NCBI RefSeq assembly: GCF_902168135.1 | Contig: NZ_CABHOL010000017.1 | Span: 186,001-250,000 of the forward strand | From: an uncultured Fluviicola sp. | Lineage (GTDB): Bacteria > Bacteroidota > Bacteroidia > Flavobacteriales_D > Crocinitomicaceae | Length of the DNA: 64,000 bases | Reading direction: 5' to 3' | Part shown: positions 1 to 64,000 of the stretch, piece after piece | Position numbering within the stretch: the stretch's first letter is position 1 | How the letters are laid out: every line of letters starts with the position of its first letter | The notes under the pieces: generated by a model | What the model saw: only the letters and a program-made list of their open reading frames with translations | What the model was told of the DNA's origin: nothing | The model's database searches: none | Made by a program: the position numbers and the translations under genes

Positions 1-1582
1 AGGTGTTGTAGATTTGATCAACTGGAAAGGAATCGTTTGGAACGATGCTGACCAGGGGATGACATTCGAAGAAGTAGAAATTCCTGCAGACATTATCGAT
101 GACGCTCGCAGATTGCGTTCTGAGTTGTTGGAGGCAGTAGCTGAATTCGATGAGTCATTGATGGAGAAATTCTTCGAAGATGAAAACTCTTTGACTGAAC
201 GTGAGATTCTTGATGCATTGCGTCAGGCTACTATCTCAGGAAAAGTTGTTCCGATGATGTGTGGATCTTCTTTCAAAAACAAAGGAGTTCAGGCAATGTT
301 GGATATGGTGATGGAAATTCTTCCTTCTCCATTGGATATCGAAGCTATAGAGGGAATCAATCCTAAAACAGATGAGCCTGCATCCCGCAAGCCTTCTTAC
401 GATGAGCCTTTCGCAGCTTTGGCGTTTAAAATCGCAACGGATCCTTTCGTAGGTCGTTTGTGCTTTACACGTGCTTACTCAGGTAAATTGCCTGCAGGTT
501 CTTACGTATTGAACACACGTACAGGAAACAAAGAGCGTATTTCCCGTATCTTCCAGATGCACGCTAACAAGCAAAATCAGATTGACGAGCTTGGAGCAGG
601 AGATATCGCAGCATTGGTTGGATTTAAGGATATCCGTACAGGAGATACATTATGTGCTGAGAATGCACCGATCGTATTGGAGTCTATGAACTTCCCTGAG
701 CCGGTAATCGGAATCGCTATTGAGCCTAAAACTCAGGCTGACCAGGATAAATTGGGTATCGGTTTGAACAAATTGGCTGAAGAGGATCCAACATTCCGTG
801 TAAACACTGACGAAGAGACTGGACAAACAGTTATCTCCGGAATGGGTGAGTTGCACTTGGATATTATCGTTGACCGCTTACGTCGTGAGTTTAAAGTGGA
901 GGTTAACCAAGGTGCTCCTCAGGTTTCTTACCGTGAAGATATTACTGCTTCTATCGAACACCGTGAAGTGTACAAGAAACAGTCTGGTGGTCGTGGTAAG
1001 TTCGCGGATATCTATGTGAAGATCTCTCCACAAGATAACCAGGAGAAGACAGGTCTTGAGTTCGTTAACTCTATCAAAGGTGGTAACATTCCTCGTGAAT
1101 TTATTCCTTCAGTAGAGAAAGGATTCAAAGAATCCATGAAAAATGGTGTAATGGCTGGGTACCCGGTTGAAGCATTGAAAGTTGAATTGATTGATGGATC
1201 ATTCCACGCTGTCGATTCAGATTCATTGTCTTTCGAATTGGCTGCTAAAATGGCATACCGTGAAGCATTGAAGAAATGTCGTCCGATCTTGTTGGAACCG
1301 ATCATGAAAATTGAAGTGGTTACTCCGGAAGAGAACATGGGGGATATCGTAGGTGACTTGAACCGTCGTCGTGCGATCGTTCGTGGAATGGATGATAAAG
1401 CAGGATCTAAAGTAGTTAAAGCTGACGTTCCTTTATCTGAAATGTTCGGTTACGTAACACAATTACGTACACTTTCTTCAGGTCGTGCAACATCTTCAAT
1501 GGAATTCTCTCACTTCGCAGAGGCTCCTAAGAACGTAGCAGACGAAGTGATTGCAAAAAATAATGGAAAAGTTTCCGCTTAA
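1..1582 (+). CDS. fusA: Elongation factor G, 3' part (5' end outside window)
   Basis: GTPase that drives ribosomal translocation after peptide bond formation. The reading frame is open from base 1 (GVVDL precedes the first possible internal start at 14), so this is the C-terminal ~527 residues of a ~700-residue protein; most of the G domain lies upstream. Visible are domain II, domain III ([18 protein letters not shown] near residue 280), the domain IV loop region ([15 protein letters not shown]) and domain V ([18 protein letters not shown], then DLNRRRA). rpsJ follows after 12 bases with no tuf between, the usual Bacteroidota arrangement. Identity is certain; only the start is missing. Confidence 0.98.
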
Positions 1583-1594
1583 TACAAACGAGTA

Positions 1595-1900
1595 ATGAGC
1601 CAAAAGATTAGAATTAAATTAAAGTCATACGATCACAACCTGGTTGACAAGTCAGCTGAGAAAATCGTAAAAACAGTTAAAGCAACAGGAGCAGTAGTTA
1701 GTGGTCCAATTCCATTACCAACTCACAAACGTATTTACACGGTATTGCGTTCACCACACGTTAACAAGAAAGCGCGTGAGCAGTTCGAATTGTGTTCTTA
1801 CAAGCGTTTGTTGGATATCTACAGTTCTTCATCCAAGACTGTTGATGCATTAATGAGATTAGAACTTCCTTCTGGAGTTGATGTAGAAATTAAAGTGTGA
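1595..1900 (+). CDS. rpsJ: 30S ribosomal protein S10
   Basis: Small-subunit head protein that also acts as NusE in transcription antitermination (known for the family). 101 residues, the usual length. It opens [14 protein letters not shown] and contains the S10 signature region [28 protein letters not shown]. It lies 12 bases after fusA and is therefore probably cotranscribed with it. It is followed by a strong GC-rich hairpin before rplC, which is unusual inside an S10 operon. Confidence 0.98.
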
Positions 1901-1902
1901 TG

Positions 1903-1936
1903 AAATACCCCCGACGGTAAACGTCGGGGGGCATTT
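1903..1936 (+). terminator. Hairpin between rpsJ and rplC (attenuator or terminator candidate)
   Basis: A perfect 9-bp stem CCCCCGACG (1908-1916) / CGTCGGGGG (1922-1930) with loop GTAAA, extended by AAAT/ATTT on the outside. Only a weak T run follows, so full termination is not assured. Partial termination, an mRNA processing site or ribosomal-protein autoregulation are all possible. Confidence 0.6.
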
Positions 1937-1977
1937 ACATCACTTTAATAATTTATAATTAATAATTAAAGTAAAGT

Positions 1978-2592
1978 ATGCCTGGAATTATTGGTAAAAA
2001 AATCGGAATGACTAGCGTCTACAGTGCCGAGGGTAAGGCAACACCATGCACAGTAATAGAAGCTGGTCCTTGTGTAGTAACTCAGGTTAAAACACAAGAT
2101 CGAGATGGGTACGAGGCAATTCAATTAGGATTTGGAGAGCGTAAAGAAAGAAACACTCCAAATGCATTGAAAGGTCATTTCAAAAAAGCTAAAACAACAC
2201 CAAAATCTAAATTGGTTGAGTTTAAAGGTTTTGACGGACTTAATCTTGGAGATGTGGTTGACGCAACAATCTTCGAAGAAGGAGAATTTGTTGGAGTAGT
2301 TGGAACATCTAAAGGAAAAGGTTTTCAAGGGGTTGTAAAACGCCACAATTTTGGTGGGGTTGGACAATCTACTCACGGTCAGCACAACCGTTTGCGTGCG
2401 CCGGGGTCAATCGGAGCTTGTTCTTATCCGGCACGTGTATTCAAAGGAATGCGCATGGCCGGACAAATGGGTAACAAACGCGTAACTGTTGAGAACTTAG
2501 AAGTATTGCGTGTTTTGGCTGACAAAAATTTAATCGTAGTGAAAGGTTCCATTCCAGGACCTAAAGGTTCAACCGTAACAATTGAGAAATAA
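1978..2592 (+). CDS. rplC: 50S ribosomal protein L3
   Basis: Early-assembly 23S rRNA binding protein near the peptidyl transferase centre. 204 residues, beginning [20 protein letters not shown]. The conserved loop [20 protein letters not shown], whose Gln is methylated in some bacteria (family knowledge), is at about residues 118-137. It begins 77 bases after rpsJ, behind the hairpin, and its stop TAA overlaps the ATG of rplD by one base, which implies translational coupling. Confidence 0.98.
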
Positions 2593-3218
2593 TGGAAGTA
2601 AAAGTAATTGATAGCAAAGGAAAGGCTACTTCCAAAAAGGTAACCTTATCGGAGACAATCTTTGGAATTGAGCCGAACGATCACGCAATCTATTTAGATG
2701 TGAAGCAGCACTTGGCGAACCGTCGTCAGGGAACGCACAAATCAAAAGAAAGAGCTGAAGTATCTGGATCTACCAGAAAATTGAAAAAGCAAAAAGGTAC
2801 GGGTGGTGCTCGTGCTGGTAGCGTTAAATCTGGTACACGTGTAGGTGGAGGACGTATTTTCGGACCACGCCCGCGTAACTATCACTTCAAATTGAATATC
2901 AAATTAAAGCGTTTGGCACGTAAATCTGCTTTCGCTTATAAAGCAAAATTGGATTCAATCGTAGTGTTAGAAGATGTAGCTCTTGCAACACCAAAAACAG
3001 CAGAATTCAAATCGATGTTATCGAACTTGAACTTGTTAAACGAGAAGGTGTTGATGATCGTAGGATCAGGTAACGACAATGTTTACTTGTCTTCACGTAA
3101 CTTACAACGCGTTAAAGTTGTATCTGCTGATTCCGTTAACACATACGATGTGTTGAATGCGAAGAAAGTTGTATTAACAGAAAGTTCAATCGAAGTAATC
3201 GAAAAGATTCTAAACTAA
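2592..3218 (+). CDS. rplD: 50S ribosomal protein L4
   Basis: Exit-tunnel protein and, in enterobacteria, autoregulator of the S10 operon. 208 residues. It carries the tunnel-loop region KQKGTGGARAGSVKSG followed by GGGRIFGPRPRNYHFKLN. The start codon overlaps the rplC stop (TAATG). Whether L4 regulates this operon here is unknown. The only strong upstream hairpin lies between rpsJ and rplC rather than before rpsJ. Confidence 0.98.
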   Translation: MEVKVIDSKGKATSKKVTLSETIFGIEPNDHAIYLDVKQHLANRRQGTHKSKERAEVSGSTRKLKKQKGTGGARAGSVKSGTRVGGGRIFGPRPRNYHFKLNIKLKRLARKSAFAYKAKLDSIVVLEDVALATPKTAEFKSMLSNLNLLNEKVLMIVGSGNDNVYLSSRNLQRVKVVSADSVNTYDVLNAKKVVLTESSIEVIEKILN

Positions 3219-3221
3219 TTG

Positions 3222-3518
3222 ATGATGAGTACAATTATCAAAAAGCCAATCATTACTGAAAAAGCAACTGCCGCTAATGATAACGGTAGCTTTGCTTTCG
3301 AAGTAGATCGCAAGGCGAATAAATTGGAAATTAAAAGCGCTGTCGAAAAGATGTACGGAGTTCACGTTGTGAATGTACGCACACTCACTTATGGCGGTGG
3401 AAAATCCTCTACAAAATATACGAATAGAGGTGTCGTTGAGCAAAAAAGTCGCGTATGGAAAAAAGCCATCGTAACTGTTGCTGCAGGAGAAACGATTGAT
3501 TTGTTTAATAATTTTTAA
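3222..3518 (+). CDS. rplW: 50S ribosomal protein L23
   Basis: Exit-site ribosomal protein and docking point for trigger factor and SRP (family knowledge). About 98 residues, with the typical N-terminus KPIITEKAT and the C-terminal strand region VVNVRTLTYGGGK. The frame is open from a TTG at 3219, but two consecutive ATG codons at 3222 and 3225 are better starts; MSTIIKKP (3225) matches family length equally well. It lies 3 bases after rplD. Confidence 0.96.
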   Translation: MMSTIIKKPIITEKATAANDNGSFAFEVDRKANKLEIKSAVEKMYGVHVVNVRTLTYGGGKSSTKYTNRGVVEQKSRVWKKAIVTVAAGETIDLFNNF

Positions 3519-3528
3519 GTAAAAACTG

Positions 3529-4353
3529 ATGGGTCTTAGAAAATTTCAGCCTATTACTCCAGGGCAAAGACACAAGATCAACAGTACGTATGCTGAAGTA
3601 ACAACGAACGTTCCTGAAAAGAGCTTGGTTGCGAAAAAAAGCAAGTCTGGTGGTCGTAACAATGATGGTCGTATGACCATGCGCTACATCGGTGGTGGAC
3701 ACAAGCAAAAGTATCGTATTATCGATTTCAAACGTGAGAAACATGGTGTTCCTGCGGTTGTTAAAACAATCGAATACGATCCGAACAGAACTGCTCGTAT
3801 CGCGTTGCTTTACTATGTGGATGGAGAGAAACGTTACATCGTTGCTCCTGAAGGATTGAAAGTTGGTGATACTGTTGTATCTGGTGCAGGTGCCGCTCCA
3901 AATGTTGGAAACGCATTATTTTTATCCGATGTTCCTCTTGGATCTGTGATCCATAACATCGAGTTGCAGCCTGGAAAAGGTGGTGCAATTGCTCGTGGAG
4001 CAGGAACATATGCTCAATTGAACGCTCGTGATGGTCGTTTTGCGATTATCAAATTGCCTTCTGGTGAGACTCGTATGATTTTGACTACTTGTATGGCTAC
4101 AATCGGAGCTGTATCGAATGGAGAACATTCATTAGTAGTTTCTGGTAAAGCTGGTCGCTCACGCTGGTTGGGTCGTCGTCCACGTGTACGTGGTGTTGTG
4201 ATGAACCCGGTAGATCACCCGATGGGTGGTGGTGAAGGGCGTAACGCCGGTGGTCACCCTCGTTCTCGTAACGGTATGCCTGCTAAAGGATACAAAACGC
4301 GTGCGAAAAAGAAGTATTCAGATAAGTTTATCATCGAGAGAAGAAAGAAATAA
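3529..4353 (+). CDS. rplB: 50S ribosomal protein L2
   Basis: Primary 23S rRNA binding protein needed for subunit association and peptidyl transferase activity. 274 residues, full length. It contains the OB-fold region with [19 protein letters not shown] and the C-terminal conserved stretch [14 protein letters not shown] around residues 225-238, including the family's conserved His. It is spaced 10 bases from rplW and 3 bases from rpsS. Confidence 0.98.
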
Positions 4354-4356
4354 GGT

Positions 4357-4635
4357 ATGAGTCGTTCGTTGAAAAAACCACCTTTTGTACACTATAAGTT
4401 GACAAAAAGAGTGGATGCAGCACAAGAAAGCGGAAGCAAAGCAGTGATCAAAACTTGGTCCCGAGCTTCTACAATCACTCCTGACATGGTCGGGTTGACG
4501 TTTGCAGTGCATAACGGGAATAAGTTTATTCCTGTGTTTGTAACAGAGAACATGGTAGGTCACAAGTTGGGAGAATTTTCTCCTACACGTAACTTCCGTG
4601 GGCATGGTGCTAACAAAAAGGATAAAAAAAGATAG
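4357..4635 (+). CDS. rpsS: 30S ribosomal protein S19
   Basis: Head protein that contacts S13 and the A-site tRNA region. 92 residues with the standard [11 protein letters not shown] opening, the central [13 protein letters not shown] and the C-terminal [14 protein letters not shown]. It starts 3 bases after rplB, so translational coupling is likely. Nothing in it departs from the family. Confidence 0.98.
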
Positions 4636-4652
4636 TTTAAAATTCAAGTGAC

Positions 4653-5048
4653 ATGGGCGCTAGAAAGAAATTAAGAGCTGATAAAATTAAAGAAGAGAAT
4701 AAGTCGATCGCTTTTGCGAAGTTGAACAATTCTCCGATTTCTCCTCGTAAAATGAGATTGGTTGCAGATCTTGTACGTGGAGTAGAAGTAAACAAAGCTC
4801 TAAACATATTGCAACACAATGCGAAAGACGCATCGTTAAGCCTATCCAAGTTGTTGCGTTCAGCAATTGCTAACTGGGAAGCTAAAAACGAAGGTAAGAG
4901 CATTGAGGATGAAAAATTAGTGGTAAAATCAATCGAAGTTGGTTCGGCTGGAATGCTAAAGCGTATCCAAACTGCACCTCAAGGTAGAGCTTACCGAGTT
5001 CGTAAAAGATCAAACCACGTGACTATCGTTGTTGATGGTTCAAAATAA
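4653..5048 (+). CDS. rplV: 50S ribosomal protein L22
   Basis: Globular protein with a beta hairpin that lines the exit tunnel and is a known macrolide resistance site. 131 residues, slightly longer than the E. coli form because of an N-terminal Lys/Glu-rich lead. [15 protein letters not shown] is at about residues 29-43, and the tunnel hairpin region [19 protein letters not shown] is near the C-terminus. Operon position between rpsS and rpsC is standard. Confidence 0.97.
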
Positions 5049-5059
5049 TTGTAAAGGAA

Positions 5060-5815
5060 ATGGGACAAAAGACGAATCCAATTGGTAATAGACTAGGTTT
5101 CATCCACGGATGGGAATCTAACTGGTACGGTGGAGATAACTACCGCGATAAAATCGTTGAAGACGATCAGATCCGCAAGTATCTTCACGCTCGTTTATCC
5201 AGAGCAAGTATTTCGAAAATCATCATCGAGCGTACCCTCAAGCTCGTTACTGTAACAATCAACACGGCTCGTCCGGGTGTGATTATCGGTAAAGGTGGTC
5301 AAGAAGTAGACAAATTGAAAGAAGAGTTAAAGAAATTGACGAAAAAAGAGATCCAGATCAACATTTTCGAGGTAAAACGTCCTGAATTGGATGCTCGTTT
5401 GGTTGCAGATGGTATCGCTCGTCAGATCGAAGCTCGTATTTCATTTCGTCGTGCTATCAAGATGGCTATCGGTTCAACCATGAGAATGGGTGCCGAAGGT
5501 ATCAAAGTGAAAATTTCAGGTCGTTTGAATGGAGCTGAAATGGCTCGTTCAGAAATGTACAAAGATGGACGTACTCCGTTACATACGTTCAGAGCTGATA
5601 TCGATTATGCAGTAGGTGAGGCATTGACTACTTACGGATTGATCGGTATCAAAGTATGGATCTGCAAAGGTGAAGTTTACGGTCGTCGTGATCTTTCTCC
5701 AAATGTTGGAATGGCAGCTCAGGGGGCTAAAGGTGGTGCGCCATCTGGAGACCGCGATAGAGGAAACCGTCGTCCGGCTGGAGGAAAAGGTGGAAACAAC
5801 CGTAAAAAGAAGTAA
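5060..5815 (+). CDS. rpsC: 30S ribosomal protein S3 with Gly/Lys/Arg-rich C-terminal tail
   Basis: mRNA-entry-channel protein. 251 residues. The N-terminus is [21 protein letters not shown] domain carries the GxxG motif in [16 protein letters not shown] (about residues 75-85), and the C-terminal S3 domain includes [13 protein letters not shown]. After about residue 213 there is a low-complexity tail (Gly, Asp, Arg, Lys) of some 35 residues that the E. coli protein lacks; its role is unknown and disorder is likely. Confidence 0.97.
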
Positions 5816-5838
5816 AAACACATTAAAATTTTCAGAAG

Positions 5839-6267
5839 ATGTTATCTCCAAAGAGAACCAAATTTAGAAGAGTTCAAAAAGGTCGTAATCGTGGTGAAGC
5901 GCAACGCGGATCTACTATTGCATTCGGATCTTTCGGACTGAAAACATTGGAGCCGGGATGGATTACATCACGCCAGATTGAAGCTTCCCGTATCGCAGTT
6001 ACGCGTTACATGAAGCGTGAAGGAAAGGTGTGGATCCGAATCTTCCCTGACAAACCGATCACATCGAAGCCTGCAGAGGTACGTATGGGTAAAGGTAAGG
6101 GAGCTCCAAGCCACTGGGTGGCAGTTGTAAGACCAGGACGTATTATGTTTGAAGCAGACGGAGTTCCTTACGAAGTTGCTAAAGAAGCATTGCGTTTGGC
6201 TGCTCAAAAGCTACCGGTAAAATGTAAGTTCATCGTTCGTAACGATTATGTTGTACCTGGTAAATAA
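5839..6267 (+). CDS. rplP: 50S ribosomal protein L16
   Basis: Protein of the A-site/5S region of the large subunit. 142 residues. It opens [19 protein letters not shown] and contains the conserved [19 protein letters not shown] and the basic [15 protein letters not shown] segment. It is 23 bases after rpsC and 8 bases before rpmC. Confidence 0.98.
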
Positions 6268-6275
6268 TTGAAAGC

Positions 6276-6473
6276 ATGAAAAAGAAGGAAGATTTAAGTA
6301 AACTTTCAGTTGAAGATTTGCAAAAGCAAATTGCAAGTGCAACAGAAGCACAGGCAAAATTGAAGTTGGGACACAAAGTTACTCCATTGGAAAACCCAAT
6401 CGTAATCCGTAACAACCGCAAAGCTATTGCTCGTTTGAATACTGAATTAACAAAACGTCAGAATCAGGCTTAA
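6276..6473 (+). CDS. rpmC: 50S ribosomal protein L29
   Basis: Small two-helix protein at the exit tunnel next to L23. 65 residues, beginning [19 protein letters not shown], with the typical C-terminal [18 protein letters not shown]. It sits between rplP and rpsQ as in most bacteria. The TAA stop abuts an ATG (6473) in the rpsQ frame. Confidence 0.96.
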
Positions 6474-6499
6474 TGCCGGATTCGTTAAATAAGCTTCAA

Positions 6500-6757
6500 A
6501 TGGAAAAGCGTAATTTAAGAAAAGAACGTATCGGGACAGTTACTAGCGATAAGATGGAAAAATCTATCGTGGTTTCTGTAGAAAGAAAAGTAAAGCACCC
6601 GAAGTATGGTAAGTTCGTGAAAAAAACTACTAAATTTGTGGCCCACGATGAAAATAACGATTGTAACATTGGTGACACCGTTAAGATCATGGAGACCCGT
6701 CCTTTGTCTAAGAACAAGAACTGGAGATTAGTAGAAATTTTAGAAAGAGCTAAATAA
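6500..6757 (+). CDS. rpsQ: 30S ribosomal protein S17
   Basis: Early-assembly OB-fold protein that binds 16S rRNA. From the ATG at 6500 the protein is 85 residues ([19 protein letters not shown]), the usual length. An earlier in-frame ATG at 6473, overlapping the rpmC stop, would add nine residues (MPDSLNKLQ) and would give translational coupling, so both starts remain possible. [19 protein letters not shown] is the S17 signature near the C-terminus. Confidence 0.95.
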
Positions 6758-6769
6758 TAATTAGTTGCA

Positions 6770-7138
6770 ATGATACAACAAGAATCAAGACTTGCAGTTG
6801 CCGATAACTCCGGAGCAAAAGAGGTGTTATGTATCCGCGTATTAGGTGGAACAAAACGTCGTTATGCTTCAGTAGGAGATAAGATCGTCGTAGCTGTTAA
6901 GAGCGCAATGCCCTCTGGAGCCGTTAAAAAAGGATCGGTTGCCAAGGCGGTTGTTGTAAGAACACGCAAGGAGGTTCGCCGTCCGGACGGTTCTTACATT
7001 CGTTTCGATGATAACGCATGTGTTATCTTGAATCAGGCGGGGGAGATGAGAGGAACCCGTATTTTTGGACCAGTAGCTCGTGAGCTTCGTGAGAACAATT
7101 ACATGAAAATTGTTTCACTTGCTCCCGAAGTACTTTAA
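6770..7138 (+). CDS. rplN: 50S ribosomal protein L14
   Basis: Beta-barrel protein at the subunit interface. 122 residues, the canonical length. It starts [19 protein letters not shown] and includes [20 protein letters not shown] and the signature DDNACVILN. It is 12 bases after rpsQ and 14 before rplX, in the standard order. Confidence 0.98.
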
Positions 7139-7152
7139 TTAGTAGTGAAGTC

Positions 7153-7470
7153 ATGCAAAAGAAATTACACATCAAAGTAGGCGACACTGTTAAAGTATTA
7201 AGCGGTGAGTCTAGAGGTCAGGAAGGAACAGTACTGACTATCGACAGAAACAAAGAGCGTGCTACCGTAGGTGGAGTGAACATGGTTAAACGTCACACAA
7301 AACCTAGCGCGTCTGAGCCACAAGGAGGAATCGTTGAGAAAGAAGGAACTATCCATATTTCTAACCTAATGGTGGTTGTTAAAGGACAAGCGACTCGCGT
7401 TGGACGTAAGGAAAATGCGAAAGGTAAGTTAGTTCGTTATTCTAAAAAATCAGGAGAGGAGATCAAGTAA
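7153..7470 (+). CDS. rplX: 50S ribosomal protein L24
   Basis: Assembly initiator protein with a KOW motif. 105 residues. The KOW region [20 protein letters not shown] is at residues 8-27, followed by [13 protein letters not shown]. Its stop TAA overlaps the start of rplE by one base (TAATG), so the two are translationally coupled. Confidence 0.97.
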
Positions 7471-8021
7471 TGAGTTATTCACCAAGATTAAAAAAACAGT
7501 ACAAAGAGGAAATTATTCCTGCATTGACTGAGAAATTTGGGTACAAAACCATTATGCGTGTGCCTAAGTTGCAGAAGATTGTAATCAGCCAGGGATTGGG
7601 TGATGCAGTTGCTGATAAGAAAATCGTTGACAATGCGGTTGCAGATGTTTCTCGCATCGCAGGTCAAAAAGCAGTAGCTACGATATCTAAAAAAGACGTT
7701 TCGAACTTTAAATTGCGTAAAGGAATGCCAATCGGTACTAAAGTTACTTTACGCGGTGATAAAATGTACGACTTCTTAGATCGTTTTATTGCTGTTGCTT
7801 TACCTCGTACACGTGACTTCCGTGGAGTTAACCCGAAAGGATTTGACGGACGTGGGAACTTCAATTTGGGAGTTAAAGAGCATATCATTTTCCCGGAGAT
7901 CGATATCGATAAGGTAAGCAAGATCCTGGGTATGGATATCACTTTTGTTACAACAGCTGAAAGCGACGAAGAAGGAAGAGCTTTGCTAGATGCCTTCGGA
8001 TTCCCATTCATCAAAAAATAA
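7470..8021 (+). CDS. rplE: 50S ribosomal protein L5
   Basis: 5S rRNA binding protein that contacts the P-site tRNA. 183 residues. The N-terminal helix includes [18 protein letters not shown], and the C-terminal half carries [20 protein letters not shown] and the conserved EHIIFPEID. The start overlaps the rplX stop, and rpsN follows after 4 bases. Confidence 0.98.
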
Positions 8022-8025
8022 GACA

Positions 8026-8295
8026 ATGGCTAAGGAATCAATGAAAGCGCGTGAGCGCAAAAGAGAAAAAATGGTTGCTAAATACGCTGCTAAAAGAGCA
8101 GAGTTGAAAGCTGCCGGAGATTGGGATGCATTGCAGCAATTGCCAGCGAACTCTTCTAAGGTTCGTGTACACAATCGTTGCGGGTTGACTGGTCGTCCTC
8201 GTGGTTATATGCGTCAATTCGGTGTTTCACGTGTTACTTTCCGTGAAATGGCTTTGGCAGGTAAAATCCCGGGAGTTAAAAAAGCAAGTTGGTAA
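8026..8295 (+). CDS. rpsN: 30S ribosomal protein S14 (zinc-free long form)
   Basis: Head protein near the P site. The frame is open from 7990, but those first 12 codons overlap rplE; the ATG at 8026 gives an 89-residue protein ([17 protein letters not shown]) with the signature [20 protein letters not shown]. It is the long form without the paired Cys-x-x-Cys zinc ribbon: only one Cys (about residue 52) is present. A 6-bp hairpin TTCGTC/GACGAA lies just downstream at 8301-8316. Confidence 0.96.
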
Positions 8296-8354
8296 AAGTC
8301 TTCGTCAGTTGACGAATTGAAACTCTACCGAGTAATTAATAAAAGAAAAAGGAC

Positions 8355-8753
8355 ATGTATACAGATCCTATTGCAGATTATCTAACACGAATCCGTAACG
8401 CGAATATGGCTCGTTTGAAAACAGTTGAAATCCCTGCTTCAAACACGAAAAAAGCCATTACAGCAATCTTGTTCGATCAAGGTTACATCGCGAATTACAA
8501 GTTCGAAGAAGATGGAAAACAAGGAATCATTAAGATTGCTTTGAAGTACAACCAATCAACAAAAGTTCCGGCGATTACTAAGATCGAGCGTGCGTCTCGT
8601 CCAGGTCTTCGTAAGTATTCAGGTGCAGCAGAAATGCCACGTGTATTGAACGGATTGGGAATTGCTATCGTTTCTACTTCCAGAGGAGTAATCACAGATA
8701 AAGAAGCAAGAAAAGAAAACGTTGGCGGAGAAGTTCTTTGCTACGTATATTAA
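8355..8753 (+). CDS. rpsH: 30S ribosomal protein S8
   Basis: Central-domain assembly protein and translational repressor of the spc operon in E. coli. 132 residues, beginning [19 protein letters not shown]. The C-terminal signature is [20 protein letters not shown]. It is followed by an intrinsic-type terminator and then a separate promoter before rplF, so it may end a transcription unit here. Confidence 0.98.
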
Positions 8754-8766
8754 AAAGCATAAAATT

Positions 8767-8806
8767 AAAAAGGGGGCTCCGACTAAGCTCAGCCGCCTTT
8801 TTTCTT
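8767..8806 (+). terminator. Terminator after rpsH
   Basis: Stem AAAAGG-G-GGCT (from about 8768) pairs with AGCC-G-CCTTTT (8791-8800) across one G/G mismatch, and a long T-rich run follows. This is a good intrinsic terminator shape inside the spc operon. Confidence 0.75.
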
Positions 8807-8869
8807 TTAAACAAGTAGAAACTAGAATGCAGATTTCTGAGTGCTAGGTAAGCAAAAAAGATATGGGTC

Positions 8870-8900
8870 TTGACTCGTATCTTTTATTGTTGTACCTTCG
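8870..8900 (+). promoter_or_regulatory. Bacteroidota-type promoter before rplF
   Basis: TTG at 8870-8872, a 20-base spacer, then TACCTTCG at 8893-8900, matching the TTG-N19/20-TAnnTTTG consensus of Bacteroidota sigma factor promoters. It lies after the rpsH terminator and 33 bases before the rplF ATG. Confidence 0.65.
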
Positions 8901-8933
8901 CGCTCGTTTTCGTAATTCGTAATTAAATAAATA

Positions 8934-9491
8934 ATGTCAAGGATAGGTAAATCCCCAGTAACAATCCCGAGTGGAGTTGAAGTAAAGGTGGACGGATCAG
9001 TTATCTCCGTAAAAGGAAAGAATGGAACATTGGAACAAGACTTCGATACAGAAGCTGTTTCAATCAACATTGAAGGATCTGAGGTCACTTTAAGCCGCGC
9101 GTCTGATGCGCCGGACCATCGTTCTAAGCATGGTTTATACCGCGCTTTAATCCAGAACATGGTTGTTGGTGTATCCGAAGGGTACAAAAAGGAATTGGAA
9201 GTAATCGGAGTAGGTTACCGTGCAACTGCAACAGGACAATCGTTGGAGTTAGCTTTAGGTTATTCTCACCCGATCATCATCGAGTTCCCGAAAGAAATTA
9301 AGGTATCTGCAGATACTCAAAAAGGTAAAGCTCCGGTTGTGACTTTAGAGTCACACGATAAGCAACTTTTGGGCCAGGCTGCTGCCAAAATTCGTTCCCT
9401 TCGTAAACCTGAGCCGTACAAAGGAAAAGGTATTCGCTTTATGGGTGAAGAGATTAGAAGAAAAGCTGGTAAATCTGCAGGTAAAAAATAA
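8934..9491 (+). CDS. rplF: 50S ribosomal protein L6
   Basis: Two-domain protein near the GTPase centre. 185 residues. It starts [19 protein letters not shown] and ends with the L6 signature region [20 protein letters not shown]. It is first in a probable separate transcript, behind a terminator and a promoter-like motif; rplR follows after 11 bases. Confidence 0.98.
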
Positions 9492-9502
9492 TTTTAAAAG
9501 TT

Positions 9503-9856
9503 ATGGCATTTAGTAAATTAAACAGAAGAGCAAAGATTAAAAGAAGAATCAGAAAGAAAATTTCTGGTACTACTTCCGTGCCTCGTCTTTCTGTATTCCG
9601 TTCAAACAAGCAAATCTATGCTCAGTTGATCGACGATACAAAAGGAGTTACATTGGCTGCTGCTTCTTCTTACAAGAACAAAGCTGCTGACAAAAAGAGC
9701 AAATCTGAGCAGGCAGCGATTGTAGGAAAAGAAATCGCATCAAAAGCGGTAAAAGCTGGTGTAGAATCAGTAGTGTTTGACCGTAACGGGTACTTGTACC
9801 ACGGTCGTGTTAAATCATTAGCTGATTCAGCTAGAGAAGGTGGACTTAAATTTTAA
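9503..9856 (+). CDS. rplR: 50S ribosomal protein L18
   Basis: 5S rRNA binding protein of the central protuberance. 117 residues with [18 protein letters not shown] near residues 28-45 and the C-terminal signature [26 protein letters not shown] (about residues 90-115). It lies between rplF and rpsE as usual, 5 bases before rpsE. Confidence 0.98.
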
Positions 9857-9861
9857 TCATC

Positions 9862-10380
9862 ATGGCAGCAATTATAGGAAATAGAGTAAAAGCCTCAGAT
9901 ATTGAGCTTAAAGATAAATTGGTAGCTGTGAACCGTGTGACTAAAGTAACAAAAGGTGGTCGTACGTTCAGTTTCTCAGCTATCGTAGTTGTTGGGGATG
10001 AAAACGGTATCGTTGGACATGGTCTTGGTAAGGCGAAAGAAGTAACAGAAGCGATTACAAAAGGAATCGACGATGCGAAAAAGAACCTTATTAAAGTTCC
10101 GATCCTGAAAGGTACAGTTCCTCATGCACAAAAAGGAAAATTCGGTGGAGCAGAAGTTTTATTGAAACCTGCTACAAATGGTACAGGAGTAATCGCTGGT
10201 GGTGCGATGCGTGCAGTTTTAGAATCTGTAGGTGTTCACAACGTATTGGCAAAATCTCAAGGATCATCCAACCCACACAACGTTGTTAAAGCAACAATCA
10301 ATGCATTGGCGTCTATGCGCGATGCAGCTGCTGTTGCACGTCAGCGTGGAATCAGTATGGACAAAGTGTTTAACGGTTAA
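9862..10380 (+). CDS. rpsE: 30S ribosomal protein S5
   Basis: Decoding-fidelity protein. 172 residues with the N-terminal double-stranded RNA binding-like S5 domain ([19 protein letters not shown], then [10 protein letters not shown]) and the C-terminal domain ([19 protein letters not shown]). It is 5 bases after rplR and 11 bases before rpmD. Confidence 0.98.
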
Positions 10381-10391
10381 TAAGAACTAGT

Positions 10392-10568
10392 ATGGCAACA
10401 ATTAAAATCAAACAAGTTCGCAGTGCTATCAAACGCCCGGCTCGTCAAAAAGCTACAATCAAGGCGTTAGGATTTCGCCGTTTGAACCAGGTAATTGAGA
10501 AAGAAGCAACTCCGCAAATTCTTGGTATGATCAAGAAGGTAGCGCATATGGTAGAAGTTGTAGAATAA
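10392..10568 (+). CDS. rpmD: 50S ribosomal protein L30
   Basis: Small large-subunit protein, 58 residues: MATIKIKQVRSAIKRPARQK, then LGFRRLNQVIEKEATPQI. The length and the signature LGFRRLNQ identify it. ATG at 10392, stop TAA at 10566-10568. It lies between rpsE and rplO, the conserved position. Confidence 0.96.
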   Translation: MATIKIKQVRSAIKRPARQKATIKALGFRRLNQVIEKEATPQILGMIKKVAHMVEVVE

Positions 10569-10588
10569 TACTTTAAAACGAATTATCC

Positions 10589-11035
10589 ATGAATTTAAAT
10601 AATTTAACACCTGCTAAAGGATCCGTTCTATCTGATAAGAGAATCGGTCGTGGACACGGTTCCGGTGGTGGTGGTACTGCTACGCGCGGTCACAAAGGAG
10701 CGAAATCTCGTTCTGGTTATTCTAAGAAAATTGGATTCGAAGGAGGACAAATGCCGTTACAACGTCGTGTTCCTAAGTTCGGATTCAAAAATATCAACCG
10801 TGTTGAATACAAAGCAATCAATTTGGATGCTATTCAATCATTGGTTGAACGTAAGAATGTAACTGATATTACTATCGAAGTACTACGTGAAAACGGTTTG
10901 GTATCTCGCAACGACCTTGTAAAAATCCTGGGTCGCGGAGAACTTAAAGCGAAAGTAACAGTAAGTGCTCACAAGTTTTCTTCTTCTGCAAAAGCAGGAA
11001 TTGAAGCTCAAGGTGGTTCTATTTCAGAAATCTAA
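10589..11035 (+). CDS. rplO: 50S ribosomal protein L15
   Basis: Late-assembly 23S-binding protein. 148 residues. The Gly/Arg-rich N-terminal extension (GRGHGSGGGGTATRGHKGAK) is followed by GFEGGQMPLQRRVPKFGF. The stop lies 23 bases before secY, and the last bases overlap a promoter-like -7 motif for secY. Confidence 0.98.
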   Translation: MNLNNLTPAKGSVLSDKRIGRGHGSGGGGTATRGHKGAKSRSGYSKKIGFEGGQMPLQRRVPKFGFKNINRVEYKAINLDAIQSLVERKNVTDITIEVLRENGLVSRNDLVKILGRGELKAKVTVSAHKFSSSAKAGIEAQGGSISEI

Positions 11036-11036
11036 T

Positions 11037-11044
11037 TAACTTTG
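11037..11044 (+). promoter_or_regulatory. Candidate -7 box before secY
   Basis: TAACTTTG matches TAnnTTTG exactly and lies 14 bases before the secY ATG. No TTG is present at the expected -33 distance, so an internal promoter is possible but weakly supported. Confidence 0.35.
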
Positions 11045-11058
11045 CCGACATTTTTTTT

Positions 11059-12402
11059 ATGAAACGGTTTATACAAAACATAAAAAACATCTGGAAAGTA
11101 GAAGAATTAAGAAAGCGTATCTTATTGACGCTTTTCTTAATTCTCGTATACCGTATCGGATCGTTTATCATGTTGCCTGGTGTGAATGCAGAAGCAGTAC
11201 TTGCAAATGCATCCCGCAAAGGAGGTGACAACGTGCTTGAATCATTATTATCGATGTTCTCCGGTGGAGGGTTTACCAATGTGTCCATTATGGCACTGGG
11301 TATCATGCCTTACATTAGTGCTTCGATCATTATGCAGTTATTGGGAATGGCAGTTCCTGCTGTTCAGAAAATGCAGAATGAAGGTGAATCAGGTAGAAAA
11401 CAAATCAATACGTATACACGTGTATTGACGATTATAATTTGTGCCGTTCAGGCACCAAGTTATATCTCGTTATATGCGTCTAGTATCCAGGGTGCACTGC
11501 CTGCTGAGCTATCCATGTTATGGTGGACGACAGCGGTGTCTTGTATGGTTGCCGGTTCAATGTTTGCTGTATGGTTGGGTGAACGCATTACAGATAAAGG
11601 AATTGGGAATGGTATTTCATTATTGATTACCGTAGGGATTTTGTCTCGTCTCCCGTCATCTTTCTTGTCTGAAATGGCTGCTAACAAAGATTTCCCACTT
11701 AAGATTGTTTTGGAGATCATCGTATTCATGCTTATCGTACTTGGAACGATCCTGATTGTTCAAGGTGTGCGTAAAGTTCCGTTAAACACTGCAAAACGTG
11801 TTGTTGGAGCCAGAGCAGTTGATGAGCAGGGGGCTAGAAACTATTTGCCTTTGAAAGTGAATGCTTCGGGGGTAATGCCTATTATTTTCGCTCAGGCGAT
11901 TATGACTATCCCTGTAATGATTTTCTCTCAGCAAAAAGACGGTGGTATTATTCAGTATGCATTAGGAGATACACATGGTGTGCCTTACAATGCATTGTTA
12001 GCGCTTTTGATTATCGTATTTACGTACTTCTACACTGCTATTATGATCAACCCACGTAAAATGGCGGATGATTTGAAGCGCAGTGGAGGATTTATCCCTG
12101 GGGTTCGTCCCGGAGATGAAACTGCTGAGTATATCGACTCGTTGGTATCACGCATTACTTTGCCGGGATCTGTTTTCCTTGCATTGATTGCGATCTTGCC
12201 ATCCATAGCATATGCTTGTAATATTACTTCTGGTTTTGAGTATTTCTTCGGAGGAACTTCGTTGTTAATCATGGTAGGAGTAGTTTTAGATACCCTTCAG
12301 CAAATTGAGTCTTATTTGTTGAACCGCCACATGGATGGTTTGATGGAAGGATCTCGTGTGAGAGGAAGAAGAAGTATAAACGAAATGTCATCAGGTTTCT
12401 AG
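11059..12402 (+). CDS. secY: Protein translocase subunit SecY
   Basis: Channel-forming subunit of the SecYEG translocon in the inner membrane. 447 residues with about ten hydrophobic segments. Diagnostic stretches include VYRIGSFIMLPGVN near residues 30-45, the plug region GGGFTNVSIMALGIMPYISA, and YFYTAIMINPRKMADDLKR with GGFIPGVRPGDETAEYI in the large cytoplasmic loop. It lies between rplO and infA as in other Bacteroidota, so it is probably cotranscribed with ribosomal genes. Confidence 0.98.
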   Translation: MKRFIQNIKNIWKVEELRKRILLTLFLILVYRIGSFIMLPGVNAEAVLANASRKGGDNVLESLLSMFSGGGFTNVSIMALGIMPYISASIIMQLLGMAVPAVQKMQNEGESGRKQINTYTRVLTIIICAVQAPSYISLYASSIQGALPAELSMLWWTTAVSCMVAGSMFAVWLGERITDKGIGNGISLLITVGILSRLPSSFLSEMAANKDFPLKIVLEIIVFMLIVLGTILIVQGVRKVPLNTAKRVVGARAVDEQGARNYLPLKVNASGVMPIIFAQAIMTIPVMIFSQQKDGGIIQYALGDTHGVPYNALLALLIIVFTYFYTAIMINPRKMADDLKRSGGFIPGVRPGDETAEYIDSLVSRITLPGSVFLALIAILPSIAYACNITSGFEYFFGGTSLLIMVGVVLDTLQQIESYLLNRHMDGLMEGSRVRGRRSINEMSSGF

Positions 12403-12405
12403 ATT

Positions 12406-12624
12406 ATGGCTAAACAGGCATCTATAGAACAAGACGGAACGATTATCGAAGCATTGTCGAATGCAATGTTTCGTGTCGAATTGGAGAATGGACACGTGAT
12501 TACGGCGCACATTTCAGGAAAGATGAGAATGTTCTACATTAAGATTCTTCCGGGTGACCGTGTGAAAGTGGAAATGTCTCCGTATGATTTAACTAAAGGA
12601 CGTATTTCTTTCCGCTACAAATAA
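12406..12624 (+). CDS. infA: Translation initiation factor IF-1
   Basis: OB-fold factor that binds the ribosomal A site during initiation. 72 residues, the family standard: [40 protein letters not shown] and a C-terminal [15 protein letters not shown]. It begins 3 bases after secY and precedes rpmJ by 33 bases. Confidence 0.98.
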
Positions 12625-12657
12625 TTGTAAGAAAGAATTCCGATAAAAAAGCAAAAG

Positions 12658-12774
12658 ATGAAAGTAAGAGCTTCAGTAAAAAAACGTTCTGCAGATTGCA
12701 AGATCGTTAAAAGAAAAGGAAGAGTTTACGTGATTAACAAGAAGAATCCTAAACTAAAACAAAGACAAGGGTAA
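12658..12774 (+). CDS. rpmJ: 50S ribosomal protein L36 (zinc-free type)
   Basis: 38-residue protein beginning [20 protein letters not shown] and ending KLKQRQG. Of the C-C-C-H zinc ligands of the classical form only the Cys at residue 14 remains; others are replaced by Ser and Asn/Lys, so it should not bind zinc. It sits between infA and rpsM, the conserved site. ATG at 12658, TAA at 12772-12774. Confidence 0.95.
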
Positions 12775-12776
12775 TT

Positions 12777-13151
12777 ATGGCACGTATTGCAGGTATTGAT
12801 CTACCAAAAAACAAGAGAGGTGTAATCGGTTTGACGTACATCTTTGGAATTGGTCGTAGCACGGCTAAGAAAGTGTTGACATCAAACGGAATTGATGAGA
12901 ATATCAAAGTACAAGATTGGAATGACGATCAGATCGCTTTGATTCGTAACTCAATTTCTGAGATTAAGACAGAAGGACAGTTGCGTTCTGAAATCCAATT
13001 AAACATCAAACGTTTGATGGATATCGGATGTACACGTGGAATTCGTCACCGTGCAGGTCTTCCATTGAGAGGTCAGCGTACGAAAAACAATTCTCGTACT
13101 AGAAAAGGTAGAAGAAAAACAGTTGCTAACAAGAAGAAAGCGACTAAATAA
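12777..13151 (+). CDS. rpsM: 30S ribosomal protein S13
   Basis: Head protein that contacts the large subunit and P-site tRNA. 124 residues. It opens [19 protein letters not shown] and has the helix-two-turns-helix segment with [11 protein letters not shown] and the basic tail [18 protein letters not shown]. It is 2 bases after rpmJ and 9 before rpsK. Confidence 0.98.
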
Positions 13152-13160
13152 TAGTTAGAA

Positions 13161-13547
13161 ATGGCAAAAGCAAATCAAAAGAAGAAGAAAAACGTCAAAG
13201 TAGACGCAGCGGGTGAAGCGCATATTCAAGCTACCTTCAACAATGTGATTATTTCTTTGACGAACAACGCTGGTCAGGTTATTTCCTGGTCATCCGCTGG
13301 AAAAATGGGCTTCAAGGGTTCTAAAAAGAACACTCCGTATGCTGCACAAGTTGCTGCTGAGGATGCATCTAAAGAAGCACATGACTTCGGACTACGTAGA
13401 GTGCGTGTATTTGTGAAAGGACCTGGAGCTGGTCGTGAATCAGCTATCCGTGCAATTCACAATCATGGTATCGAAGTGATCGAGATCATCGATGTAACTC
13501 CGCTTCCGCACAACGGTTGTCGTCCTCCCAAAAGACGTCGCGTTTAA
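13161..13547 (+). CDS. rpsK: 30S ribosomal protein S11
   Basis: Platform protein near the E site. 128 residues with a Lys-rich N-terminus ([20 protein letters not shown]), the central signature [20 protein letters not shown] and the C-terminal [19 protein letters not shown] hairpin with a T run follows it, so a fraction of transcripts may stop before rpsD. Confidence 0.98.
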
Positions 13548-13567
13548 TTTACAGTATTTTTTAATCT

Positions 13568-13620
13568 AAAGGGGAAATTGATTATCGAAGGAAAAGCCTT
13601 AATTCATAATCCCCCTTTTT
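13568..13620 (+). terminator. Hairpin with T run between rpsK and rpsD
   Basis: GATTAT (13580-13585) pairs with ATAATC (13606-13611), flanked by GGGG/CCCC and AAA/TTT, with an inner AAGG/CCTT stem. CCCCCTTTTT ends it at 13620. It is terminator-like, but located inside an otherwise continuous ribosomal gene series. Confidence 0.55.
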
Positions 13621-13632
13621 ACATTTTATAGT

Positions 13633-14244
13633 ATGGCAAGATATACAGGCCCAAAATCGAAAATTGCTCGTCGCTTCCGCGACCCGATTTTCGGTCCGGA
13701 TAAATCTCTGGACAAAAGACAATATGGACCAGGACAACACGGACCAAACAAGCGCCGTGGTGGAAAGCAGTCAGAGTACGCTATCCAGCTTGGTGAAAAA
13801 CAAAAAGCAAAGTATACTTACGGTATCCTTGAGCGTCAATTCTCGAACTTGTTCAAGAAAGCGTCTCGCATGAAAGGTATTACAGGTGAAGTATTGTTGC
13901 AATTGTGTGAAGCTCGCTTGGACAACACAGTATACCGTTTAGGAATTGCTCCTTCTCGTCGTGCTGCTCGTCAGTTGGTTACTCACAAACACATTGTAGT
14001 AAACGGAGAAGTGGTAAACATTCCTTCTTATACTTTGCGTATTGGTGATGTAGTTAGCGTTCGTGAGAAGTCTAAGTCTTTGGAAGCAATTACTTCTTCA
14101 TTGACAGCTTCAACAAACAAGCGTTACGATTGGTTAGATTGGGATAATTCTTCAAAATCAGGTAAGTTTTTGAGTCTTCCTTCCCGCGATATGATTCCTG
14201 AGAACATCAAGGAACAACTAATCGTCGAATTATACTCTAAGTAA
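13633..14244 (+). CDS. rpsD: 30S ribosomal protein S4
   Basis: Primary 16S rRNA binding protein and a known autoregulator in other phyla. 203 residues. It starts [20 protein letters not shown] and lacks N-terminal zinc-binding cysteines. The S4 RNA-binding domain is at about residues 95-155 ([20 protein letters not shown] then [19 protein letters not shown]). It lies between rpsK and rpoA, with terminator-like hairpins on both sides. Confidence 0.98.
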
Positions 14245-14275
14245 GCCGACCCCGCTCAAAGGGGATCACGATATT

Positions 14276-14297
14276 GGAGCCTTCGGGCTCCTTATTA
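14276..14297 (+). terminator. UUCG-capped hairpin after rpsD
   Basis: GGAGCC (14276-14281), tetraloop TTCG, GGCTCC (14286-14291), then a T/A-rich run. The stem is very stable. A second short CCCC/GGGG pairing sits just upstream around 14250-14264. It separates rpsD from rpoA. Confidence 0.6.
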
Positions 14298-14395
14298 CAT
14301 TATTTAATCATTGGATTGCAGCAAAAGGGTCTGATCGACTTTCTTCAACCGGTTTGACCGCGCAACTGCAAAACAATTAAAAAGAAGAAAACAAA

Positions 14396-15388
14396 ATGGC
14401 AATTTTAGATTTTCAAAAGCCTGACAAGGTAATTATGATCCAGTCGGACGAGCGTAAAGGACAATTTGAGTTCCGTCCGCTTGAGCCAGGATACGGTATT
14501 ACAGTAGGAAACGCATTGCGTCGTATCTTACTTTCTTCATTGGAAGGATACGCTATTTCATCTGTTCGTATCGAAGGTGTTGACCACGAGTTCGCGACAT
14601 TGAAAGGTGTAGTTGAAGACGTTACTGAGATCGTATTGAACTTGAAACAGGTTCGCTTCAAACAACAAATCGAAGGAACGGATAACGAAACAGTTGTTGT
14701 TTCTATCTCCGGACAAGATAAATTAACTGCAGGCGATTTAGGTAAATTCACATCCGGATTCCAGGTGTTAAATCCTGATCTGGTGATCTGTAACATGGAA
14801 AGCTCCGTTAAGTTGGAGATGGAATTGACGATCATTAAAGGACGTGGATATCTTCCGGCTGAGGAAAACAAAACTGGTAACGCACCGTTCGGGACGATCT
14901 TTATCGACTCTATCTTTACTCCGGTTGTGAACGTGAAATACACGATCGAAAACTACCGTGTAGAGCAAAAAACGGATTACGAAAAATTGGTTTTGGAATT
15001 AACTACAGATGGTTCAATTCATCCGAAAGATGCTTTGAAAGAAGCTGCAAAGATCTTGATCCACCACTTCATGTTGTTCTCAGATGAGCGTATTACTTTG
15101 GATAGTGAAGTGAAGTCTGAAACTGAAGAGTTTGATGAGACATCATTGCATATGCGTCAATTGTTGAAAACAAAATTAGTAGATATGGACCTTTCGGTTC
15201 GTGCTCTAAACTGTTTGAAAGCAGCAGACGTTGAAACATTAGGAGATCTTGTTTCTTACAACAAGAACGACTTATTGAAGTTCCGTAATTTCGGTAAGAA
15301 ATCCCTTACTGAGTTGGAAGACTTAGTAGATTCTAAAGGATTGAACTTCGGAATGAACGTTGCTAAATACAAATTAGATAAAGACTAG
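14396..15388 (+). CDS. rpoA: DNA-directed RNA polymerase subunit alpha
   Basis: Assembly scaffold of RNA polymerase and target of upstream elements and activators. 330 residues. The N-terminal dimerisation domain includes [20 protein letters not shown] (about residues 33-52), and the C-terminal domain is [20 protein letters not shown] with [16 protein letters not shown] (about residues 262-318). A 151-base leader separates it from rpsD and a 122-base gap separates it from rplQ; both gaps are longer than elsewhere in the cluster and contain possible RNA structure. Confidence 0.98.
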
Positions 15389-15510
15389 TATCGCACTTGT
15401 GCTCTAAAGCTTTGGCAAAGGAGCAAATTAAAATTAATAATGTCGTAATAGGTGGCCGGGATCACGCGATAACTAAGCCCTGCTAACCGTTACTTACGAA
15501 ATTTAAAGTT

Positions 15511-16095
15511 ATGAGACACGGAAAAAAACACAACCATCTTGGTAGAAAGACAGCTCACAGACACGCAATGTTGTCTAACATGGCTTGTTCTTTGATCGAG
15601 CACAAAAGAATCTCTACAACAATCGCTAAAGCAAAAGCTTTGCGTGTGTACGTAGAACCGATTTTAACAAAATCAAAAGACGATTCAACTCACAACCGTC
15701 GTACAACTTTCTCTTACTTGAAGAGCAAAGAAGCAGTTACTGAGTTGTTCCGTACAATTGCTCCGAAAATTGCTGACCGTCCGGGAGGATACACGCGTAT
15801 CATCCGTACAGGTTACCGTTTAGGGGATAACGCGGAAATGTGTTTGATCGAGTTGGTTGATTTCAACGAAGTATACACTTCAGGAGAGAAGAAAACTACA
15901 ACACGTCGTTCTCGTCGTGGTGGATCTACAGCAACTAAGAAAGCGGACGCTCCTGCAGCAGAAGTGGTTGAAGAGGCAGTAGTAGTTGAAGAAACTCCGA
16001 CAGCTGAAGTGGTTGAAGAAGTAAAAGCTGAAGAAGCAGCACCAGAGGCTCCTGAAGCAGATGCAACTGAAGAAGAAAAGAAAGAAGAAGAATAA
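15511..16095 (+). CDS. rplQ: 50S ribosomal protein L17 with acidic C-terminal tail
   Basis: Large-subunit protein near the exit tunnel. 194 residues, against about 115-130 for the classical protein. The conserved core [20 protein letters not shown] to about residue 120 ([11 protein letters not shown]) is followed by a basic linker ([11 protein letters not shown]) and then a Glu/Ala/Val-rich repetitive tail of about 50 residues ending EEEKKEEE. The tail is probably disordered and solvent exposed; its role is unknown. Translation continues through the tail in the same frame without any stop. Confidence 0.97.
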
Positions 16096-16111
16096 AATCT
16101 TTTGATCTGAT

Positions 16112-16146
16112 AAAAATGGACAGTAATTTTGCTGTCCATTTTTTTT
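16112..16146 (+). terminator. Terminator of the ribosomal cluster (after rplQ)
   Basis: AAAAATGGACAG (16112-16123) pairs with CTGTCCATTTTT (16132-16143) around an 8-base loop and is followed by further T residues. This is a strong intrinsic terminator. Confidence 0.85.
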
Positions 16147-16181
16147 GCTTTAGTTTTTATATTCCATTATTTACAAAGTCT

Positions 16182-17849
16182 ATGAAACAAATTTATTTAC
16201 TCACAATTCTGGTGTTTTCTGTTTTTGCAAACACTTCCTTGAGCCAGGAAACAGGCCAAAAAATGCCCTTTAATTCAACTAAGCGCCTTTCACTAACCCG
16301 TTCAACAGTGAAATCAACTTCTTGTGGTGTTGACACCATTGTATACCCCTATTTGAAGGAAATGAGTTTTACAGCAGCAGCTGATTCCTTCTTTGTAGAT
16401 GCGATGGTGGGTAATGTCCGGACAGCTGCCCAGGCGTATCACATAGATGATTCGATTCGTATCCATGGTGTACAGTTTTGGGGTGGTGCATATAGTACTT
16501 CACCTGCTCCTCAAACACTCCAGGTTCGGGCTTATTTATATTCCGTGGATGCTTTCAATATGCCTGTTAACAAGTTGGATTCTGCTGATGTAACTGTAAC
16601 AAACAACTCTGATTTTTACGAGGCAATTTTTACTACTCCGTACATTTATAATCAGAATTTTGCTGTTGCCGTAAGGTCCATTCCAAATGACACTCTGGCT
16701 GTAATGGCCAATAATGCAGGTAATAGCTGGAGCACTTTTTCATACGGTGAGGGACTCGCATGGCGACGTTTCGGATCAGGGACCTGGAACACAACGCTTA
16801 GTTTTTTCGGACAGGATCTGGAATATATGGTTTTCCCGATAGTGAGCTATGATATCACAGCAGATTTCATTTCTCAGGGGCCAGCTTGTACAGACCAGCT
16901 TTTAGAGTTCAACAATACATCTTCTTCCATTCTTGGAAATCGTATGCTGAATCTGAATGTGTTCGATGCTTATTGGAATAATGCGGCTGATTCTACATTC
17001 ATTTGGAGCGCAGGTACAACCCAGGTCAGTGAGGATGCTGCCTACACTTTTACTACGGCCGGAACCGAAAACGTATCACTTAGTGCGGGGATGCTAGGTT
17101 ATTATACCAGTTGTTCCGACACTTATGCAGAAGACGTTCAGGTAACGGAGACTCCGGAAGCGCAAATAAATCCTTCTACTCAGATTACCGTTTGTGACGG
17201 TGAAATGGTAACGATTTCCGCACTTCCAGCAACGGGAGTAGACTACCAATGGTTATTGAACGGTGCAGAAGAAACGGATTCCGTGAATGGCGCTTATTTT
17301 ACGGGAACTGCCGGAAGTTATGCAGTGATCACTTCCAATATTTGTGGTGTTGACACCAGTGATGCCGTAGATCTGGTGGTTAATCCGCTTCCGCCAACAC
17401 CGGTTATTACAGCATCCGGAACCTATTTGATCGCTTCCCCGGCTGGAGGAGTTTATCAATGGTACCTGGAAGGACAGGAAATGTTGGGAGAAGCGAATGA
17501 TTCATTAAATGTCCAGCAAAACGGTAATTACACAGTTGTTGTTACGAATGCCTTTAATTGTTCTTCCGAGTCCGCCGTTTTCGAATTTGATTATTTGGGA
17601 TTGTCAGAACAGGATTTGGATCTGATCACAATTTCCCCGAATCCTTCAACAGGGCTTTTTACCCTGAAAGGAAAGAAAAGTGGTTTGGTCACCATTACTG
17701 CTTCAGACGGAAGATTAGTACATGAGGAATATCTTTATGAGCTTACAGGAATAACCCTTGATCTTTCGCAATACGGAAGTTCACTTTATATGATCCGTTT
17801 TTCCGGAGAAGAAGGAAATCAGATTCTGCGGGCAGTTGTTAGTAAATAA
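16182..17849 (+). CDS. Secreted protein with type IX secretion (type A) sorting domain
   Basis: Predicted extracellular protein of 555 residues and unknown activity. The frame opens at 16116, but the ATG at 16182 directly precedes a clear signal peptide (MKQIYLLTILVFSVFANTSLSQ). The N-terminal half (to about residue 230) looks beta-rich with no family I recognise. The middle carries two Ig-like/PKD-like modules (TVCDGEMVTISALP; PVITASGTYLIASP). The last about 75 residues form a Por-type C-terminal sorting domain (ISPNPSTGLFTLKG to LYMIRFSGEEGNQILRAVVSK region), which targets type IX export. It sits alone between two terminators. Confidence 0.85.
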   Translation: MKQIYLLTILVFSVFANTSLSQETGQKMPFNSTKRLSLTRSTVKSTSCGVDTIVYPYLKEMSFTAAADSFFVDAMVGNVRTAAQAYHIDDSIRIHGVQFWGGAYSTSPAPQTLQVRAYLYSVDAFNMPVNKLDSADVTVTNNSDFYEAIFTTPYIYNQNFAVAVRSIPNDTLAVMANNAGNSWSTFSYGEGLAWRRFGSGTWNTTLSFFGQDLEYMVFPIVSYDITADFISQGPACTDQLLEFNNTSSSILGNRMLNLNVFDAYWNNAADSTFIWSAGTTQVSEDAAYTFTTAGTENVSLSAGMLGYYTSCSDTYAEDVQVTETPEAQINPSTQITVCDGEMVTISALPATGVDYQWLLNGAEETDSVNGAYFTGTAGSYAVITSNICGVDTSDAVDLVVNPLPPTPVITASGTYLIASPAGGVYQWYLEGQEMLGEANDSLNVQQNGNYTVVVTNAFNCSSESAVFEFDYLGLSEQDLDLITISPNPSTGLFTLKGKKSGLVTITASDGRLVHEEYLYELTGITLDLSQYGSSLYMIRFSGEEGNQILRAVVSK

Positions 17850-17872
17850 TTCATTGCAAAATAGAGAGATGT

Positions 17873-17903
17873 AAAGCCGGTTATAAGCCGGCTTTAGTCT
17901 TTT
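17873..17903 (+). terminator. Terminator between the secreted-protein gene and carA
   Basis: AAAGCCGG (17873-17880) pairs with CCGGCTTT (17888-17895) across a 7-base loop, then AGTCTTTTTT. This is a good intrinsic terminator. Confidence 0.8.
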
Positions 17904-17918
17904 TTATGAACGATACTT

Positions 17919-17947
17919 TTGAAGTTGAAATAGAAATCCTAATTTTG
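17919..17947 (+). promoter_or_regulatory. Promoter of carA
   Basis: TTG at 17919-17921, an 18-base spacer, then TAATTTTG at 17940-17947, matching the Bacteroidota TTG...TAnnTTTG form. It ends 17 bases before the carA ATG. Confidence 0.6.
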
Positions 17948-17964
17948 CAAAAACATTTTAGTAT

Positions 17965-20369
<2,405 letters not shown>

Positions 20370-20393
20370 AATAGAAATAAAACCAGAAGGAAG

Positions 20394-20420
20394 AAGGGAG
20401 CTCGCGAGCTCCCTTTTTTA
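20394..20420 (+). terminator. Terminator after eno
   Basis: AAGGGAGCT (20394-20402), loop CGCG, AGCTCCCTT (20407-20415), then T residues. The stem is perfect. Confidence 0.85.
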
Positions 20421-20642
20421 GTTTTTATAATCTTGCTTATTCTGTTTTAGCGGAATTAATAAAAGATTTGTACCTTATACACTTGAATTCAAATAGGTTG
20501 AAAATCAGTTCGCAAAGTGAAATTAGCAATTGATTTTTTTAGAATGAATTAATTTTTAACAAAATGTTTAAAAGTGGTATGTTTTTATGAATGTAAAGCA
20601 ACCAAATTGTTTTTAAACCGTTTAGAAATCAAAGTACTAATT

Positions 20643-21002
20643 ATGAAGAATTTATTACTAGGTTTAGTTTTCGCAATGGGGACTTTTTGGGTAACTGCCC
20701 AATCCACTGCTTCTCAAGCTACTACCCCTTCTTTTTTTGCACAGTGTTTGGTGAATGTGGGGAACCAAAACGAATTAACAGCATTGGAAAATCAATTACG
20801 CACCATACCTTTTGTAAGCGTAGTTCGTGTTGATATTCCAACCAGCAGATTATTCTTAACAACAAGAGATCTCAGTTCGTTCACGGCAAATGAGTTTTCA
20901 TCCTGGATGGGAACATATGCAACATCTTACAGCTGTCTTCAAATTGGGTTGCATGGAGTTGATCCTGTGAACCCTTACCCGTTTACTAATTGTCAAGAAT
21001 AA
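20643..21002 (+). CDS. Small secreted protein of unknown function
   Basis: 119 residues from the ATG at 20643, chosen because it directly precedes a signal peptide (MKNLLLGLVFAMGTFWVTAQ); upstream in-frame codons back to 20574 look non-coding. The mature part (about 100 residues) has three Cys and an alternating pattern around ALENQLRTIPFVSVVRVDIP and RLFLTTRD that could be a small alpha/beta (ferredoxin-like) fold; this is only an impression. No type IX sorting domain is present. It lies 12 bases upstream of a large type B secreted protein and is probably coexpressed with it. I do not recognise the family. Confidence 0.75.
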   Translation: MKNLLLGLVFAMGTFWVTAQSTASQATTPSFFAQCLVNVGNQNELTALENQLRTIPFVSVVRVDIPTSRLFLTTRDLSSFTANEFSSWMGTYATSYSCLQIGLHGVDPVNPYPFTNCQE

Positions 21003-21014
21003 AAAATACTGGTT

Positions 21015-23639
21015 ATGAAAAATATTCTACTAATTATCTGTTTTTTTGCTGGTATTACTGCAATTGCACAACCAAATGATTGTAACGAGGCTATTCCGGG
21101 GTGTAACGCTCCGCCTTTCGGAATTGCACCTCCAAATTCTGCCACGAATGTTGTAGACTTTGGTACAGGTACAGTTTCCAACCCGAGTACGAATCCCCAG
21201 GGGGTAAACTCCGGTTGTTTGTTGTCTGGAGAAACGAGTTCAACATTTATTACCATTAATATTGTTACATCCGGAACTTTGCAATGGTCTCTTATCGGAT
21301 TGAATCCAAACGGGACTCCTTCAGGAAGTGGTTGTTTTGACTGGATTATGTGGCCGGATATGTCATCAAGTACTACTGATGGCTGTGCTGGGATCAACGG
21401 GAATACATTGCCTCCGGTAGCATGTAACTGGAATGGGATGTGTAACGGGAATACAGGAATGTCAACTCCTGCAAATTATCCTCCAAACGCTTCCAATACC
21501 AGTTATCAGCCGCCTTTAACGGTTACTGCAGGACAGACATATATTTTGTGTTTGTCGAATTATAGCTCGACTAGCCAAACCGTAAACCTAAGTTTCTTCG
21601 GAACCGCTCAGGTAGCTTGTAGTGCTTCTGCTCCGGATCAAACAATCTGTTTGGGGAACTCTGCAAACGTAACAGTCGCCGCTCCGGGATTTATTAACCC
21701 TGCATTTACCTGGTTAACAACCACTGGAGTAGCAAACCCTTCCGCAGGGACAACAACCGTTACTCCAACCGTTACAACGACTTATACAGTTGCTGTTGAG
21801 GACGTAGGTACAAACCCGGTTACCCGTGATACAGCTGTCTTTACGATTACTGTGGTAAACCCACCGGCTCCAAATGCAGGCCCTGATCAGACGGTTTGTT
21901 TAGGACAACCGTTCCAATTGACAGGAACTGTCGGAAGTCCTACAAATACAGCGAACTGGCAGGCAATTGTACCTACAGGTATGACTCCTCCGGCAACAGC
22001 TTCTTTCTCTCCAAGCTTTAGTTCTATGAACCCGACAGTTACGGTAAACCAACCGGGAACTTATAAGTTCGTTTTGAGAGAGACCAGTACGGTTTGTGGA
22101 ATCATGAGAGATACAGTAACAGTGGTGGTTTCACAACTCCAGGTTGCTACCACCACTACAAATCCAATTTGTAACGGTTCAAGTGACGGTACGATTACCA
22201 TCACAAGTGCAGGAGCAAGTGAATATAGTTTTGATAATGGTGTAAACTGGCAAGCATCTAATACGCTGGGAGGTTTTGCTTCAGGAACTTATACTGTTTG
22301 TGCAAGAAATACACTTGGTTGTCAGAAATGTGCTACTGCAACTTTAACGGATCCTCCGTTAATCGTAATGTCTGTGTCTAATGATACCATTATTTGTCAA
22401 AACGGTACTGCGACACTTTCAGCCCTGGCTACCGGTGGAACAGGAGCAGCAACATATTCTTATCATTGGGACCACAATCCTGCTTTGGTGGAATCCGTTC
22501 AGGTAAGCCCTTTGGTGGACACTTATTATCCTGTTCAGGCTGAAAGTAACCTCGGATGCTGGTCTAATAGAGATTCTATTTATGTGACAATGAATCCGGT
22601 GCTTGCAGCTACTATGACAGCTGATGCATTTACTTGTCCGGGATACGAAGATTCATTAACCGTATTTGCTTCGGGAGGTATTGGCGCACCTTATACCATT
22701 ACATGGTCTACGGGCCAAACGGATGTAGGTACACAAAGTACTCTGAACGATTCGCCGCTGGTTACAACAACTTACTCAGTAACGATTGAAGATGTATGTG
22801 AGTCAACCCCTGTGACTATTTCAGGTGTTATTAATGCTTACCCGGTTCCGGTTCCGCAAATTTCAATTGACGAAAACCCATTATGTGAACCCGCAGTGTT
22901 TGTGATTAGAAATACAACAGATACCTTATTGTCGCAGAATACAGTTTGGAGAATCAGCAACGGGGATGAGTTTATGAATGTAGATTCGTTGAGTACTTCG
23001 GAGACTATGCATGGAACTTATGATGTTCAGCTAATAGTTACTTCACCGGATGGATGTATCGATTCAACAACATTTACCGATACGCTTGTTGTGATGCAGA
23101 CTCCTATTGCAGACTTTAAATGGAGCCCGGACCCGATTACCATGTTCAATACACAGGTGTTGTTTACGGATTATTCATTGTATGCAGATACCTATGAATG
23201 GAGTTTCCCAGGAGCAACACCGAATAATTCTACCAATGACGACCAAACGGTTCTTTACCCGGATGGTGAGACAGGAACTTATTATGTTACTTTGGTTGCA
23301 ACATCATACTTAGGTTGTACGGATACAGTTACAAAAGAAGTAGTGGTGATGCCGGAAGTTATAATTTATGCTCCGAATGCATTTACACCGGATGGAGATG
23401 AATTCAACCAAACCTGGAGAGTCTATATTGAAGGAATTGATGAGTTTGACTTCGAACTTCAGATCTTCAATAGATGGGGAGAGGTTATTTGGGAGTCGCA
23501 CGATGTGAATGCAGCGTGGGATGGAACTTATAATGGTTCACCGGTTCCGGTCGGATCTTATACCTGGCTGATTAATGCAAGAGAATTAATCTCCGACAAG
23601 AAATACGTTTGGAATGGACATATCTTCTTGAATAAATAA
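21015..23639 (+). CDS. Large secreted adhesin-like protein with type B (gliding motility-associated) C-terminal domain
   Basis: 874 residues. The signal peptide is MKNILLIICFFAGITAIAQ. The N-terminal about 180 residues form a Gly/Pro/Asn-rich beta domain. Then come Ig/HYR-like modules with Cys (SAPDQTICLGNSANV; AGPDQTVCLGQPFQL), an SprB-like repeat (TTTNPICNGSSDGTITIT near residue 375), more beta modules, a PKD module (DFKWSPDPITMFNTQVLFTD) and the C-terminal type B sorting domain (YAPNAFTPDGDEFNQTW ... LQIFNRWGEVIWES ... WDGTYNGSPVPVGSYTW). Such proteins are exported by the type IX system and often attach to the cell surface or slime. No catalytic domain is evident. Confidence 0.88.
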   Translation: MKNILLIICFFAGITAIAQPNDCNEAIPGCNAPPFGIAPPNSATNVVDFGTGTVSNPSTNPQGVNSGCLLSGETSSTFITINIVTSGTLQWSLIGLNPNGTPSGSGCFDWIMWPDMSSSTTDGCAGINGNTLPPVACNWNGMCNGNTGMSTPANYPPNASNTSYQPPLTVTAGQTYILCLSNYSSTSQTVNLSFFGTAQVACSASAPDQTICLGNSANVTVAAPGFINPAFTWLTTTGVANPSAGTTTVTPTVTTTYTVAVEDVGTNPVTRDTAVFTITVVNPPAPNAGPDQTVCLGQPFQLTGTVGSPTNTANWQAIVPTGMTPPATASFSPSFSSMNPTVTVNQPGTYKFVLRETSTVCGIMRDTVTVVVSQLQVATTTTNPICNGSSDGTITITSAGASEYSFDNGVNWQASNTLGGFASGTYTVCARNTLGCQKCATATLTDPPLIVMSVSNDTIICQNGTATLSALATGGTGAATYSYHWDHNPALVESVQVSPLVDTYYPVQAESNLGCWSNRDSIYVTMNPVLAATMTADAFTCPGYEDSLTVFASGGIGAPYTITWSTGQTDVGTQSTLNDSPLVTTTYSVTIEDVCESTPVTISGVINAYPVPVPQISIDENPLCEPAVFVIRNTTDTLLSQNTVWRISNGDEFMNVDSLSTSETMHGTYDVQLIVTSPDGCIDSTTFTDTLVVMQTPIADFKWSPDPITMFNTQVLFTDYSLYADTYEWSFPGATPNNSTNDDQTVLYPDGETGTYYVTLVATSYLGCTDTVTKEVVVMPEVIIYAPNAFTPDGDEFNQTWRVYIEGIDEFDFELQIFNRWGEVIWESHDVNAAWDGTYNGSPVPVGSYTWLINARELISDKKYVWNGHIFLNK

Positions 23640-23659
23640 AAATTGACAATTGATCCGTT

Positions 23660-23704
23660 AATAAGGGGCTGTCCGATTATGCGAACAGCCCCTTATTGTT
23701 TTTA
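23660..23704 (+). terminator. Terminator after the type B secreted protein
   Basis: A 13-bp perfect stem AATAAGGGGCTGT (23660-23672) / ACAGCCCCTTATT (23685-23697), followed by GTTTTTAT. The A/T ends on both sides could serve either strand. Confidence 0.85.
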
Positions 23705-23881
23705 TCCGAAACGGATTAATAACCTTCATGATTTAGTCTTCAAAAGAATTTTTTCTTTAACTAAATTCTCCCTTTTTGAACTGCACTAACGCTTGCTTTC
23801 CTTTACATTAGGCAATTGTTATTGCCTTGTTCAGTCTTCACAAACTATGTTTGCTCTTATCAAAAGCTACGCTTTTCTTAT

Positions 23882-23889
23882 TAATTTCG
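23882..23889 (+). promoter_or_regulatory. Candidate -7 box of hutU
   Basis: TAATTTCG resembles TAnnTTTG and ends 18 bases before the ATG at 23908. No TTG was found at the right -33 distance, so support is partial. The rest of the 23705-23881 gap shows no gene. Confidence 0.4.
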
Positions 23890-23907
23890 CACCATAAGCG
23901 ATATATT

Positions 23908-25914
23908 ATGAATTTGAACGAATTTCAAAAAGATATAACAACAGGAATTCCTGCAGTTCTCCCGCCAAAGAAAGAATACGAAACGGCAATTAATCATGCT
24001 CCAAAACGTAAAGAGATCCTTTCCCCTGATGAGAAAATCCTGGCATTGAAAAATGCCTTGCGTTATTTCCCGAAAGATCAGCATGCAGATCTTCTTCAGG
24101 AATTTTCCGATGAGTTAGAGAAATACGGAAGAATTTATATGTACCGTTTTAGACCGGATTATAAAATGGTTGCCCGGCCAATCAACGAATATCCCGGAAA
24201 ATCCCTGCAGGCAAAAGCAATTATGCTGATGATCCAGAATAACCTGGATTATGCGGTTGCTCAGCACCCTCACGAATTGATCACTTACGGAGGAAACGGT
24301 GCCGTTTTTCAAAACTGGATCCAGTACCGGCTGACCATGAAATATCTTTCTGAAATGGAAGACGATCAAACATTGGTTATGTATTCGGGACATCCGCTCG
24401 GGCTTTTTCCTTCCCATAAAGATGCACCGCGTGTGGTAGTTACAAACGGTATGATGATTCCCAATTATTCAAAACCGGATGATTGGGAAAAGTTTAATGC
24501 TTTGGGAGTGACACAATATGGTCAGATGACAGCAGGTTCCTACATGTACATCGGTCCGCAGGGGATTGTTCATGGAACGACAATCACTGTCCTGAACGGA
24601 TTCCGCAAGATTCAAAAAGATCCGAGAGGATCGCTTTTTGTGACTTCCGGTTTGGGAGGAATGAGCGGTGCTCAGCCAAAAGCTGGTACCATTGCTGGTT
24701 GTGTAACGGTATGTGCAGAAGTAAACCCGAAAATTACCCGTATCCGTTTGGAACAAGGATGGGTACATGAGATCATTGAAAATCTGGATGCTCTTGTAAA
24801 ACGTGTTCGTGAAGCTCAGGCGGAAAAAGAGGTGGTGTCTATTGCTTATTTAGGAAATATCGTGGATGTTTGGGAAAAATTCGATCAGGAAAACCTTCAC
24901 ATCGATTTGGGATCTGATCAAACTTCCCTTCATAACCCATGGGCAGGAGGTTATTATCCTGTTGGAATTGATTTTGAGGCGGCGAATAAATTAATGGCTT
25001 CAGATCCGGAGGAGTTTAAATCGAAAGTTCAGTCGACTCTTGTGAAACATGCAGAAGCAATTAATAAACATACGGCAAAAGGAACTTACTTTTTTGATTA
25101 TGGAAATGCATTCTTATTAGAAGCTTCCAGAGCCGGTGCCGATGTAATGGCTGAGAACGGGATAGATTTCAAATATCCGTCTTATGTTCAGGATATTATG
25201 GGACCCATGTGTTTTGATTATGGATTTGGGCCTTTCCGTTGGGTTTGTGCTTCAGGGGATCCGGCAGACCTTGAAAAAACAGATGCTATTGCATGCGCTG
25301 TATTGGAAGAAATGAAACAACAAAGCCCGGTGGAGATCCAGCAGCAAATGGCTGATAATATTCAATGGATTAAGGGTGCACAGCAAAATAAATTGGTAGT
25401 TGGTTCACAAGCACGTATTTTATATGCAGATGCAGAAGGACGTATGAAAATTGCTGCTGCGTTCAATGACGCTATTTCCAAAGGAATTATAGGTCCGGTA
25501 GTACTTGGCCGCGATCATCACGATGTATCGGGAACAGATTCTCCATACCGTGAAACTTCCAATATTTATGACGGATCAAGGTTCACTGCTGATATGGCTA
25601 TCCAGAATGTAATAGGAGATTCTTTCCGTGGTGCAACCTGGGTTTCTATTCATAATGGAGGTGGAGTAGGCTGGGGAGAAGTAATCAACGGAGGGTTCGG
25701 AATGCTGCTTGACGGATCATCGGATGCTGAACGAAGATTGAAGTCTATGCTTCACTGGGATGTTAATAACGGAATTGCAAGAAGAAACTGGGCACGTAAC
25801 GAAGGCGCTGTTTTCGCCATTAAACGAGCTATGGAAGCCGAACCGAAGCTAAAGGTAACAATTCCTGAGTTAGTGGATGAAGAGCTGTTAAAGCAATTGA
25901 AAATCGAAAATTGA
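23908..25914 (+). CDS. hutU: Urocanate hydratase (urocanase), long form
   Basis: Second enzyme of histidine degradation; converts urocanate to imidazolone propionate using tightly bound NAD+. From the ATG at 23908 it is 668 residues, longer than the about 555 of the classical enzyme, as in other Bacteroidota; the frame extends to 23827 but that part looks untranslated. Visible are YSGHPLGLFPSH, TSGLGGMSGAQPKAG (NAD-binding region), FRWVCASGDP with the conserved Cys, LGRDHHDVSGTDSPYRET, and HNGGGVGWGEVINGGFG. No hutH, hutI or hutG is adjacent. It is flanked by terminators, so it is monocistronic. Confidence 0.95.
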   Translation: MNLNEFQKDITTGIPAVLPPKKEYETAINHAPKRKEILSPDEKILALKNALRYFPKDQHADLLQEFSDELEKYGRIYMYRFRPDYKMVARPINEYPGKSLQAKAIMLMIQNNLDYAVAQHPHELITYGGNGAVFQNWIQYRLTMKYLSEMEDDQTLVMYSGHPLGLFPSHKDAPRVVVTNGMMIPNYSKPDDWEKFNALGVTQYGQMTAGSYMYIGPQGIVHGTTITVLNGFRKIQKDPRGSLFVTSGLGGMSGAQPKAGTIAGCVTVCAEVNPKITRIRLEQGWVHEIIENLDALVKRVREAQAEKEVVSIAYLGNIVDVWEKFDQENLHIDLGSDQTSLHNPWAGGYYPVGIDFEAANKLMASDPEEFKSKVQSTLVKHAEAINKHTAKGTYFFDYGNAFLLEASRAGADVMAENGIDFKYPSYVQDIMGPMCFDYGFGPFRWVCASGDPADLEKTDAIACAVLEEMKQQSPVEIQQQMADNIQWIKGAQQNKLVVGSQARILYADAEGRMKIAAAFNDAISKGIIGPVVLGRDHHDVSGTDSPYRETSNIYDGSRFTADMAIQNVIGDSFRGATWVSIHNGGGVGWGEVINGGFGMLLDGSSDAERRLKSMLHWDVNNGIARRNWARNEGAVFAIKRAMEAEPKLKVTIPELVDEELLKQLKIEN

Positions 25915-25927
25915 GAAGATAAAATTG

Positions 25928-25956
25928 AGAAGAATCGTATGATTCTTCTTTTTTTT
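25928..25956 (+). terminator. Terminator after hutU
   Basis: AGAAGAATC (25928-25936), loop GTAT, GATTCTTCT (25941-25949), then TTTTTTT. Confidence 0.85.
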
Positions 25957-26000
25957 GTTCAATAGTTCAACTTTTTAAACCCTTTGAACCTTTTTGAACT
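25957..26000. repeat. GTTCAA/TTGAAC-rich intergenic repeat, copy 1
   Basis: A string of GTTCAA and TTGAAC units separated by T/A runs, between the converging ends of hutU and the OmpA-like gene. A similar string occurs at 35613-35661. It may be a mobile or structural intergenic repeat, or just simple sequence. Confidence 0.45.
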
Positions 26001-26002
26001 TG

Positions 26003-27178
26003 CTAAAGGACTTTAATCTCCACCCTGCGGTTGCTTTGTTCTTCGGAAGCGAATTTTGCGTTCGGGAAGATTGGCATTGTATTTCCGTATCCAACCGTGG
26101 TAAGACGCGCTTTGTCAATGCCGTTTTCTACCAAATAGTTATAAACGCGTTTTGCTCTTGCTTCGGAAAGTTTTTGTGCTTCAAAAGTATTCTCGCCATT
26201 TGAGTGGACATGGCCCTGGATTTCTACTTTTATCCCGGCATTTAAAGCCAGGAAATCTCTTAATCTTCTGAGTTTGGGTTCTGCACTTTGGAGAAATTCA
26301 GATGAGCCCGGGAAAAATTCAATTTCATCGATCTGCATGCTTTTACCTTCTCCGAGAGGTTCAATCCAAGCCACAATTTCGGTCTCTGTATTAGCGGATA
26401 CAGGTTCTTCCCTGTCAACAAAGAAATAACCTTCAGCATCGATTCTCAGTTGGACTTTCCCTGATTTCTCAATGGAGAACCGAAAATCGGAACCCTGATA
26501 AGAAGCTGTGATGTCTTTGAGTCCTGTAATAGTAATGTTTGAAATAACAGGTTTTCCGGTTTCATAATCGCGAACTAAGATGTTCAGCCCGGCTTCTTTT
26601 TTATCCGTCCTAAGGTCCATTAACTTTCCACCTTCGGATGTTTCCTGCATTTCACGGGTCATTGGTTCAAACACAAAGTCAACCTCCAGGAACTCCTTTG
26701 TTTTTGGGGGAGCAATGAAACAGATGATGATTTCTTTTCCCGCAGTGAGGTCAATGGGGTATAAGTTGCTTTCCGATACAACCAGGCTCAAACCAAGTTC
26801 TGTAGAAGGTTTTGAAATAATTCTTCTGATTTCAGCGGAACCTTTTGAGATTTCTTCACAAGGATATTTTGTTTCACCTTCAAAAATGATCATTTGCAGA
26901 GGTTGCTTGCATCTGGCATTTAGGGTAAATCGTCCGTTGTAAGAAGCTTTGAAGGAACAGTATAAGGTGTTTTTTTCTTCGATATCATTCAATGAGCTGT
27001 AGGCCTGAAAATCGTTTACTTTTCCTCCTTTCCCGGGAAACTGCATGCGATAATCCCCCGTTTTAAGTATGGTAGTTGCTCCTGTGCAGTCGGAAATGGC
27101 ATCAGAGCTTTCACGAGCTTGTTGTCCGTATACTTGCGCAAGAATTAAAGAAAAAACTATTAGGAGAGTGTGTTTCAT
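26003..27178 (-). CDS. OmpA-family outer membrane/peptidoglycan-associated protein
   Basis: 391 residues from the ATG at 27178, which starts a signal peptide (MKHTLLIVFSLILAQVYGQ); a TTG three codons earlier overlaps the promoter and is not used here. Residues to about 270 hold beta-rich modules, one resembling a carboxypeptidase-regulatory fold (LNILVRDYETGKPVISNITI). The last about 110 residues are an OmpA_C peptidoglycan-binding domain (FFPGSSEFLQSAEPKLRRL; GHVHSNGENTFEAQKLSEARAKRV region; SNRRVEIKVL). It probably anchors the envelope to peptidoglycan. It lies upstream of no close partner; the downstream end faces hutU. Confidence 0.85.
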   Translation of the reverse strand: MKHTLLIVFSLILAQVYGQQARESSDAISDCTGATTILKTGDYRMQFPGKGGKVNDFQAYSSLNDIEEKNTLYCSFKASYNGRFTLNARCKQPLQMIIFEGETKYPCEEISKGSAEIRRIISKPSTELGLSLVVSESNLYPIDLTAGKEIIICFIAPPKTKEFLEVDFVFEPMTREMQETSEGGKLMDLRTDKKEAGLNILVRDYETGKPVISNITITGLKDITASYQGSDFRFSIEKSGKVQLRIDAEGYFFVDREEPVSANTETEIVAWIEPLGEGKSMQIDEIEFFPGSSEFLQSAEPKLRRLRDFLALNAGIKVEIQGHVHSNGENTFEAQKLSEARAKRVYNYLVENGIDKARLTTVGYGNTMPIFPNAKFASEEQSNRRVEIKVL

Positions 27179-27184
27179 TGAGTG

Positions 27185-27192
27185 CAAAGATA
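27185..27192 (-). promoter_or_regulatory. -7 box overlapping the start of the OmpA-like gene
   Basis: On the minus strand TATCTTTG, a perfect TAnnTTTG, ends only 6 bases before the ATG at 27178. Transcription would begin within a few bases of the start codon, giving a leaderless or nearly leaderless mRNA. Confidence 0.45.
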
Positions 27193-27273
27193 GTTTTTTC
27201 CTCAGTTTTGAAAAAACGGCATTTTTTTTACTTTTTGAATGGGATGAATGGGCATATTAACGGCATCTATCAG

Positions 27274-28695
27274 TTATTGTTTAACATTCAATTGTGCCTT
27301 CAGGCACGTTCTTAGATAGAGATGATCGAGTGTGGGGAAAATACGGACGACACTAACGTCATGTGTTTTTCCACTTAAAGTTAGGTCTCCGGCTTTTTTT
27401 TGAAGGTTCTTATCGATCATTTTCTTCAGATCATTGAACTGTGAAGTAAGATCTAGTTTAGTTGCTTTTTCCAGTTCGGTATAAATACGGTTCGAGAACA
27501 GCCATTTTGCACTTTTCAGCAGCACACTTTTTGTTTTCAGGTCGAATTCAAGTTTGCTGAGTTCCAGTATTTTTGTGGTATTGTCAAATACCGGTATTCC
27601 CTGAAGGTAGAGGATTCCCTTCTTTGTTCCGCTGAAATGGATGCCCAATACCAGACGGTTCTGGTCCAGCCCGCTCACATCCACTGCATCGAACACAAAA
27701 TGGTTTTTATTGAAGTCGACGGTTTTTCCTTTTACCTGCTCGGTGAAAAGCCTGGAAATCGAATCATAATTCAATTCAAAATCCGTGAAAAGGTCGAAAG
27801 TATCTTTTGGGGCGCCTGAAACAATGTTTAGTTTTGGAAGCTCTGTTGCTTGTGTTTTATCAGGAACCTGGTTCAAATAAGTTCTGCAGTTTAAAACCAG
27901 GGTTGTGTATAATTTGTTTTGCTCCAAACGCGGTTTCACCAGGGAAATAGCTACCGGCTCAAAGTGAATGTACCCGAGATAAGGGATTTTAACGGATTGG
28001 TTCATATTCTTCCACAAATCTTCCGCATCTTTTTTGAAAGAGATACGCGCCAATTCCCTGTCTGTCTGCTGACACTGCTTTTCAAGTGTTTTGCGCACTT
28101 CTTTGATAACTTCATCCGTCGCATCAAACCTGAAAAGGGTGACTTCGCATGGATTTAAAGGTTTCAATTCCTGGATACTTGTTTTGGTGCTTAAACCGTA
28201 ATTATCATTCATGTTCAACTCGGTAGCCAATCGGATCCTTAAAGAAGGTTTTGTTTCGTTGATCCCGCAAGAGAACGGAATAACAGGAGTGAGACAGACC
28301 GGTTTTGCGGACAGCATGTCCGAGCATGCGGCACAATATTCCATTTTGATCCAATAGGATCCGTGCAATTCGGACAGTATTCGGTTGTTGACCGTGGAAA
28401 TACGGAAAGAATCTTTCTGGAATTGATAGTCATAACGAATACCGCTGCATGGCTTGTCGGACCCGGAAGTAACTGCCGGAACCGATTTATCGGCATCTTT
28501 GAAATAAGGGCTTAGACTAATTTCTACAGGAACAACTATATTGTTTAACGTATTTGTTAACGGAGGCGGACTTTGAAGGGCAGAAACGGTTGGTTTTTCA
28601 GGGTTTATTGCCGCACAGGAAACAAGAACAGACGCTATAAAAGCAAGAAAGATCAATTTCAGGAAGTTGCCTGTATTCATGTATTTGAAGCGCAT
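27274..28695 (-). CDS. Lipoprotein of the DUF4403 type
   Basis: 473 residues. The N-terminal signal ends in a lipobox (ASVLVSC, Cys about residue 27), so lipid anchoring in the envelope is expected. The rest is a single long domain resembling DUF4403 (repeated pattern with LPLSVPL-like VVPVEISLSPYFKDA near residue 55 and an internal duplication). The function of the family is unknown; a lipid- or peptide-binding tubular fold has been discussed for relatives, which is inference here. The gene starts at ATG 28695; a second ATG (MNTGNF) five codons later is also possible. It is transcribed alone on the minus strand. Confidence 0.7.
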   Translation of the reverse strand: MRFKYMNTGNFLKLIFLAFIASVLVSCAAINPEKPTVSALQSPPPLTNTLNNIVVPVEISLSPYFKDADKSVPAVTSGSDKPCSGIRYDYQFQKDSFRISTVNNRILSELHGSYWIKMEYCAACSDMLSAKPVCLTPVIPFSCGINETKPSLRIRLATELNMNDNYGLSTKTSIQELKPLNPCEVTLFRFDATDEVIKEVRKTLEKQCQQTDRELARISFKKDAEDLWKNMNQSVKIPYLGYIHFEPVAISLVKPRLEQNKLYTTLVLNCRTYLNQVPDKTQATELPKLNIVSGAPKDTFDLFTDFELNYDSISRLFTEQVKGKTVDFNKNHFVFDAVDVSGLDQNRLVLGIHFSGTKKGILYLQGIPVFDNTTKILELSKLEFDLKTKSVLLKSAKWLFSNRIYTELEKATKLDLTSQFNDLKKMIDKNLQKKAGDLTLSGKTHDVSVVRIFPTLDHLYLRTCLKAQLNVKQ

Positions 28696-28767
28696 TACCG
28701 GAGTCCCGGATTAATTTAGAGGCAAAGGTATTTATAAAATGTAGATTTAAGCGATTTCCTTTTTTGT

Positions 28768-28775
28768 TATCTTCG
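28768..28775 (+). promoter_or_regulatory. Candidate -7 box of the 58-residue lipoprotein gene
   Basis: TATCTTCG resembles TAnnTTTG and ends 16 bases before the ATG at 28792. Confidence 0.35.
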
Positions 28776-28791
28776 GGTAAAATAGTTTTAT

Positions 28792-28968
28792 ATGAAAATC
28801 CGATTGATCTTATTTACGATTTCTGCCCTGGCAATTTTGTCTTGTTCAAAAACAAGAGTTTGTGAATGTTCTGACGGATATCAACTGGAAATTAAAGCGA
28901 CTAATAAGCAGGCCGAACAAGCGTGTGAGAAATTAAATACAGAAGAGGTAAGCTGTAAATTGAATTAA
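28792..28968 (+). CDS. Small predicted lipoprotein (58 aa)
   Basis: ATG at 28792, TAA at 28966-28968. MKIRLILFTISALAILSC is a lipoprotein signal with the lipobox Cys at residue 18, followed by SKTRVCECSDGYQLEIKATN and a charged C-terminus ending EEVSCKLN. Four Cys in a 41-residue mature peptide suggest disulphides. It has a promoter-like motif upstream and is followed by a hairpin. Function unknown; similar Cys-containing mini-lipoproteins (VCEC..G) recur in Bacteroidota in my recollection. Confidence 0.65.
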   Translation: MKIRLILFTISALAILSCSKTRVCECSDGYQLEIKATNKQAEQACEKLNTEEVSCKLN

Positions 28969-28999
28969 ACTGCAGTTTCTTTAGTTGACGAATTTAGAT

Positions 29000-29039
29000 G
29001 AATCAAAAAAAGGTACCTGTCTTTCGACAAATACCTTTT
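29000..29039 (-). terminator. Terminator of icd (minus strand)
   Basis: AAAAGGTA (29008-29015) pairs with TACCTTTT (29032-29039), with an inner TGTC/GACA stem and TTTC loop. On the minus strand the hairpin is followed by a run of seven T. Confidence 0.8.
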
Positions 29040-29061
29040 CCGAACTTATTATAACTTGCGA

Positions 29062-31376
<2,315 letters not shown>

Positions 31377-31565
31377 TAGATGAGGCTGTTAATTTCAAAA
31401 GTTTATGGGAAGCGGAACTACATGGATAAAATAGTGTGGTTTTAATCTTACTGAATTCCAGAAAATTAAAACTAAAGCAGTTTTAATCAATTGATAATTA
31501 AGTGATTATGTCAAATCATGTTCGCTAATTTGCGAACAAGCGAATTCATGAATTTTAGAATTTGA

Positions 31566-32144
31566 TTATCCAATCCTTTTAAGATAAGCCATCATCTTTT
31601 CCAAAGCACGTGCACGGTGGCTCATTCCGTTTTTTTCTTCCTGGCTCATCTCAGCAAATGTTTTATCCGTTCCGTTAGGTGTAAAAATAGGATCATAGCC
31701 AAAACCATTCGTTCCGCGCTTTTCTTTCCCGATCGAACCTTCAACTTTCCCTTCAAAGACATGTACTTTGTGATTGATATAAAGGGCGATGACCGTCGAA
31801 AAATGAGCACTTCTGTCGGATTGCCCGTTTAGCTTTTCTAATACCAGGTTCATGTTATCCTCTGCATTTCGCTGCGGACCCGCATAACGCGCAGAAAAAA
31901 CACCGGGTTCTCCATTCAGGCCTGGGATAATCAGGCCCGTATCATCTGCAAAACACGGAATATGCATCTTTTCAGCTAAGAACGTCGCTTTTTGAATGGC
32001 ATTTCCTTCTATAGTGTCAGCTGTTTCAGGGATATCATCGTAAAAATGGATCTCTTTTAAGGAAATTAACTGGAAACCATGTGGTAAAATCGCTTTGATC
32101 TCTGCGATCTTGTGTTCATTGGACGAAGCGAAAAGTAGTTTCAT
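31566..32144 (-). CDS. rdgB: Non-canonical purine NTP pyrophosphatase (RdgB/HAM1)
   Basis: House-cleaning enzyme that hydrolyses dITP, XTP and similar nucleotides to monophosphates. 192 residues. It opens MKLLFASSNEHKIAEIKAIL with the substrate loop, has FADDTGLIIPGLNGEPGVFS (Mg ligands) and ends with GTNGFGYDPIFTP, TFAEMSQEEKNGMSHRARA. The length and motifs are typical. It is about 30 bases downstream of the AraC-type regulator gene and may be read through from it. Confidence 0.96.
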   Translation of the reverse strand: MKLLFASSNEHKIAEIKAILPHGFQLISLKEIHFYDDIPETADTIEGNAIQKATFLAEKMHIPCFADDTGLIIPGLNGEPGVFSARYAGPQRNAEDNMNLVLEKLNGQSDRSAHFSTVIALYINHKVHVFEGKVEGSIGKEKRGTNGFGYDPIFTPNGTDKTFAEMSQEEKNGMSHRARALEKMMAYLKRIG

Positions 32145-32174
32145 GCTTTTTTTTTGAGTTAAGTTACATTTTTT

Positions 32175-32981
32175 TCAAGAATTAAGTACGGTCGAAGCAT
32201 TGTATCCGAAGTAATTTTTAAAAGCATTCGAAAAATGGGAGAAGTTTTCAAATCCAACGTGCAGGTAAACATCGGAAGGTCTGAGTTTGGTTGTCTGAAG
32301 TAACTTTTTTGCTTCGGTCAAACGTTGCTGTTTCAACCATTTTTCAGGAGTTTCATTGAATATTTTGGAGAAATCTCGTTTGAAAGTTGATATACTTCTG
32401 CCCGATAGACGGGCAAATTCGGTCATCGGGATATTGAACAAATAGTTTTTGCGCATAAATGCTTCCAGGTCAATTTTAAAAGGTTCACTGAAATCGAAGA
32501 GGAATCCGTAGAATGATTGATCTAACCGGAGTAACAACTCAACTGCTTCTTCTGTTTTCAGGGCAGCCATTTTGGAAGTAAAAAAGTCCGGATTGTCAAA
32601 ATATGGAAGAAGCGACTGAAAAAAGCCCTTTATGAATGATTCATCCGGGATTTCGTAGAGAGAATTACCCATAAAACGTTCCTGAACAGGAATATTATTC
32701 TGTAGAGCGAATTGCTGTAAAAAGGCTTCTGTCAGGAAAATGGTAAACGATTTAAACGCCCGGCCGTCTAATGCCGGATGTTTCCGCGTTTTTAACAAGG
32801 TGTTTTTGCGCATGATGCCCATTTTGCCAGCTTCGAAGAAACGCGATCCTTCGGGGGTAAAGATTTCCATTGTTCCGGATATCACGATGCTCAATGCATG
32901 GTGCATAACCAATTGTTCGGTGCCGAAATGCTGTTCATGAACACAAGAGAACAGCATATTTTCCTGTAGTTGATCTGGCAT
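32175..32981 (-). CDS. AraC-family transcriptional regulator
   Basis: 268 residues. The N-terminal about 150 residues form a cupin-like sensor region (VMHHALSIVISGTMEIFTPE). The C-terminal about 100 residues carry two helix-turn-helix motifs (GRSISTFKRDFSKIF; LHVGFENFSHFSNAFKNYFG), typical AraC/XylS. Its start codon overlaps the stop codon of the upstream SDR gene (TAATG on the minus strand), so the two are translationally coupled, and it may control that enzyme. The ligand is unknown. Confidence 0.92.
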   Translation of the reverse strand: MPDQLQENMLFSCVHEQHFGTEQLVMHHALSIVISGTMEIFTPEGSRFFEAGKMGIMRKNTLLKTRKHPALDGRAFKSFTIFLTEAFLQQFALQNNIPVQERFMGNSLYEIPDESFIKGFFQSLLPYFDNPDFFTSKMAALKTEEAVELLLRLDQSFYGFLFDFSEPFKIDLEAFMRKNYLFNIPMTEFARLSGRSISTFKRDFSKIFNETPEKWLKQQRLTEAKKLLQTTKLRPSDVYLHVGFENFSHFSNAFKNYFGYNASTVLNS

Positions 32982-33796
32982 TATTTGGGTAATTGACTCA
33001 ATAATACTTTATCCATCGTTCTGTCTCCGAACCATTTTCGGAAGAATAAGGCCGGTTTTGCCATATATCCGCCTACATAACGCGTTTTTGGTCTTTTAGC
33101 TGAAATAGCTTTCGAAACCAAACGGGAAATAACTTCCGGTTCAGCATTTTTGGCAATTGTTTTCTCAAATGCTTTCCTGAATTTGTCAGCCATGTCTTTG
33201 TAAGCAGTGTTCGCCGTTGTTTTGATCAGATTATCGTAAGCAATAGTTGCCCATTCTGATTTAACACCTCCGGGCTCAATAACCACCACATCAATTCCGA
33301 ATGGGGCAACTTCCAGTCGCAGACTATCGCTCATTCCTTCTACAGCGAACTTACTGGCATGGTACCAGGCTCCGAAAGGCGTTGCTATTTTCCCTCCGAT
33401 TGATGAAATGTTGATGATGGTTCCGCTTCTTTGTTTGCGCATTCCCGGAAGGACCAGTTGCGTCATACGGGCAAGACCGAATACATTCACATCCAGTTGT
33501 CTTTTGGCTTCTTCCATGGGAACTTCTTCAATTGTTCCATAAGAACCGTAACCGGCATTATTTACCAGTACGTCGATCCGGCCTTCTTTTTCAAGAATGG
33601 TTTGTACGCAAGACTTCATGGATTCATCATTCGTTACATCCAATACAATGGTGTGAATACCTTGTTTGCTCAGATCATTCAATAGGTCCGTTCTTCTTGC
33701 TGCACCGTAGACAATGTGTCCTTCTTTTGCCAAATCCTGAGCAAATACCTTCCCCATACCTGAAGAAGCACCTGTAATTAAAATTACTTTTTTCAT
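32981..33796 (-). CDS. Short-chain dehydrogenase/reductase
   Basis: NAD(P)-dependent oxidoreductase, 271 residues from the ATG at 33796 (MKKVILITGASSGMGKVFA); the frame extends upstream to 33853 but the Rossmann motif then would begin unusually late. Motifs: TGASSGMG, NNAGYGSYG, and the catalytic Ser then YHASKFAVEG (Y-x-x-x-K). The C-terminal VIEPGGVKSEW is common in 'classical' oxidoreductases of the YusZ/retinol type. It is the first gene of a two-gene unit with the AraC regulator. Substrate not determinable. Confidence 0.92.
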   Translation of the reverse strand: MKKVILITGASSGMGKVFAQDLAKEGHIVYGAARRTDLLNDLSKQGIHTIVLDVTNDESMKSCVQTILEKEGRIDVLVNNAGYGSYGTIEEVPMEEAKRQLDVNVFGLARMTQLVLPGMRKQRSGTIINISSIGGKIATPFGAWYHASKFAVEGMSDSLRLEVAPFGIDVVVIEPGGVKSEWATIAYDNLIKTTANTAYKDMADKFRKAFEKTIAKNAEPEVISRLVSKAISAKRPKTRYVGGYMAKPALFFRKWFGDRTMDKVLLSQLPK

Positions 33797-33895
33797 ACTG
33801 TTGAATTTTATAGGACAAAGATGAGGTGAAATAAAGCATCTGATTTTGCTCACAAGCTCAAATTAGTTTGCTCAGCGGACCATGAGTCGTTAGGG

Positions 33896-34192
33896 CTATC
33901 CCAGGTACTGTTTATCAAGCTGATCCTTCAGTTCCGGATGTTTTCTTAAATAGGCTGCGACAAAAGGGCAATAGACCATGATTTTCTTGTTAATCTTTTT
34001 GGCATATTCAAAAGCGTATTCTGCAAGCGCACTGGCGATTCCCTTTCCTGCAAGAGAATCCGGGATATTGGTATGCATAAATGCAATGTCTTTTTTATAG
34101 AATTTGTAAGTAAGCGTTGCCAGCTCATCTCCAGCCCGGTATTCAAATTGCTGCTGTTCTTCGTTGTTGATTATTTCCGGTTTATCAGACAT
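33896..34192 (-). CDS. Small GNAT-like N-acetyltransferase (NATD1/YjdJ type)
   Basis: 98 residues with the minimal acetyltransferase fold: GDELATLTYKFYKKDIAFMH, the acetyl-CoA loop TNIPDSLAGKGIASALAEYA (Q/R-x-x-G-x-G/A-like) and KIMVYCPFVAAYLRKHPEL near the end. The family is common in bacteria; the substrate is unknown. It is transcribed with the minus-strand genes around it, but gaps of about 70-100 bases on either side leave operon membership open. Confidence 0.85.
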   Translation of the reverse strand: MSDKPEIINNEEQQQFEYRAGDELATLTYKFYKKDIAFMHTNIPDSLAGKGIASALAEYAFEYAKKINKKIMVYCPFVAAYLRKHPELKDQLDKQYLG

Positions 34193-34264
34193 GAGTCATT
34201 TATTGAATTGAAAATAGTAGGTACGAAATGCATTGCGTACCTACCTATTATTTTTTAAGGAAAA

Positions 34265-34699
34265 TCATTGTTGGTTTTCGTTGAAACTCATCATCCAGTT
34301 GATCCCGAATTTGTCCTGCCACATCCCGAAATAATCTCCCCAAAACGTTGTGTCCATAGGCATTGTCACATTTCCTCCGGCGGAAAGTCCCAGGAACAGA
34401 CGATCTGCTTCTTCTTTGCTGGAAGCGGTAATGGAAATGGAGAAATTGTTTCCCTGTTTGAAACTGGAAGCCCATTCGCCTCCTGTATCACTTCCCATCA
34501 AGATGGTTTCTTTACTGATAGGTAAGGATACGTGCATGATTTTTTCTCCCATTGCGGGGTCCATCTTGTTTGCATCCTCCTGGGGCATATCCTTGAATCG
34601 CCCTAAGTAAGGGAACTCTCCGCCAAAAACCGATTTGTAAAACAGGAATGCTTCTTCGCAGTTTCCATTAAATGTTAAGTACGCGTTTACTGTTGCCAT
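34265..34699 (-). CDS. PhnB-like VOC-superfamily protein
   Basis: 144 residues, beginning MATVNAYLTFNGNCEEAFLF and YKSVFGGEF, then HVSLPISKETILMGSD and GWGDYFG-like WGDYFGMWQDKFGINWM. This is the pattern of the '3-demethylubiquinone 3-methyltransferase-like' glyoxalase/bleomycin-resistance fold. Real activity is unknown. Such genes often lie beside SRPBCC/AHSA1 genes, as here (19 bases downstream of one). Confidence 0.88.
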   Translation of the reverse strand: MATVNAYLTFNGNCEEAFLFYKSVFGGEFPYLGRFKDMPQEDANKMDPAMGEKIMHVSLPISKETILMGSDTGGEWASSFKQGNNFSISITASSKEEADRLFLGLSAGGNVTMPMDTTFWGDYFGMWQDKFGINWMMSFNENQQ

Positions 34700-34718
34700 A
34701 AGTTTATTTTTAATTAAT

Positions 34719-35594
34719 TTATTTTTCGCTTAATTCTTTCACTTTCTCCAATGCCATCGGGAACCGTTTTTTCATGAATTCGATATGTTCGTCTGTAATG
34801 TCAACTTCTATTTCGAGTTCTGTTGTATTCTCATTGATCTCGATCAGACGGTAGACCTCAAAACACCCCGTCCAGCGAGTGGTTTTTTCGTCCAGCTCCT
34901 GTTCCTTGCATCCTTTCATACCTCCGATATGTTTGAAAACTACCAGAGCATTTTCTTTGAAGAACATCACATCGCTGTACATTCCGCTTCCGTCGGGCAT
35001 CAGGAAATGGACACGTGAATTTGGTTTTAGATCCCCATGATAATAAGAGCCCTCTCCGAAAGGGGTGGTCCAGATCTTATAATTTTCTTTGTTCCAAAGT
35101 GCTTCCCAGACCTTTTCTTTTGTTGCATTGATATTGATCGAGAAATGCAGCTTTTCGATCAGGTAAAGATAGTTTCGAAGTGATCTTTTGATGATTGCAT
35201 CCCATCCCTGCTGGTATTTTTCGGGAGAAAAACCCTCGCCTGCATCAGCAAAGGATTCAATTCCTTCATGAGTTAAAGTCAGTCTGGAATGATGATCATC
35301 CACCGGCTCAACGAGCCATGTAACCACCGAAGATCCTTCGGATTGTTCCGGATGTTCCCAGGAATGAACAAATTTTTTACCGGGTTCAAGTTCCAGTACC
35401 TTACAATGATGCAGGTATTTGCGAGCCTCGGATTCGTAAAAATCAAAGATTCCGCCAACTGTTGTGGTAAAGTGGGGTATGTGAAAATACCATTTTTTGA
35501 AATGTGAAGGATTTGTAATGGCGTCCCATAAATCACGGGCGGGAACATCAAATTGCATGCTTGTTTCTACTTTCTTGTTCTTCATACTCTCCAT
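34719..35594 (-). CDS. Tandem SRPBCC (AHSA1-like) domain protein
   Basis: About 291 residues from the ATG at 35594 (MESMKNKKVETSMQFDVP); another ATG three codons later is equally good. The frame continues to 35642, but that stretch lies in an intergenic repeat and is probably not translated. Two START/Bet v1-like modules: residues 10-150 (FDVPARDLWDAITNPSHFKK) and 152-290 (INATKEKVWEALWNKENYKIW). Such proteins bind hydrophobic ligands or Hsp90 partners; the role here is unknown. It is followed after 19 bases by the PhnB-like gene, likely one operon. Confidence 0.85.
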   Translation of the reverse strand: MESMKNKKVETSMQFDVPARDLWDAITNPSHFKKWYFHIPHFTTTVGGIFDFYESEARKYLHHCKVLELEPGKKFVHSWEHPEQSEGSSVVTWLVEPVDDHHSRLTLTHEGIESFADAGEGFSPEKYQQGWDAIIKRSLRNYLYLIEKLHFSININATKEKVWEALWNKENYKIWTTPFGEGSYYHGDLKPNSRVHFLMPDGSGMYSDVMFFKENALVVFKHIGGMKGCKEQELDEKTTRWTGCFEVYRLIEINENTTELEIEVDITDEHIEFMKKRFPMALEKVKELSEK

Positions 35595-35612
35595 AACCCT
35601 TTTTTTTATTTT

Positions 35613-35661
35613 GTTCAAATGTTTAAAGGTTGAAAAGTTCAAATTTGAACCTTTTGAACTT
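35613..35661. repeat. GTTCAA/TTGAAC-rich intergenic repeat, copy 2
   Basis: Contains the perfect palindrome GTTCAAATTTGAAC flanked by further GTTCAA/TTGAAC units; it is similar to 25957-26000. It sits between the SRPBCC start and the asnB end and could also act as a terminator for the minus strand. Confidence 0.45.
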
Positions 35662-35664
35662 TTT

Positions 35665-37563
35665 CTATTTCCCCCATCTTTCGTACCACATGAGATAAGA
35701 AAGCAGGTACCATACTTTTACTCCAAATTCCTTTCTGCCGGCTAAAAAACTCAATTTTAACCGTTCGATTTCCTTCCAGTTAAAGATCCCTGTTTCCCGC
35801 ACTTTTTCTTCCGATATATAGGTTTCCATCAAATCGCGTAATTCATGCTTTAACCAGGATTCAATCGGAATGGCAAATCCCATTTTGGGTCTGTCCATGA
35901 CGGATTTGGGGATGTATTCATGTACGATTTCTTTCAGAAGCCATTTTTTGGACCCATCCCGGAATTTCAGATCATCGGGCAATTGTGCTACGTATTCGAT
36001 AAGCCGGTGATCCAAAAGAGGTTCACGACTTTCCAAGCTTACAGACATGGAAGCACGATCGACCTTCTGAAGGATGTCATCCAGTAAGTATGTTTGATAA
36101 TCCATTGCCTGGGCAAAAGCCAGGGAACTGTAGTTTTTCAATTCTTTACTGTCGAAATAAGTACTTAGCTTTTCGAACCTTTGTGTACATATTTGATTGA
36201 TCTGCTCCTCGGTAAACAACTGGCTGACACTAAGCATGATGTTCTGATCGCTGGTATTACGCAGAATCGATTTGGTCTTTTCATAACGCTGCGCAAAATT
36301 GTATTTGTTTTTTAGCACAGGAATGGAATCCGCTGAAACCAAATCCATCACTCCTGCCACGCTTTTTCGAGCAAATCCGGGAATGCGGTTCAGTTTTTCG
36401 CCATATTTAAGGATCATCTCGTAGCGGTTGTACCCCGCAAAAACTTCGTCTCCGCCATCCGCACTTAAGGCTACAGTGACATGTTGTTTGGCAATTTTTG
36501 AAACCAAAGTAGTCGGAATTGCACTGGAATCCGCAAATGGTTCGTCATAGAAATAAGGAAGTTCAGCAATCTGGTCGATTGCCTCCTGTGCTGTACATTC
36601 CGTCTCTGTATGATTTGTTTGCAATTTTTCAGCAATTTCCCTGGCATATGGTGCTTCGTTCAAGCCTATATCCGGAACTGAAATTGTAAAAGTGCGTAAA
36701 GGTTCTGTTCTGTCTTTTTGCAGTAAGGCCGTAACGCAGGTACTGTCATATCCGCCGCTTAGAAAAACACCCACCGGAACATCTGAAACCATGCGGTATT
36801 CACAGGCAGATATTAATAGTTGTTCAGTTTCCTTTTTTGCCTCTTCCGGTGAAACAGCCAATTTTGGTTTGTTGTAATAATCATAAACATTCCAATATTG
36901 GACCGGACTGAATTTAAAATCTTTCAAGGAGGTGGAAACATAATGTCCTGGCTGCAACTTGGAACAATGCTCAAAAATACAATGAGGTGTAGGGACACTT
37001 CCATATTGAAGGTAAGCCTGTACGGCCTGCGGATTGATCTTTTTCTCAAAGTCAGGATGCTTGTGAAAAGCTTTCAATTCAGAAGCAAACAGGAACAGCC
37101 CGTTCTTATTGTAAATGAACAATGGTTTTACTCCGGCCCTGTCTCTGGCAATAAAGACGGATTCTTTTTTGGAGTCGAAAATCACAAACGAGAACATTCC
37201 GATGAAACGGTCGAGGCATTTTTCCTTCCATTCACCGTAAGCATGCAGGATCATTTCCGTATCTGACTCAGCGAGGAAAGAATGTCCCAGTTTTTCCAAT
37301 TCACTTTTAATCTCTGAAAAGTTATAGATCTCTCCGTTGAAAACAATAGTAAACTCATTCCAGGTCATGGGTTGTTTCCCCAATTCCGAAAGTTCCAGTA
37401 TGGATAACCGCCTGTGTCCTAAACCAATTTTGTAAGTAGAAGTTCCCTGGATAAATGTTCCGAATCCGTCAGGTCCGCGATGCTCAAGGGCATGTGTCAT
37501 TTCTTCCAGTTCCAGTTCCGAAGAAGCTCCGTTAAAGTCAATAAATCCTGCTATTCCGCACAT
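35665..37563 (-). CDS. asnB: Asparagine synthetase B-type (glutamine-hydrolysing)
   Basis: Makes asparagine from aspartate, glutamine and ATP, or amidates another carboxylate in specialised pathways. 632 residues. The N-terminal class II glutaminase has the nucleophile Cys2 (MCGIAGFIDFNG) and HRGPDGFG. The synthetase domain has the PP-loop FLSGGYDSTCVTAL (about residue 266) and SADGGDEVFAGYNRYE, then LDDILQKVDRASMSVSLESREPLLDHR region. It lies at the edge of the polysaccharide locus, and a second paralogue (51268) lies inside it, so the assignment as the housekeeping enzyme is likely but not proven. Confidence 0.9.
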   Translation of the reverse strand: MCGIAGFIDFNGASSELELEEMTHALEHRGPDGFGTFIQGTSTYKIGLGHRRLSILELSELGKQPMTWNEFTIVFNGEIYNFSEIKSELEKLGHSFLAESDTEMILHAYGEWKEKCLDRFIGMFSFVIFDSKKESVFIARDRAGVKPLFIYNKNGLFLFASELKAFHKHPDFEKKINPQAVQAYLQYGSVPTPHCIFEHCSKLQPGHYVSTSLKDFKFSPVQYWNVYDYYNKPKLAVSPEEAKKETEQLLISACEYRMVSDVPVGVFLSGGYDSTCVTALLQKDRTEPLRTFTISVPDIGLNEAPYAREIAEKLQTNHTETECTAQEAIDQIAELPYFYDEPFADSSAIPTTLVSKIAKQHVTVALSADGGDEVFAGYNRYEMILKYGEKLNRIPGFARKSVAGVMDLVSADSIPVLKNKYNFAQRYEKTKSILRNTSDQNIMLSVSQLFTEEQINQICTQRFEKLSTYFDSKELKNYSSLAFAQAMDYQTYLLDDILQKVDRASMSVSLESREPLLDHRLIEYVAQLPDDLKFRDGSKKWLLKEIVHEYIPKSVMDRPKMGFAIPIESWLKHELRDLMETYISEEKVRETGIFNWKEIERLKLSFLAGRKEFGVKVWYLLSYLMWYERWGK

Positions 37564-37650
37564 TCTTTGATCCTGTTTTTATCCGTGTTTTTACGGAACT
37601 AGTAAAGATATGGAAAATCCTGTAGGGGTGAAAAAAAATATCAGAGGTAC

Positions 37651-37673
37651 CTTCGACTCCGCTCAGTCACCTT
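37651..37673 (+). repeat. Left inverted repeat of the GIY-YIG unit
   Basis: Begins CTTCGACTCCGCTCAG, then TCACCTT. It lies inside a larger imperfect stem formed by 37636-37648 and 37669-37682. Confidence 0.7.
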
Positions 37674-37743
37674 CTGATATTTCTTTCAACAAGTTTGATT
37701 TCTAGCCTGAAATTTTTTATCTTAAATTAATTGAATAGTAAAT

Positions 37744-38064
37744 ATGGTTTGTTACATGTATATTTTACGTTGTTCCGATGAAAGTTATTATACTGGATGC
37801 ACAAAAGATTTAAATCGAAGATTATTCCAGCATCAAAATGGAGAAGGATCAAACCACACGAAAAAGTATGGACCTGTAGAATTGATCTATTATGAAGAGT
37901 TTGATAGGATAGATTATGCATTTAATCGTGAAAAACAAATTCAAGGATGGAGCAGGAGGAAAAAAGAGGCATTAATAGCTGGTAGAAGGTCCGATTTAAA
38001 AAAGTTTTCAGAATGTCAGAATTCAAGTCATTGTAATTTTCAAAGAGTAACAAAAGGTGGCTGA
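37744..38064 (+). CDS. GIY-YIG nuclease family protein
   Basis: 106 residues. Single GIY-YIG endonuclease domain: YMYILRCSDESYYTGCT (YIL and YTG forming the GIY-YIG strands), RRLFQHQNG, and the conserved NREKQIQGWSRRKKEALIAG with the catalytic Glu in REKQI. Members of this small family (like YhbQ/UPF0213 relatives) are standalone nucleases of uncertain role. The TGA stop (38062-38064) lies inside the right inverted repeat, and the last residues (TKGG) are encoded by it. The C-terminal tail after about residue 88 looks unconserved. Divergent from asnB, with a 180-base gap. Confidence 0.88.
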   Translation: MVCYMYILRCSDESYYTGCTKDLNRRLFQHQNGEGSNHTKKYGPVELIYYEEFDRIDYAFNREKQIQGWSRRKKEALIAGRRSDLKKFSECQNSSHCNFQRVTKGG

Positions 38065-38076
38065 GCGGAGTCGAAG
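38054..38076 (-). repeat. Right inverted repeat of the GIY-YIG unit
   Basis: On the minus strand begins CTTCGACTCCGCTCAG, then CCACCTT: one mismatch to the left copy over 23 bases. It overlaps the 3' end and stop codon of the GIY-YIG gene. Confidence 0.7.
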
Positions 38077-38176
38077 CCCCGTTGTTAACAACTCTTTTCA
38101 TAAATCAGTGAAGCCTTGCTGGGATTGAATTACAGAAACCCTTAACTTTAAAGAATCATTTTAAACCCTTCAAATA

Positions 38177-38347
38177 ATGGAAAACAAACAGAAATTACAA
38201 GAAGAAATTGCAGTGCTTGAAGCACAGTTGACGGGTGACATGTTTACAGATATGGATATCAAGGATAAAATCCACAATCTGAAAATGCAGGTAGAAGGTG
38301 TTCGTCCGATGGACAGCTACATCGAATGCGTTGGTTGCGGTTCTTAA
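38177..38347 (+). CDS. Small protein (56 aa) with C-terminal C-x-x-C motif
   Basis: ATG at 38177, TAA at 38345-38347. The sequence is a charged helix (MENKQKLQEEIAVLEAQLTG), then DMFTDMDIKDKIHNLKMQV and the end SYIECVGCGS. The predicted coiled-coil/helical hairpin followed by E-C-V-G-C-G-S at the very C-terminus looks like a conserved feature; I recall similar short proteins in Flavobacteriia, but cannot confirm. A strong terminator follows, which supports a real gene. Possible roles: metal or cofactor binding, a redox or modified peptide; none is shown. No radical SAM or maturation gene is adjacent. Confidence 0.75.
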   Translation: MENKQKLQEEIAVLEAQLTGDMFTDMDIKDKIHNLKMQVEGVRPMDSYIECVGCGS

Positions 38348-38368
38348 GAAAGAATTCAAGTCAAAACC

Positions 38369-38413
38369 AAAAAGGTGCCTGATTCCTCGTTTGATGGAAA
38401 GGCGCCTTTTTTG
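38369..38413 (+). terminator. Terminator after the C-x-x-C mini-protein gene
   Basis: AAAAAGGTGCC (38369-38379) pairs with GGCGCCTTTTT (38401-38411) with one G-T wobble; T residues follow. Confidence 0.8.
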
Positions 38414-38461
38414 TTGGCCGTTTTTGTGATAATTAAATTTAGGAATAGCGCCTGAAAACTA

Positions 38462-39601
38462 TCAGCTAAGCAGTTTTAGATAGTGCTCTTTCCAAACATC
38501 CGAACTCCATTGTTCTTTGATCGATTTGACGGCATTTTTCCCCAATTCTTTTCGCATGAATCCATTTTCCAGGAGCAAGCGCAAAGCATTTTCCCACTCT
38601 TCCGTGGTTTCCGCTACAAGACCATTGGTTCCGTGTTGAATGATTTTAGTATTTACTCCAACCGGTGAAACAATTGCCGCCATTCCAAGCGCCATGTATT
38701 GAAGTGCCTTAAATCCGCATTTCCCTTCCGACCAAGCATCCAGTACAAGCGGCATTACTCCTATGTGTATTTCAGCAAGGTCATTAATTTCTGTTTCTTC
38801 TCTCCAATCCATATAAACCAGGGATTTTAAATCATAGTTCGGTTTTTTATTGGAGATCACTTTAAACTTAAAATCAAATTCACGTTCCAGTTTTCGCAAA
38901 ACAGGAACGATGAAATCCAGGTAATGCATGGTAGAATGTGTTCCTGTCCACCCGATTACCACCGGGAAGCTGTTCTGGTTTACAAGCTGTGTATGCTGGT
39001 TCTGAGTGTCAATAGTAGTTGGGATAACCGCTGCTTGTGAATTGAATCTGCCGGCATAATTAGCCAGGAATTCGTTTCCCGCACTTACTTTGGAAGCCCA
39101 TTTGATGAGGTAAGGTACTTTCCAATAGCATTTGAGCTTTTGAAAACGGGCATTTGCAGCGCTGTAATTGGGAATCCAGATCGCATCGTCGAAATCATAA
39201 ACGTATTTCCGGCGCATAACTTTTACAAGAATCCATTCGAATACGGGCGGCCCCAGGTGAGCCATTTCGCGGTGCATAAAAATGTGTTTTGCTCCGATCA
39301 AGCGAAATAGAAGAACCCATCGACGAATAAAGTTATAGTTTAAATCCAGGAACTTTTGAATGAAAAGGCCTTTTTTATACAATCTTTTCCAGCTTTTTAG
39401 GGTGTGAAACGAATGATAATGAATTTCAAAACCATTTTCCTCCAGAAAATCCAGGTATTGCTCAAACCGAAAGCGTTGAGAAGGGGCTTCACCTTTTGGG
39501 TATGGAGCAATAATATGAAGTTTGTTCAATTTCACCAGGGCAAAAATGCTTTTTTTTCTAACACTAAATGAATTAAATGATGTGAAATCTTTAAAAAGCA
39601 T
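38462..39601 (-). CDS. Glycosyltransferase (GT4-like, GT-B fold)
   Basis: 379 residues if the ATG at 39601 is used. The first about 25 residues look unlike a glycosyltransferase start, and the domain proper begins at KLHIIAPYPKGEAPSQRFRF, so a TTG or GTG at about 39526-39532 may be the true start. The C-terminal half has the GT-B nucleotide-sugar region (WTGTHSTMHYLDFIVP; EGKCGFKALQYMALGMAAIV, with the conserved Glu-rich segment before it). It probably adds a sugar to a surface polysaccharide; donor and acceptor are unknown. It is separated from the rest of the locus by a plus-strand lipoprotein gene. Confidence 0.85.
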   Translation of the reverse strand: MLFKDFTSFNSFSVRKKSIFALVKLNKLHIIAPYPKGEAPSQRFRFEQYLDFLEENGFEIHYHSFHTLKSWKRLYKKGLFIQKFLDLNYNFIRRWVLLFRLIGAKHIFMHREMAHLGPPVFEWILVKVMRRKYVYDFDDAIWIPNYSAANARFQKLKCYWKVPYLIKWASKVSAGNEFLANYAGRFNSQAAVIPTTIDTQNQHTQLVNQNSFPVVIGWTGTHSTMHYLDFIVPVLRKLEREFDFKFKVISNKKPNYDLKSLVYMDWREETEINDLAEIHIGVMPLVLDAWSEGKCGFKALQYMALGMAAIVSPVGVNTKIIQHGTNGLVAETTEEWENALRLLLENGFMRKELGKNAVKSIKEQWSSDVWKEHYLKLLS

Positions 39602-39610
39602 CTAATTTAT

Positions 39611-39640
39611 TTGCCGGGTAGAAAAATTACATTAGTTTTG
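39611..39640 (+). promoter_or_regulatory. Promoter of the 63-residue lipoprotein gene
   Basis: TTG at 39611-39613, a 19-base spacer and TAGTTTTG at 39633-39640. This is a full match to the Bacteroidota consensus, 33 bases before the ATG at 39674. Confidence 0.7.
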
Positions 39641-39673
39641 TCGCACTTAAACATTTAAATAAAGTTTTGACTT

Positions 39674-39865
39674 ATGAAAAAATTGTTCGTTTACGGATGT
39701 GTTGCGGTATTAGGTGCTGCAGCTTTGGCTTCTTGCAAAAAAGATTATGTTTGTAAATTTGGTGACGGTTACCCAGATGTAACTTACAGCAAATTGAACA
39801 AAACTGAAGCTACTGCAGCTGAGTCAACATGTAAATTGGGTGGTGGAACTTGGAGCAAAAAATAA
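39674..39865 (+). CDS. Small predicted lipoprotein (63 aa)
   Basis: MKKLFVYGCVAVLGAAALASC is a lipoprotein signal (lipobox ALASC, Cys at residue 21). The mature part KKDYVCKFGDGYPDVTYSKL ... STCKLGGGTWSKK has two further Cys. It has a consensus promoter and a terminator, so it is a well-formed single-gene unit. Function unknown. It resembles the 58-residue lipoprotein at 28792 in size, signal and Cys content, but sequence identity is not obvious. Confidence 0.75.
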   Translation: MKKLFVYGCVAVLGAAALASCKKDYVCKFGDGYPDVTYSKLNKTEATAAESTCKLGGGTWSKK

Positions 39866-39892
39866 TTTTGTCAACCAACACCTTAAAAACAT

Positions 39893-39919
39893 TAAGCCTC
39901 GAGTTTCGGGGCTTTTTTT
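39893..39919. terminator. Bidirectional terminator between the lipoprotein gene and the converging glycosyltransferase gene
   Basis: AAGCCTCG (39893-39900), loop AGTTT, CGGGGCTT (39906-39913), then T residues on the plus strand. On the minus strand a T-rich run (TTAATGTTTTT) also follows, so it could serve both genes. Confidence 0.7.
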
Positions 39920-39939
39920 ATGCTTCATTTTTTAAAAAA

Positions 39940-41157
39940 TCAACCAATGAACCGGTCATAAACAGAGAAATATTCTGCTACACCTTTTTCCAGGCTGAAA
40001 TATTCGCAGGCGCCTGCGGTTGCTTTTTCTGGGGTAAAGCCTGGGAAATCCAAAGAGAAAGAACTCAAACTGGTTTCTGTAGTGTCTTTTAAAACAAGTC
40101 CTGCATTGTAACGCTGCACGATTTGATCGGTATCACCAACTCCGGCGTTGCAAATAAGCGGGATTCCCATAGCCATAATCTCACCTTGTTTGGTCGGAGA
40201 AGAAGCTTTTTTGGAAAAACTGGGACGAATAAAAAAGATCGAACAATCAAAAAGAGAAATGTAACCGGGAACTTTTTGATGCTGAACAGAAACAACACGC
40301 AGAGAATCGGAATCGATACCCAATTCCCTGGCTTCTGTTTGAATGGTAGATGGTGATTCCCGTGTTATGAACAGGAAAACAGCATTTGGTTTTAAATGAG
40401 TGATGTGTTTGAATGCCAGGAGCATTTCTCGCAACTGGTACCAGGTCCCGATGGAGCCTACGTATCCTACGATGTATTTGCCGTTTAAATGATATTCCGA
40501 TTTCTTAATCTCCAGTGAGTCAGAATCTGTTTTTTTGGGGTCGAACAGGTTTAGATCCACACAACATGGAATAACCTGGATTTTTTCATGGGTAACACCT
40601 TTCAGGTTCCAGGATAAAATTTCCTTTTTTCCTATTTCAGTCAGACTGACAATGGCGTCGCTTTCTTCAAAGTATCTGCGTTCCATCTTTTTGAAATAAG
40701 AATAGATGAATTTAAAAAGCGGGTTTTTCAAATTCCAAATCTTTCCTTCTACACGCTCATCAGCCCAAAAACCACGCATGTCGAAAAGCATTCTGACTCC
40801 TTTTTCCTGCTTCAGTTTTAAACCTACCATGGCGCTGATATAACTTCTGCAGTGCACCAATTGAAACTGTTTTTCCCGGTGAAGTTCAAAAGCCAATTTA
40901 CGCATCCGGCGAATATCCAGTAAGGTTGAAAGTACAGGTGGATTTTTCGTGTAAACCAGAGGCTTCCAAAGAATGTTGTGTTCTATGCAGAGAATTTCTA
41001 TTTTTCCCTTTTCCTGGGAATAACGGTCTGATTTCTCGAAACTGATCAGTGTAAATTGAAATCCCTTTTTGCTCAGCCCAATCAAATATGGCAATACCTG
41101 GCTTTGTCCCAAAGGATCAGTCATGCCGTCATACGACAAGTAAAGGACATTCTTCAT
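39940..41157 (-). CDS. Glycosyltransferase (GT4-like, GT-B fold)
   Basis: 405 residues. N-terminal acceptor domain begins MKNVLYLSYDGMTDPLGQSQ, a form seen in GT4 enzymes of O-antigen loci; the C-terminal donor domain has KYIVGYVGSIGTWYQLREML, FFIRPSFSKKASSPTKQGE (catalytic Glu region) and MAMGIPLICNAGVGDTDQIV. Nucleotide-sugar specificity cannot be read from the sequence. It is the last gene of the minus-strand group 45382-39940, 54 bases after the epimerase. Confidence 0.88.
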   Translation of the reverse strand: MKNVLYLSYDGMTDPLGQSQVLPYLIGLSKKGFQFTLISFEKSDRYSQEKGKIEILCIEHNILWKPLVYTKNPPVLSTLLDIRRMRKLAFELHREKQFQLVHCRSYISAMVGLKLKQEKGVRMLFDMRGFWADERVEGKIWNLKNPLFKFIYSYFKKMERRYFEESDAIVSLTEIGKKEILSWNLKGVTHEKIQVIPCCVDLNLFDPKKTDSDSLEIKKSEYHLNGKYIVGYVGSIGTWYQLREMLLAFKHITHLKPNAVFLFITRESPSTIQTEARELGIDSDSLRVVSVQHQKVPGYISLFDCSIFFIRPSFSKKASSPTKQGEIMAMGIPLICNAGVGDTDQIVQRYNAGLVLKDTTETSLSSFSLDFPGFTPEKATAGACEYFSLEKGVAEYFSVYDRFIG

Positions 41158-41211
41158 TCCACGGTTGCAGTTACACTGATGATTAAATTAACTTCCGGTC
41201 AATTTACAGAT

Positions 41212-42144
41212 TTATCTCAGATTATTCAAAATTATCTGAATGCCTTTTTCCAGTGAAGTGAAGGGCCTTCCTAATAATTGACTCATTTTTGCGGTATCCG
41301 GTTGTCTTCGGGTCATATCGCCTTCTTCCAAAGGTGGTAAGTGAATGATTTTGGATTGGGAGTTCGTCAGACGAATAATTGTTTCTGCCAATTCCATGAT
41401 AGTCACAATGTCGCCGTTCCCAATGTTTGCCACATCATTTACAATCAGGTCAGACTCCATTGCTTTGATACAGGCATCCAGGTGGTCTTCAATGAAACAA
41501 AAAGTTCTTGTCTGAGTACCGTCCCCGTAGATCGGAATATCTTTGTTGGCAAGAGCAAGGCGGATAAAGCGGGACATCACAAAATCGGTACTTTGTTTAG
41601 GGCCGTAAGTATTGAAAAAGCGGAAAATGGTGTAATCCAATCCGTACTCCTGGTGGTAGGAACGAAAATAAGATTCGCCTACATTTTTTACAACAGCATA
41701 GGGGAGTCGTGAATTAAGCGGGGTTATTGTTTCGTGCTGCGGTAAATGAACCGGCTCGCCGTAGACTTCCGAAGAGGAAGAATAGAAAACACGTCTTACC
41801 CCTGTTCGTTTCGACAAATCAAGAATATTGCGGATACCATAGATGTCATCCAAAACCATGATAGGATTTTCCAAGGTTCTTTTCACACCAACAACGGCAG
41901 CATAATGGAAAACGTAGTCGAAATTATAAAGGCTGAAAATCGGTGCAATGTCATCGAAATTATTGACGTTTCCGTGAATGAACTTGCAGTTCGGGTGCTG
42001 CGGGATATTTTCTTTTCTTCCCGTCAGGAAATTGTCCACTAAAACCACAAAATAATCCGGGTTTTCCAGCAGCTTGTCAGCAAGGGAAGAAGGAATAAAA
42101 CCCGCTCCTCCGGTAATCAATATATTCTTTTTTGACTGGTTCAT
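41212..42144 (-). CDS. NAD-dependent nucleotide-sugar epimerase/dehydratase
   Basis: 310 residues, extended SDR family. The Rossmann motif reads ILITGGAGFIPSSLADKL, with Pro18 in place of the third Gly of the usual TGxxGxxG. The active-site region SSSSEVYG and RLPYAVVKNVGESYFRSY gives Ser and Y-x-x-x-K. It is nearest to UDP-glucuronate decarboxylase/epimerase-type enzymes, but the substrate is not certain. It begins 3 bases after the upstream amidotransferase gene, so the two form one unit. Confidence 0.85.
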   Translation of the reverse strand: MNQSKKNILITGGAGFIPSSLADKLLENPDYFVVLVDNFLTGRKENIPQHPNCKFIHGNVNNFDDIAPIFSLYNFDYVFHYAAVVGVKRTLENPIMVLDDIYGIRNILDLSKRTGVRRVFYSSSSEVYGEPVHLPQHETITPLNSRLPYAVVKNVGESYFRSYHQEYGLDYTIFRFFNTYGPKQSTDFVMSRFIRLALANKDIPIYGDGTQTRTFCFIEDHLDACIKAMESDLIVNDVANIGNGDIVTIMELAETIIRLTNSQSKIIHLPPLEEGDMTRRQPDTAKMSQLLGRPFTSLEKGIQIILNNLR

Positions 42145-42147
42145 GAA

Positions 42148-43269
42148 CTATCTTTTTGGAAATAAGAAACGATAAACGCTGTAGACGAAGTTAATTCGCT
42201 TTTTTGAATTAGGGAAATCTTTATAAGTCAAAGGTTTTTGGCGGAGTATTTTATCAAACTCTTCAGGAGAGATTTGCAGCTTTTTACAAATGAAATGTTT
42301 CTCTCTTCCAATGGTTTCCACATTGTAAGGAAGATTTTTCAGTTCTTCTAATGCTTCTTCCTGCGTAATTTGTCCGGAGCATATTTGCGTTGAAAAAGTT
42401 GCCAACCGGTAGTCAAAACCATATTTTACGGGCATCATGTAAGATTGCCAAAAGCTTGTATAACGCGATTCATGATGTTTTCTGTCCGGGAATTTACATC
42501 CCAGTTCTTTTTCAAGGAGTAAACGTGCTTCGTCCTTATTATAGTTGATAAAGTTTAACGGATAATACGTTTTAATCCCTTTGATCATTTTATACCAGAA
42601 CTCTTTACATAGACCGAATCCGGGAGTTTTCTTCCGTTTAACCTTACTGAATTTACGAACTATATGGCGATAGAGTTTCATGTCTTTCATAACATGATAT
42701 CCCCACTGCAGCGGTAAAATTCCTTCTGATGAATAATTTCCCCCGGAAAGAATGGTTTTCACACCGTGTTTATCGGCGATCTGGTGCAACGCTGCGGGAA
42801 TGGCTAAATCACTTGGGATTTCAATATCAACAATGGAAGATCTTAAAAAAGCCAATTGGATTTCCCGGAATTCTGACCAATCAAGTACTACGGTTTCCAG
42901 ATCCAGGTCCAGTTTCTCCGCAACGGTTTGAATATTTTGGACAGCCAATTCCGTATTCCAGCCATTATCCAGATGGACCAGCAATGGATTCAACCCGTTT
43001 ATTTTGGCATAATACGCAGTATAGCAGCTGTCAACACCTCCACTGATACCGATTATCGAATCATATGGTTTTTGACCGCCTTTGGATTTTATTTGTTCGA
43101 AGAGGTTTCTAACTCTTTCTTCGTTTCTTTTCGGATCATCAAATAAGGGATTAATCCTCAGTATGTAATCGGTGCAATGATTGCAGGTGCCGTCAGCATT
43201 GAACACAATATCGGGATCACTAGTGTCCATCACGCATCTTACGCATTGTTGATATTGGGAATCAAGCAT
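42148..43269 (-). CDS. N-acetyl sugar amidotransferase (WbpG/PseA/LegG family)
   Basis: 373 residues. N-terminal cysteine cluster CVRCVMDTSDPDIVFNADG then CNHC, the PP-loop ATPase motif IGISGGVDSCYTAYYAKING and LLVHLDNGWNTELAV. This matches the family that makes acetamidino sugars or legionaminic/pseudaminic derivatives. WbpG works with HisH2/HisF2 for ammonia supply; no hisH or hisF homologue is near, so another ammonia source or a PseA-like mode is needed (inference). It is the first gene after a strong promoter-like box; the epimerase follows by 3 bases. Confidence 0.88.
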   Translation of the reverse strand: MLDSQYQQCVRCVMDTSDPDIVFNADGTCNHCTDYILRINPLFDDPKRNEERVRNLFEQIKSKGGQKPYDSIIGISGGVDSCYTAYYAKINGLNPLLVHLDNGWNTELAVQNIQTVAEKLDLDLETVVLDWSEFREIQLAFLRSSIVDIEIPSDLAIPAALHQIADKHGVKTILSGGNYSSEGILPLQWGYHVMKDMKLYRHIVRKFSKVKRKKTPGFGLCKEFWYKMIKGIKTYYPLNFINYNKDEARLLLEKELGCKFPDRKHHESRYTSFWQSYMMPVKYGFDYRLATFSTQICSGQITQEEALEELKNLPYNVETIGREKHFICKKLQISPEEFDKILRQKPLTYKDFPNSKKRINFVYSVYRFLFPKR

Positions 43270-43273
43270 CCTG

Positions 43274-43281
43274 CAAATTTA
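43274..43281 (-). promoter_or_regulatory. -7 box 4 bases before the amidotransferase start codon
   Basis: On the minus strand TAAATTTG, a perfect TAnnTTTG, followed by CAGG and then ATG. The transcript would be leaderless or nearly so. No TTG is seen at the -33 distance. Confidence 0.45.
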
Positions 43282-43378
43282 ACAGCATCTGCTTATGATC
43301 AGGCATTTTTTTAGACTAAAAAATAAGTAGAAGTATTGAATGAACATTTGACAACTTCAGGTGAACGTTTGTAGAAAG

Positions 43379-44269
43379 TTACAAAACAAGGTGTTTTAGC
43401 GTTGCCCAAAATACCCGCTGCTTCAAGGCGCTTTTATGTTCACGCAGTGCTTTTTTCAGGTAGAAGAAACCTTTTTGCCTGTGGTTGTTGAAAGCCAGGT
43501 CCACGGCGAGTATGAGGTAATTACGCATGACAAAATACGGGTAGTCGTTTCCTAAGAATTGCTTTAAGGCTTCGTTTTCATCAATGTACTTCAGGAAAGT
43601 TAAAAATCGTGTTTCCAGTTTGTCGGGATCGGTCATTGTATTGACGCTTCGTTCTGCGTGCTGAATTAAATAGGAAGTAATTTCCGCAGACTGATGAAAT
43701 CGATATTTCGCGAGCAAACGAAGCCATAACTCATAATCTTCACTGGCACTTAATGCACGGTCTTCTATGAATGGGTTCTCAAGAGCAATGTCCCTGCGAA
43801 CGATCACGGGATTGCAGGCCAGGTAATTTCCTTCGATCAGGAAATTTTTCCGCCGCTTTTTCCCGCCCGAATAAGCAGACTGAACAGGAGTAAGTTTCCC
43901 GGAAACGGAGTCTTTAATCTGGTACATGACATTTGCCACTTCCGGATTTTCATGCCGGGTACAAAGCTCTTTGATATGTGCTACATGGTGCGGAAGCATT
44001 TCGTCATCACTGTCGAACCAATTGATGTACTCGCCTCTGGCATATTCCGTTCCGCGATTTCTTGCAGCACCGCGTTCGCTGTTGGAAATGCGGTAATAAC
44101 GCACTTTCTCCGAAAGAAATGGCTGAACAATTTCTTCGGTATTGTCCGAACTTCCATCGTCAATTACAATCACTTCAAAATCATCACAGGATTGATCCAG
44201 AACCCTTTTTAGCGTGTGTTCGATCAAGTGTGCACGATTGTATGTCGGAATAATGATTGAAAGGAACAT
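43379..44269 (-). CDS. Glycosyltransferase family 2 (GT-A fold)
   Basis: 296 residues. MFLSIIIPTYNRAHLIEHTL with the donor-binding VIVIDDGSSDNTEEIV, the DxD region WFDSDDEML (about residue 94) and the acceptor region EDYELWLRLL. It is typical of capsular or O-antigen sugar transferases. It is 3 bases downstream of a GT4 gene; a 109-base gap separates it from the amidotransferase unit. Confidence 0.92.
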   Translation of the reverse strand: MFLSIIIPTYNRAHLIEHTLKRVLDQSCDDFEVIVIDDGSSDNTEEIVQPFLSEKVRYYRISNSERGAARNRGTEYARGEYINWFDSDDEMLPHHVAHIKELCTRHENPEVANVMYQIKDSVSGKLTPVQSAYSGGKKRRKNFLIEGNYLACNPVIVRRDIALENPFIEDRALSASEDYELWLRLLAKYRFHQSAEITSYLIQHAERSVNTMTDPDKLETRFLTFLKYIDENEALKQFLGNDYPYFVMRNYLILAVDLAFNNHRQKGFFYLKKALREHKSALKQRVFWATLKHLVL

Positions 44270-44272
44270 GTG

Positions 44273-45382
44273 CTAAGATGTGTACAGTTTTTGAAGATTT
44301 GAAATATAGGTGCTGAAGCCGAATAAGTGGTTTACATCCCGAACACCATTCGTTTTCAGTTTTGTGCAGAGCTGTTGGTCGTTCAGTATACGGATCATTG
44401 CATCATAAATAGCATTCGAATCCCGGAATGGAACAACCAGTGCATTTTCTTCGTGCGATATAAATTCCCGGGCCACGCCGCTTAATGTAAAAATAGAGGG
44501 GATTTGCGCAGCTAAAGCTTCCACGTAAGTTTGTCCGAAAGCCTCACAGTTTTCATTAACAGGAACGTGAACATAACAGTCAAACAACCGGTAGAGGTCA
44601 AATACATTATTCTCAAAAGGGATAACACGGTAATTTTTTTCCGGAAGCTGACAGAGCTTGTTTTTTATTTCTGACACATAATCTCCATGTTCCGAAGCTC
44701 CGAAAAGACATAATAAAGCATCCGGGTGTTGTTTCAGTAGTTTGCTGAAAGCATCGATCGTGTATTGGATTCCTTTCAATTCAAGCCAGCGGGCAATAAC
44801 ACCTATTACAGGTTTTTGATTTTCCGGATTATATAGTCGTTTCAAGCGTTCAACTTCCACCGGATCATTCTTTGAAAATCGTTCAAGTTCAAACCCGTGA
44901 TGAATTAACACACGTTTGCGGTACTGAATGCCTTGGCTGATTAATAATTCATCCACGTTTTTTGAAATCGCAACGATTTTAGTAGCCAGTCTGTTCTGTA
45001 CCTTGTCGATGATGCGTTCTTTCCAATCCAAATGCAGCGGTTTTCCCGAATGCCGGGTGTAAATCCTATGCGGAATCCCGGCGAGCTTCGCTCCCCAGAG
45101 ACCAATCCAATTGGCATGCGCCAGGTGGCAGTGTACCAGGTCAACAGACGCTTCTTTCAACAGTTTTTTGCACGCAAGAATTACTTTTCGGGATTTTAAT
45201 AAACTTCCAGCTTCCAGTGTATGTACGCGAAAACCGTTTGAAATAAGGAATCGATGAAGTTCACCGTTTGTGCAATTGATGAGTATGTAGCAGACATCCA
45301 GGTTGATTGCTTTTAAATGAAGTGCCGTTTGCTCAAAGTAAACGGCTTTGTGGATATCTGATATGATGTAACAAATCTTCAA
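44273..45382 (-). CDS. Glycosyltransferase (GT4-like), TTG start
   Basis: 369 residues. No ATG is available upstream: an in-frame TAG lies 6 codons before, and the chosen start is TTG at 45382 (MKICYIISDIHKA). Features: ALHLKAINLDVCYILINC, DLVHCHLAHANWIGLWGA, RIYTRHSGKP, RVLIHHGFELERFSKN, and the C-terminal EAFGQTYVEALAAQIPSIF with the catalytic Glu motif. Likely a surface glycan transferase. It forms a pair with the GT2 gene 3 bases downstream. Confidence 0.9.
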   Translation of the reverse strand: MKICYIISDIHKAVYFEQTALHLKAINLDVCYILINCTNGELHRFLISNGFRVHTLEAGSLLKSRKVILACKKLLKEASVDLVHCHLAHANWIGLWGAKLAGIPHRIYTRHSGKPLHLDWKERIIDKVQNRLATKIVAISKNVDELLISQGIQYRKRVLIHHGFELERFSKNDPVEVERLKRLYNPENQKPVIGVIARWLELKGIQYTIDAFSKLLKQHPDALLCLFGASEHGDYVSEIKNKLCQLPEKNYRVIPFENNVFDLYRLFDCYVHVPVNENCEAFGQTYVEALAAQIPSIFTLSGVAREFISHEENALVVPFRDSNAIYDAMIRILNDQQLCTKLKTNGVRDVNHLFGFSTYISNLQKLYTS

Positions 45383-45437
45383 GTGCAGAAATTTGAGCTA
45401 AAATTATGGTTTATTTCTACAGGTCTGGTGATTTGAT

Positions 45438-45445
45438 TAAATTTG
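45438..45445 (+). promoter_or_regulatory. Candidate -7 box of the plus-strand GT2 gene
   Basis: TAAATTTG ends 36 bases before the ATG at 45482. No TTG lies at the -33 distance. Confidence 0.35.
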
Positions 45446-45481
45446 CGGCACTACAATTTTGCGTCCAAACTCTCTCTCCGT

Positions 45482-46411
45482 ATGAAAACGAAATTTTCGT
45501 TCATAATCCCCTGCTATTATAATGAGCCGAATATTCCTGCAACATTTTCAAAATTGCTTGAAAATGAAAAACTTTTCGGGGATGAAGTAGGATTTGAGTA
45601 CGTTTTTATTGACGACGGAAGCAAGGATAATACCTGGAACGAGCTTCAGAAGATCCATCAGGCCCATCCGGGAAAAGTGCGTCTGCTTCGATTTGGTAAA
45701 AACGTAGGTTCGTACATAGCGATCACCGCAGGAATGAAAAAAGCAATGGGAGATATCAATGTGGTGGTATCTGCGGATCTTCAGGACCCTTTAGAACTTA
45801 CGGTTGAGATGTACAGGCATTGGAAGAACGGATTTAAATTGGTGATCGGTCAGCGTGCGAATAACATGGATGGATTTGTATCTAAAAGTACCTCCAAACT
45901 GTTTAATTCATTGATGCGCAAATATGCTATTTCGGATTTACCGAAAGGAGGTTTTGATTTTGTGCTTTTTGATAAAGTTGTGAAAGATCAGGTTTTACTC
46001 ACCGGTGAGAAGAATACCAATATTTTGTACCTCATGTTTGTTCTGGGATATCCAACCGCAACGATTCCTTATACCCGGCAGGAACGAAAAATGGGAAAAA
46101 GCCGCTGGACTTTCAAAAAGAAAATGAAGTTGTTCATCGATTCATTTATCGCATTTTCATTTGTTCCGATAAGAATCTTAAGTGTAACCGGACTGCTATT
46201 CGGGTTTTTGTCGCTGGTTTATTCCATCTACATCCTGATCAACAAACTCACCGGTAACATTGAGATAGAGGGATGGTCGGCTTTAATGATAGCGGTCCTG
46301 TTTATCGGATCATTCCAAATGATTGGATTGGGGATTCTGGGGGAATACCTGTGGCGTATTCTTGATGAAGTTCGAAACCGTCCACAGTATACTATTGTGG
46401 AAGAACATTGA
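45482..46411 (+). CDS. Membrane-associated glycosyltransferase family 2 (polyprenyl-phosphate type)
   Basis: 309 residues from ATG 45482, with the GT-A signature KFSFIIPCYYNEPNIPATFS directly after the start; upstream in-frame codons back to 45443 look untranslated. Motifs: FEYVFIDDGSKDNTW, VVSADLQDPLELTVEMYRHW and TRQERKMGKSRWTFKKKMKL. Two hydrophobic segments close the C-terminus (about residues 220-245 and 260-290). This architecture is that of enzymes such as dolichol/undecaprenyl-phosphate sugar transferases (DPM1/ArnC/GtrB-like). It is convergent with the membrane gene at 46427. Confidence 0.93.
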   Translation: MKTKFSFIIPCYYNEPNIPATFSKLLENEKLFGDEVGFEYVFIDDGSKDNTWNELQKIHQAHPGKVRLLRFGKNVGSYIAITAGMKKAMGDINVVVSADLQDPLELTVEMYRHWKNGFKLVIGQRANNMDGFVSKSTSKLFNSLMRKYAISDLPKGGFDFVLFDKVVKDQVLLTGEKNTNILYLMFVLGYPTATIPYTRQERKMGKSRWTFKKKMKLFIDSFIAFSFVPIRILSVTGLLFGFLSLVYSIYILINKLTGNIEIEGWSALMIAVLFIGSFQMIGLGILGEYLWRILDEVRNRPQYTIVEEH

Positions 46412-46426
46412 TTTCAAGAATTTGTT

Positions 46427-47998
46427 TTATCTGAAACGATTAATCAGCAATCCGAATTTATTTGAAATATCCGTTAGCAGCAGCGAAGAACCGATAATCA
46501 TGATCGGTAATACAGGAAGCATATACCGTTGTTCGATTTCGCGGTGGATAAAGCTGAAAAAGAAAATGAATAACAACGGGGTTATCACATAGACAACGTA
46601 ATCAAACCGTTTTTTGATCCGGAATACATTGAAAATAACTGCGCCGAAGATAAATAGATGGATTAACAGCAGTAAGGTCTTGTAGGCGCGAAGAGGAAGC
46701 GGGATATTTCCTTGAAAAATAAAAACATGTGCAGTGTTGGAGTGAACAACCATTCGTTTCAGATACATGAGTGGAGAACCAATCCAATAACCGAATAAGT
46801 GTTTGTTTTTGTATTCTTTGATCAATTGATTGTAAGCTTCCTCAGCTTGCAACTGTTCGGGGAAATAAGTGTCCGGCTGTGCTTTTTCTTCGTCATAATA
46901 CGGTTTCTGAATCGCAATGGCTCTTTGATGGAGTTTGAGCACCCGGGATAATCGGTCATTCCCAAAATCGGAAACTACAGCAGGTGGAAGCTGACCGATG
47001 ACTTTCCGGATTTCCACGTCCTGAGTGTCACCCGCTAAAGCTGCAAAATAAAAAGGTTGATGGTACCTGTTGAACCGATCACCGTCTTCTCCCCAGCATT
47101 TGGCAAAACTGAACATTCCGCGGAATTCCGGCTTCATGCGGTCAAGACTTTGCGGATGATAAGCTTTTTCCAGGAATACTGTTTCTCCGGTAAGCCGGTA
47201 GTTTCTTAGTGCCCAGGAACCTATCCCGATAAAACCTATAAGAAAGATGACAGCAAATCCGGGTAAGAATTTACGCTTTAATGCAGAAAGGTCTTTGAGT
47301 GCGGCAAATACAAGAATAATTCCGGCTATGGCTGCGTATGGACGAGTCAGAACCAGATAAGTGAGGAAGAGCATTGCAAGGGAATAGAAAACGGTTTTTT
47401 TCCGTTTTTCGATGCTTTGGAATCCTTTGCAGGTGAAATACAGGTAGATAACCATCAATTCGGGTGTGATTCCTTCTGTGATGGTATAAAAAACCCAACC
47501 TCCTGCCATGGGAGTAGCCGCATAAATGACCGTTGCTATTTTCGCTCCGATACCGTTTGTAAGGAACGTGCAGATCCGGTAGAACAGCGGAATGGTTAGC
47601 ATGAATAAGAGAAATTGGAACAGTTTCAGGAAAAACCAGAGGTTCTCGCTGCCGAAAAGTTTGTGAAAAAGCAGGTATACCAAAGAATAACCCGGAACCC
47701 TGCGAAAATAATCGCCATCACTTACCGCGGGGCTTCTTTTCCAGCCTTCCCCCCGGATATAATTATCAACCGGTGATAAATAATATTCATTGTCAATACT
47801 GTAAATTGTTTGGTCTTTTACGAGAGAACCGGCATTAATAGTATCGTTGGGTTTTGAGTTTTTGCGTATTTGATCTATGTTCAGCACATTCATAAACCCA
47901 TTGAACATTATGCATAGGCCGATCGCAATTGCAAAAAAATGATTTTTGATAAAAAGTATCATGGAGATATAAGCAGTAAAAAGAGGGTAAATATACAT
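46427..47998 (-). CDS. Multi-pass membrane protein, GT39-like (GT-C) glycosyltransferase candidate
   Basis: 523 residues with about ten hydrophobic segments and a large loop after segment one (about residues 45-105) holding GEGWKRSPAVSDGDYFRRVPGYSL, which resembles the first extracytoplasmic loop of GT-C enzymes. No DxD or Asp-Glu motif is certain. It lies beside a GtrB-like GT2 gene, so the pair could transfer a lipid-linked sugar (inference). ATG at 47998; another ATG 12 codons later is possible. Divergent from the fdt-like cassette. Confidence 0.65.
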   Translation of the reverse strand: MYIYPLFTAYISMILFIKNHFFAIAIGLCIMFNGFMNVLNIDQIRKNSKPNDTINAGSLVKDQTIYSIDNEYYLSPVDNYIRGEGWKRSPAVSDGDYFRRVPGYSLVYLLFHKLFGSENLWFFLKLFQFLLFMLTIPLFYRICTFLTNGIGAKIATVIYAATPMAGGWVFYTITEGITPELMVIYLYFTCKGFQSIEKRKKTVFYSLAMLFLTYLVLTRPYAAIAGIILVFAALKDLSALKRKFLPGFAVIFLIGFIGIGSWALRNYRLTGETVFLEKAYHPQSLDRMKPEFRGMFSFAKCWGEDGDRFNRYHQPFYFAALAGDTQDVEIRKVIGQLPPAVVSDFGNDRLSRVLKLHQRAIAIQKPYYDEEKAQPDTYFPEQLQAEEAYNQLIKEYKNKHLFGYWIGSPLMYLKRMVVHSNTAHVFIFQGNIPLPLRAYKTLLLLIHLFIFGAVIFNVFRIKKRFDYVVYVITPLLFIFFFSFIHREIEQRYMLPVLPIMIIGSSLLLTDISNKFGLLINRFR

Positions 47999-48060
47999 TC
48001 ATTCATTTGAAAATCGTTACTTTAGATTCCGAATGATCCCCATAATCAATACATTTTTAA

Positions 48061-48468
48061 ATGAACTCAAAAGTCAAGATCATATCATTCAAAAAAATAG
48101 GAAAACCATCCGAAGGTTATTTGTCAGTAGGTGAGTCTTTTGGAGAGGTTCCGTTTGATATCAAACGCGTTTTTTGGACGTATTTCACTCCCGACAGTAT
48201 TACCAGAGGAAGGCATACGCATTACAATACCGAGATGATCCTGATTGCACTTTCCGGGATTATTGAAGTTACAACCGAATCCATAAACGGTGAGAAAGAA
48301 CTCTTTGTATTGAAAAACCCGAATGAAGGTTTATATATTCCGGCTTTGACCTGGCATGAGATGGCTTATTCACATACAGCCGTTCAGTTGGTCATTACAA
48401 ATTCGCTGTACGATGAGAGTGATTATATCCGCAGTTATGAGGAGTTTCAACAAATGCAGGTGAAATGA
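48061..48468 (+). CDS. dTDP-6-deoxy-hexose 3,4-ketoisomerase (FdtA/QdtA-like)
   Basis: 135 residues, cupin fold. Conserved stretch RVFWTYFTPDSITRGRHTHYNTEMILIALSG region with the His pair RGRHTH, and NPNEGLYIPALTWHEM. This enzyme moves the keto group in dTDP-4-keto-6-deoxyglucose before 3-amination (family knowledge). Its TGA stop overlaps the ATG of the next gene by 4 bases (ATGA). The upstream dTDP-glucose enzymes (RmlA/RmlB) are not in the window. FdtA and QdtA differ in product stereochemistry, which cannot be read here. Confidence 0.88.
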   Translation: MNSKVKIISFKKIGKPSEGYLSVGESFGEVPFDIKRVFWTYFTPDSITRGRHTHYNTEMILIALSGIIEVTTESINGEKELFVLKNPNEGLYIPALTWHEMAYSHTAVQLVITNSLYDESDYIRSYEEFQQMQVK

Positions 48469-48935
48469 CCGGGGTAAAGATCCATCCGCTTTCAGATGTC
48501 CAATCTACAAAAATCGGTGACGGAACGGTTGTATGGCAGTTTGCCATTATCCTGGAAGGAGCCCGGATCGGTGAGAACTGTAATGTGAATTGCCACACTT
48601 TTATTGAGAATGATGTAATCATAGGAAATAATTGTACCGTAAAAAGCGGCGTTTACCTGTGGGACGGACTGCGGATTGGCAACAACGTATTTATCGGCCC
48701 GAATGTAACTTTTACAAATGACAAGTACCCGCGTTCAAAGCAATATCCGGAAAGTTTCCAGGAATGCGTGATAGAGGACGGAGTATCTATCGGAGCAGGT
48801 GCTGTTATTTTAGGAGGAATCACCATTGGTAAAGGTGCTCTTGTCGGAGCAGGTTCACTTGTCACAAAATCAATTCCAGCAGGAGAGCTTTGGATGGGCT
48901 CGCCTGCAAGATTTATCCGAAAAATCAATGATTAA
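48465..48935 (+). CDS. Left-handed beta-helix acetyltransferase (FdtC/QdtC/WbpD-like)
   Basis: 156 residues with repeated hexapeptide units (IGDGTVVWQFAIILEGARIG, IGNNCTVKSGVYLWDGLRIG, GAVILGGITIGKGALVGAGS). It is of the family that N-acetylates 3-amino-3,6-dideoxy sugars attached to dTDP. It overlaps the ketoisomerase by 4 bases and the aminotransferase by 8 bases, so three proteins are made from one tightly coupled message. Confidence 0.9.
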   Translation: MTGVKIHPLSDVQSTKIGDGTVVWQFAIILEGARIGENCNVNCHTFIENDVIIGNNCTVKSGVYLWDGLRIGNNVFIGPNVTFTNDKYPRSKQYPESFQECVIEDGVSIGAGAVILGGITIGKGALVGAGSLVTKSIPAGELWMGSPARFIRKIND

Positions 48936-50028
48936 ATTTTTAGACCTTCAGCAAATAAATGCCCGGCATCGGGACGCATTGATCCAAAAAAGTACAGAAC
49001 TGATTGACTCGGGATGGTATATACAGGGGAAAATGGTTACGGATTTCGAACAGGAACTTGCGGCTTATATCGGGACGAAACATGCTGTTGGTGTTGCTAA
49101 TGGTCTTGATGCCCTGATCCTCATTCTTCGTGCTTGTCTGCAATTGGGATATTTGAAACCCGGAGATGAGGTATTGGTACCTGCAAATACTTATATAGCT
49201 TCCATTTTGGCAATTTCAGAAAACGGGTTAGTGCCTGTTTTGGTAGAACCGGATCCCGGAACTTACAATATTTCTTGTGTTGAGTTGCAGAAATCAATTA
49301 CTTCCGGAACGAAAGCAATATTGAATGTACATCTCTATGGACGAGCTTCCTGGTCGGAGGAATTGGAGGATTTGCTGGAGCGGCATAAGCTTTTATGTAT
49401 TGAAGATAATGCCCAGGCAATCGGAGCGCATTTCGGAGCGCGAAAAACAGGAAATTTAGGATTGGCATCAGGTTTCAGTTTTTATCCGGGAAAGAACCTG
49501 GGATGTTTGGGGGATGGGGGAGCTGTGACAACCAATGATGATGAATTGGCGCGAATGGTTCGTGTGCTCGGTAATTATGGCTCACAGAAGAAATATCAGA
49601 ATTTGGTGAAGGGAGTGAATAGCAGGTTGGATGAACTTCAGGCCGGCTATTTATCCGTTAAACTTCCTTTTTTGGATGCTGAAAATGAAGTGAGAAGAAA
49701 CATTGCTCGACGTTACATAAACGGCATTACTAACCCGAAGATCCATTTGCCGGAAATTCCGGTCGATGGGAGTGAGCATGTGTGGCATTTGTTTGTTGTC
49801 CGAACAAAGGAACGCTCAAAGTTGCAGGAATACTTGCTCGAAAAGGGAATACAGACGATGATCCATTATCCGATTCCGCCTCACAAACAAGAAGCTTATT
49901 CGGAGTGGAACGAGTTGTCTTTTCCGTTAACTGAAAGCATACATGAAGAGGTGTTGAGCTTGCCGATGAGCCACATATTAACTGACCTGGAGGTTGAAAC
50001 GATTATTGGAGCGGTCAATTCTTTTTGA
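48928..50028 (+). CDS. PLP-dependent sugar aminotransferase (DegT/DnrJ/EryC1, FdtB/QdtB-like)
   Basis: 366 residues from ATG 48928 (MIKFLDLQQINARHRDALIQ), chosen over the frame-extended start at 48826, which lies deep in the previous gene. Motifs: GVANGLDALILILRA, DEVLVPANTYIASILA, EDNAQAIGAHFGARKTGN and the PLP-lysine region FSFYPGKNLGCLGDGG. Transfers an amino group to C3 of a dTDP-keto sugar. The 3' end overlaps the converging gene at 50015 by 14 bases. Confidence 0.93.
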   Translation: MIKFLDLQQINARHRDALIQKSTELIDSGWYIQGKMVTDFEQELAAYIGTKHAVGVANGLDALILILRACLQLGYLKPGDEVLVPANTYIASILAISENGLVPVLVEPDPGTYNISCVELQKSITSGTKAILNVHLYGRASWSEELEDLLERHKLLCIEDNAQAIGAHFGARKTGNLGLASGFSFYPGKNLGCLGDGGAVTTNDDELARMVRVLGNYGSQKKYQNLVKGVNSRLDELQAGYLSVKLPFLDAENEVRRNIARRYINGITNPKIHLPEIPVDGSEHVWHLFVVRTKERSKLQEYLLEKGIQTMIHYPIPPHKQEAYSEWNELSFPLTESIHEEVLSLPMSHILTDLEVETIIGAVNSF

Positions 50029-51271
50029 CAACTGATCGCATAAAATCAAGCAGTCTTTCTGATTGCTTTTCCCGGGAATAAAAAGAAATGGATTCTTCGT
50101 TTCCTTCGTAACGGGTAGAACCGGTTTCTTCCCATTCAGTGTATTTTTGAAGAATATATGCTGCAATTTCCTCATTGGAATGAAAGGATTTCCCGGCTTG
50201 GGTTTCTTCCAAAAGCTTGTCGAGGACGTCTCCAAGAGAAGGAGCAACCAGGATGGTTCTTTTCGCGCCCAGGTATTCGAATATTTTTCCTGTATACATT
50301 CCAGTATAACCTTTCATTTCGGGCTGCCACAATAAATGGCTTTGTTCCATGTAACGGATGGCTTCCTGTCGCGGAATGCGGTCGGTTAATAAGATCTTAT
50401 CGGCAGGAAGTGCTTCCCTGATGCGTGCCCCCATTTCAGGTATGGAATTGGTACCGATGAACTGAAAGCGGATTTTTGCATCCGGAATGGTCTGCAAGAC
50501 TTTTTGAAAAGCCTCCAAAAAGATACCCAGGTCCTGGTTCTGGTAAACCGTCCCGATAATTGAAATCGTAAATAGTTCGAGTTTTAAAGCTTCTACCGGA
50601 ATAAATTGCTCAAACAGGTTTTGTTCAAACCCGTTGAAGATCAATTCGGCTGGTTTTCGGATCTGTTTTTTGAAGTATTCAATGATTTCCCGGTTAACAG
50701 CTGTCACTCCGCTTGAATGCCGCAGTTTTTTTACGATGTGCTTCGACTTGAAGTGAAACAGGATGCGTTCTTTCAGGTCTGTTGTTTTTTGCGTATTGAG
50801 AATGATATGGTTCTCAAAATCCCGGAAATCCGCTACGAATGGAATTTCGTGAATTGCTGACAATTTTGCTGCCAATGTCACAATATTGAGAGGCGGAGAA
50901 CTGACCAATAACACATCCGGTTTCCAGTAATTAACCAGTTCGGAGGCTTCCGAAAAGAACTGCACGCTGTCGATCTCAGAATCTGCTTTCCCCGAAAGTA
51001 CATCCCACAAAGTTCTTACGGCATTATTTTTTCTAAGCTTTTCCCGGTAAGGAAGCCTGATTATTTCGAGATTTTCATGGACCTTTTCTGTTTGTTTCGG
51101 TGAAGGATTGCTGATGAGGTAATCTGTCCATTGATTTTCAGTTCCTGTCCAGTGTCGTGTAATAACTTTTACCTCGTTTTCGCGAGAAAAATTTTGAGCA
51201 AAAGCGGCGGGCCTGTTGGGCGCAATTCCCACACAAGGCGGATAGTAATATGACAGGATCAGAATCTTCAT
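50015..51271 (-). CDS. Glycosyltransferase (GT4-like)
   Basis: 418 residues. Starts MKILILSYYYPPCVGIAPNR with ENEVKVITRHW, a form common to GT4 'WbpH/WbuB'-like enzymes; the C-terminal domain has FTISIIGTVYQNQDLGIFLE, LLTDRIPRQEAIRYMEQSHL and GMYTGKIFEYLGAKRTILVA. It overlaps the upstream asparagine-synthase-like gene by 4 bases and its 3' end overlaps the plus-strand aminotransferase gene by 14 bases. It is the last gene of the operon that begins with rlmH. Confidence 0.9.
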   Translation of the reverse strand: MKILILSYYYPPCVGIAPNRPAAFAQNFSRENEVKVITRHWTGTENQWTDYLISNPSPKQTEKVHENLEIIRLPYREKLRKNNAVRTLWDVLSGKADSEIDSVQFFSEASELVNYWKPDVLLVSSPPLNIVTLAAKLSAIHEIPFVADFRDFENHIILNTQKTTDLKERILFHFKSKHIVKKLRHSSGVTAVNREIIEYFKKQIRKPAELIFNGFEQNLFEQFIPVEALKLELFTISIIGTVYQNQDLGIFLEAFQKVLQTIPDAKIRFQFIGTNSIPEMGARIREALPADKILLTDRIPRQEAIRYMEQSHLLWQPEMKGYTGMYTGKIFEYLGAKRTILVAPSLGDVLDKLLEETQAGKSFHSNEEIAAYILQKYTEWEETGSTRYEGNEESISFYSREKQSERLLDFMRSVVKKN

Positions 51272-52938
51272 GATTCAAAATGTTTCAATAGATAACTGCT
51301 CCAGGTCCCCTCCAGGTTTGCTTCTTTCATCCATTGGTTCTGGGGCGGTTCAAATCCTACTTTTTCTTTCCTCCAGCATACTTCTTTCGGGAGGATGTCA
51401 TTAAATGCTACGCGCATAATGTATTTGGTCCATCCCAGTTTCAGTTTGTATTCATCCGGAAGGGAAAAACAAAATTCTACGAGCTCATGAAAAAGGAAAG
51501 GAAGCCTTACCTCACGGCTGTGTGCCATGGAATTACGGTCTGCATAACGCAATAATTCCTGCAGTGCGCCGCACATCAGGTTGTTGTAGAGGTGTGCATT
51601 CAATCGTTTTGCATTCCTGTTCGGAAGCAGTTTTCCTCTTAATTCGTAGTAATTGGTCAGTTTTAGCCCGAAGCTTTTAATCCCTGTGTGAGGGGTGTGA
51701 AAATCGATAAATCGGTGCTGCTCCCTGATTCTGAACCTTGAAAAGAAAGGTTTGGTAATAAACAGCGATTGCAGGTAATCGTAATAGTAAGGGATGTATC
51801 CTGCCAATACTTCATCAGCTCCCTGTCCGTCGATCAAAACAGTTACATTGTTTTCTTTTGCGAGCTGCTGCACCCGGTATTGTGCATAAATACTGCTGCT
51901 TCCGAATGGTTCTTCCTGGTGAAAACACAGTTTTTCAAAATCTGTTGCCATTTCCTGACCGGTAGGCCAGGTTGAGAACGGAATGAATCCGGTTTTTTCG
52001 ATGACCATATCGATATAAGGTCCCTCGTCTTTTTTAAAATTCTTAAAACGGGCAGAAAATGTTTTTGGAGTGATGTTTTTGTCACCGACATATTTGGCCA
52101 TGTTGCAAACGATGGAAGAACTGTCCAGTCCACCGCTCAGACTGGTTCCAACAGGAACGTCAGAACGGAAACGGCGTGTAAGGCTCAATTGGAACAAACG
52201 GTCGAATTCTTCGCAGGCTTCTTCGAAAGAAAGGGTCGAATCTTGTTTCTTCCAATCGAGATCATACCATTTTTGGATGATATACGTGCCGTCTTTTTTT
52301 ACTTTCATCCAATGTCCGTGAACCAGGCGGAATGTATTCTCGTAAAAAGTCTGTTCCAGTTTCTCCGGGTCATGTGCCAGGTTTACCCGTTTGAAATAGT
52401 CGAACATGGCTTCATTTCTCTTCTTCGGAATTCCGATTTCCCAAAAGGATTTCATTTCGGAACCGAAGTAAAGAACATTTTCGTGGAAGCAGTAGTGAAA
52501 GGGTTTTTCCCCAAAACGGTCGCGGGCACAGAACAATTCTTCTTCTACGGAATCCCAGATTGCAAATGAAAACATACCGTCCAGGTCATCCAGGCATTTT
52601 TCTTTTTTCTGATCGTATAAAGCAAGCAGTACTTCCGTATCGGATTGTGTATGAAATTGGTATCCGGCATCCAGTAATTTATCTTTTAATTCGATGTAAT
52701 TATAGATTTCGCCATTGAAAACAATACTGTAACGATCCATGGCATGCATGGGCTGATTGGCATGAGCAGACAGGTCGATTATCGATAAGCGGCGATGACC
52801 GAAAGCAAGGTGCTGATCTTCACTGATCCAGTGTCCTTCTCCATCGGGCCCGCGATGCGAAATAATGTCCGTCATCGCTTTAATGGTACTAAAATCTACG
52901 GTACGATCAAAAGAGAAGATTCCTGCTATACCACACAT
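51268..52938 (-). CDS. Asparagine-synthase-like amidotransferase of the polysaccharide operon
   Basis: 556 residues. Class II glutaminase with Cys2 (MCGIAGIFSFDRTVDF; SHRGPDGEGHW), PP-loop TSLSGGLDSSSIVCNM, and LIDGQGADEVLAGYIPYYYD. It lacks close similarity in length to the other copy at 35665 (632 residues). Its position inside a surface-glycan operon suggests amidation of a uronic acid or other carboxyl rather than free asparagine synthesis (inference). It overlaps its downstream neighbour by 4 bases and lies 1 base after its upstream neighbour. Confidence 0.88.
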   Translation of the reverse strand: MCGIAGIFSFDRTVDFSTIKAMTDIISHRGPDGEGHWISEDQHLAFGHRRLSIIDLSAHANQPMHAMDRYSIVFNGEIYNYIELKDKLLDAGYQFHTQSDTEVLLALYDQKKEKCLDDLDGMFSFAIWDSVEEELFCARDRFGEKPFHYCFHENVLYFGSEMKSFWEIGIPKKRNEAMFDYFKRVNLAHDPEKLEQTFYENTFRLVHGHWMKVKKDGTYIIQKWYDLDWKKQDSTLSFEEACEEFDRLFQLSLTRRFRSDVPVGTSLSGGLDSSSIVCNMAKYVGDKNITPKTFSARFKNFKKDEGPYIDMVIEKTGFIPFSTWPTGQEMATDFEKLCFHQEEPFGSSSIYAQYRVQQLAKENNVTVLIDGQGADEVLAGYIPYYYDYLQSLFITKPFFSRFRIREQHRFIDFHTPHTGIKSFGLKLTNYYELRGKLLPNRNAKRLNAHLYNNLMCGALQELLRYADRNSMAHSREVRLPFLFHELVEFCFSLPDEYKLKLGWTKYIMRVAFNDILPKEVCWRKEKVGFEPPQNQWMKEANLEGTWSSYLLKHFES

Positions 52939-52939
52939 G

Positions 52940-54001
52940 TTATGATTTGTTTAAGTTCTTTTTATAGACTTCAGTCAATTGGTTCACAACCACAGCTGAG
53001 TCATGGTTTTTTTCTGCATAATCCCTGGATTTTTGTCCCAGTTCGGTGCGTTTCTGAGGATTTTCTACCAAATCCGTCAATGCTTCGCGAAGTTCATCCA
53101 AAGATGCAATAATCATCGGGAAGTTTGATGGAAGCGTTTGAATATTCTGAGGCCGGATGTAGCTGATTACCGGTTTACCGAATGCCATGGCCTCGACAGA
53201 TGCCAACCCGTATTCACCGATGATAAACTGGTCCAGGAAAATATCACATTCGGAAACCTGTTTTAAAACGCTTTCTCTCGTTTCGTTGGTAATGATTTTG
53301 TAGGTGCAGAATTTATTTTGGCTCAGCTTTTCAAGTATTTCAATTACCTGGTCCGTTCCTTTTGTATAATGCCGGGAAGACACATGAATCACATGTGGTA
53401 TCGTTTTGAAAGGATCGGGATATGCCGGTTTGAATTTGCTGATGTCTATGCGGTGCCTGATTACGAAGTACTTTTCAAACAGATCTTTTTGAATAAAAGG
53501 GACCAATTCCTGGTAAACCACCGGGACTGCCTTCAATTTGCTAAAAAGTTCCTGCCTGCTTCGCGATTGCATACGAGACTCAAGATGACTGTATTCGTAT
53601 GATTTGTTCTCATAAACTTTGCGGTAGTATGGATTGTCTTCCATCACAATATCCGGAATTCGAATGTCGGATCCGTGCCATTGAACGATGACCTTCTTTC
53701 GGAACAATCTCAGTAGACGAAGATCAGCTGTACGTGGCATGAAAGGTCCCCAGTACCAGTGAATGATATCCGCCCAGAAGAAATTACGGACAAGGAAAAA
53801 TAGCGTTGAAAAGAAGCGGAAACTAAATACCTTTTTGGGAATGGGATAATAAGTGATTCCTTCTTCTGAAGTGTAGATGTGTTTGTCGCTGAATATGCAA
53901 CCTCGTGCAATGACATCATCCCGTTTGTTTAACTCACTCACGGTAATGGAAGCCGCTGATGACACGTTATAGGGCAAATGAAGAACTTTGATCTTTTTCA
54001 T
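52940..54001 (-). CDS. Glycosyltransferase (GT4-like), paralogue A of a tandem pair
   Basis: 353 residues. N-terminal KVLHLPYNVSSAASITVSEL; acceptor segment SDIRIPDIVMEDNPYYRKVY; C-terminal DIFLDQFIIGEYGLASVEAM with the catalytic Glu and FGKPVISYIRPQNIQTLPSN. It closely parallels the neighbour at 53998, including the NPYY(R/K)K segment and the DxxxDQ(F/L)IxGxxGxA(S/A)xxAM region, so the two arose by duplication. Overlaps it by 4 bases. Confidence 0.87.
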   Translation of the reverse strand: MKKIKVLHLPYNVSSAASITVSELNKRDDVIARGCIFSDKHIYTSEEGITYYPIPKKVFSFRFFSTLFFLVRNFFWADIIHWYWGPFMPRTADLRLLRLFRKKVIVQWHGSDIRIPDIVMEDNPYYRKVYENKSYEYSHLESRMQSRSRQELFSKLKAVPVVYQELVPFIQKDLFEKYFVIRHRIDISKFKPAYPDPFKTIPHVIHVSSRHYTKGTDQVIEILEKLSQNKFCTYKIITNETRESVLKQVSECDIFLDQFIIGEYGLASVEAMAFGKPVISYIRPQNIQTLPSNFPMIIASLDELREALTDLVENPQKRTELGQKSRDYAEKNHDSAVVVNQLTEVYKKNLNKS

Positions 54002-55053
54002 GCCGAATAATAAGGGATTAGTTGAGATGCCACTTTTTCCGGGGTGTGAAATTGCAGATAATATTCCCTTGATCTTTTTCCAATTTCCGGCAATTTTTCA
54101 GGGTTGGCAATTAATGCTTCCAGTTGGTCCGGTAAATTATCCGGATTTGAATTGATAATGGGCGGATTACTCACATACTGCAAGAATTCCGGGTGCAGGT
54201 AGCAAAGAACGGGTTTCTCCAAAGCCATTGCCTGGATGGCCGCTACTCCATGAAATCCCCAGATAAGCTGGTCAATGTAAATATCACAGTTGTTGATGAG
54301 GTGCTGGTATTCTAGGTTGCTCAGGTGTTGAAGTTCCCGGAATCGGACATTCGGGTGTTTTGCACAGATTTTCTCCATCGCTTCCCGGATATAACTGCTT
54401 CCTTTGGCAATCGGGGCTGTTGGAGCATGAATGACCAGTATTTCTCCGGATGATTCTGATTTGGTTCCTTTTTCAGCAACTCCGGCATGGAAAACCACTT
54501 TATCCGTTTTGAAATAGTTGGGATTCATATAGTGCAGGGTGTCGGGAGTGCCGATCAGTTCGAAACCCAAGTCGGCAAATTTCTGTTGATGCTTGAACGA
54601 ACAGGACTCGGATTCGTAGCTGTACTCGTAATCCGGATTGGAATAAGTCTTTTTGTAATAAGGATTTGTATCGAAATCCATTTCCGGAATGCGTACTTCG
54701 CTGCCGACATAGGTCACAAATTTCTTCTTGTTCCTGGCTACTTTCAGGAAGAGGTGGTTCAGGATCCGTTGTTCGTAGCGTGTGGGAAGCACCAGGTTGG
54801 AATAAACATGGATTACATCTGCTTTTTTAACGGAGGCATATAAGCGAAATAATCCTTTGATTGTTTTCCATTTGTAAGCAAAAAAAGAAAGGTCTGAATT
54901 CGGGAAAACACAATCTATTTGATCGAAACGGTTATAAACGCTTCTGTTCTGCTCAAAACTGAGTGCCTTTACCTCGATGGAATGAGCTTTAAAACCCGGT
55001 ACCAATGAGTTGAGGGTCGATGCATAATTCATTCCAAGCAAAAGTACTTTCAT
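53998..55053 (-). CDS. Glycosyltransferase (GT4-like), paralogue B of a tandem pair
   Basis: 351 residues. N-terminal MKVLLLGMNYASTLNSLVPG; SEVRIPEMDFDTNPYYKKTY, a match in pattern to the neighbour 52940; C-terminal DIYIDQLIWGFHGVAAIQAM and LEKPVLCYLHPEFLQYVSNP. It lies 12 bases downstream of the Wzt gene and overlaps its own paralogue by 4 bases. Both sequences have diverged, so they may add different sugars. Confidence 0.87.
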   Translation of the reverse strand: MKVLLLGMNYASTLNSLVPGFKAHSIEVKALSFEQNRSVYNRFDQIDCVFPNSDLSFFAYKWKTIKGLFRLYASVKKADVIHVYSNLVLPTRYEQRILNHLFLKVARNKKKFVTYVGSEVRIPEMDFDTNPYYKKTYSNPDYEYSYESESCSFKHQQKFADLGFELIGTPDTLHYMNPNYFKTDKVVFHAGVAEKGTKSESSGEILVIHAPTAPIAKGSSYIREAMEKICAKHPNVRFRELQHLSNLEYQHLINNCDIYIDQLIWGFHGVAAIQAMALEKPVLCYLHPEFLQYVSNPPIINSNPDNLPDQLEALIANPEKLPEIGKRSREYYLQFHTPEKVASQLIPYYSA

Positions 55054-55065
55054 AAAGCAAGTTAG

Positions 55066-56301
55066 TTAGAATGACTGATGCGTAATCTGATAATCGAAAT
55101 CAGGACGTAATATTCCCGGCAGGTGGCCGCTGTTGCTTCCGATAACCGCATCGTTATCAATTTTAAAGAAGTAGCAGCTATCAATCGCAAAAAGCTGTTC
55201 GCGCTGGTCTTTCCCAAAAATCAGTGAAATGGAATATTCACCTGCATTCAGGTAAAATCCGGGCATTTCAAATGCAACGGTGTATTGGCCGGTTTTGGAA
55301 TCTCTATTGCGGGAAACCAATGCACCTGTATGGAATACGATCACTTCTTCAATGGTCCGGAATTCCATCGTACAGTCGAGATTGATATTTTCCAGCAGGC
55401 AGTTGAAAGTAATCTCAAACCGGATTTTTTGAGAAACCGACAGTACATCCTGATTGGGAGTACTTGCTGCAATGGAGATCAATTCAATAGTTTCATTTCG
55501 GAAAGGAGCCGAAGTTTCAAATACTTTGAGCAGTGCATTTTCCGAATAATTCATCTGCTGGTAGTAAGAAACCGATTCATCGATGTTCCCGGAAAATTCC
55601 AATTGTCCTTTGTTGAGTACCAATCCTCTTGAACAAAGCGATTTAACAGCACCGATGTTGTGTGAGACGAAAAGAACGGTTCTCCCGGATTTGGAGACCT
55701 CGCCCATTTTTCCCATGCATTTCTTCTGGAATTCGGCATCTCCGACCGCCAGGACTTCATCGATAATGAGTATTTCATTTTCCAGGAAGGCGGCCACTGC
55801 AAATGCCAGTCTCAGCTGCATTCCGGAACTGTAATGTTTTAATGGAGTGTCTAAAAATTGTTCAACACCCGAAAAATCTACGATGGCGTCAAAGTTTTTA
55901 AGAATTTCCGCTTTCCGCATTCCAAGGATGGACCCGTTCATGAAAATATTTTCTCTCCCCGTAAGTTCCGCATGAAAACCGGTTCCGACTTCCAGCAAAG
56001 AAGCAATCCTGCCGCGCGCGGTTATTTTTCCGGTCGTTGGCGGAGTAATTTGTGAAAGAATCTTTAAAAGCGTGGATTTTCCCGCTCCGTTCTTTCCGAT
56101 AATCCCGATGCTTTCACCGGCCTGAACCTGGAAAGAAACGTCTTTTAAAGCCCAGAAAGCTTCCTTGCCGTTGCTCCTGCGGAATACCGTTGAAAGTGAG
56201 TCGCGCAGACTTAAATAAGGCTGTTGTCCGGATTTGTGGATCAGGTATTTTTTGCTGACAGCATCTATTTCTAAAATCGGCTTCACTTTCAGGTTTTTCA
56301 A
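55066..56301 (-). CDS. wzt: Polysaccharide ABC transporter ATP-binding protein (Wzt-like)
   Basis: 411 residues. The ATPase domain has Walker A GIIGKNGAGKSTLLKILS, the ABC signature HYSSGMQLRLAFAVAA and Walker B LIIDEVLAVGDAEF, then SH-N-box HNIGAVKSLC. The C-terminal about 145 residues (after about residue 265) form an immunoglobulin-like glycan-binding domain (IRFEITFNCLLENINLDCTM; FEMPGFYLNAGEYSISLIFG), as in Wzt of O9a-type systems that recognise the finished chain end. Pairs with the permease 4 bases upstream. A Wzy polymerase is not needed in this export mode. Confidence 0.92.
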   Translation of the reverse strand: MKNLKVKPILEIDAVSKKYLIHKSGQQPYLSLRDSLSTVFRRSNGKEAFWALKDVSFQVQAGESIGIIGKNGAGKSTLLKILSQITPPTTGKITARGRIASLLEVGTGFHAELTGRENIFMNGSILGMRKAEILKNFDAIVDFSGVEQFLDTPLKHYSSGMQLRLAFAVAAFLENEILIIDEVLAVGDAEFQKKCMGKMGEVSKSGRTVLFVSHNIGAVKSLCSRGLVLNKGQLEFSGNIDESVSYYQQMNYSENALLKVFETSAPFRNETIELISIAASTPNQDVLSVSQKIRFEITFNCLLENINLDCTMEFRTIEEVIVFHTGALVSRNRDSKTGQYTVAFEMPGFYLNAGEYSISLIFGKDQREQLFAIDSCYFFKIDNDAVIGSNSGHLPGILRPDFDYQITHQSF

Positions 56302-56305
56302 AAAA

Positions 56306-57142
56306 TTATGCTAAATCGGCAAAATACGCTTCCGTTTTCCGGAAGTAATACAACCCGATCAAAAAGAACACAAGGGTGGAAATACTGCTGTATCCGACAG
56401 TCATCCAGTTCAGTTCGTAGTTCCCGAAAATACTTCGGATCAATTCAAGTGCCCCCGCAACCGGATTGAATTGTAAAATGGTTGTTGCGATAGCGTTATT
56501 TGAAATGGATACCGGGAACATGATCGGCGAGATAAAGAGCATTCCCTGGATAAAGAACGGGAGCATGTATCTCACATCGCGGTATTTGATATTCAAAGCT
56601 GCCAGGAACATTCCGATTCCCAGAGTTGCAAATGAGATCATGATCAGTGCCAATGGCAGATAAAGTAAGTGCAGCCAGTTGACCGGAGCCCCGAAGTATA
56701 AAAGTGCTGCGAATAAAAGCCCCAGACTAATCATAAAATCGATGCTTGAGCTGAGAATGGCTGAAAAAGGAATAATCAAACGCGGGAAATAGACCTTTTT
56801 GATAATATTCGAATTGTTGACCATGGAATTGGCCGCGTTTGACAAGCCGGAACTGAAAAAACTCCAGATTACCATTCCGCTTAAAGCGAAAAGGGGATAA
56901 GGAATGTTCAATTTGGTCATATTGGTAATTGCCGAGCCCAGGAAAAATGTGAAAACAAGTGTCATCAGTACTGGCTGCAGAATGACCCAAAGAAAGCCCA
57001 GTACTGTTTGTTTGTATTTGACCTTGATCTCTCTCCAGGTGAAAAAATAAAGCAGTTCCCAATAACTTAAGATCTCTTTAAAACCAAAACTGAATTTGCT
57101 TTTGGGCTTTATTTCTAATAGATACTTGTCTTCAGGATACAT
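56306..57142 (-). CDS. wzm: Polysaccharide ABC transporter permease (Wzm-like)
   Basis: 278 residues, ABC-2 family. About six hydrophobic segments; typical start SYWELLYFFTWREIKVKYKQ TVLGFLW region, then GMVIWSFFSSGLSNAANSMV and NIIKKVYFPRLIIPFSAILS, the coupling helix ahead of segment three. Exports undecaprenyl-linked glycan across the inner membrane with Wzt. It is 4 bases upstream of wzt and 56 bases downstream of the FkbM gene. Confidence 0.92.
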   Translation of the reverse strand: MYPEDKYLLEIKPKSKFSFGFKEILSYWELLYFFTWREIKVKYKQTVLGFLWVILQPVLMTLVFTFFLGSAITNMTKLNIPYPLFALSGMVIWSFFSSGLSNAANSMVNNSNIIKKVYFPRLIIPFSAILSSSIDFMISLGLLFAALLYFGAPVNWLHLLYLPLALIMISFATLGIGMFLAALNIKYRDVRYMLPFFIQGMLFISPIMFPVSISNNAIATTILQFNPVAGALELIRSIFGNYELNWMTVGYSSISTLVFFLIGLYYFRKTEAYFADLA

Positions 57143-57198
57143 TTACAAAAATATGTTGCCAATTTACATAAAAATCTGCACTTCGTGTTGCCGAATCG

Positions 57199-58044
57199 TT
57201 AATTCGGGATACAGATCAAATCGGTTTGAACGGGCAGTTCCAGGATTGCATTCAGATCTTCGATTCCTTCTTTCGACTTGATTTTATAGTTCATGTTTTG
57301 GAGTTCTTCAAAGATCCCTTTGATATGACCGCCTTGTGCCCGGATGTTTTCCAGGCTGTATTCAAATATTACAACGGGTTTGAACTTTTTGATAGATTGG
57401 AGTGCACCTTTTAATACCTGGACCTCAAACCCTTCCACATCGATTTTAATAAAGTCTACCGCAGGAATCCCTTGTTCGGAAATAAATTCATCAAAGGTCG
57501 TTATTGCTACTTCAACACTGTTTTGCCTGTCTTCTGTCATGCGGAACCCCCCGCTGTTTGAAGGGCTGTGCTGCATCATGTAAAGCTTTCCTTTTTCTTC
57601 TCCCAGACCAAGATTGTAAGCTTTGACCGCGATGTTTTGGTTTAGGGAACTGTTTGTTTTCAGCTTTTCAAAAGTTCTAGGGTATGGCTCAAAAGCATGA
57701 ATAACTGCGTTCAAGCCTTTCATTTTTTGTTTTTGGGCCATATTGAATGCGGTCTGACCAATATTTGCACCGATGTCAAAAACATGGATTGACTGACCCA
57801 GGTATTCCAGTACATGTTCGCTGGAATCGGATTTGCAGTAGAAGAAGATCAGCCATTCCTGGTAATCGCTTATATCGAGTCTGTAATAGATGCCGTTTCT
57901 TTTGACATTCCGGATTGTTCCGTTTTTATACAAGGTATTGGAGGGCACGAATTTATAGGTCCAATCTTTAGAACGGAACAGGAGAATGAAGCCAATTAGC
58001 AGACTTTCTCCGATTTTATTGGTTAACAGTTTTTTCAGACTCAC
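57199..58044 (-). CDS. FkbM-family methyltransferase
   Basis: 281 residues. SAM-binding motif IHVFDIGANIGQTAFNMAQ at about residues 86-104, IHAFEPYPRTFEKLKTN, and DFIKIDVEGFEVQVLKGALQ. Probably O-methylates a sugar of the surface polymer. Its start region overlaps the 3' end of the 58016 gene by 29 bases, an unusually long overlap for this operon; a later ATG at about residue 50 would also remove the overlap but would cut the conserved N-terminus. Confidence 0.88.
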   Translation of the reverse strand: MSLKKLLTNKIGESLLIGFILLFRSKDWTYKFVPSNTLYKNGTIRNVKRNGIYYRLDISDYQEWLIFFYCKSDSSEHVLEYLGQSIHVFDIGANIGQTAFNMAQKQKMKGLNAVIHAFEPYPRTFEKLKTNSSLNQNIAVKAYNLGLGEEKGKLYMMQHSPSNSGGFRMTEDRQNSVEVAITTFDEFISEQGIPAVDFIKIDVEGFEVQVLKGALQSIKKFKPVVIFEYSLENIRAQGGHIKGIFEELQNMNYKIKSKEGIEDLNAILELPVQTDLICIPN

Positions 58045-59389
58045 GAGTTTTTGATTGGTTTAACCACTTTTCGGGGTCAACCCATTTGTAAAGTATTATT
58101 AAAAGGAAAAAAGGCATGATCGGGGTTTTTAAGCGGACAAGTGTCCCGAAAAGTCCGGAAGTCAACCCTACGAAATAACCCAAAATTAAAACCAGGAACA
58201 AGGCATACAAATAGAAGGCATTATCCCGTAATTCGGTGTTGTTAGCGAGTCCCTGTTTTCGGGATACGAAGAAACGAATGCATAAATAGAGAATAAAGAG
58301 GTTCTCCAACCCGTTCAGCAAGATGAAAATTCCGTCGGCTTCCCATAAAAAAGGCCGGAAAAGCGCTGTGATAATTGCCTCGGGAGCAACCAACAGGAGA
58401 TTGACACCTACAAACTCTTCGATGCTCAGGTAGTACCTTTTTCCGGTATAACCCGCATTATTCAGCATGTCCTTTTGGATTACTTCAGCTGTTTGAAATA
58501 CAGATTCTGCAGAATATTCCCCGAAGGAGGCTGCACTACTGAAATAATAGGCGATACTTCCTATAGCTAAAGAGATCCCGACAATCCGGGTTAAGAATTT
58601 AATGACGAATGATTTGTTCTTGTTGACTTTAAATATCAAAATCATCAATAGGGGAATGACTGTACAGATTACCAGGAAGGGCCTGATCGAATAGAGCAGG
58701 TAATAAGATAGAAGCAGGCTGAAGAGAATTCCTGCGAGGGATTTATATTCTTTTCGAATGATTTTAAGAATGCACATTGTCAATACGAATATGGCACAAA
58801 TTGCAATGGTGTCTTTGATAAGTCCGGTGCACCAAAATGCTACCGAAGGAATGAATAAGCATGCCAGTGCCACGTAGCTGGTTTTTGTAAGCAGGACTTT
58901 ATTCATGTATCGGAAGAACTTCCATGAAATACTTGCGGATATTACCGAGAAGAACAGGTTGAGCGTCAGGTAACTTCCAAAAGAGAAGAATGACAGGAAA
59001 TTGGCGATTTTGCAGACAAACCAAGAGTTTGGCTCGGTGTAAATCCAGCTTGGCGGTTTTCCGACCCTGAAAAAATAGTTCGGAATGTAATCCCTTGGCG
59101 GGGTAGAAACTAATTCATGCCAGTAAGCCCGGGGGTTGTCGAATAGTAAGAGGTTCAGTTTTTTAGCACCCTGCCAGTAGAAAACAGTATCACCATGCCT
59201 TTCATAATAGAGGATATAGACCAGTCCGAACGCCAGCCCCATTCCGATTTTCCAATAGAAATGCATCAGGAAGAAGCGATATTCAGGGTTCTGTTTATTG
59301 TTTGCATGAATAACGTGAGCAATGATTATGAAAATCAGCAGCCATCCTACGAATGAAACAATATCAACACTGTCGAAAAACTCAAACAT
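58016..59389 (-). CDS. Multi-pass membrane protein of unknown function in the polysaccharide operon
   Basis: 457 residues with about ten to twelve hydrophobic segments and a larger loop after the third segment (about residues 75-125, with NPRAYWHELVSTPPRDYIPN). The topology resembles O-antigen ligase/polymerase or GT-C enzymes, but I see no certain motif. It starts 2 bases after rlmH and overlaps fkbM by 29 bases. An acyltransferase or oligosaccharyltransferase role is possible. Function unassigned. Confidence 0.6.
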   Translation of the reverse strand: MFEFFDSVDIVSFVGWLLIFIIIAHVIHANNKQNPEYRFFLMHFYWKIGMGLAFGLVYILYYERHGDTVFYWQGAKKLNLLLFDNPRAYWHELVSTPPRDYIPNYFFRVGKPPSWIYTEPNSWFVCKIANFLSFFSFGSYLTLNLFFSVISASISWKFFRYMNKVLLTKTSYVALACLFIPSVAFWCTGLIKDTIAICAIFVLTMCILKIIRKEYKSLAGILFSLLLSYYLLYSIRPFLVICTVIPLLMILIFKVNKNKSFVIKFLTRIVGISLAIGSIAYYFSSAASFGEYSAESVFQTAEVIQKDMLNNAGYTGKRYYLSIEEFVGVNLLLVAPEAIITALFRPFLWEADGIFILLNGLENLFILYLCIRFFVSRKQGLANNTELRDNAFYLYALFLVLILGYFVGLTSGLFGTLVRLKTPIMPFFLLIILYKWVDPEKWLNQSKTRESEKTVNQ

Positions 59390-59391
59390 AC

Positions 59392-59865
59392 CTATTGGTG
59401 ATGATAAGGTTCGTTTCTCAAAATAGTCATTGCACGATATACCTGTTCAATGAAAAACAAGCGGATCATTTGATGGGAAAAAGTCATTCGGGATAATGAG
59501 ATTTTTCCGTTTGCGCGCTGGTAAACGTCATCACTGAACCCGTAAGGTCCGCCAACAACAAAGAAAATGTGTTTTCCACCACGGTTAAATTGATCCTGGA
59601 GGTAGTTGGAAAAATCCAGGGAACTGTATTCCTTGCCTTTTTCATCCAAAAGAATAAGTGTGTCTGCAGCACCTACTTTTTCAAGGATCAATTCTCCTTC
59701 ACGCTGTTTGACCTGATTTTGGGATAAACTTTTGGCTTGTTTGATGTCCGGAATAATCTGCATTTGGAATGAAATATAATGGCGAAGCCGTTTTAAGTAT
59801 TCCTGTTCTCCTTCTTCCAGGAATTTCTTTCCCGTTTTGCCAATACAAAGTAGTGTTACCTGCAT
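59392..59865 (-). CDS. rlmH: 23S rRNA (pseudouridine1915-N3)-methyltransferase RlmH
   Basis: SPOUT-class methyltransferase that modifies pseudouridine 1915 in helix 69 of 23S rRNA. 157 residues. Starts MQVTLLCIGKTGKKFLEEG and has the knotted SAM site FFVVGGPYGFSDDVYQRANG, then SLSRMTFSHQMIRLFFIEQV and YHH at the C-terminus. It is the first gene of an otherwise polysaccharide-only series, 2 bases ahead of the next gene. Its -7 promoter box lies 4 bases before the ATG. Confidence 0.97.
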   Translation of the reverse strand: MQVTLLCIGKTGKKFLEEGEQEYLKRLRHYISFQMQIIPDIKQAKSLSQNQVKQREGELILEKVGAADTLILLDEKGKEYSSLDFSNYLQDQFNRGGKHIFFVVGGPYGFSDDVYQRANGKISLSRMTFSHQMIRLFFIEQVYRAMTILRNEPYHHQ

Positions 59866-59869
59866 GCGA

Positions 59870-59877
59870 CGAATATA
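59870..59877 (-). promoter_or_regulatory. -7 box 4 bases before the rlmH start codon
   Basis: On the minus strand TATATTCG followed by TCGC and ATG. This is close to TAnnTTTG and would give a leaderless or nearly leaderless mRNA for rlmH. No TTG is seen at the -33 distance. Confidence 0.4.
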
Positions 59878-60001
59878 CGAAAATTGTAGTTAGTGCCCCA
59901 GGCGAGTTGGAGCGAAGGCCGTTTTTTTAAGTTATTCCTCCGCAGAAAGAAAGATAATCTATGAAAATGGTAGAGAATTAGCGGAATTTCATTTTAGGCA
60001 T

Positions 60002-60009
60002 TATATTTG
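60002..60009 (+). promoter_or_regulatory. Candidate -7 box of the DUF4783-like gene
   Basis: TATATTTG, a perfect TAnnTTTG, ends 29 bases before the ATG at 60039. No TTG at the -33 distance. Confidence 0.45.
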
Positions 60010-60038
60010 TTGATGCAGGTTCAAATAACAATTGAAAT

Positions 60039-60416
60039 ATGGGCTTTATTTTATCACTTATAGCTTCCTTGGTTTTATCTCTTCATACTGTTACGGATGC
60101 AAATTTCACGGCTGTGGAACAAGCATTTGGCAGGGAAGATGCAGCTAAAATTGTTTCCTACGGAAAAGACAAGATCCTGCTTCAAATTCAGGGAAGAGAA
60201 GGGGTTTATGCTCAATCACAAGCCACTCAATTGTTGAAAGATTTCTTTAACCGGAAACCCGTTTCCAGCTTTCGTTTTACTTTTAAAGGAAAGGAAAGTG
60301 ATGATTCTCCACTGACTACGGGAATTTATATCTCTAAAAGCGAATCCTTTCGCGTAACCATCAAATGGAAACACATTAATTCCGAGTTGAAGATCGAATC
60401 ACTCTCTATCGAGTAA
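60039..60416 (+). CDS. Predicted secreted DUF4783-like protein
   Basis: 125 residues. Short hydrophobic N-terminus (MGFILSLIASLVLSLHTVTD) that looks like a signal peptide, then an alpha/beta domain with FTAVEQAFGREDAAKIVSYG, LLKDFFNRKPVSSFRFTFKG and YISKSESFRVTIKWKHINSE. This matches the NTF2/SnoaL-like pattern of DUF4783 proteins. Function unknown. It precedes nadC by 54 bases, and nadC has its own promoter-like box, so cotranscription is uncertain. Confidence 0.75.
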   Translation: MGFILSLIASLVLSLHTVTDANFTAVEQAFGREDAAKIVSYGKDKILLQIQGREGVYAQSQATQLLKDFFNRKPVSSFRFTFKGKESDDSPLTTGIYISKSESFRVTIKWKHINSELKIESLSIE

Positions 60417-60458
60417 TTCAAAAGAGCGTTTTTGAATTCGTCATTTTGCATTTTGAAT

Positions 60459-60466
60459 TAACTTTG
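60459..60466 (+). promoter_or_regulatory. -7 box 4 bases before the nadC start codon
   Basis: TAACTTTG, a perfect TAnnTTTG, followed by TTCT and the ATG at 60471. The transcript would be leaderless or nearly so. No TTG lies at the -33 distance. Confidence 0.45.
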
Positions 60467-60470
60467 TTCT

Positions 60471-61304
60471 ATGTTTGACGAGATTATAAAAAACGCCCTT
60501 CAGGAAGATTTGGGTGATGGTGACCATTCCTCATTAGCGTGTATTCCTTCCAATGCTTCGGGAATTGCAAAATTATTGGTGAAAGATACCGGGATTCTTG
60601 CCGGAGTGGAAGTAGCCAAAAAAGTATGCGAGCTGGTAGATCCGAACCTTGTTTTTGAAGAACTTTTAGCTGACGGAACTTCAGTAAAGCCCGGAGATGT
60701 TGCTTTTTATTTGAAAGGAAGTGCCCGTTCCATATTAGCGGCTGAACGTACTTTGTTGAACTTTATGCAGCGCATGTCAGGAATTGCTACGCAGACAAAG
60801 AGCTATGTGGATTTATTGGAAGGTACTCAAACCAGGTTGCTCGATACGCGAAAAACAACTCCCGGAGTTCGCTACATGGAAAAATGGGCTGTACGTATCG
60901 GGGGAGGGATGAACCACCGTTTTGCGCTGTATGATATGATTATGTTGAAAGACAATCATGTGGATTTTGCGGGTGGAATCAAAGAAGCGATCCTTCGAAC
61001 GCGGGAATACCTGAAAAGTACCGGAAAATCCCTGAAAGTTGAAATTGAAGTACGCAATATTGCGGAATTGAATCAGGTGCTTGAAACGGGAATGGTTGAC
61101 CGTATTATGCTGGATAATTTTACTCCCGAGCTGCTCAAAGAAGCCATTGAGATCATTGATAAGCGCTATGAAACAGAAGCTTCCGGTGGAATCACCCGGG
61201 AAACGATTCGTTCTTTTGCGGAAACAGGGGTTGACTTTATATCTGTTGGTGCATTAACACACAGTTTTGATAGTTTGGACATGAGCCTGAAAGCAAGCTT
61301 TTAG
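60471..61304 (+). CDS. nadC: Nicotinate-nucleotide pyrophosphorylase (carboxylating)
   Basis: De novo NAD synthesis: quinolinate + PRPP to nicotinate mononucleotide. 277 residues. Visible are EDLGDGDHSSLACIP, ERTLLNFMQRMSGIATQT, LLDTRKTTPGVRYMEKWAVR (PRPP and quinolinate binding) and MLKDNHVDFAGG, then MLDNFTPELLKEA and EASGGITRETIRSFAETGVD. Full length. nadA/nadB are not in the window. It is convergent with the phosphatase gene downstream, overlapping by 4 bases. Confidence 0.97.
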   Translation: MFDEIIKNALQEDLGDGDHSSLACIPSNASGIAKLLVKDTGILAGVEVAKKVCELVDPNLVFEELLADGTSVKPGDVAFYLKGSARSILAAERTLLNFMQRMSGIATQTKSYVDLLEGTQTRLLDTRKTTPGVRYMEKWAVRIGGGMNHRFALYDMIMLKDNHVDFAGGIKEAILRTREYLKSTGKSLKVEIEVRNIAELNQVLETGMVDRIMLDNFTPELLKEAIEIIDKRYETEASGGITRETIRSFAETGVDFISVGALTHSFDSLDMSLKASF

Positions 61305-63376
61305 TCCAGGTCTATCAGCATCATGCAGATATCATCCAATTGTTCTTCCGATCCCATCCATCTGAATAAGCTTTGTTCAATTTGCTTCAGGTGATTTTGC
61401 GGATTTGCATCGTATTGGTCCAGGACAAGCTTTTTTAATCCCGGTGTTTTAAGTTTTTTACCGGTTTTTTCTCCGAATTGGTCGATACATCCGTCGGAGA
61501 ATAGTAAGATGCGCTGATTCTTTTCGTAACTCATTTCATGGAGCTCAAAAGCCAGACTGGATTCTGATTTTCCAACGGGTCTTTTTGTTGGTTTAAGAAC
61601 CTTTATTTCGTCGGAATTTAAGATCCATAGCGGATTATTGGCCCCACAGAATCGCAATATCTGTTTTTCAGCATTGTAGCAGACTACTGAAATGTCCATA
61701 CCATCTGATAATTCCATCCCATCTGTCGTCAATAAGTAATTTTTCAGGTAGGAACTTACACGGGTCAACAGGTCGGCGGGATCAGCAATTTCCAGTAAGC
61801 GACTGGACTCATTGAGAGCGTTCATGCACAAGACACTCATCATTGCTCCCGGAACTCCATGTCCGGTGCAGTCTGCGACAGCGGCAAATTTCCAAACCTC
61901 GTCCCCGATGCGGATTCGTTTAACCCAATAGAAATCACCGGCTACAATGTCTTTCGGATAATAGAAAACTTTTAAATTGGGGATCAGGTTCTTGTAATAG
62001 GAGTTGCTTGGAAGTAAAGCATTTTGGATGCGTTTTGCATATTGGATACTGCTGGTGATCTCCGCATTTTTCTGTTCCAGCTCATTGCGCTGCTCAATGA
62101 CTTCCTTCGTTCTCAATTCCACTTCCGCTTCCAATTGGATGTTCAGGTTTTCTTTAAGTTCATTGGCTTCTGCCAGTACAGAGATAGATGCATCGTTCAT
62201 GATCTTAAATCGCTGCAGGATCCCGAATGTTAAAATGATCATTTCCACCGCAAACCCGATCTGCAAGCCGTTGTCTGCCAGGAAACTGTTTGGTATCACT
62301 CCGAAATTCCGCAGCACAAATGCAAAAACAGAAATCTGCAGAATGGAAAATGCGATCAAATAGGATTTGGCAGTGCGGGAACCTGTTCTCAGCGTAACGA
62401 TCAATGGGTAAATAATGAACAGGTTCAGAATGAGTGTCATTGCGTTGACGGTAACAGCTGAAATATTCATGAATGTCGTTCCCGGAATAAGACTGATTAC
62501 TACATTGATCAGTAATACTGTCTGGATGAACCGTACAATGGGTTTGATCTTGGGAGTATTGATCTGTAGTTCCAGGTAGCGATAGGTGAAATTCAGGAAG
62601 AAAAGAACTCCCAGTGATGCAAAGAAGGGATTGGCCCTGTTTGAAATAAAGTATTGATCTGTCCAGAGCCAGGTTGTACCGAATCCAAGTAAAGACATCT
62701 GGAGCAGGGTAAAAGAAGCTCCGTATAGTGTGTAAATGTAGGCGATCCGCTGTCGGAACAGAATACCGATTGCCAGGTTGAGGATAATGATAAAGATCAT
62801 CACCCCGAAAAGCAGCCCGTAGAATACCTGTTTGTTTCCGTGCTTCACCTGAATGTAAGAACCTTTTTCAAGAGAACTTTGAAAGTAAAACTGTTCTCCG
62901 CCATTGTTCACCCGGAATAAAAAACCATTCGTGCTGTGCGGATCAAGGCGGAGCGGAAAGATCAATTCACGGTTTCCGTTGTAGCGCCATGCAAACGGAC
63001 GTTGGTCGCCTCCCTTCGCAATCGGAACGAATGTACTGTTTCCTATCCGTTTATATACATCTACTTCATCAATGATGGGGTTGCTCAATTTGAGCATGCG
63101 GATAAGCCGGGAATCCGAAAGGTTTTTCGTTTCGAAATAGAACCAGACATCTTTCGTTTCAAATCCCAGGTTCACCATCCGGGAATTGATCGGTTTGAAT
63201 GCTTTTAAATGAGGTTTTATTTCCTGAAGAGTGGATTCCCTGGAAGAGGCAACATAGTATCTCAACTGATCTTCTTCCAGTTTCAGGAAATCATCGTGCT
63301 GGGTTATAGAAACCTGGGAGTTCGAGATAAAATGAACAACAGAGAGAAGAAATACAAGGAGATAATTTTTCACCAT
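61301..63376 (-). CDS. 7TMR-DISM receptor with PP2C/SpoIIE-type phosphatase domain
   Basis: 691 residues. A signal peptide (MVKNYLLVFLLSVVHFISNS) is followed by a 7TMR-DISMED2-like sensor domain (about residues 25-175), seven transmembrane segments (about 180-385), a coiled coil (LKENLNIQLEAEVELRTKEV and following, about 405-445) and a C-terminal SpoIIE-like serine phosphatase (YYPKDIVAGDFYWVKRIRIG; AAVADCTGHGVPGAMMSVLC with the metal-binding Asp; LFSDGCIDQFG). It would signal an extracellular ligand to a partner phosphoprotein, as in partner-switching pathways; no partner gene is adjacent. Its 3' end overlaps nadC by 4 bases (convergent). Confidence 0.9.
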   Translation of the reverse strand: MVKNYLLVFLLSVVHFISNSQVSITQHDDFLKLEEDQLRYYVASSRESTLQEIKPHLKAFKPINSRMVNLGFETKDVWFYFETKNLSDSRLIRMLKLSNPIIDEVDVYKRIGNSTFVPIAKGGDQRPFAWRYNGNRELIFPLRLDPHSTNGFLFRVNNGGEQFYFQSSLEKGSYIQVKHGNKQVFYGLLFGVMIFIIILNLAIGILFRQRIAYIYTLYGASFTLLQMSLLGFGTTWLWTDQYFISNRANPFFASLGVLFFLNFTYRYLELQINTPKIKPIVRFIQTVLLINVVISLIPGTTFMNISAVTVNAMTLILNLFIIYPLIVTLRTGSRTAKSYLIAFSILQISVFAFVLRNFGVIPNSFLADNGLQIGFAVEMIILTFGILQRFKIMNDASISVLAEANELKENLNIQLEAEVELRTKEVIEQRNELEQKNAEITSSIQYAKRIQNALLPSNSYYKNLIPNLKVFYYPKDIVAGDFYWVKRIRIGDEVWKFAAVADCTGHGVPGAMMSVLCMNALNESSRLLEIADPADLLTRVSSYLKNYLLTTDGMELSDGMDISVVCYNAEKQILRFCGANNPLWILNSDEIKVLKPTKRPVGKSESSLAFELHEMSYEKNQRILLFSDGCIDQFGEKTGKKLKTPGLKKLVLDQYDANPQNHLKQIEQSLFRWMGSEEQLDDICMMLIDLD

Positions 63377-63474
63377 GCCGGTTTAGTGCAATGTTTCAGT
63401 AAATCAAATACGCAAATAGCAATGGATTGGTTTTTGCTAAATTAAAAATATTTTGAATAGTTGTTTGTCTGTAA

Positions 63475-63849
63475 TTAGTTGTCTAACAAGTCGTCTTCTT
63501 CGTCCTTGTCTTTCCTGAAAGGGTTGACGAAAAAAGAAAATCCTGTGATGGCAAAACCTGCGATCAAAATATAGGTAAAATACCTTAAATGAAGTGTTTG
63601 GAATACGAACCCAATAAAGATGACCAATGATCCGATCCAGAATAAAATATTAAAGTCTTCCCATTTATCTTCCGGGATAAAACGGAATTGGATCAGGCTT
63701 AAAAGCAGTCCGGTGCCTCCGAAAACATAGAATCCAACTCGGATTGCACTGGGAATTCCAAAAGTATTCTGAGTGTAAAGTAAGATAGCACATGCCATTC
63801 CGAGGACATAACAGACGTTTGAAATGGCTTTTAATTGTTTGGCTATCAT
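63475..63849 (-). CDS. Small membrane protein with four predicted helices, unknown function
   Basis: 124 residues from the ATG at 63849 (MIAKQLKAISNVCYVLGMAC); the frame extends to 63948, but that segment overlaps another open frame and looks unnatural. Four hydrophobic segments of about 20 residues (YVLGMACAILLY; VGFYVFGGTGLLLSLIQF; ILFWIGSLVIFIGFVF; YFTYILIAGFAITGFSFFV) and an acidic tail DEEDDLLDN. I do not recognise the family. It starts 5 bases after the partial gene upstream, likely one operon. Confidence 0.7.
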   Translation of the reverse strand: MIAKQLKAISNVCYVLGMACAILLYTQNTFGIPSAIRVGFYVFGGTGLLLSLIQFRFIPEDKWEDFNILFWIGSLVIFIGFVFQTLHLRYFTYILIAGFAITGFSFFVNPFRKDKDEEDDLLDN

Positions 63850-63854
63850 ATTTT

Positions 63855-64000
63855 CTATAATTCGGAAGTTTCGTAAAAGGTACAAATATCTTCGCAAAAA
63901 GCTTCCAGCCTGTTGTGAGTTCCTTCGGAAAGGAGAATTTTCTGGCATTTAGGAAGGCTCTCCGAGATTCTTCTGATAGTCTGCAGGATCAACGGGTCTT
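63855..64000 (-). CDS. 3' end of an unidentified gene (starts beyond the window)
   Basis: Minus-strand frame with no stop from base 64000 to the TAG at 63855-63857. It encodes about 48 residues: PLILQTIRRISESLPKCQK, then ILLSEGTHNRLEAFCEDICT and FYETSEL. The composition is protein-like, with charged amphipathic helices, unlike the competing frame. It ends 5 bases before the start codon of the four-helix membrane protein. Family not recognised; the call would fail if a stop were found just beyond the window. Confidence 0.5.
   Translation of the reverse strand, partial: DPLILQTIRRISESLPKCQKILLSEGTHNRLEAFCEDICTFYETSEL

Follow-up and report, generated by a model that had tools for sequence, protein, structure and literature searches.

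A standalone GIY-YIG nuclease gene between dispersed hairpin repeats: a candidate mobile cassette

Could a small nuclease encoded between two hairpin repeats be part of what spreads such repeats through bacterial genomes? The question arises from a unit in the window (the whole stretch of 64,000 nucleotides analysed here), and the layout of this unit is exactly as the original prediction described it: two inverted copies of a 23-base repeat with one mismatch between them (37651–37673 and 38054–38076), a single open reading frame (ORF) between the copies, and a TGA stop codon (38062–38064) that falls inside the right-hand copy (Table 1). Both repeats had also been said to sit in longer hairpins whose stems come from unrelated flanking sequence. 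Both do sit in longer hairpins, but the origin of the stems holds only in part, as the right hairpin has an outer stem of flanking sequence and an inner stem that is the repeat itself.

The nuclease gene, its repeats and their genomic copies

The ORF matches the Pfam GIY-YIG family PF01541 with an E-value of 1.4e-17 (64.2 bits against a cut-off of 22.6). Residues Y6, Y16, R26 and E63 are invariant, and H30 is nearly so, among 14 aligned nuclease sequences; the residues at these five positions have catalytic roles in other GIY-YIG nucleases. The product is a presumed DNA-cutting GIY-YIG enzyme. The nearest solved structures belong to GIY-YIG proteins of the UPF0213 type (1zg2 and 1ywl; E 1e-21 and 1e-16), for which we know of no function and whose association with repeats was not met in the literature searched. 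The structure-specific nuclease SLX1 matches weakly (E 0.02–0.9), and kinship with SLX1 or UPF0213 would fit an action on hairpins. The protein had no match in NCBIfam, where three of its relatives gave only sub-cut-off matches to group I intron endonucleases (E 0.004–0.007), and none in PHROGs below E 0.04. Two other identities were rejected: a known RNA family was ruled out for the unit, as Rfam gave no match at gathering score over 37400–38400, and plasmid or phage cargo was ruled out for this very nuclease, as all 58 plasmid and 24 phage records were less than 60% identical to it.

Table 1. Features of the unit and of its neighbours, in window positions.
Feature	Position	Strand	Remarks
Left repeat (CTTCGACTCCGCTCAGTCACCTT)	37651..37673	+	Type I core CTTCGACTCCGCTCAG plus TCACCTT
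Right repeat (AAGGTGGCTGAGCGGAGTCGAAG)	38054..38076	-	Contains the TGA stop of the nuclease gene
Hairpin around left repeat	37636..37682	.	Stem ATATCAGA...TCTGATAT; DNA fold z -4.4, 0/200 shuffles as stable
Weaker hairpin around right repeat	38043..38096	.	DNA fold z -2.6, 2/200 shuffles as stable
GIY-YIG nuclease gene, 106 aa	37744..38064	+	ORF and Pfam; Y6, Y16, R26, H30 and E63 present
Left neighbour, presumably asparagine synthetase-like (asnB-like), judged from its sequence	35665..37563	-	Adjoins the insertion site in relatives
Right neighbour, gene of a conserved 56-aa small protein	38180..38347	+	Served to locate empty sites

With up to two mismatches, the 16-base core of the repeat occurs at two places in the window, both of them the repeats of the unit (100 shuffles gave an expectation of 0.01). 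Across the 4.38-Mb genome, it occurs 42 times at the same tolerance (22 forward and 20 reverse; none for the reversed control). The same genome has seven GIY-YIG matches, one of which has the window core within 1.5 kb (up to three mismatches). Another (L037, C17:142947-143102) has a different repeat, the 18-base palindrome TCCCGATAGCTATCGGGA, on both sides.

The near copies show a conserved asymmetric core, CTGAG-N4/5-YCGAAG, within a hairpin of varying stem (GGTGG/CCACC, GTTCC/GGAAC and others). At least four of five flanking pairs were found in 66% of 259 near copies, compared with 19% when the partners were shuffled. Most cores are of type I (CGNAG), II (CNTG-like) or III (GNNC). When we looked at neighbouring copies at most 250 bp apart in three genomes of the genus, all 30 pairs pointed inward with a spacing of 42–136 bp (10 pairs in G002, 16 in G008 and 4 in G000, the window's genome, covering 36/36, 67/74 and 20/42 sites, respectively). 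This inward-pair layout is that of REPIN elements. Two side observations concern arrays. A Chryseobacterium GIY-YIG gene (L135) lies in an array of ~90-bp units, with a second array some 5 kb off (about 9.3–10.7 kb and 14.8–15.6 kb), and the GIY-YIG ORFs of two other loci (L067 and L070) have long repetitive C-terminal tails (PQSRPE and FGFESPSTKLGNHLS) that may be translated repeat arrays.

Repeats and their types at GIY-YIG loci

How general is the association between gene and repeat? A scan of named genomes with an alignment of 14 sequences (A1) gave 572 confirmed GIY-YIG loci, the best 80 of which were used; they came from Bacteroidota, Chloroflexota, Cyanobacteriota, Pseudomonadota, Spirochaetota, Fibrobacterota, Ignavibacteriota and Calditrichota. 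When the 16-mer of the window, chosen beforehand, was searched with up to two mismatches within 300 bp of each gene, it was found near 40 of these 80 loci and on both sides of 28, at a density of 2.55 per kb compared with 0.034 per kb elsewhere. The reversed core was found at none of the 80 loci, and five shuffled cores were found at 0 or 1. We then derived a general motif, YTGAG-N3..6-YCGAAR, from the 80 loci; it was present within 300 bp of 72 of the 80 (a count that includes copies inside the tblastn match, with L144 counted by such a copy alone) and on both sides of 47, compared with 14 of 247 control ORFs of 70–200 amino acids in the same loci. Its density was 5.5 per kb near the genes and 0.085 per kb far from them, or 0.29 per kb in far intergenic DNA. 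The Calditrichota locus (L142) is without the motif, and L101 has almost no downstream sequence.

Because the general motif had been drawn from the same 80 loci, it was frozen and tested on 68 further clade A Bacteroidota loci (of 70, the window itself, L179, and a locus whose protein is among the 80, L182, were dropped). It was present at 40 of the 68 and on both sides of 29, compared with 1 of 44 control ORFs, and at none of the first 20 loci of the more distant clade B. The other 28 held-out clade A loci were without it, and many motif-negative loci carry other repeated words. A motif-free test, which asked for an exact word of at least 13 bases common to the two 300-bp flanks, was positive at 46 of 75 loci from the best 80 of 572 (five with short flanks being left out) compared with 12 of 483 control ORFs of 70–400 amino acids, at 59 of the 68 held-out clade A loci compared with 1 of 66, and at 13 of the first 20 clade B loci compared with 2 of 34. 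These results, checked against held-out loci, a motif-free test and RAYT loci (for the last, see below), bear out the predicted enrichment of repeats at GIY-YIG genes. Furthermore, the best words common to the two flanks were more often direct than inverted (32 vs 14, 42 vs 17 and 10 vs 3), which indicates that whole repeat pairs tend to recur on either side of the gene.

Does the repeat follow the enzyme or the host? A typed core was present at 70 of the best 80 loci, eight of them mixed. When the labels I, II, III and none were placed on the nuclease tree, 21 changes were needed compared with 37.2 after shuffling, and none of 200 shuffles gave a number as low; in this tree, support is good for 15 of the 77 inner branches, and part of the clustering of labels comes from near-copies. 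Two genomes each have two nucleases with different repeat types, namely Winogradskyella ouciana (type I at L138, type II at L175) and Bacteroidetes C4.bin.5 (type I at L099, type III at L155). Among the 80 and 68 loci together, diverged nucleases within one genome had a flank 12-mer in common in 4 of 16 pairs (not counting one pair that is 96% identical), whereas between genomes such sharing rose from 18% at less than 45% protein identity to 42% at 75–90%. All of this argues that the repeat type goes with the nuclease lineage and not with the host genome.

Empty sites and candidate movers

If the unit is mobile, close relatives should differ in its presence. The gene of the 56-amino-acid protein was detected in 17 of 40 genomes, the window's own included, and the window's genome was compared by alignment with eight relatives; in seven of the eight, the asnB-like gene lies next door, and none of the seven carries the unit. 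The nearest relative (G002, locus L038) has a perfect hairpin of its own, TCCTGTAGGGGTGAAAAATTTTTCACCCCTACAGGA, at the empty site. In the window's genome, ~30 bases of the G002-type hairpin are gone and the unit stands in their place, with no target duplication visible at the insertion. Both outcomes that had been named as speaking against the original prediction, namely repeats not enriched near GIY-YIG genes and no close relative lacking the unit at this locus, were looked at, and the data came out the opposite way. The G002 hairpin itself is possibly a member of another repeat family.

The repeats without a gene also differ between these two genomes. G002 has an inward doublet of 82 bp (L309), whereas the window's genome runs uninterrupted through the orthologous position (L325) without it. 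Of 11 more G002 repeat sites, seven were alignable and the core was missing at all seven. Several of these seven sites hold other sequence, sometimes another repeat. As G002 is 84% complete and 85–99% identical to the window's genome over shared stretches, the differences show turnover without its direction. Places in the window's genome opposite G002 doublets (L332, L347 and L331) hold other sequence such as GCTTGCGCC palindromes and a tandem AAGCTTTTGATGATGTCAAGCG array. Elsewhere, the unit is kept at one orthologous place in four Winogradskyella genomes (L117, L119, L138 and L140), and synteny was broken at the Chryseobacterium locus that was compared for an empty site.

A second insertion interrupts an operon. 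In Azospirillum lipoferum 4B, sufB and sufC are separated by a GIY-YIG gene, which has an inverted pair of CGTC repeats (a class taken up in the last section) on each side. The sufB–sufC gap is 617 bp in A. lipoferum and 55–129 bp in A. ramasamyi, A. oryzae, A. sp. B510 and A. thermophilum, where neither a GIY-YIG gene nor, on inspection by eye, a CGTC repeat is present. The simplest reading is that gene and repeats arrived together at this site. Shinella sp. PSBB067 also has a GIY-YIG gene inside its sufB–sufC match, apparently from a separate insertion at the same place. The gap looks like a hot spot, as in Sphingomonas parapaucimobilis it contains a DUF559 protein.

The association of gene and repeat, the specificity of types, the geometry of the pairs, the presence or absence of units at orthologous places and their occurrence across phyla are all observed. 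We infer that the nuclease recognises and cleaves its repeats and that repair copies them, and we consider it fairly probable that the unit is a small mobile cassette of this kind. Such a cassette would consist of a standalone GIY-YIG gene with one or more dispersed hairpin repeats on each side, often in inward pairs. The nuclease would recognise a hairpin repeat of its own type and cut the DNA there, and repair of the break would copy repeats, and sometimes the whole repeat–gene–repeat unit, to new intergenic places. Most repeats in a genome would be non-autonomous copies, and the nuclease gene would be gained by horizontal transfer and often lost.

Could the gene instead be a homing parasite that targets repeats spread by something else and rides in by repair? 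We hold this to be unlikely, although several genomes fit it. The repeats are present in many genomes without the nuclease: G060 has 164 exact type I cores with no match to the nuclease alignment or to Y1 transposases, and G002 has 36 copies with no close relative of the window nuclease (best E 3e-10). In counts tallied by hand, at least five type I copies were found in 26 of 69 genomes with a clade A nuclease (E up to 1e-31) compared with 35 of 323 without one; within the well-sampled family f17, on the other hand, the figures were 10 of 20 and 13 of 25. We do not count the genome-wide correlation as support because it is gone within this family. The original proposal that the nuclease may spread or maintain the repeats is supported in part, over a wider field than first proposed: the enrichment and the empty sites fit it, but maintenance is not borne out in f17, where repeat presence does not track the nuclease. 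The repeats may have a further agent of spread, or they may carry the nuclease as a rider. In two f17 genomes, GIY-YIG matches broken by stop codons have type I cores beside them (G226:C1:267365-267625 with three stops and G431:C37:74884-75114 with one). These are possibly decayed nuclease copies, and their presence in 2 of the 13 f17 genomes that lack a clade A match agrees with a burst that was followed by loss of the nuclease.

The matching of repeat type to nuclease lineage fits a homing parasite equally well. However, the relatives lack that repeat at two empty sites, those of the window unit and of Azospirillum, so gene and repeats most simply arrived together. The repeats beside the gene also look intact and are not visibly split by it, as seen in the near copies listed and in the Azospirillum unit, and the core shows no association with RAYTs, which are the other known movers.

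Less probable still, to the point of being doubtful, is an SLX1-like house-cleaning enzyme that cuts repeat hairpins or cruciforms and is kept for genome stability, not for spread. The repeats do form hairpins, and the UPF0213 and SLX1 matches point the same way, but a patchy distribution among phyla and an insertion that interrupts an operon look like mobile DNA, and such a gene need not adjoin its substrate. It is very improbable that the association is passive, with small intergenic genes on variable DNA gathering repeats of all kinds. It is true that intergenic sites show turnover between G000 and G002 and that other repeats occupy some of them, but control ORFs of the same loci rarely have repeats, and the repeat type follows the nuclease lineage. 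Finally, that RAYT (Y1) transposases move these repeats, as is thought for GTAG REPs, is scarcely credible and was rejected: although the window's genome has two Y1 genes and Y1 genes occur in 145 of the 198 genomes searched in the phylum, the window core (up to three mismatches) was not found within 1.5 kb of either gene, and the CTGAG..CGAAG motif was found at none of the 30 best RAYT loci, 14 of which do share words of at least 13 bases between their flanks.

How does the cassette reading compare with known systems? Like REP or REPIN elements with their RAYTs (REPtrons), the present system has short, dispersed, multicopy hairpins, inward pairs and an enzyme gene flanked by repeats. Unlike them, the window enzyme is GIY-YIG and not Y1 (HUH), and the one insertion that reads well, that of the window, replaced sequence. 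Both window repeats also lack the GTAG tag, a REP feature according to PMC3733652. With neither a RAYT nor a GTAG tag, two of the defining features, we do not file the unit as REP/RAYT; the analogy that had been proposed, a similar arrangement with a different enzyme class, is supported. The other likeness is to homing enzymes of phage T4, where the Seg proteins are free-standing GIY-YIG homing endonucleases and I-TevI is intron-encoded. They share with the present unit a GIY-YIG domain, a mobile gene and a probable spread by break and repair, whereas Seg and I-TevI home to an allelic site, and we know of no dispersed hairpins flanking them.

CGTC-tagged repeats around more distant GIY-YIG genes

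Is the association limited to one repeat family? As described in PMC3733652, CGTC REPs have a CGTC, TGTC or CCTC tag, a stem of 8–9 bp starting with AT and mostly a CCA tail, are reported from five phyla, including Neisseria dRS3 and Rickettsia RPE-4/RPE-6, and were judged in that 2013 paper to be apparently without a dedicated transposase; the word GIY-YIG does not occur in the paper. Using a strict structural motif taken from its description, we found a CGTC REP within 400 bp of 12 of 22 GIY-YIG loci, on both sides of nine, compared with 5 of 88 control ORFs, at a density of 2.22 per kb near and 0.109 per kb far. To obtain variety, we selected the 22 loci by hand from plasmid-collection records of alpha-, beta- and gammaproteobacteria and others; they are partly dependent (three Sphingobium, three Shinella of which two share a locus, and two from one S. 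meliloti record). The first eight, chosen before the motif was tried, gave 3/8 compared with 0/24 control ORFs, and the next 14, found with two of the first eight proteins as queries, gave 9/14. The positive loci were two of S. meliloti, that of Azospirillum lipoferum, three of Shinella, two of Rhizobium and one each of Neorhizobium, Aeromonas, Photobacterium and N. gonorrhoeae, whose GIY-YIG gene is surrounded by nine copies of the dRS3 form. Eight of the ten misses were viewed by eye (all except Planktothrix and Spirosoma): four had CGTC-like variants on both sides, two had another hairpin family on both sides, one had a type I doublet upstream and one had nothing that we could see.

The flanks of clade B genes resemble CGTC REPs. 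The strict motif was found at none of the first 20 clade B Bacteroidota loci, and a relaxed stem was present at 13 of these 20, which had shaped it, compared with 7 of 29 controls. On 20 new clade B Bacteroidota loci, the relaxed motif was present at 15, on both sides of 13, compared with 1 of 33 controls, and four sham tags gave 0, 0, 3 and 1 of 20; the motif-free test was positive at 18 of the 20 compared with 1 of 39 control ORFs. In clade A, the relaxed form was present at 13 of 68 loci compared with 3 of 52 controls, which is not clearly above chance, and the strict motif was present at 3 of the 68 held-out loci. The window repeats, with their core of CTGAG-N4/5-YCGAAG, have no CGTC, TGTC or CCTC tag with an AT-starting stem of 8–9 bp. 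The window's repeat is no CGTC REP, whereas those around many of its more distant relatives are, with look-alikes at clade B genes.

A major class of bacterial repeats has lacked a machinery for its dispersal, and a GIY-YIG enzyme is a strong candidate for that role. The chances seem to us evenly balanced that the CGTC REPs (dRS3, RPE-4/6) and the CTGAG..CGAAG families of Bacteroidota, Chloroflexota, Cyanobacteriota and others, together a large part of bacterial dispersed hairpins, form one non-autonomous superfamily moved by standalone GIY-YIG nucleases, each lineage reading its own repeat, as a second REP-type class beside REP/RAYT. There is a real chance that GIY-YIG genes and their repeats are a class of their own beside the systems of REP plus enzyme. 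No link of standalone GIY-YIG genes to these repeat classes was found in the open-access literature searched, at the level of listings and abstract openings. With a specific and widespread candidate, the question of the repeat mover becomes directly testable on a ~100-residue protein and a ~30-base substrate. If the cassette reading is true, it would add a new class of REP-moving enzyme, supply natural matched nuclease–target pairs for studies of GIY-YIG specificity and explain repeats seen across many phyla. As a minor observation among the 22 loci, the GIY-YIG gene of a Planktothrix plasmid (L410, 4989–5273), which has no CGTC motif within 400 bp, lies between an MmeI-type restriction enzyme and the DISARM gene drmA.
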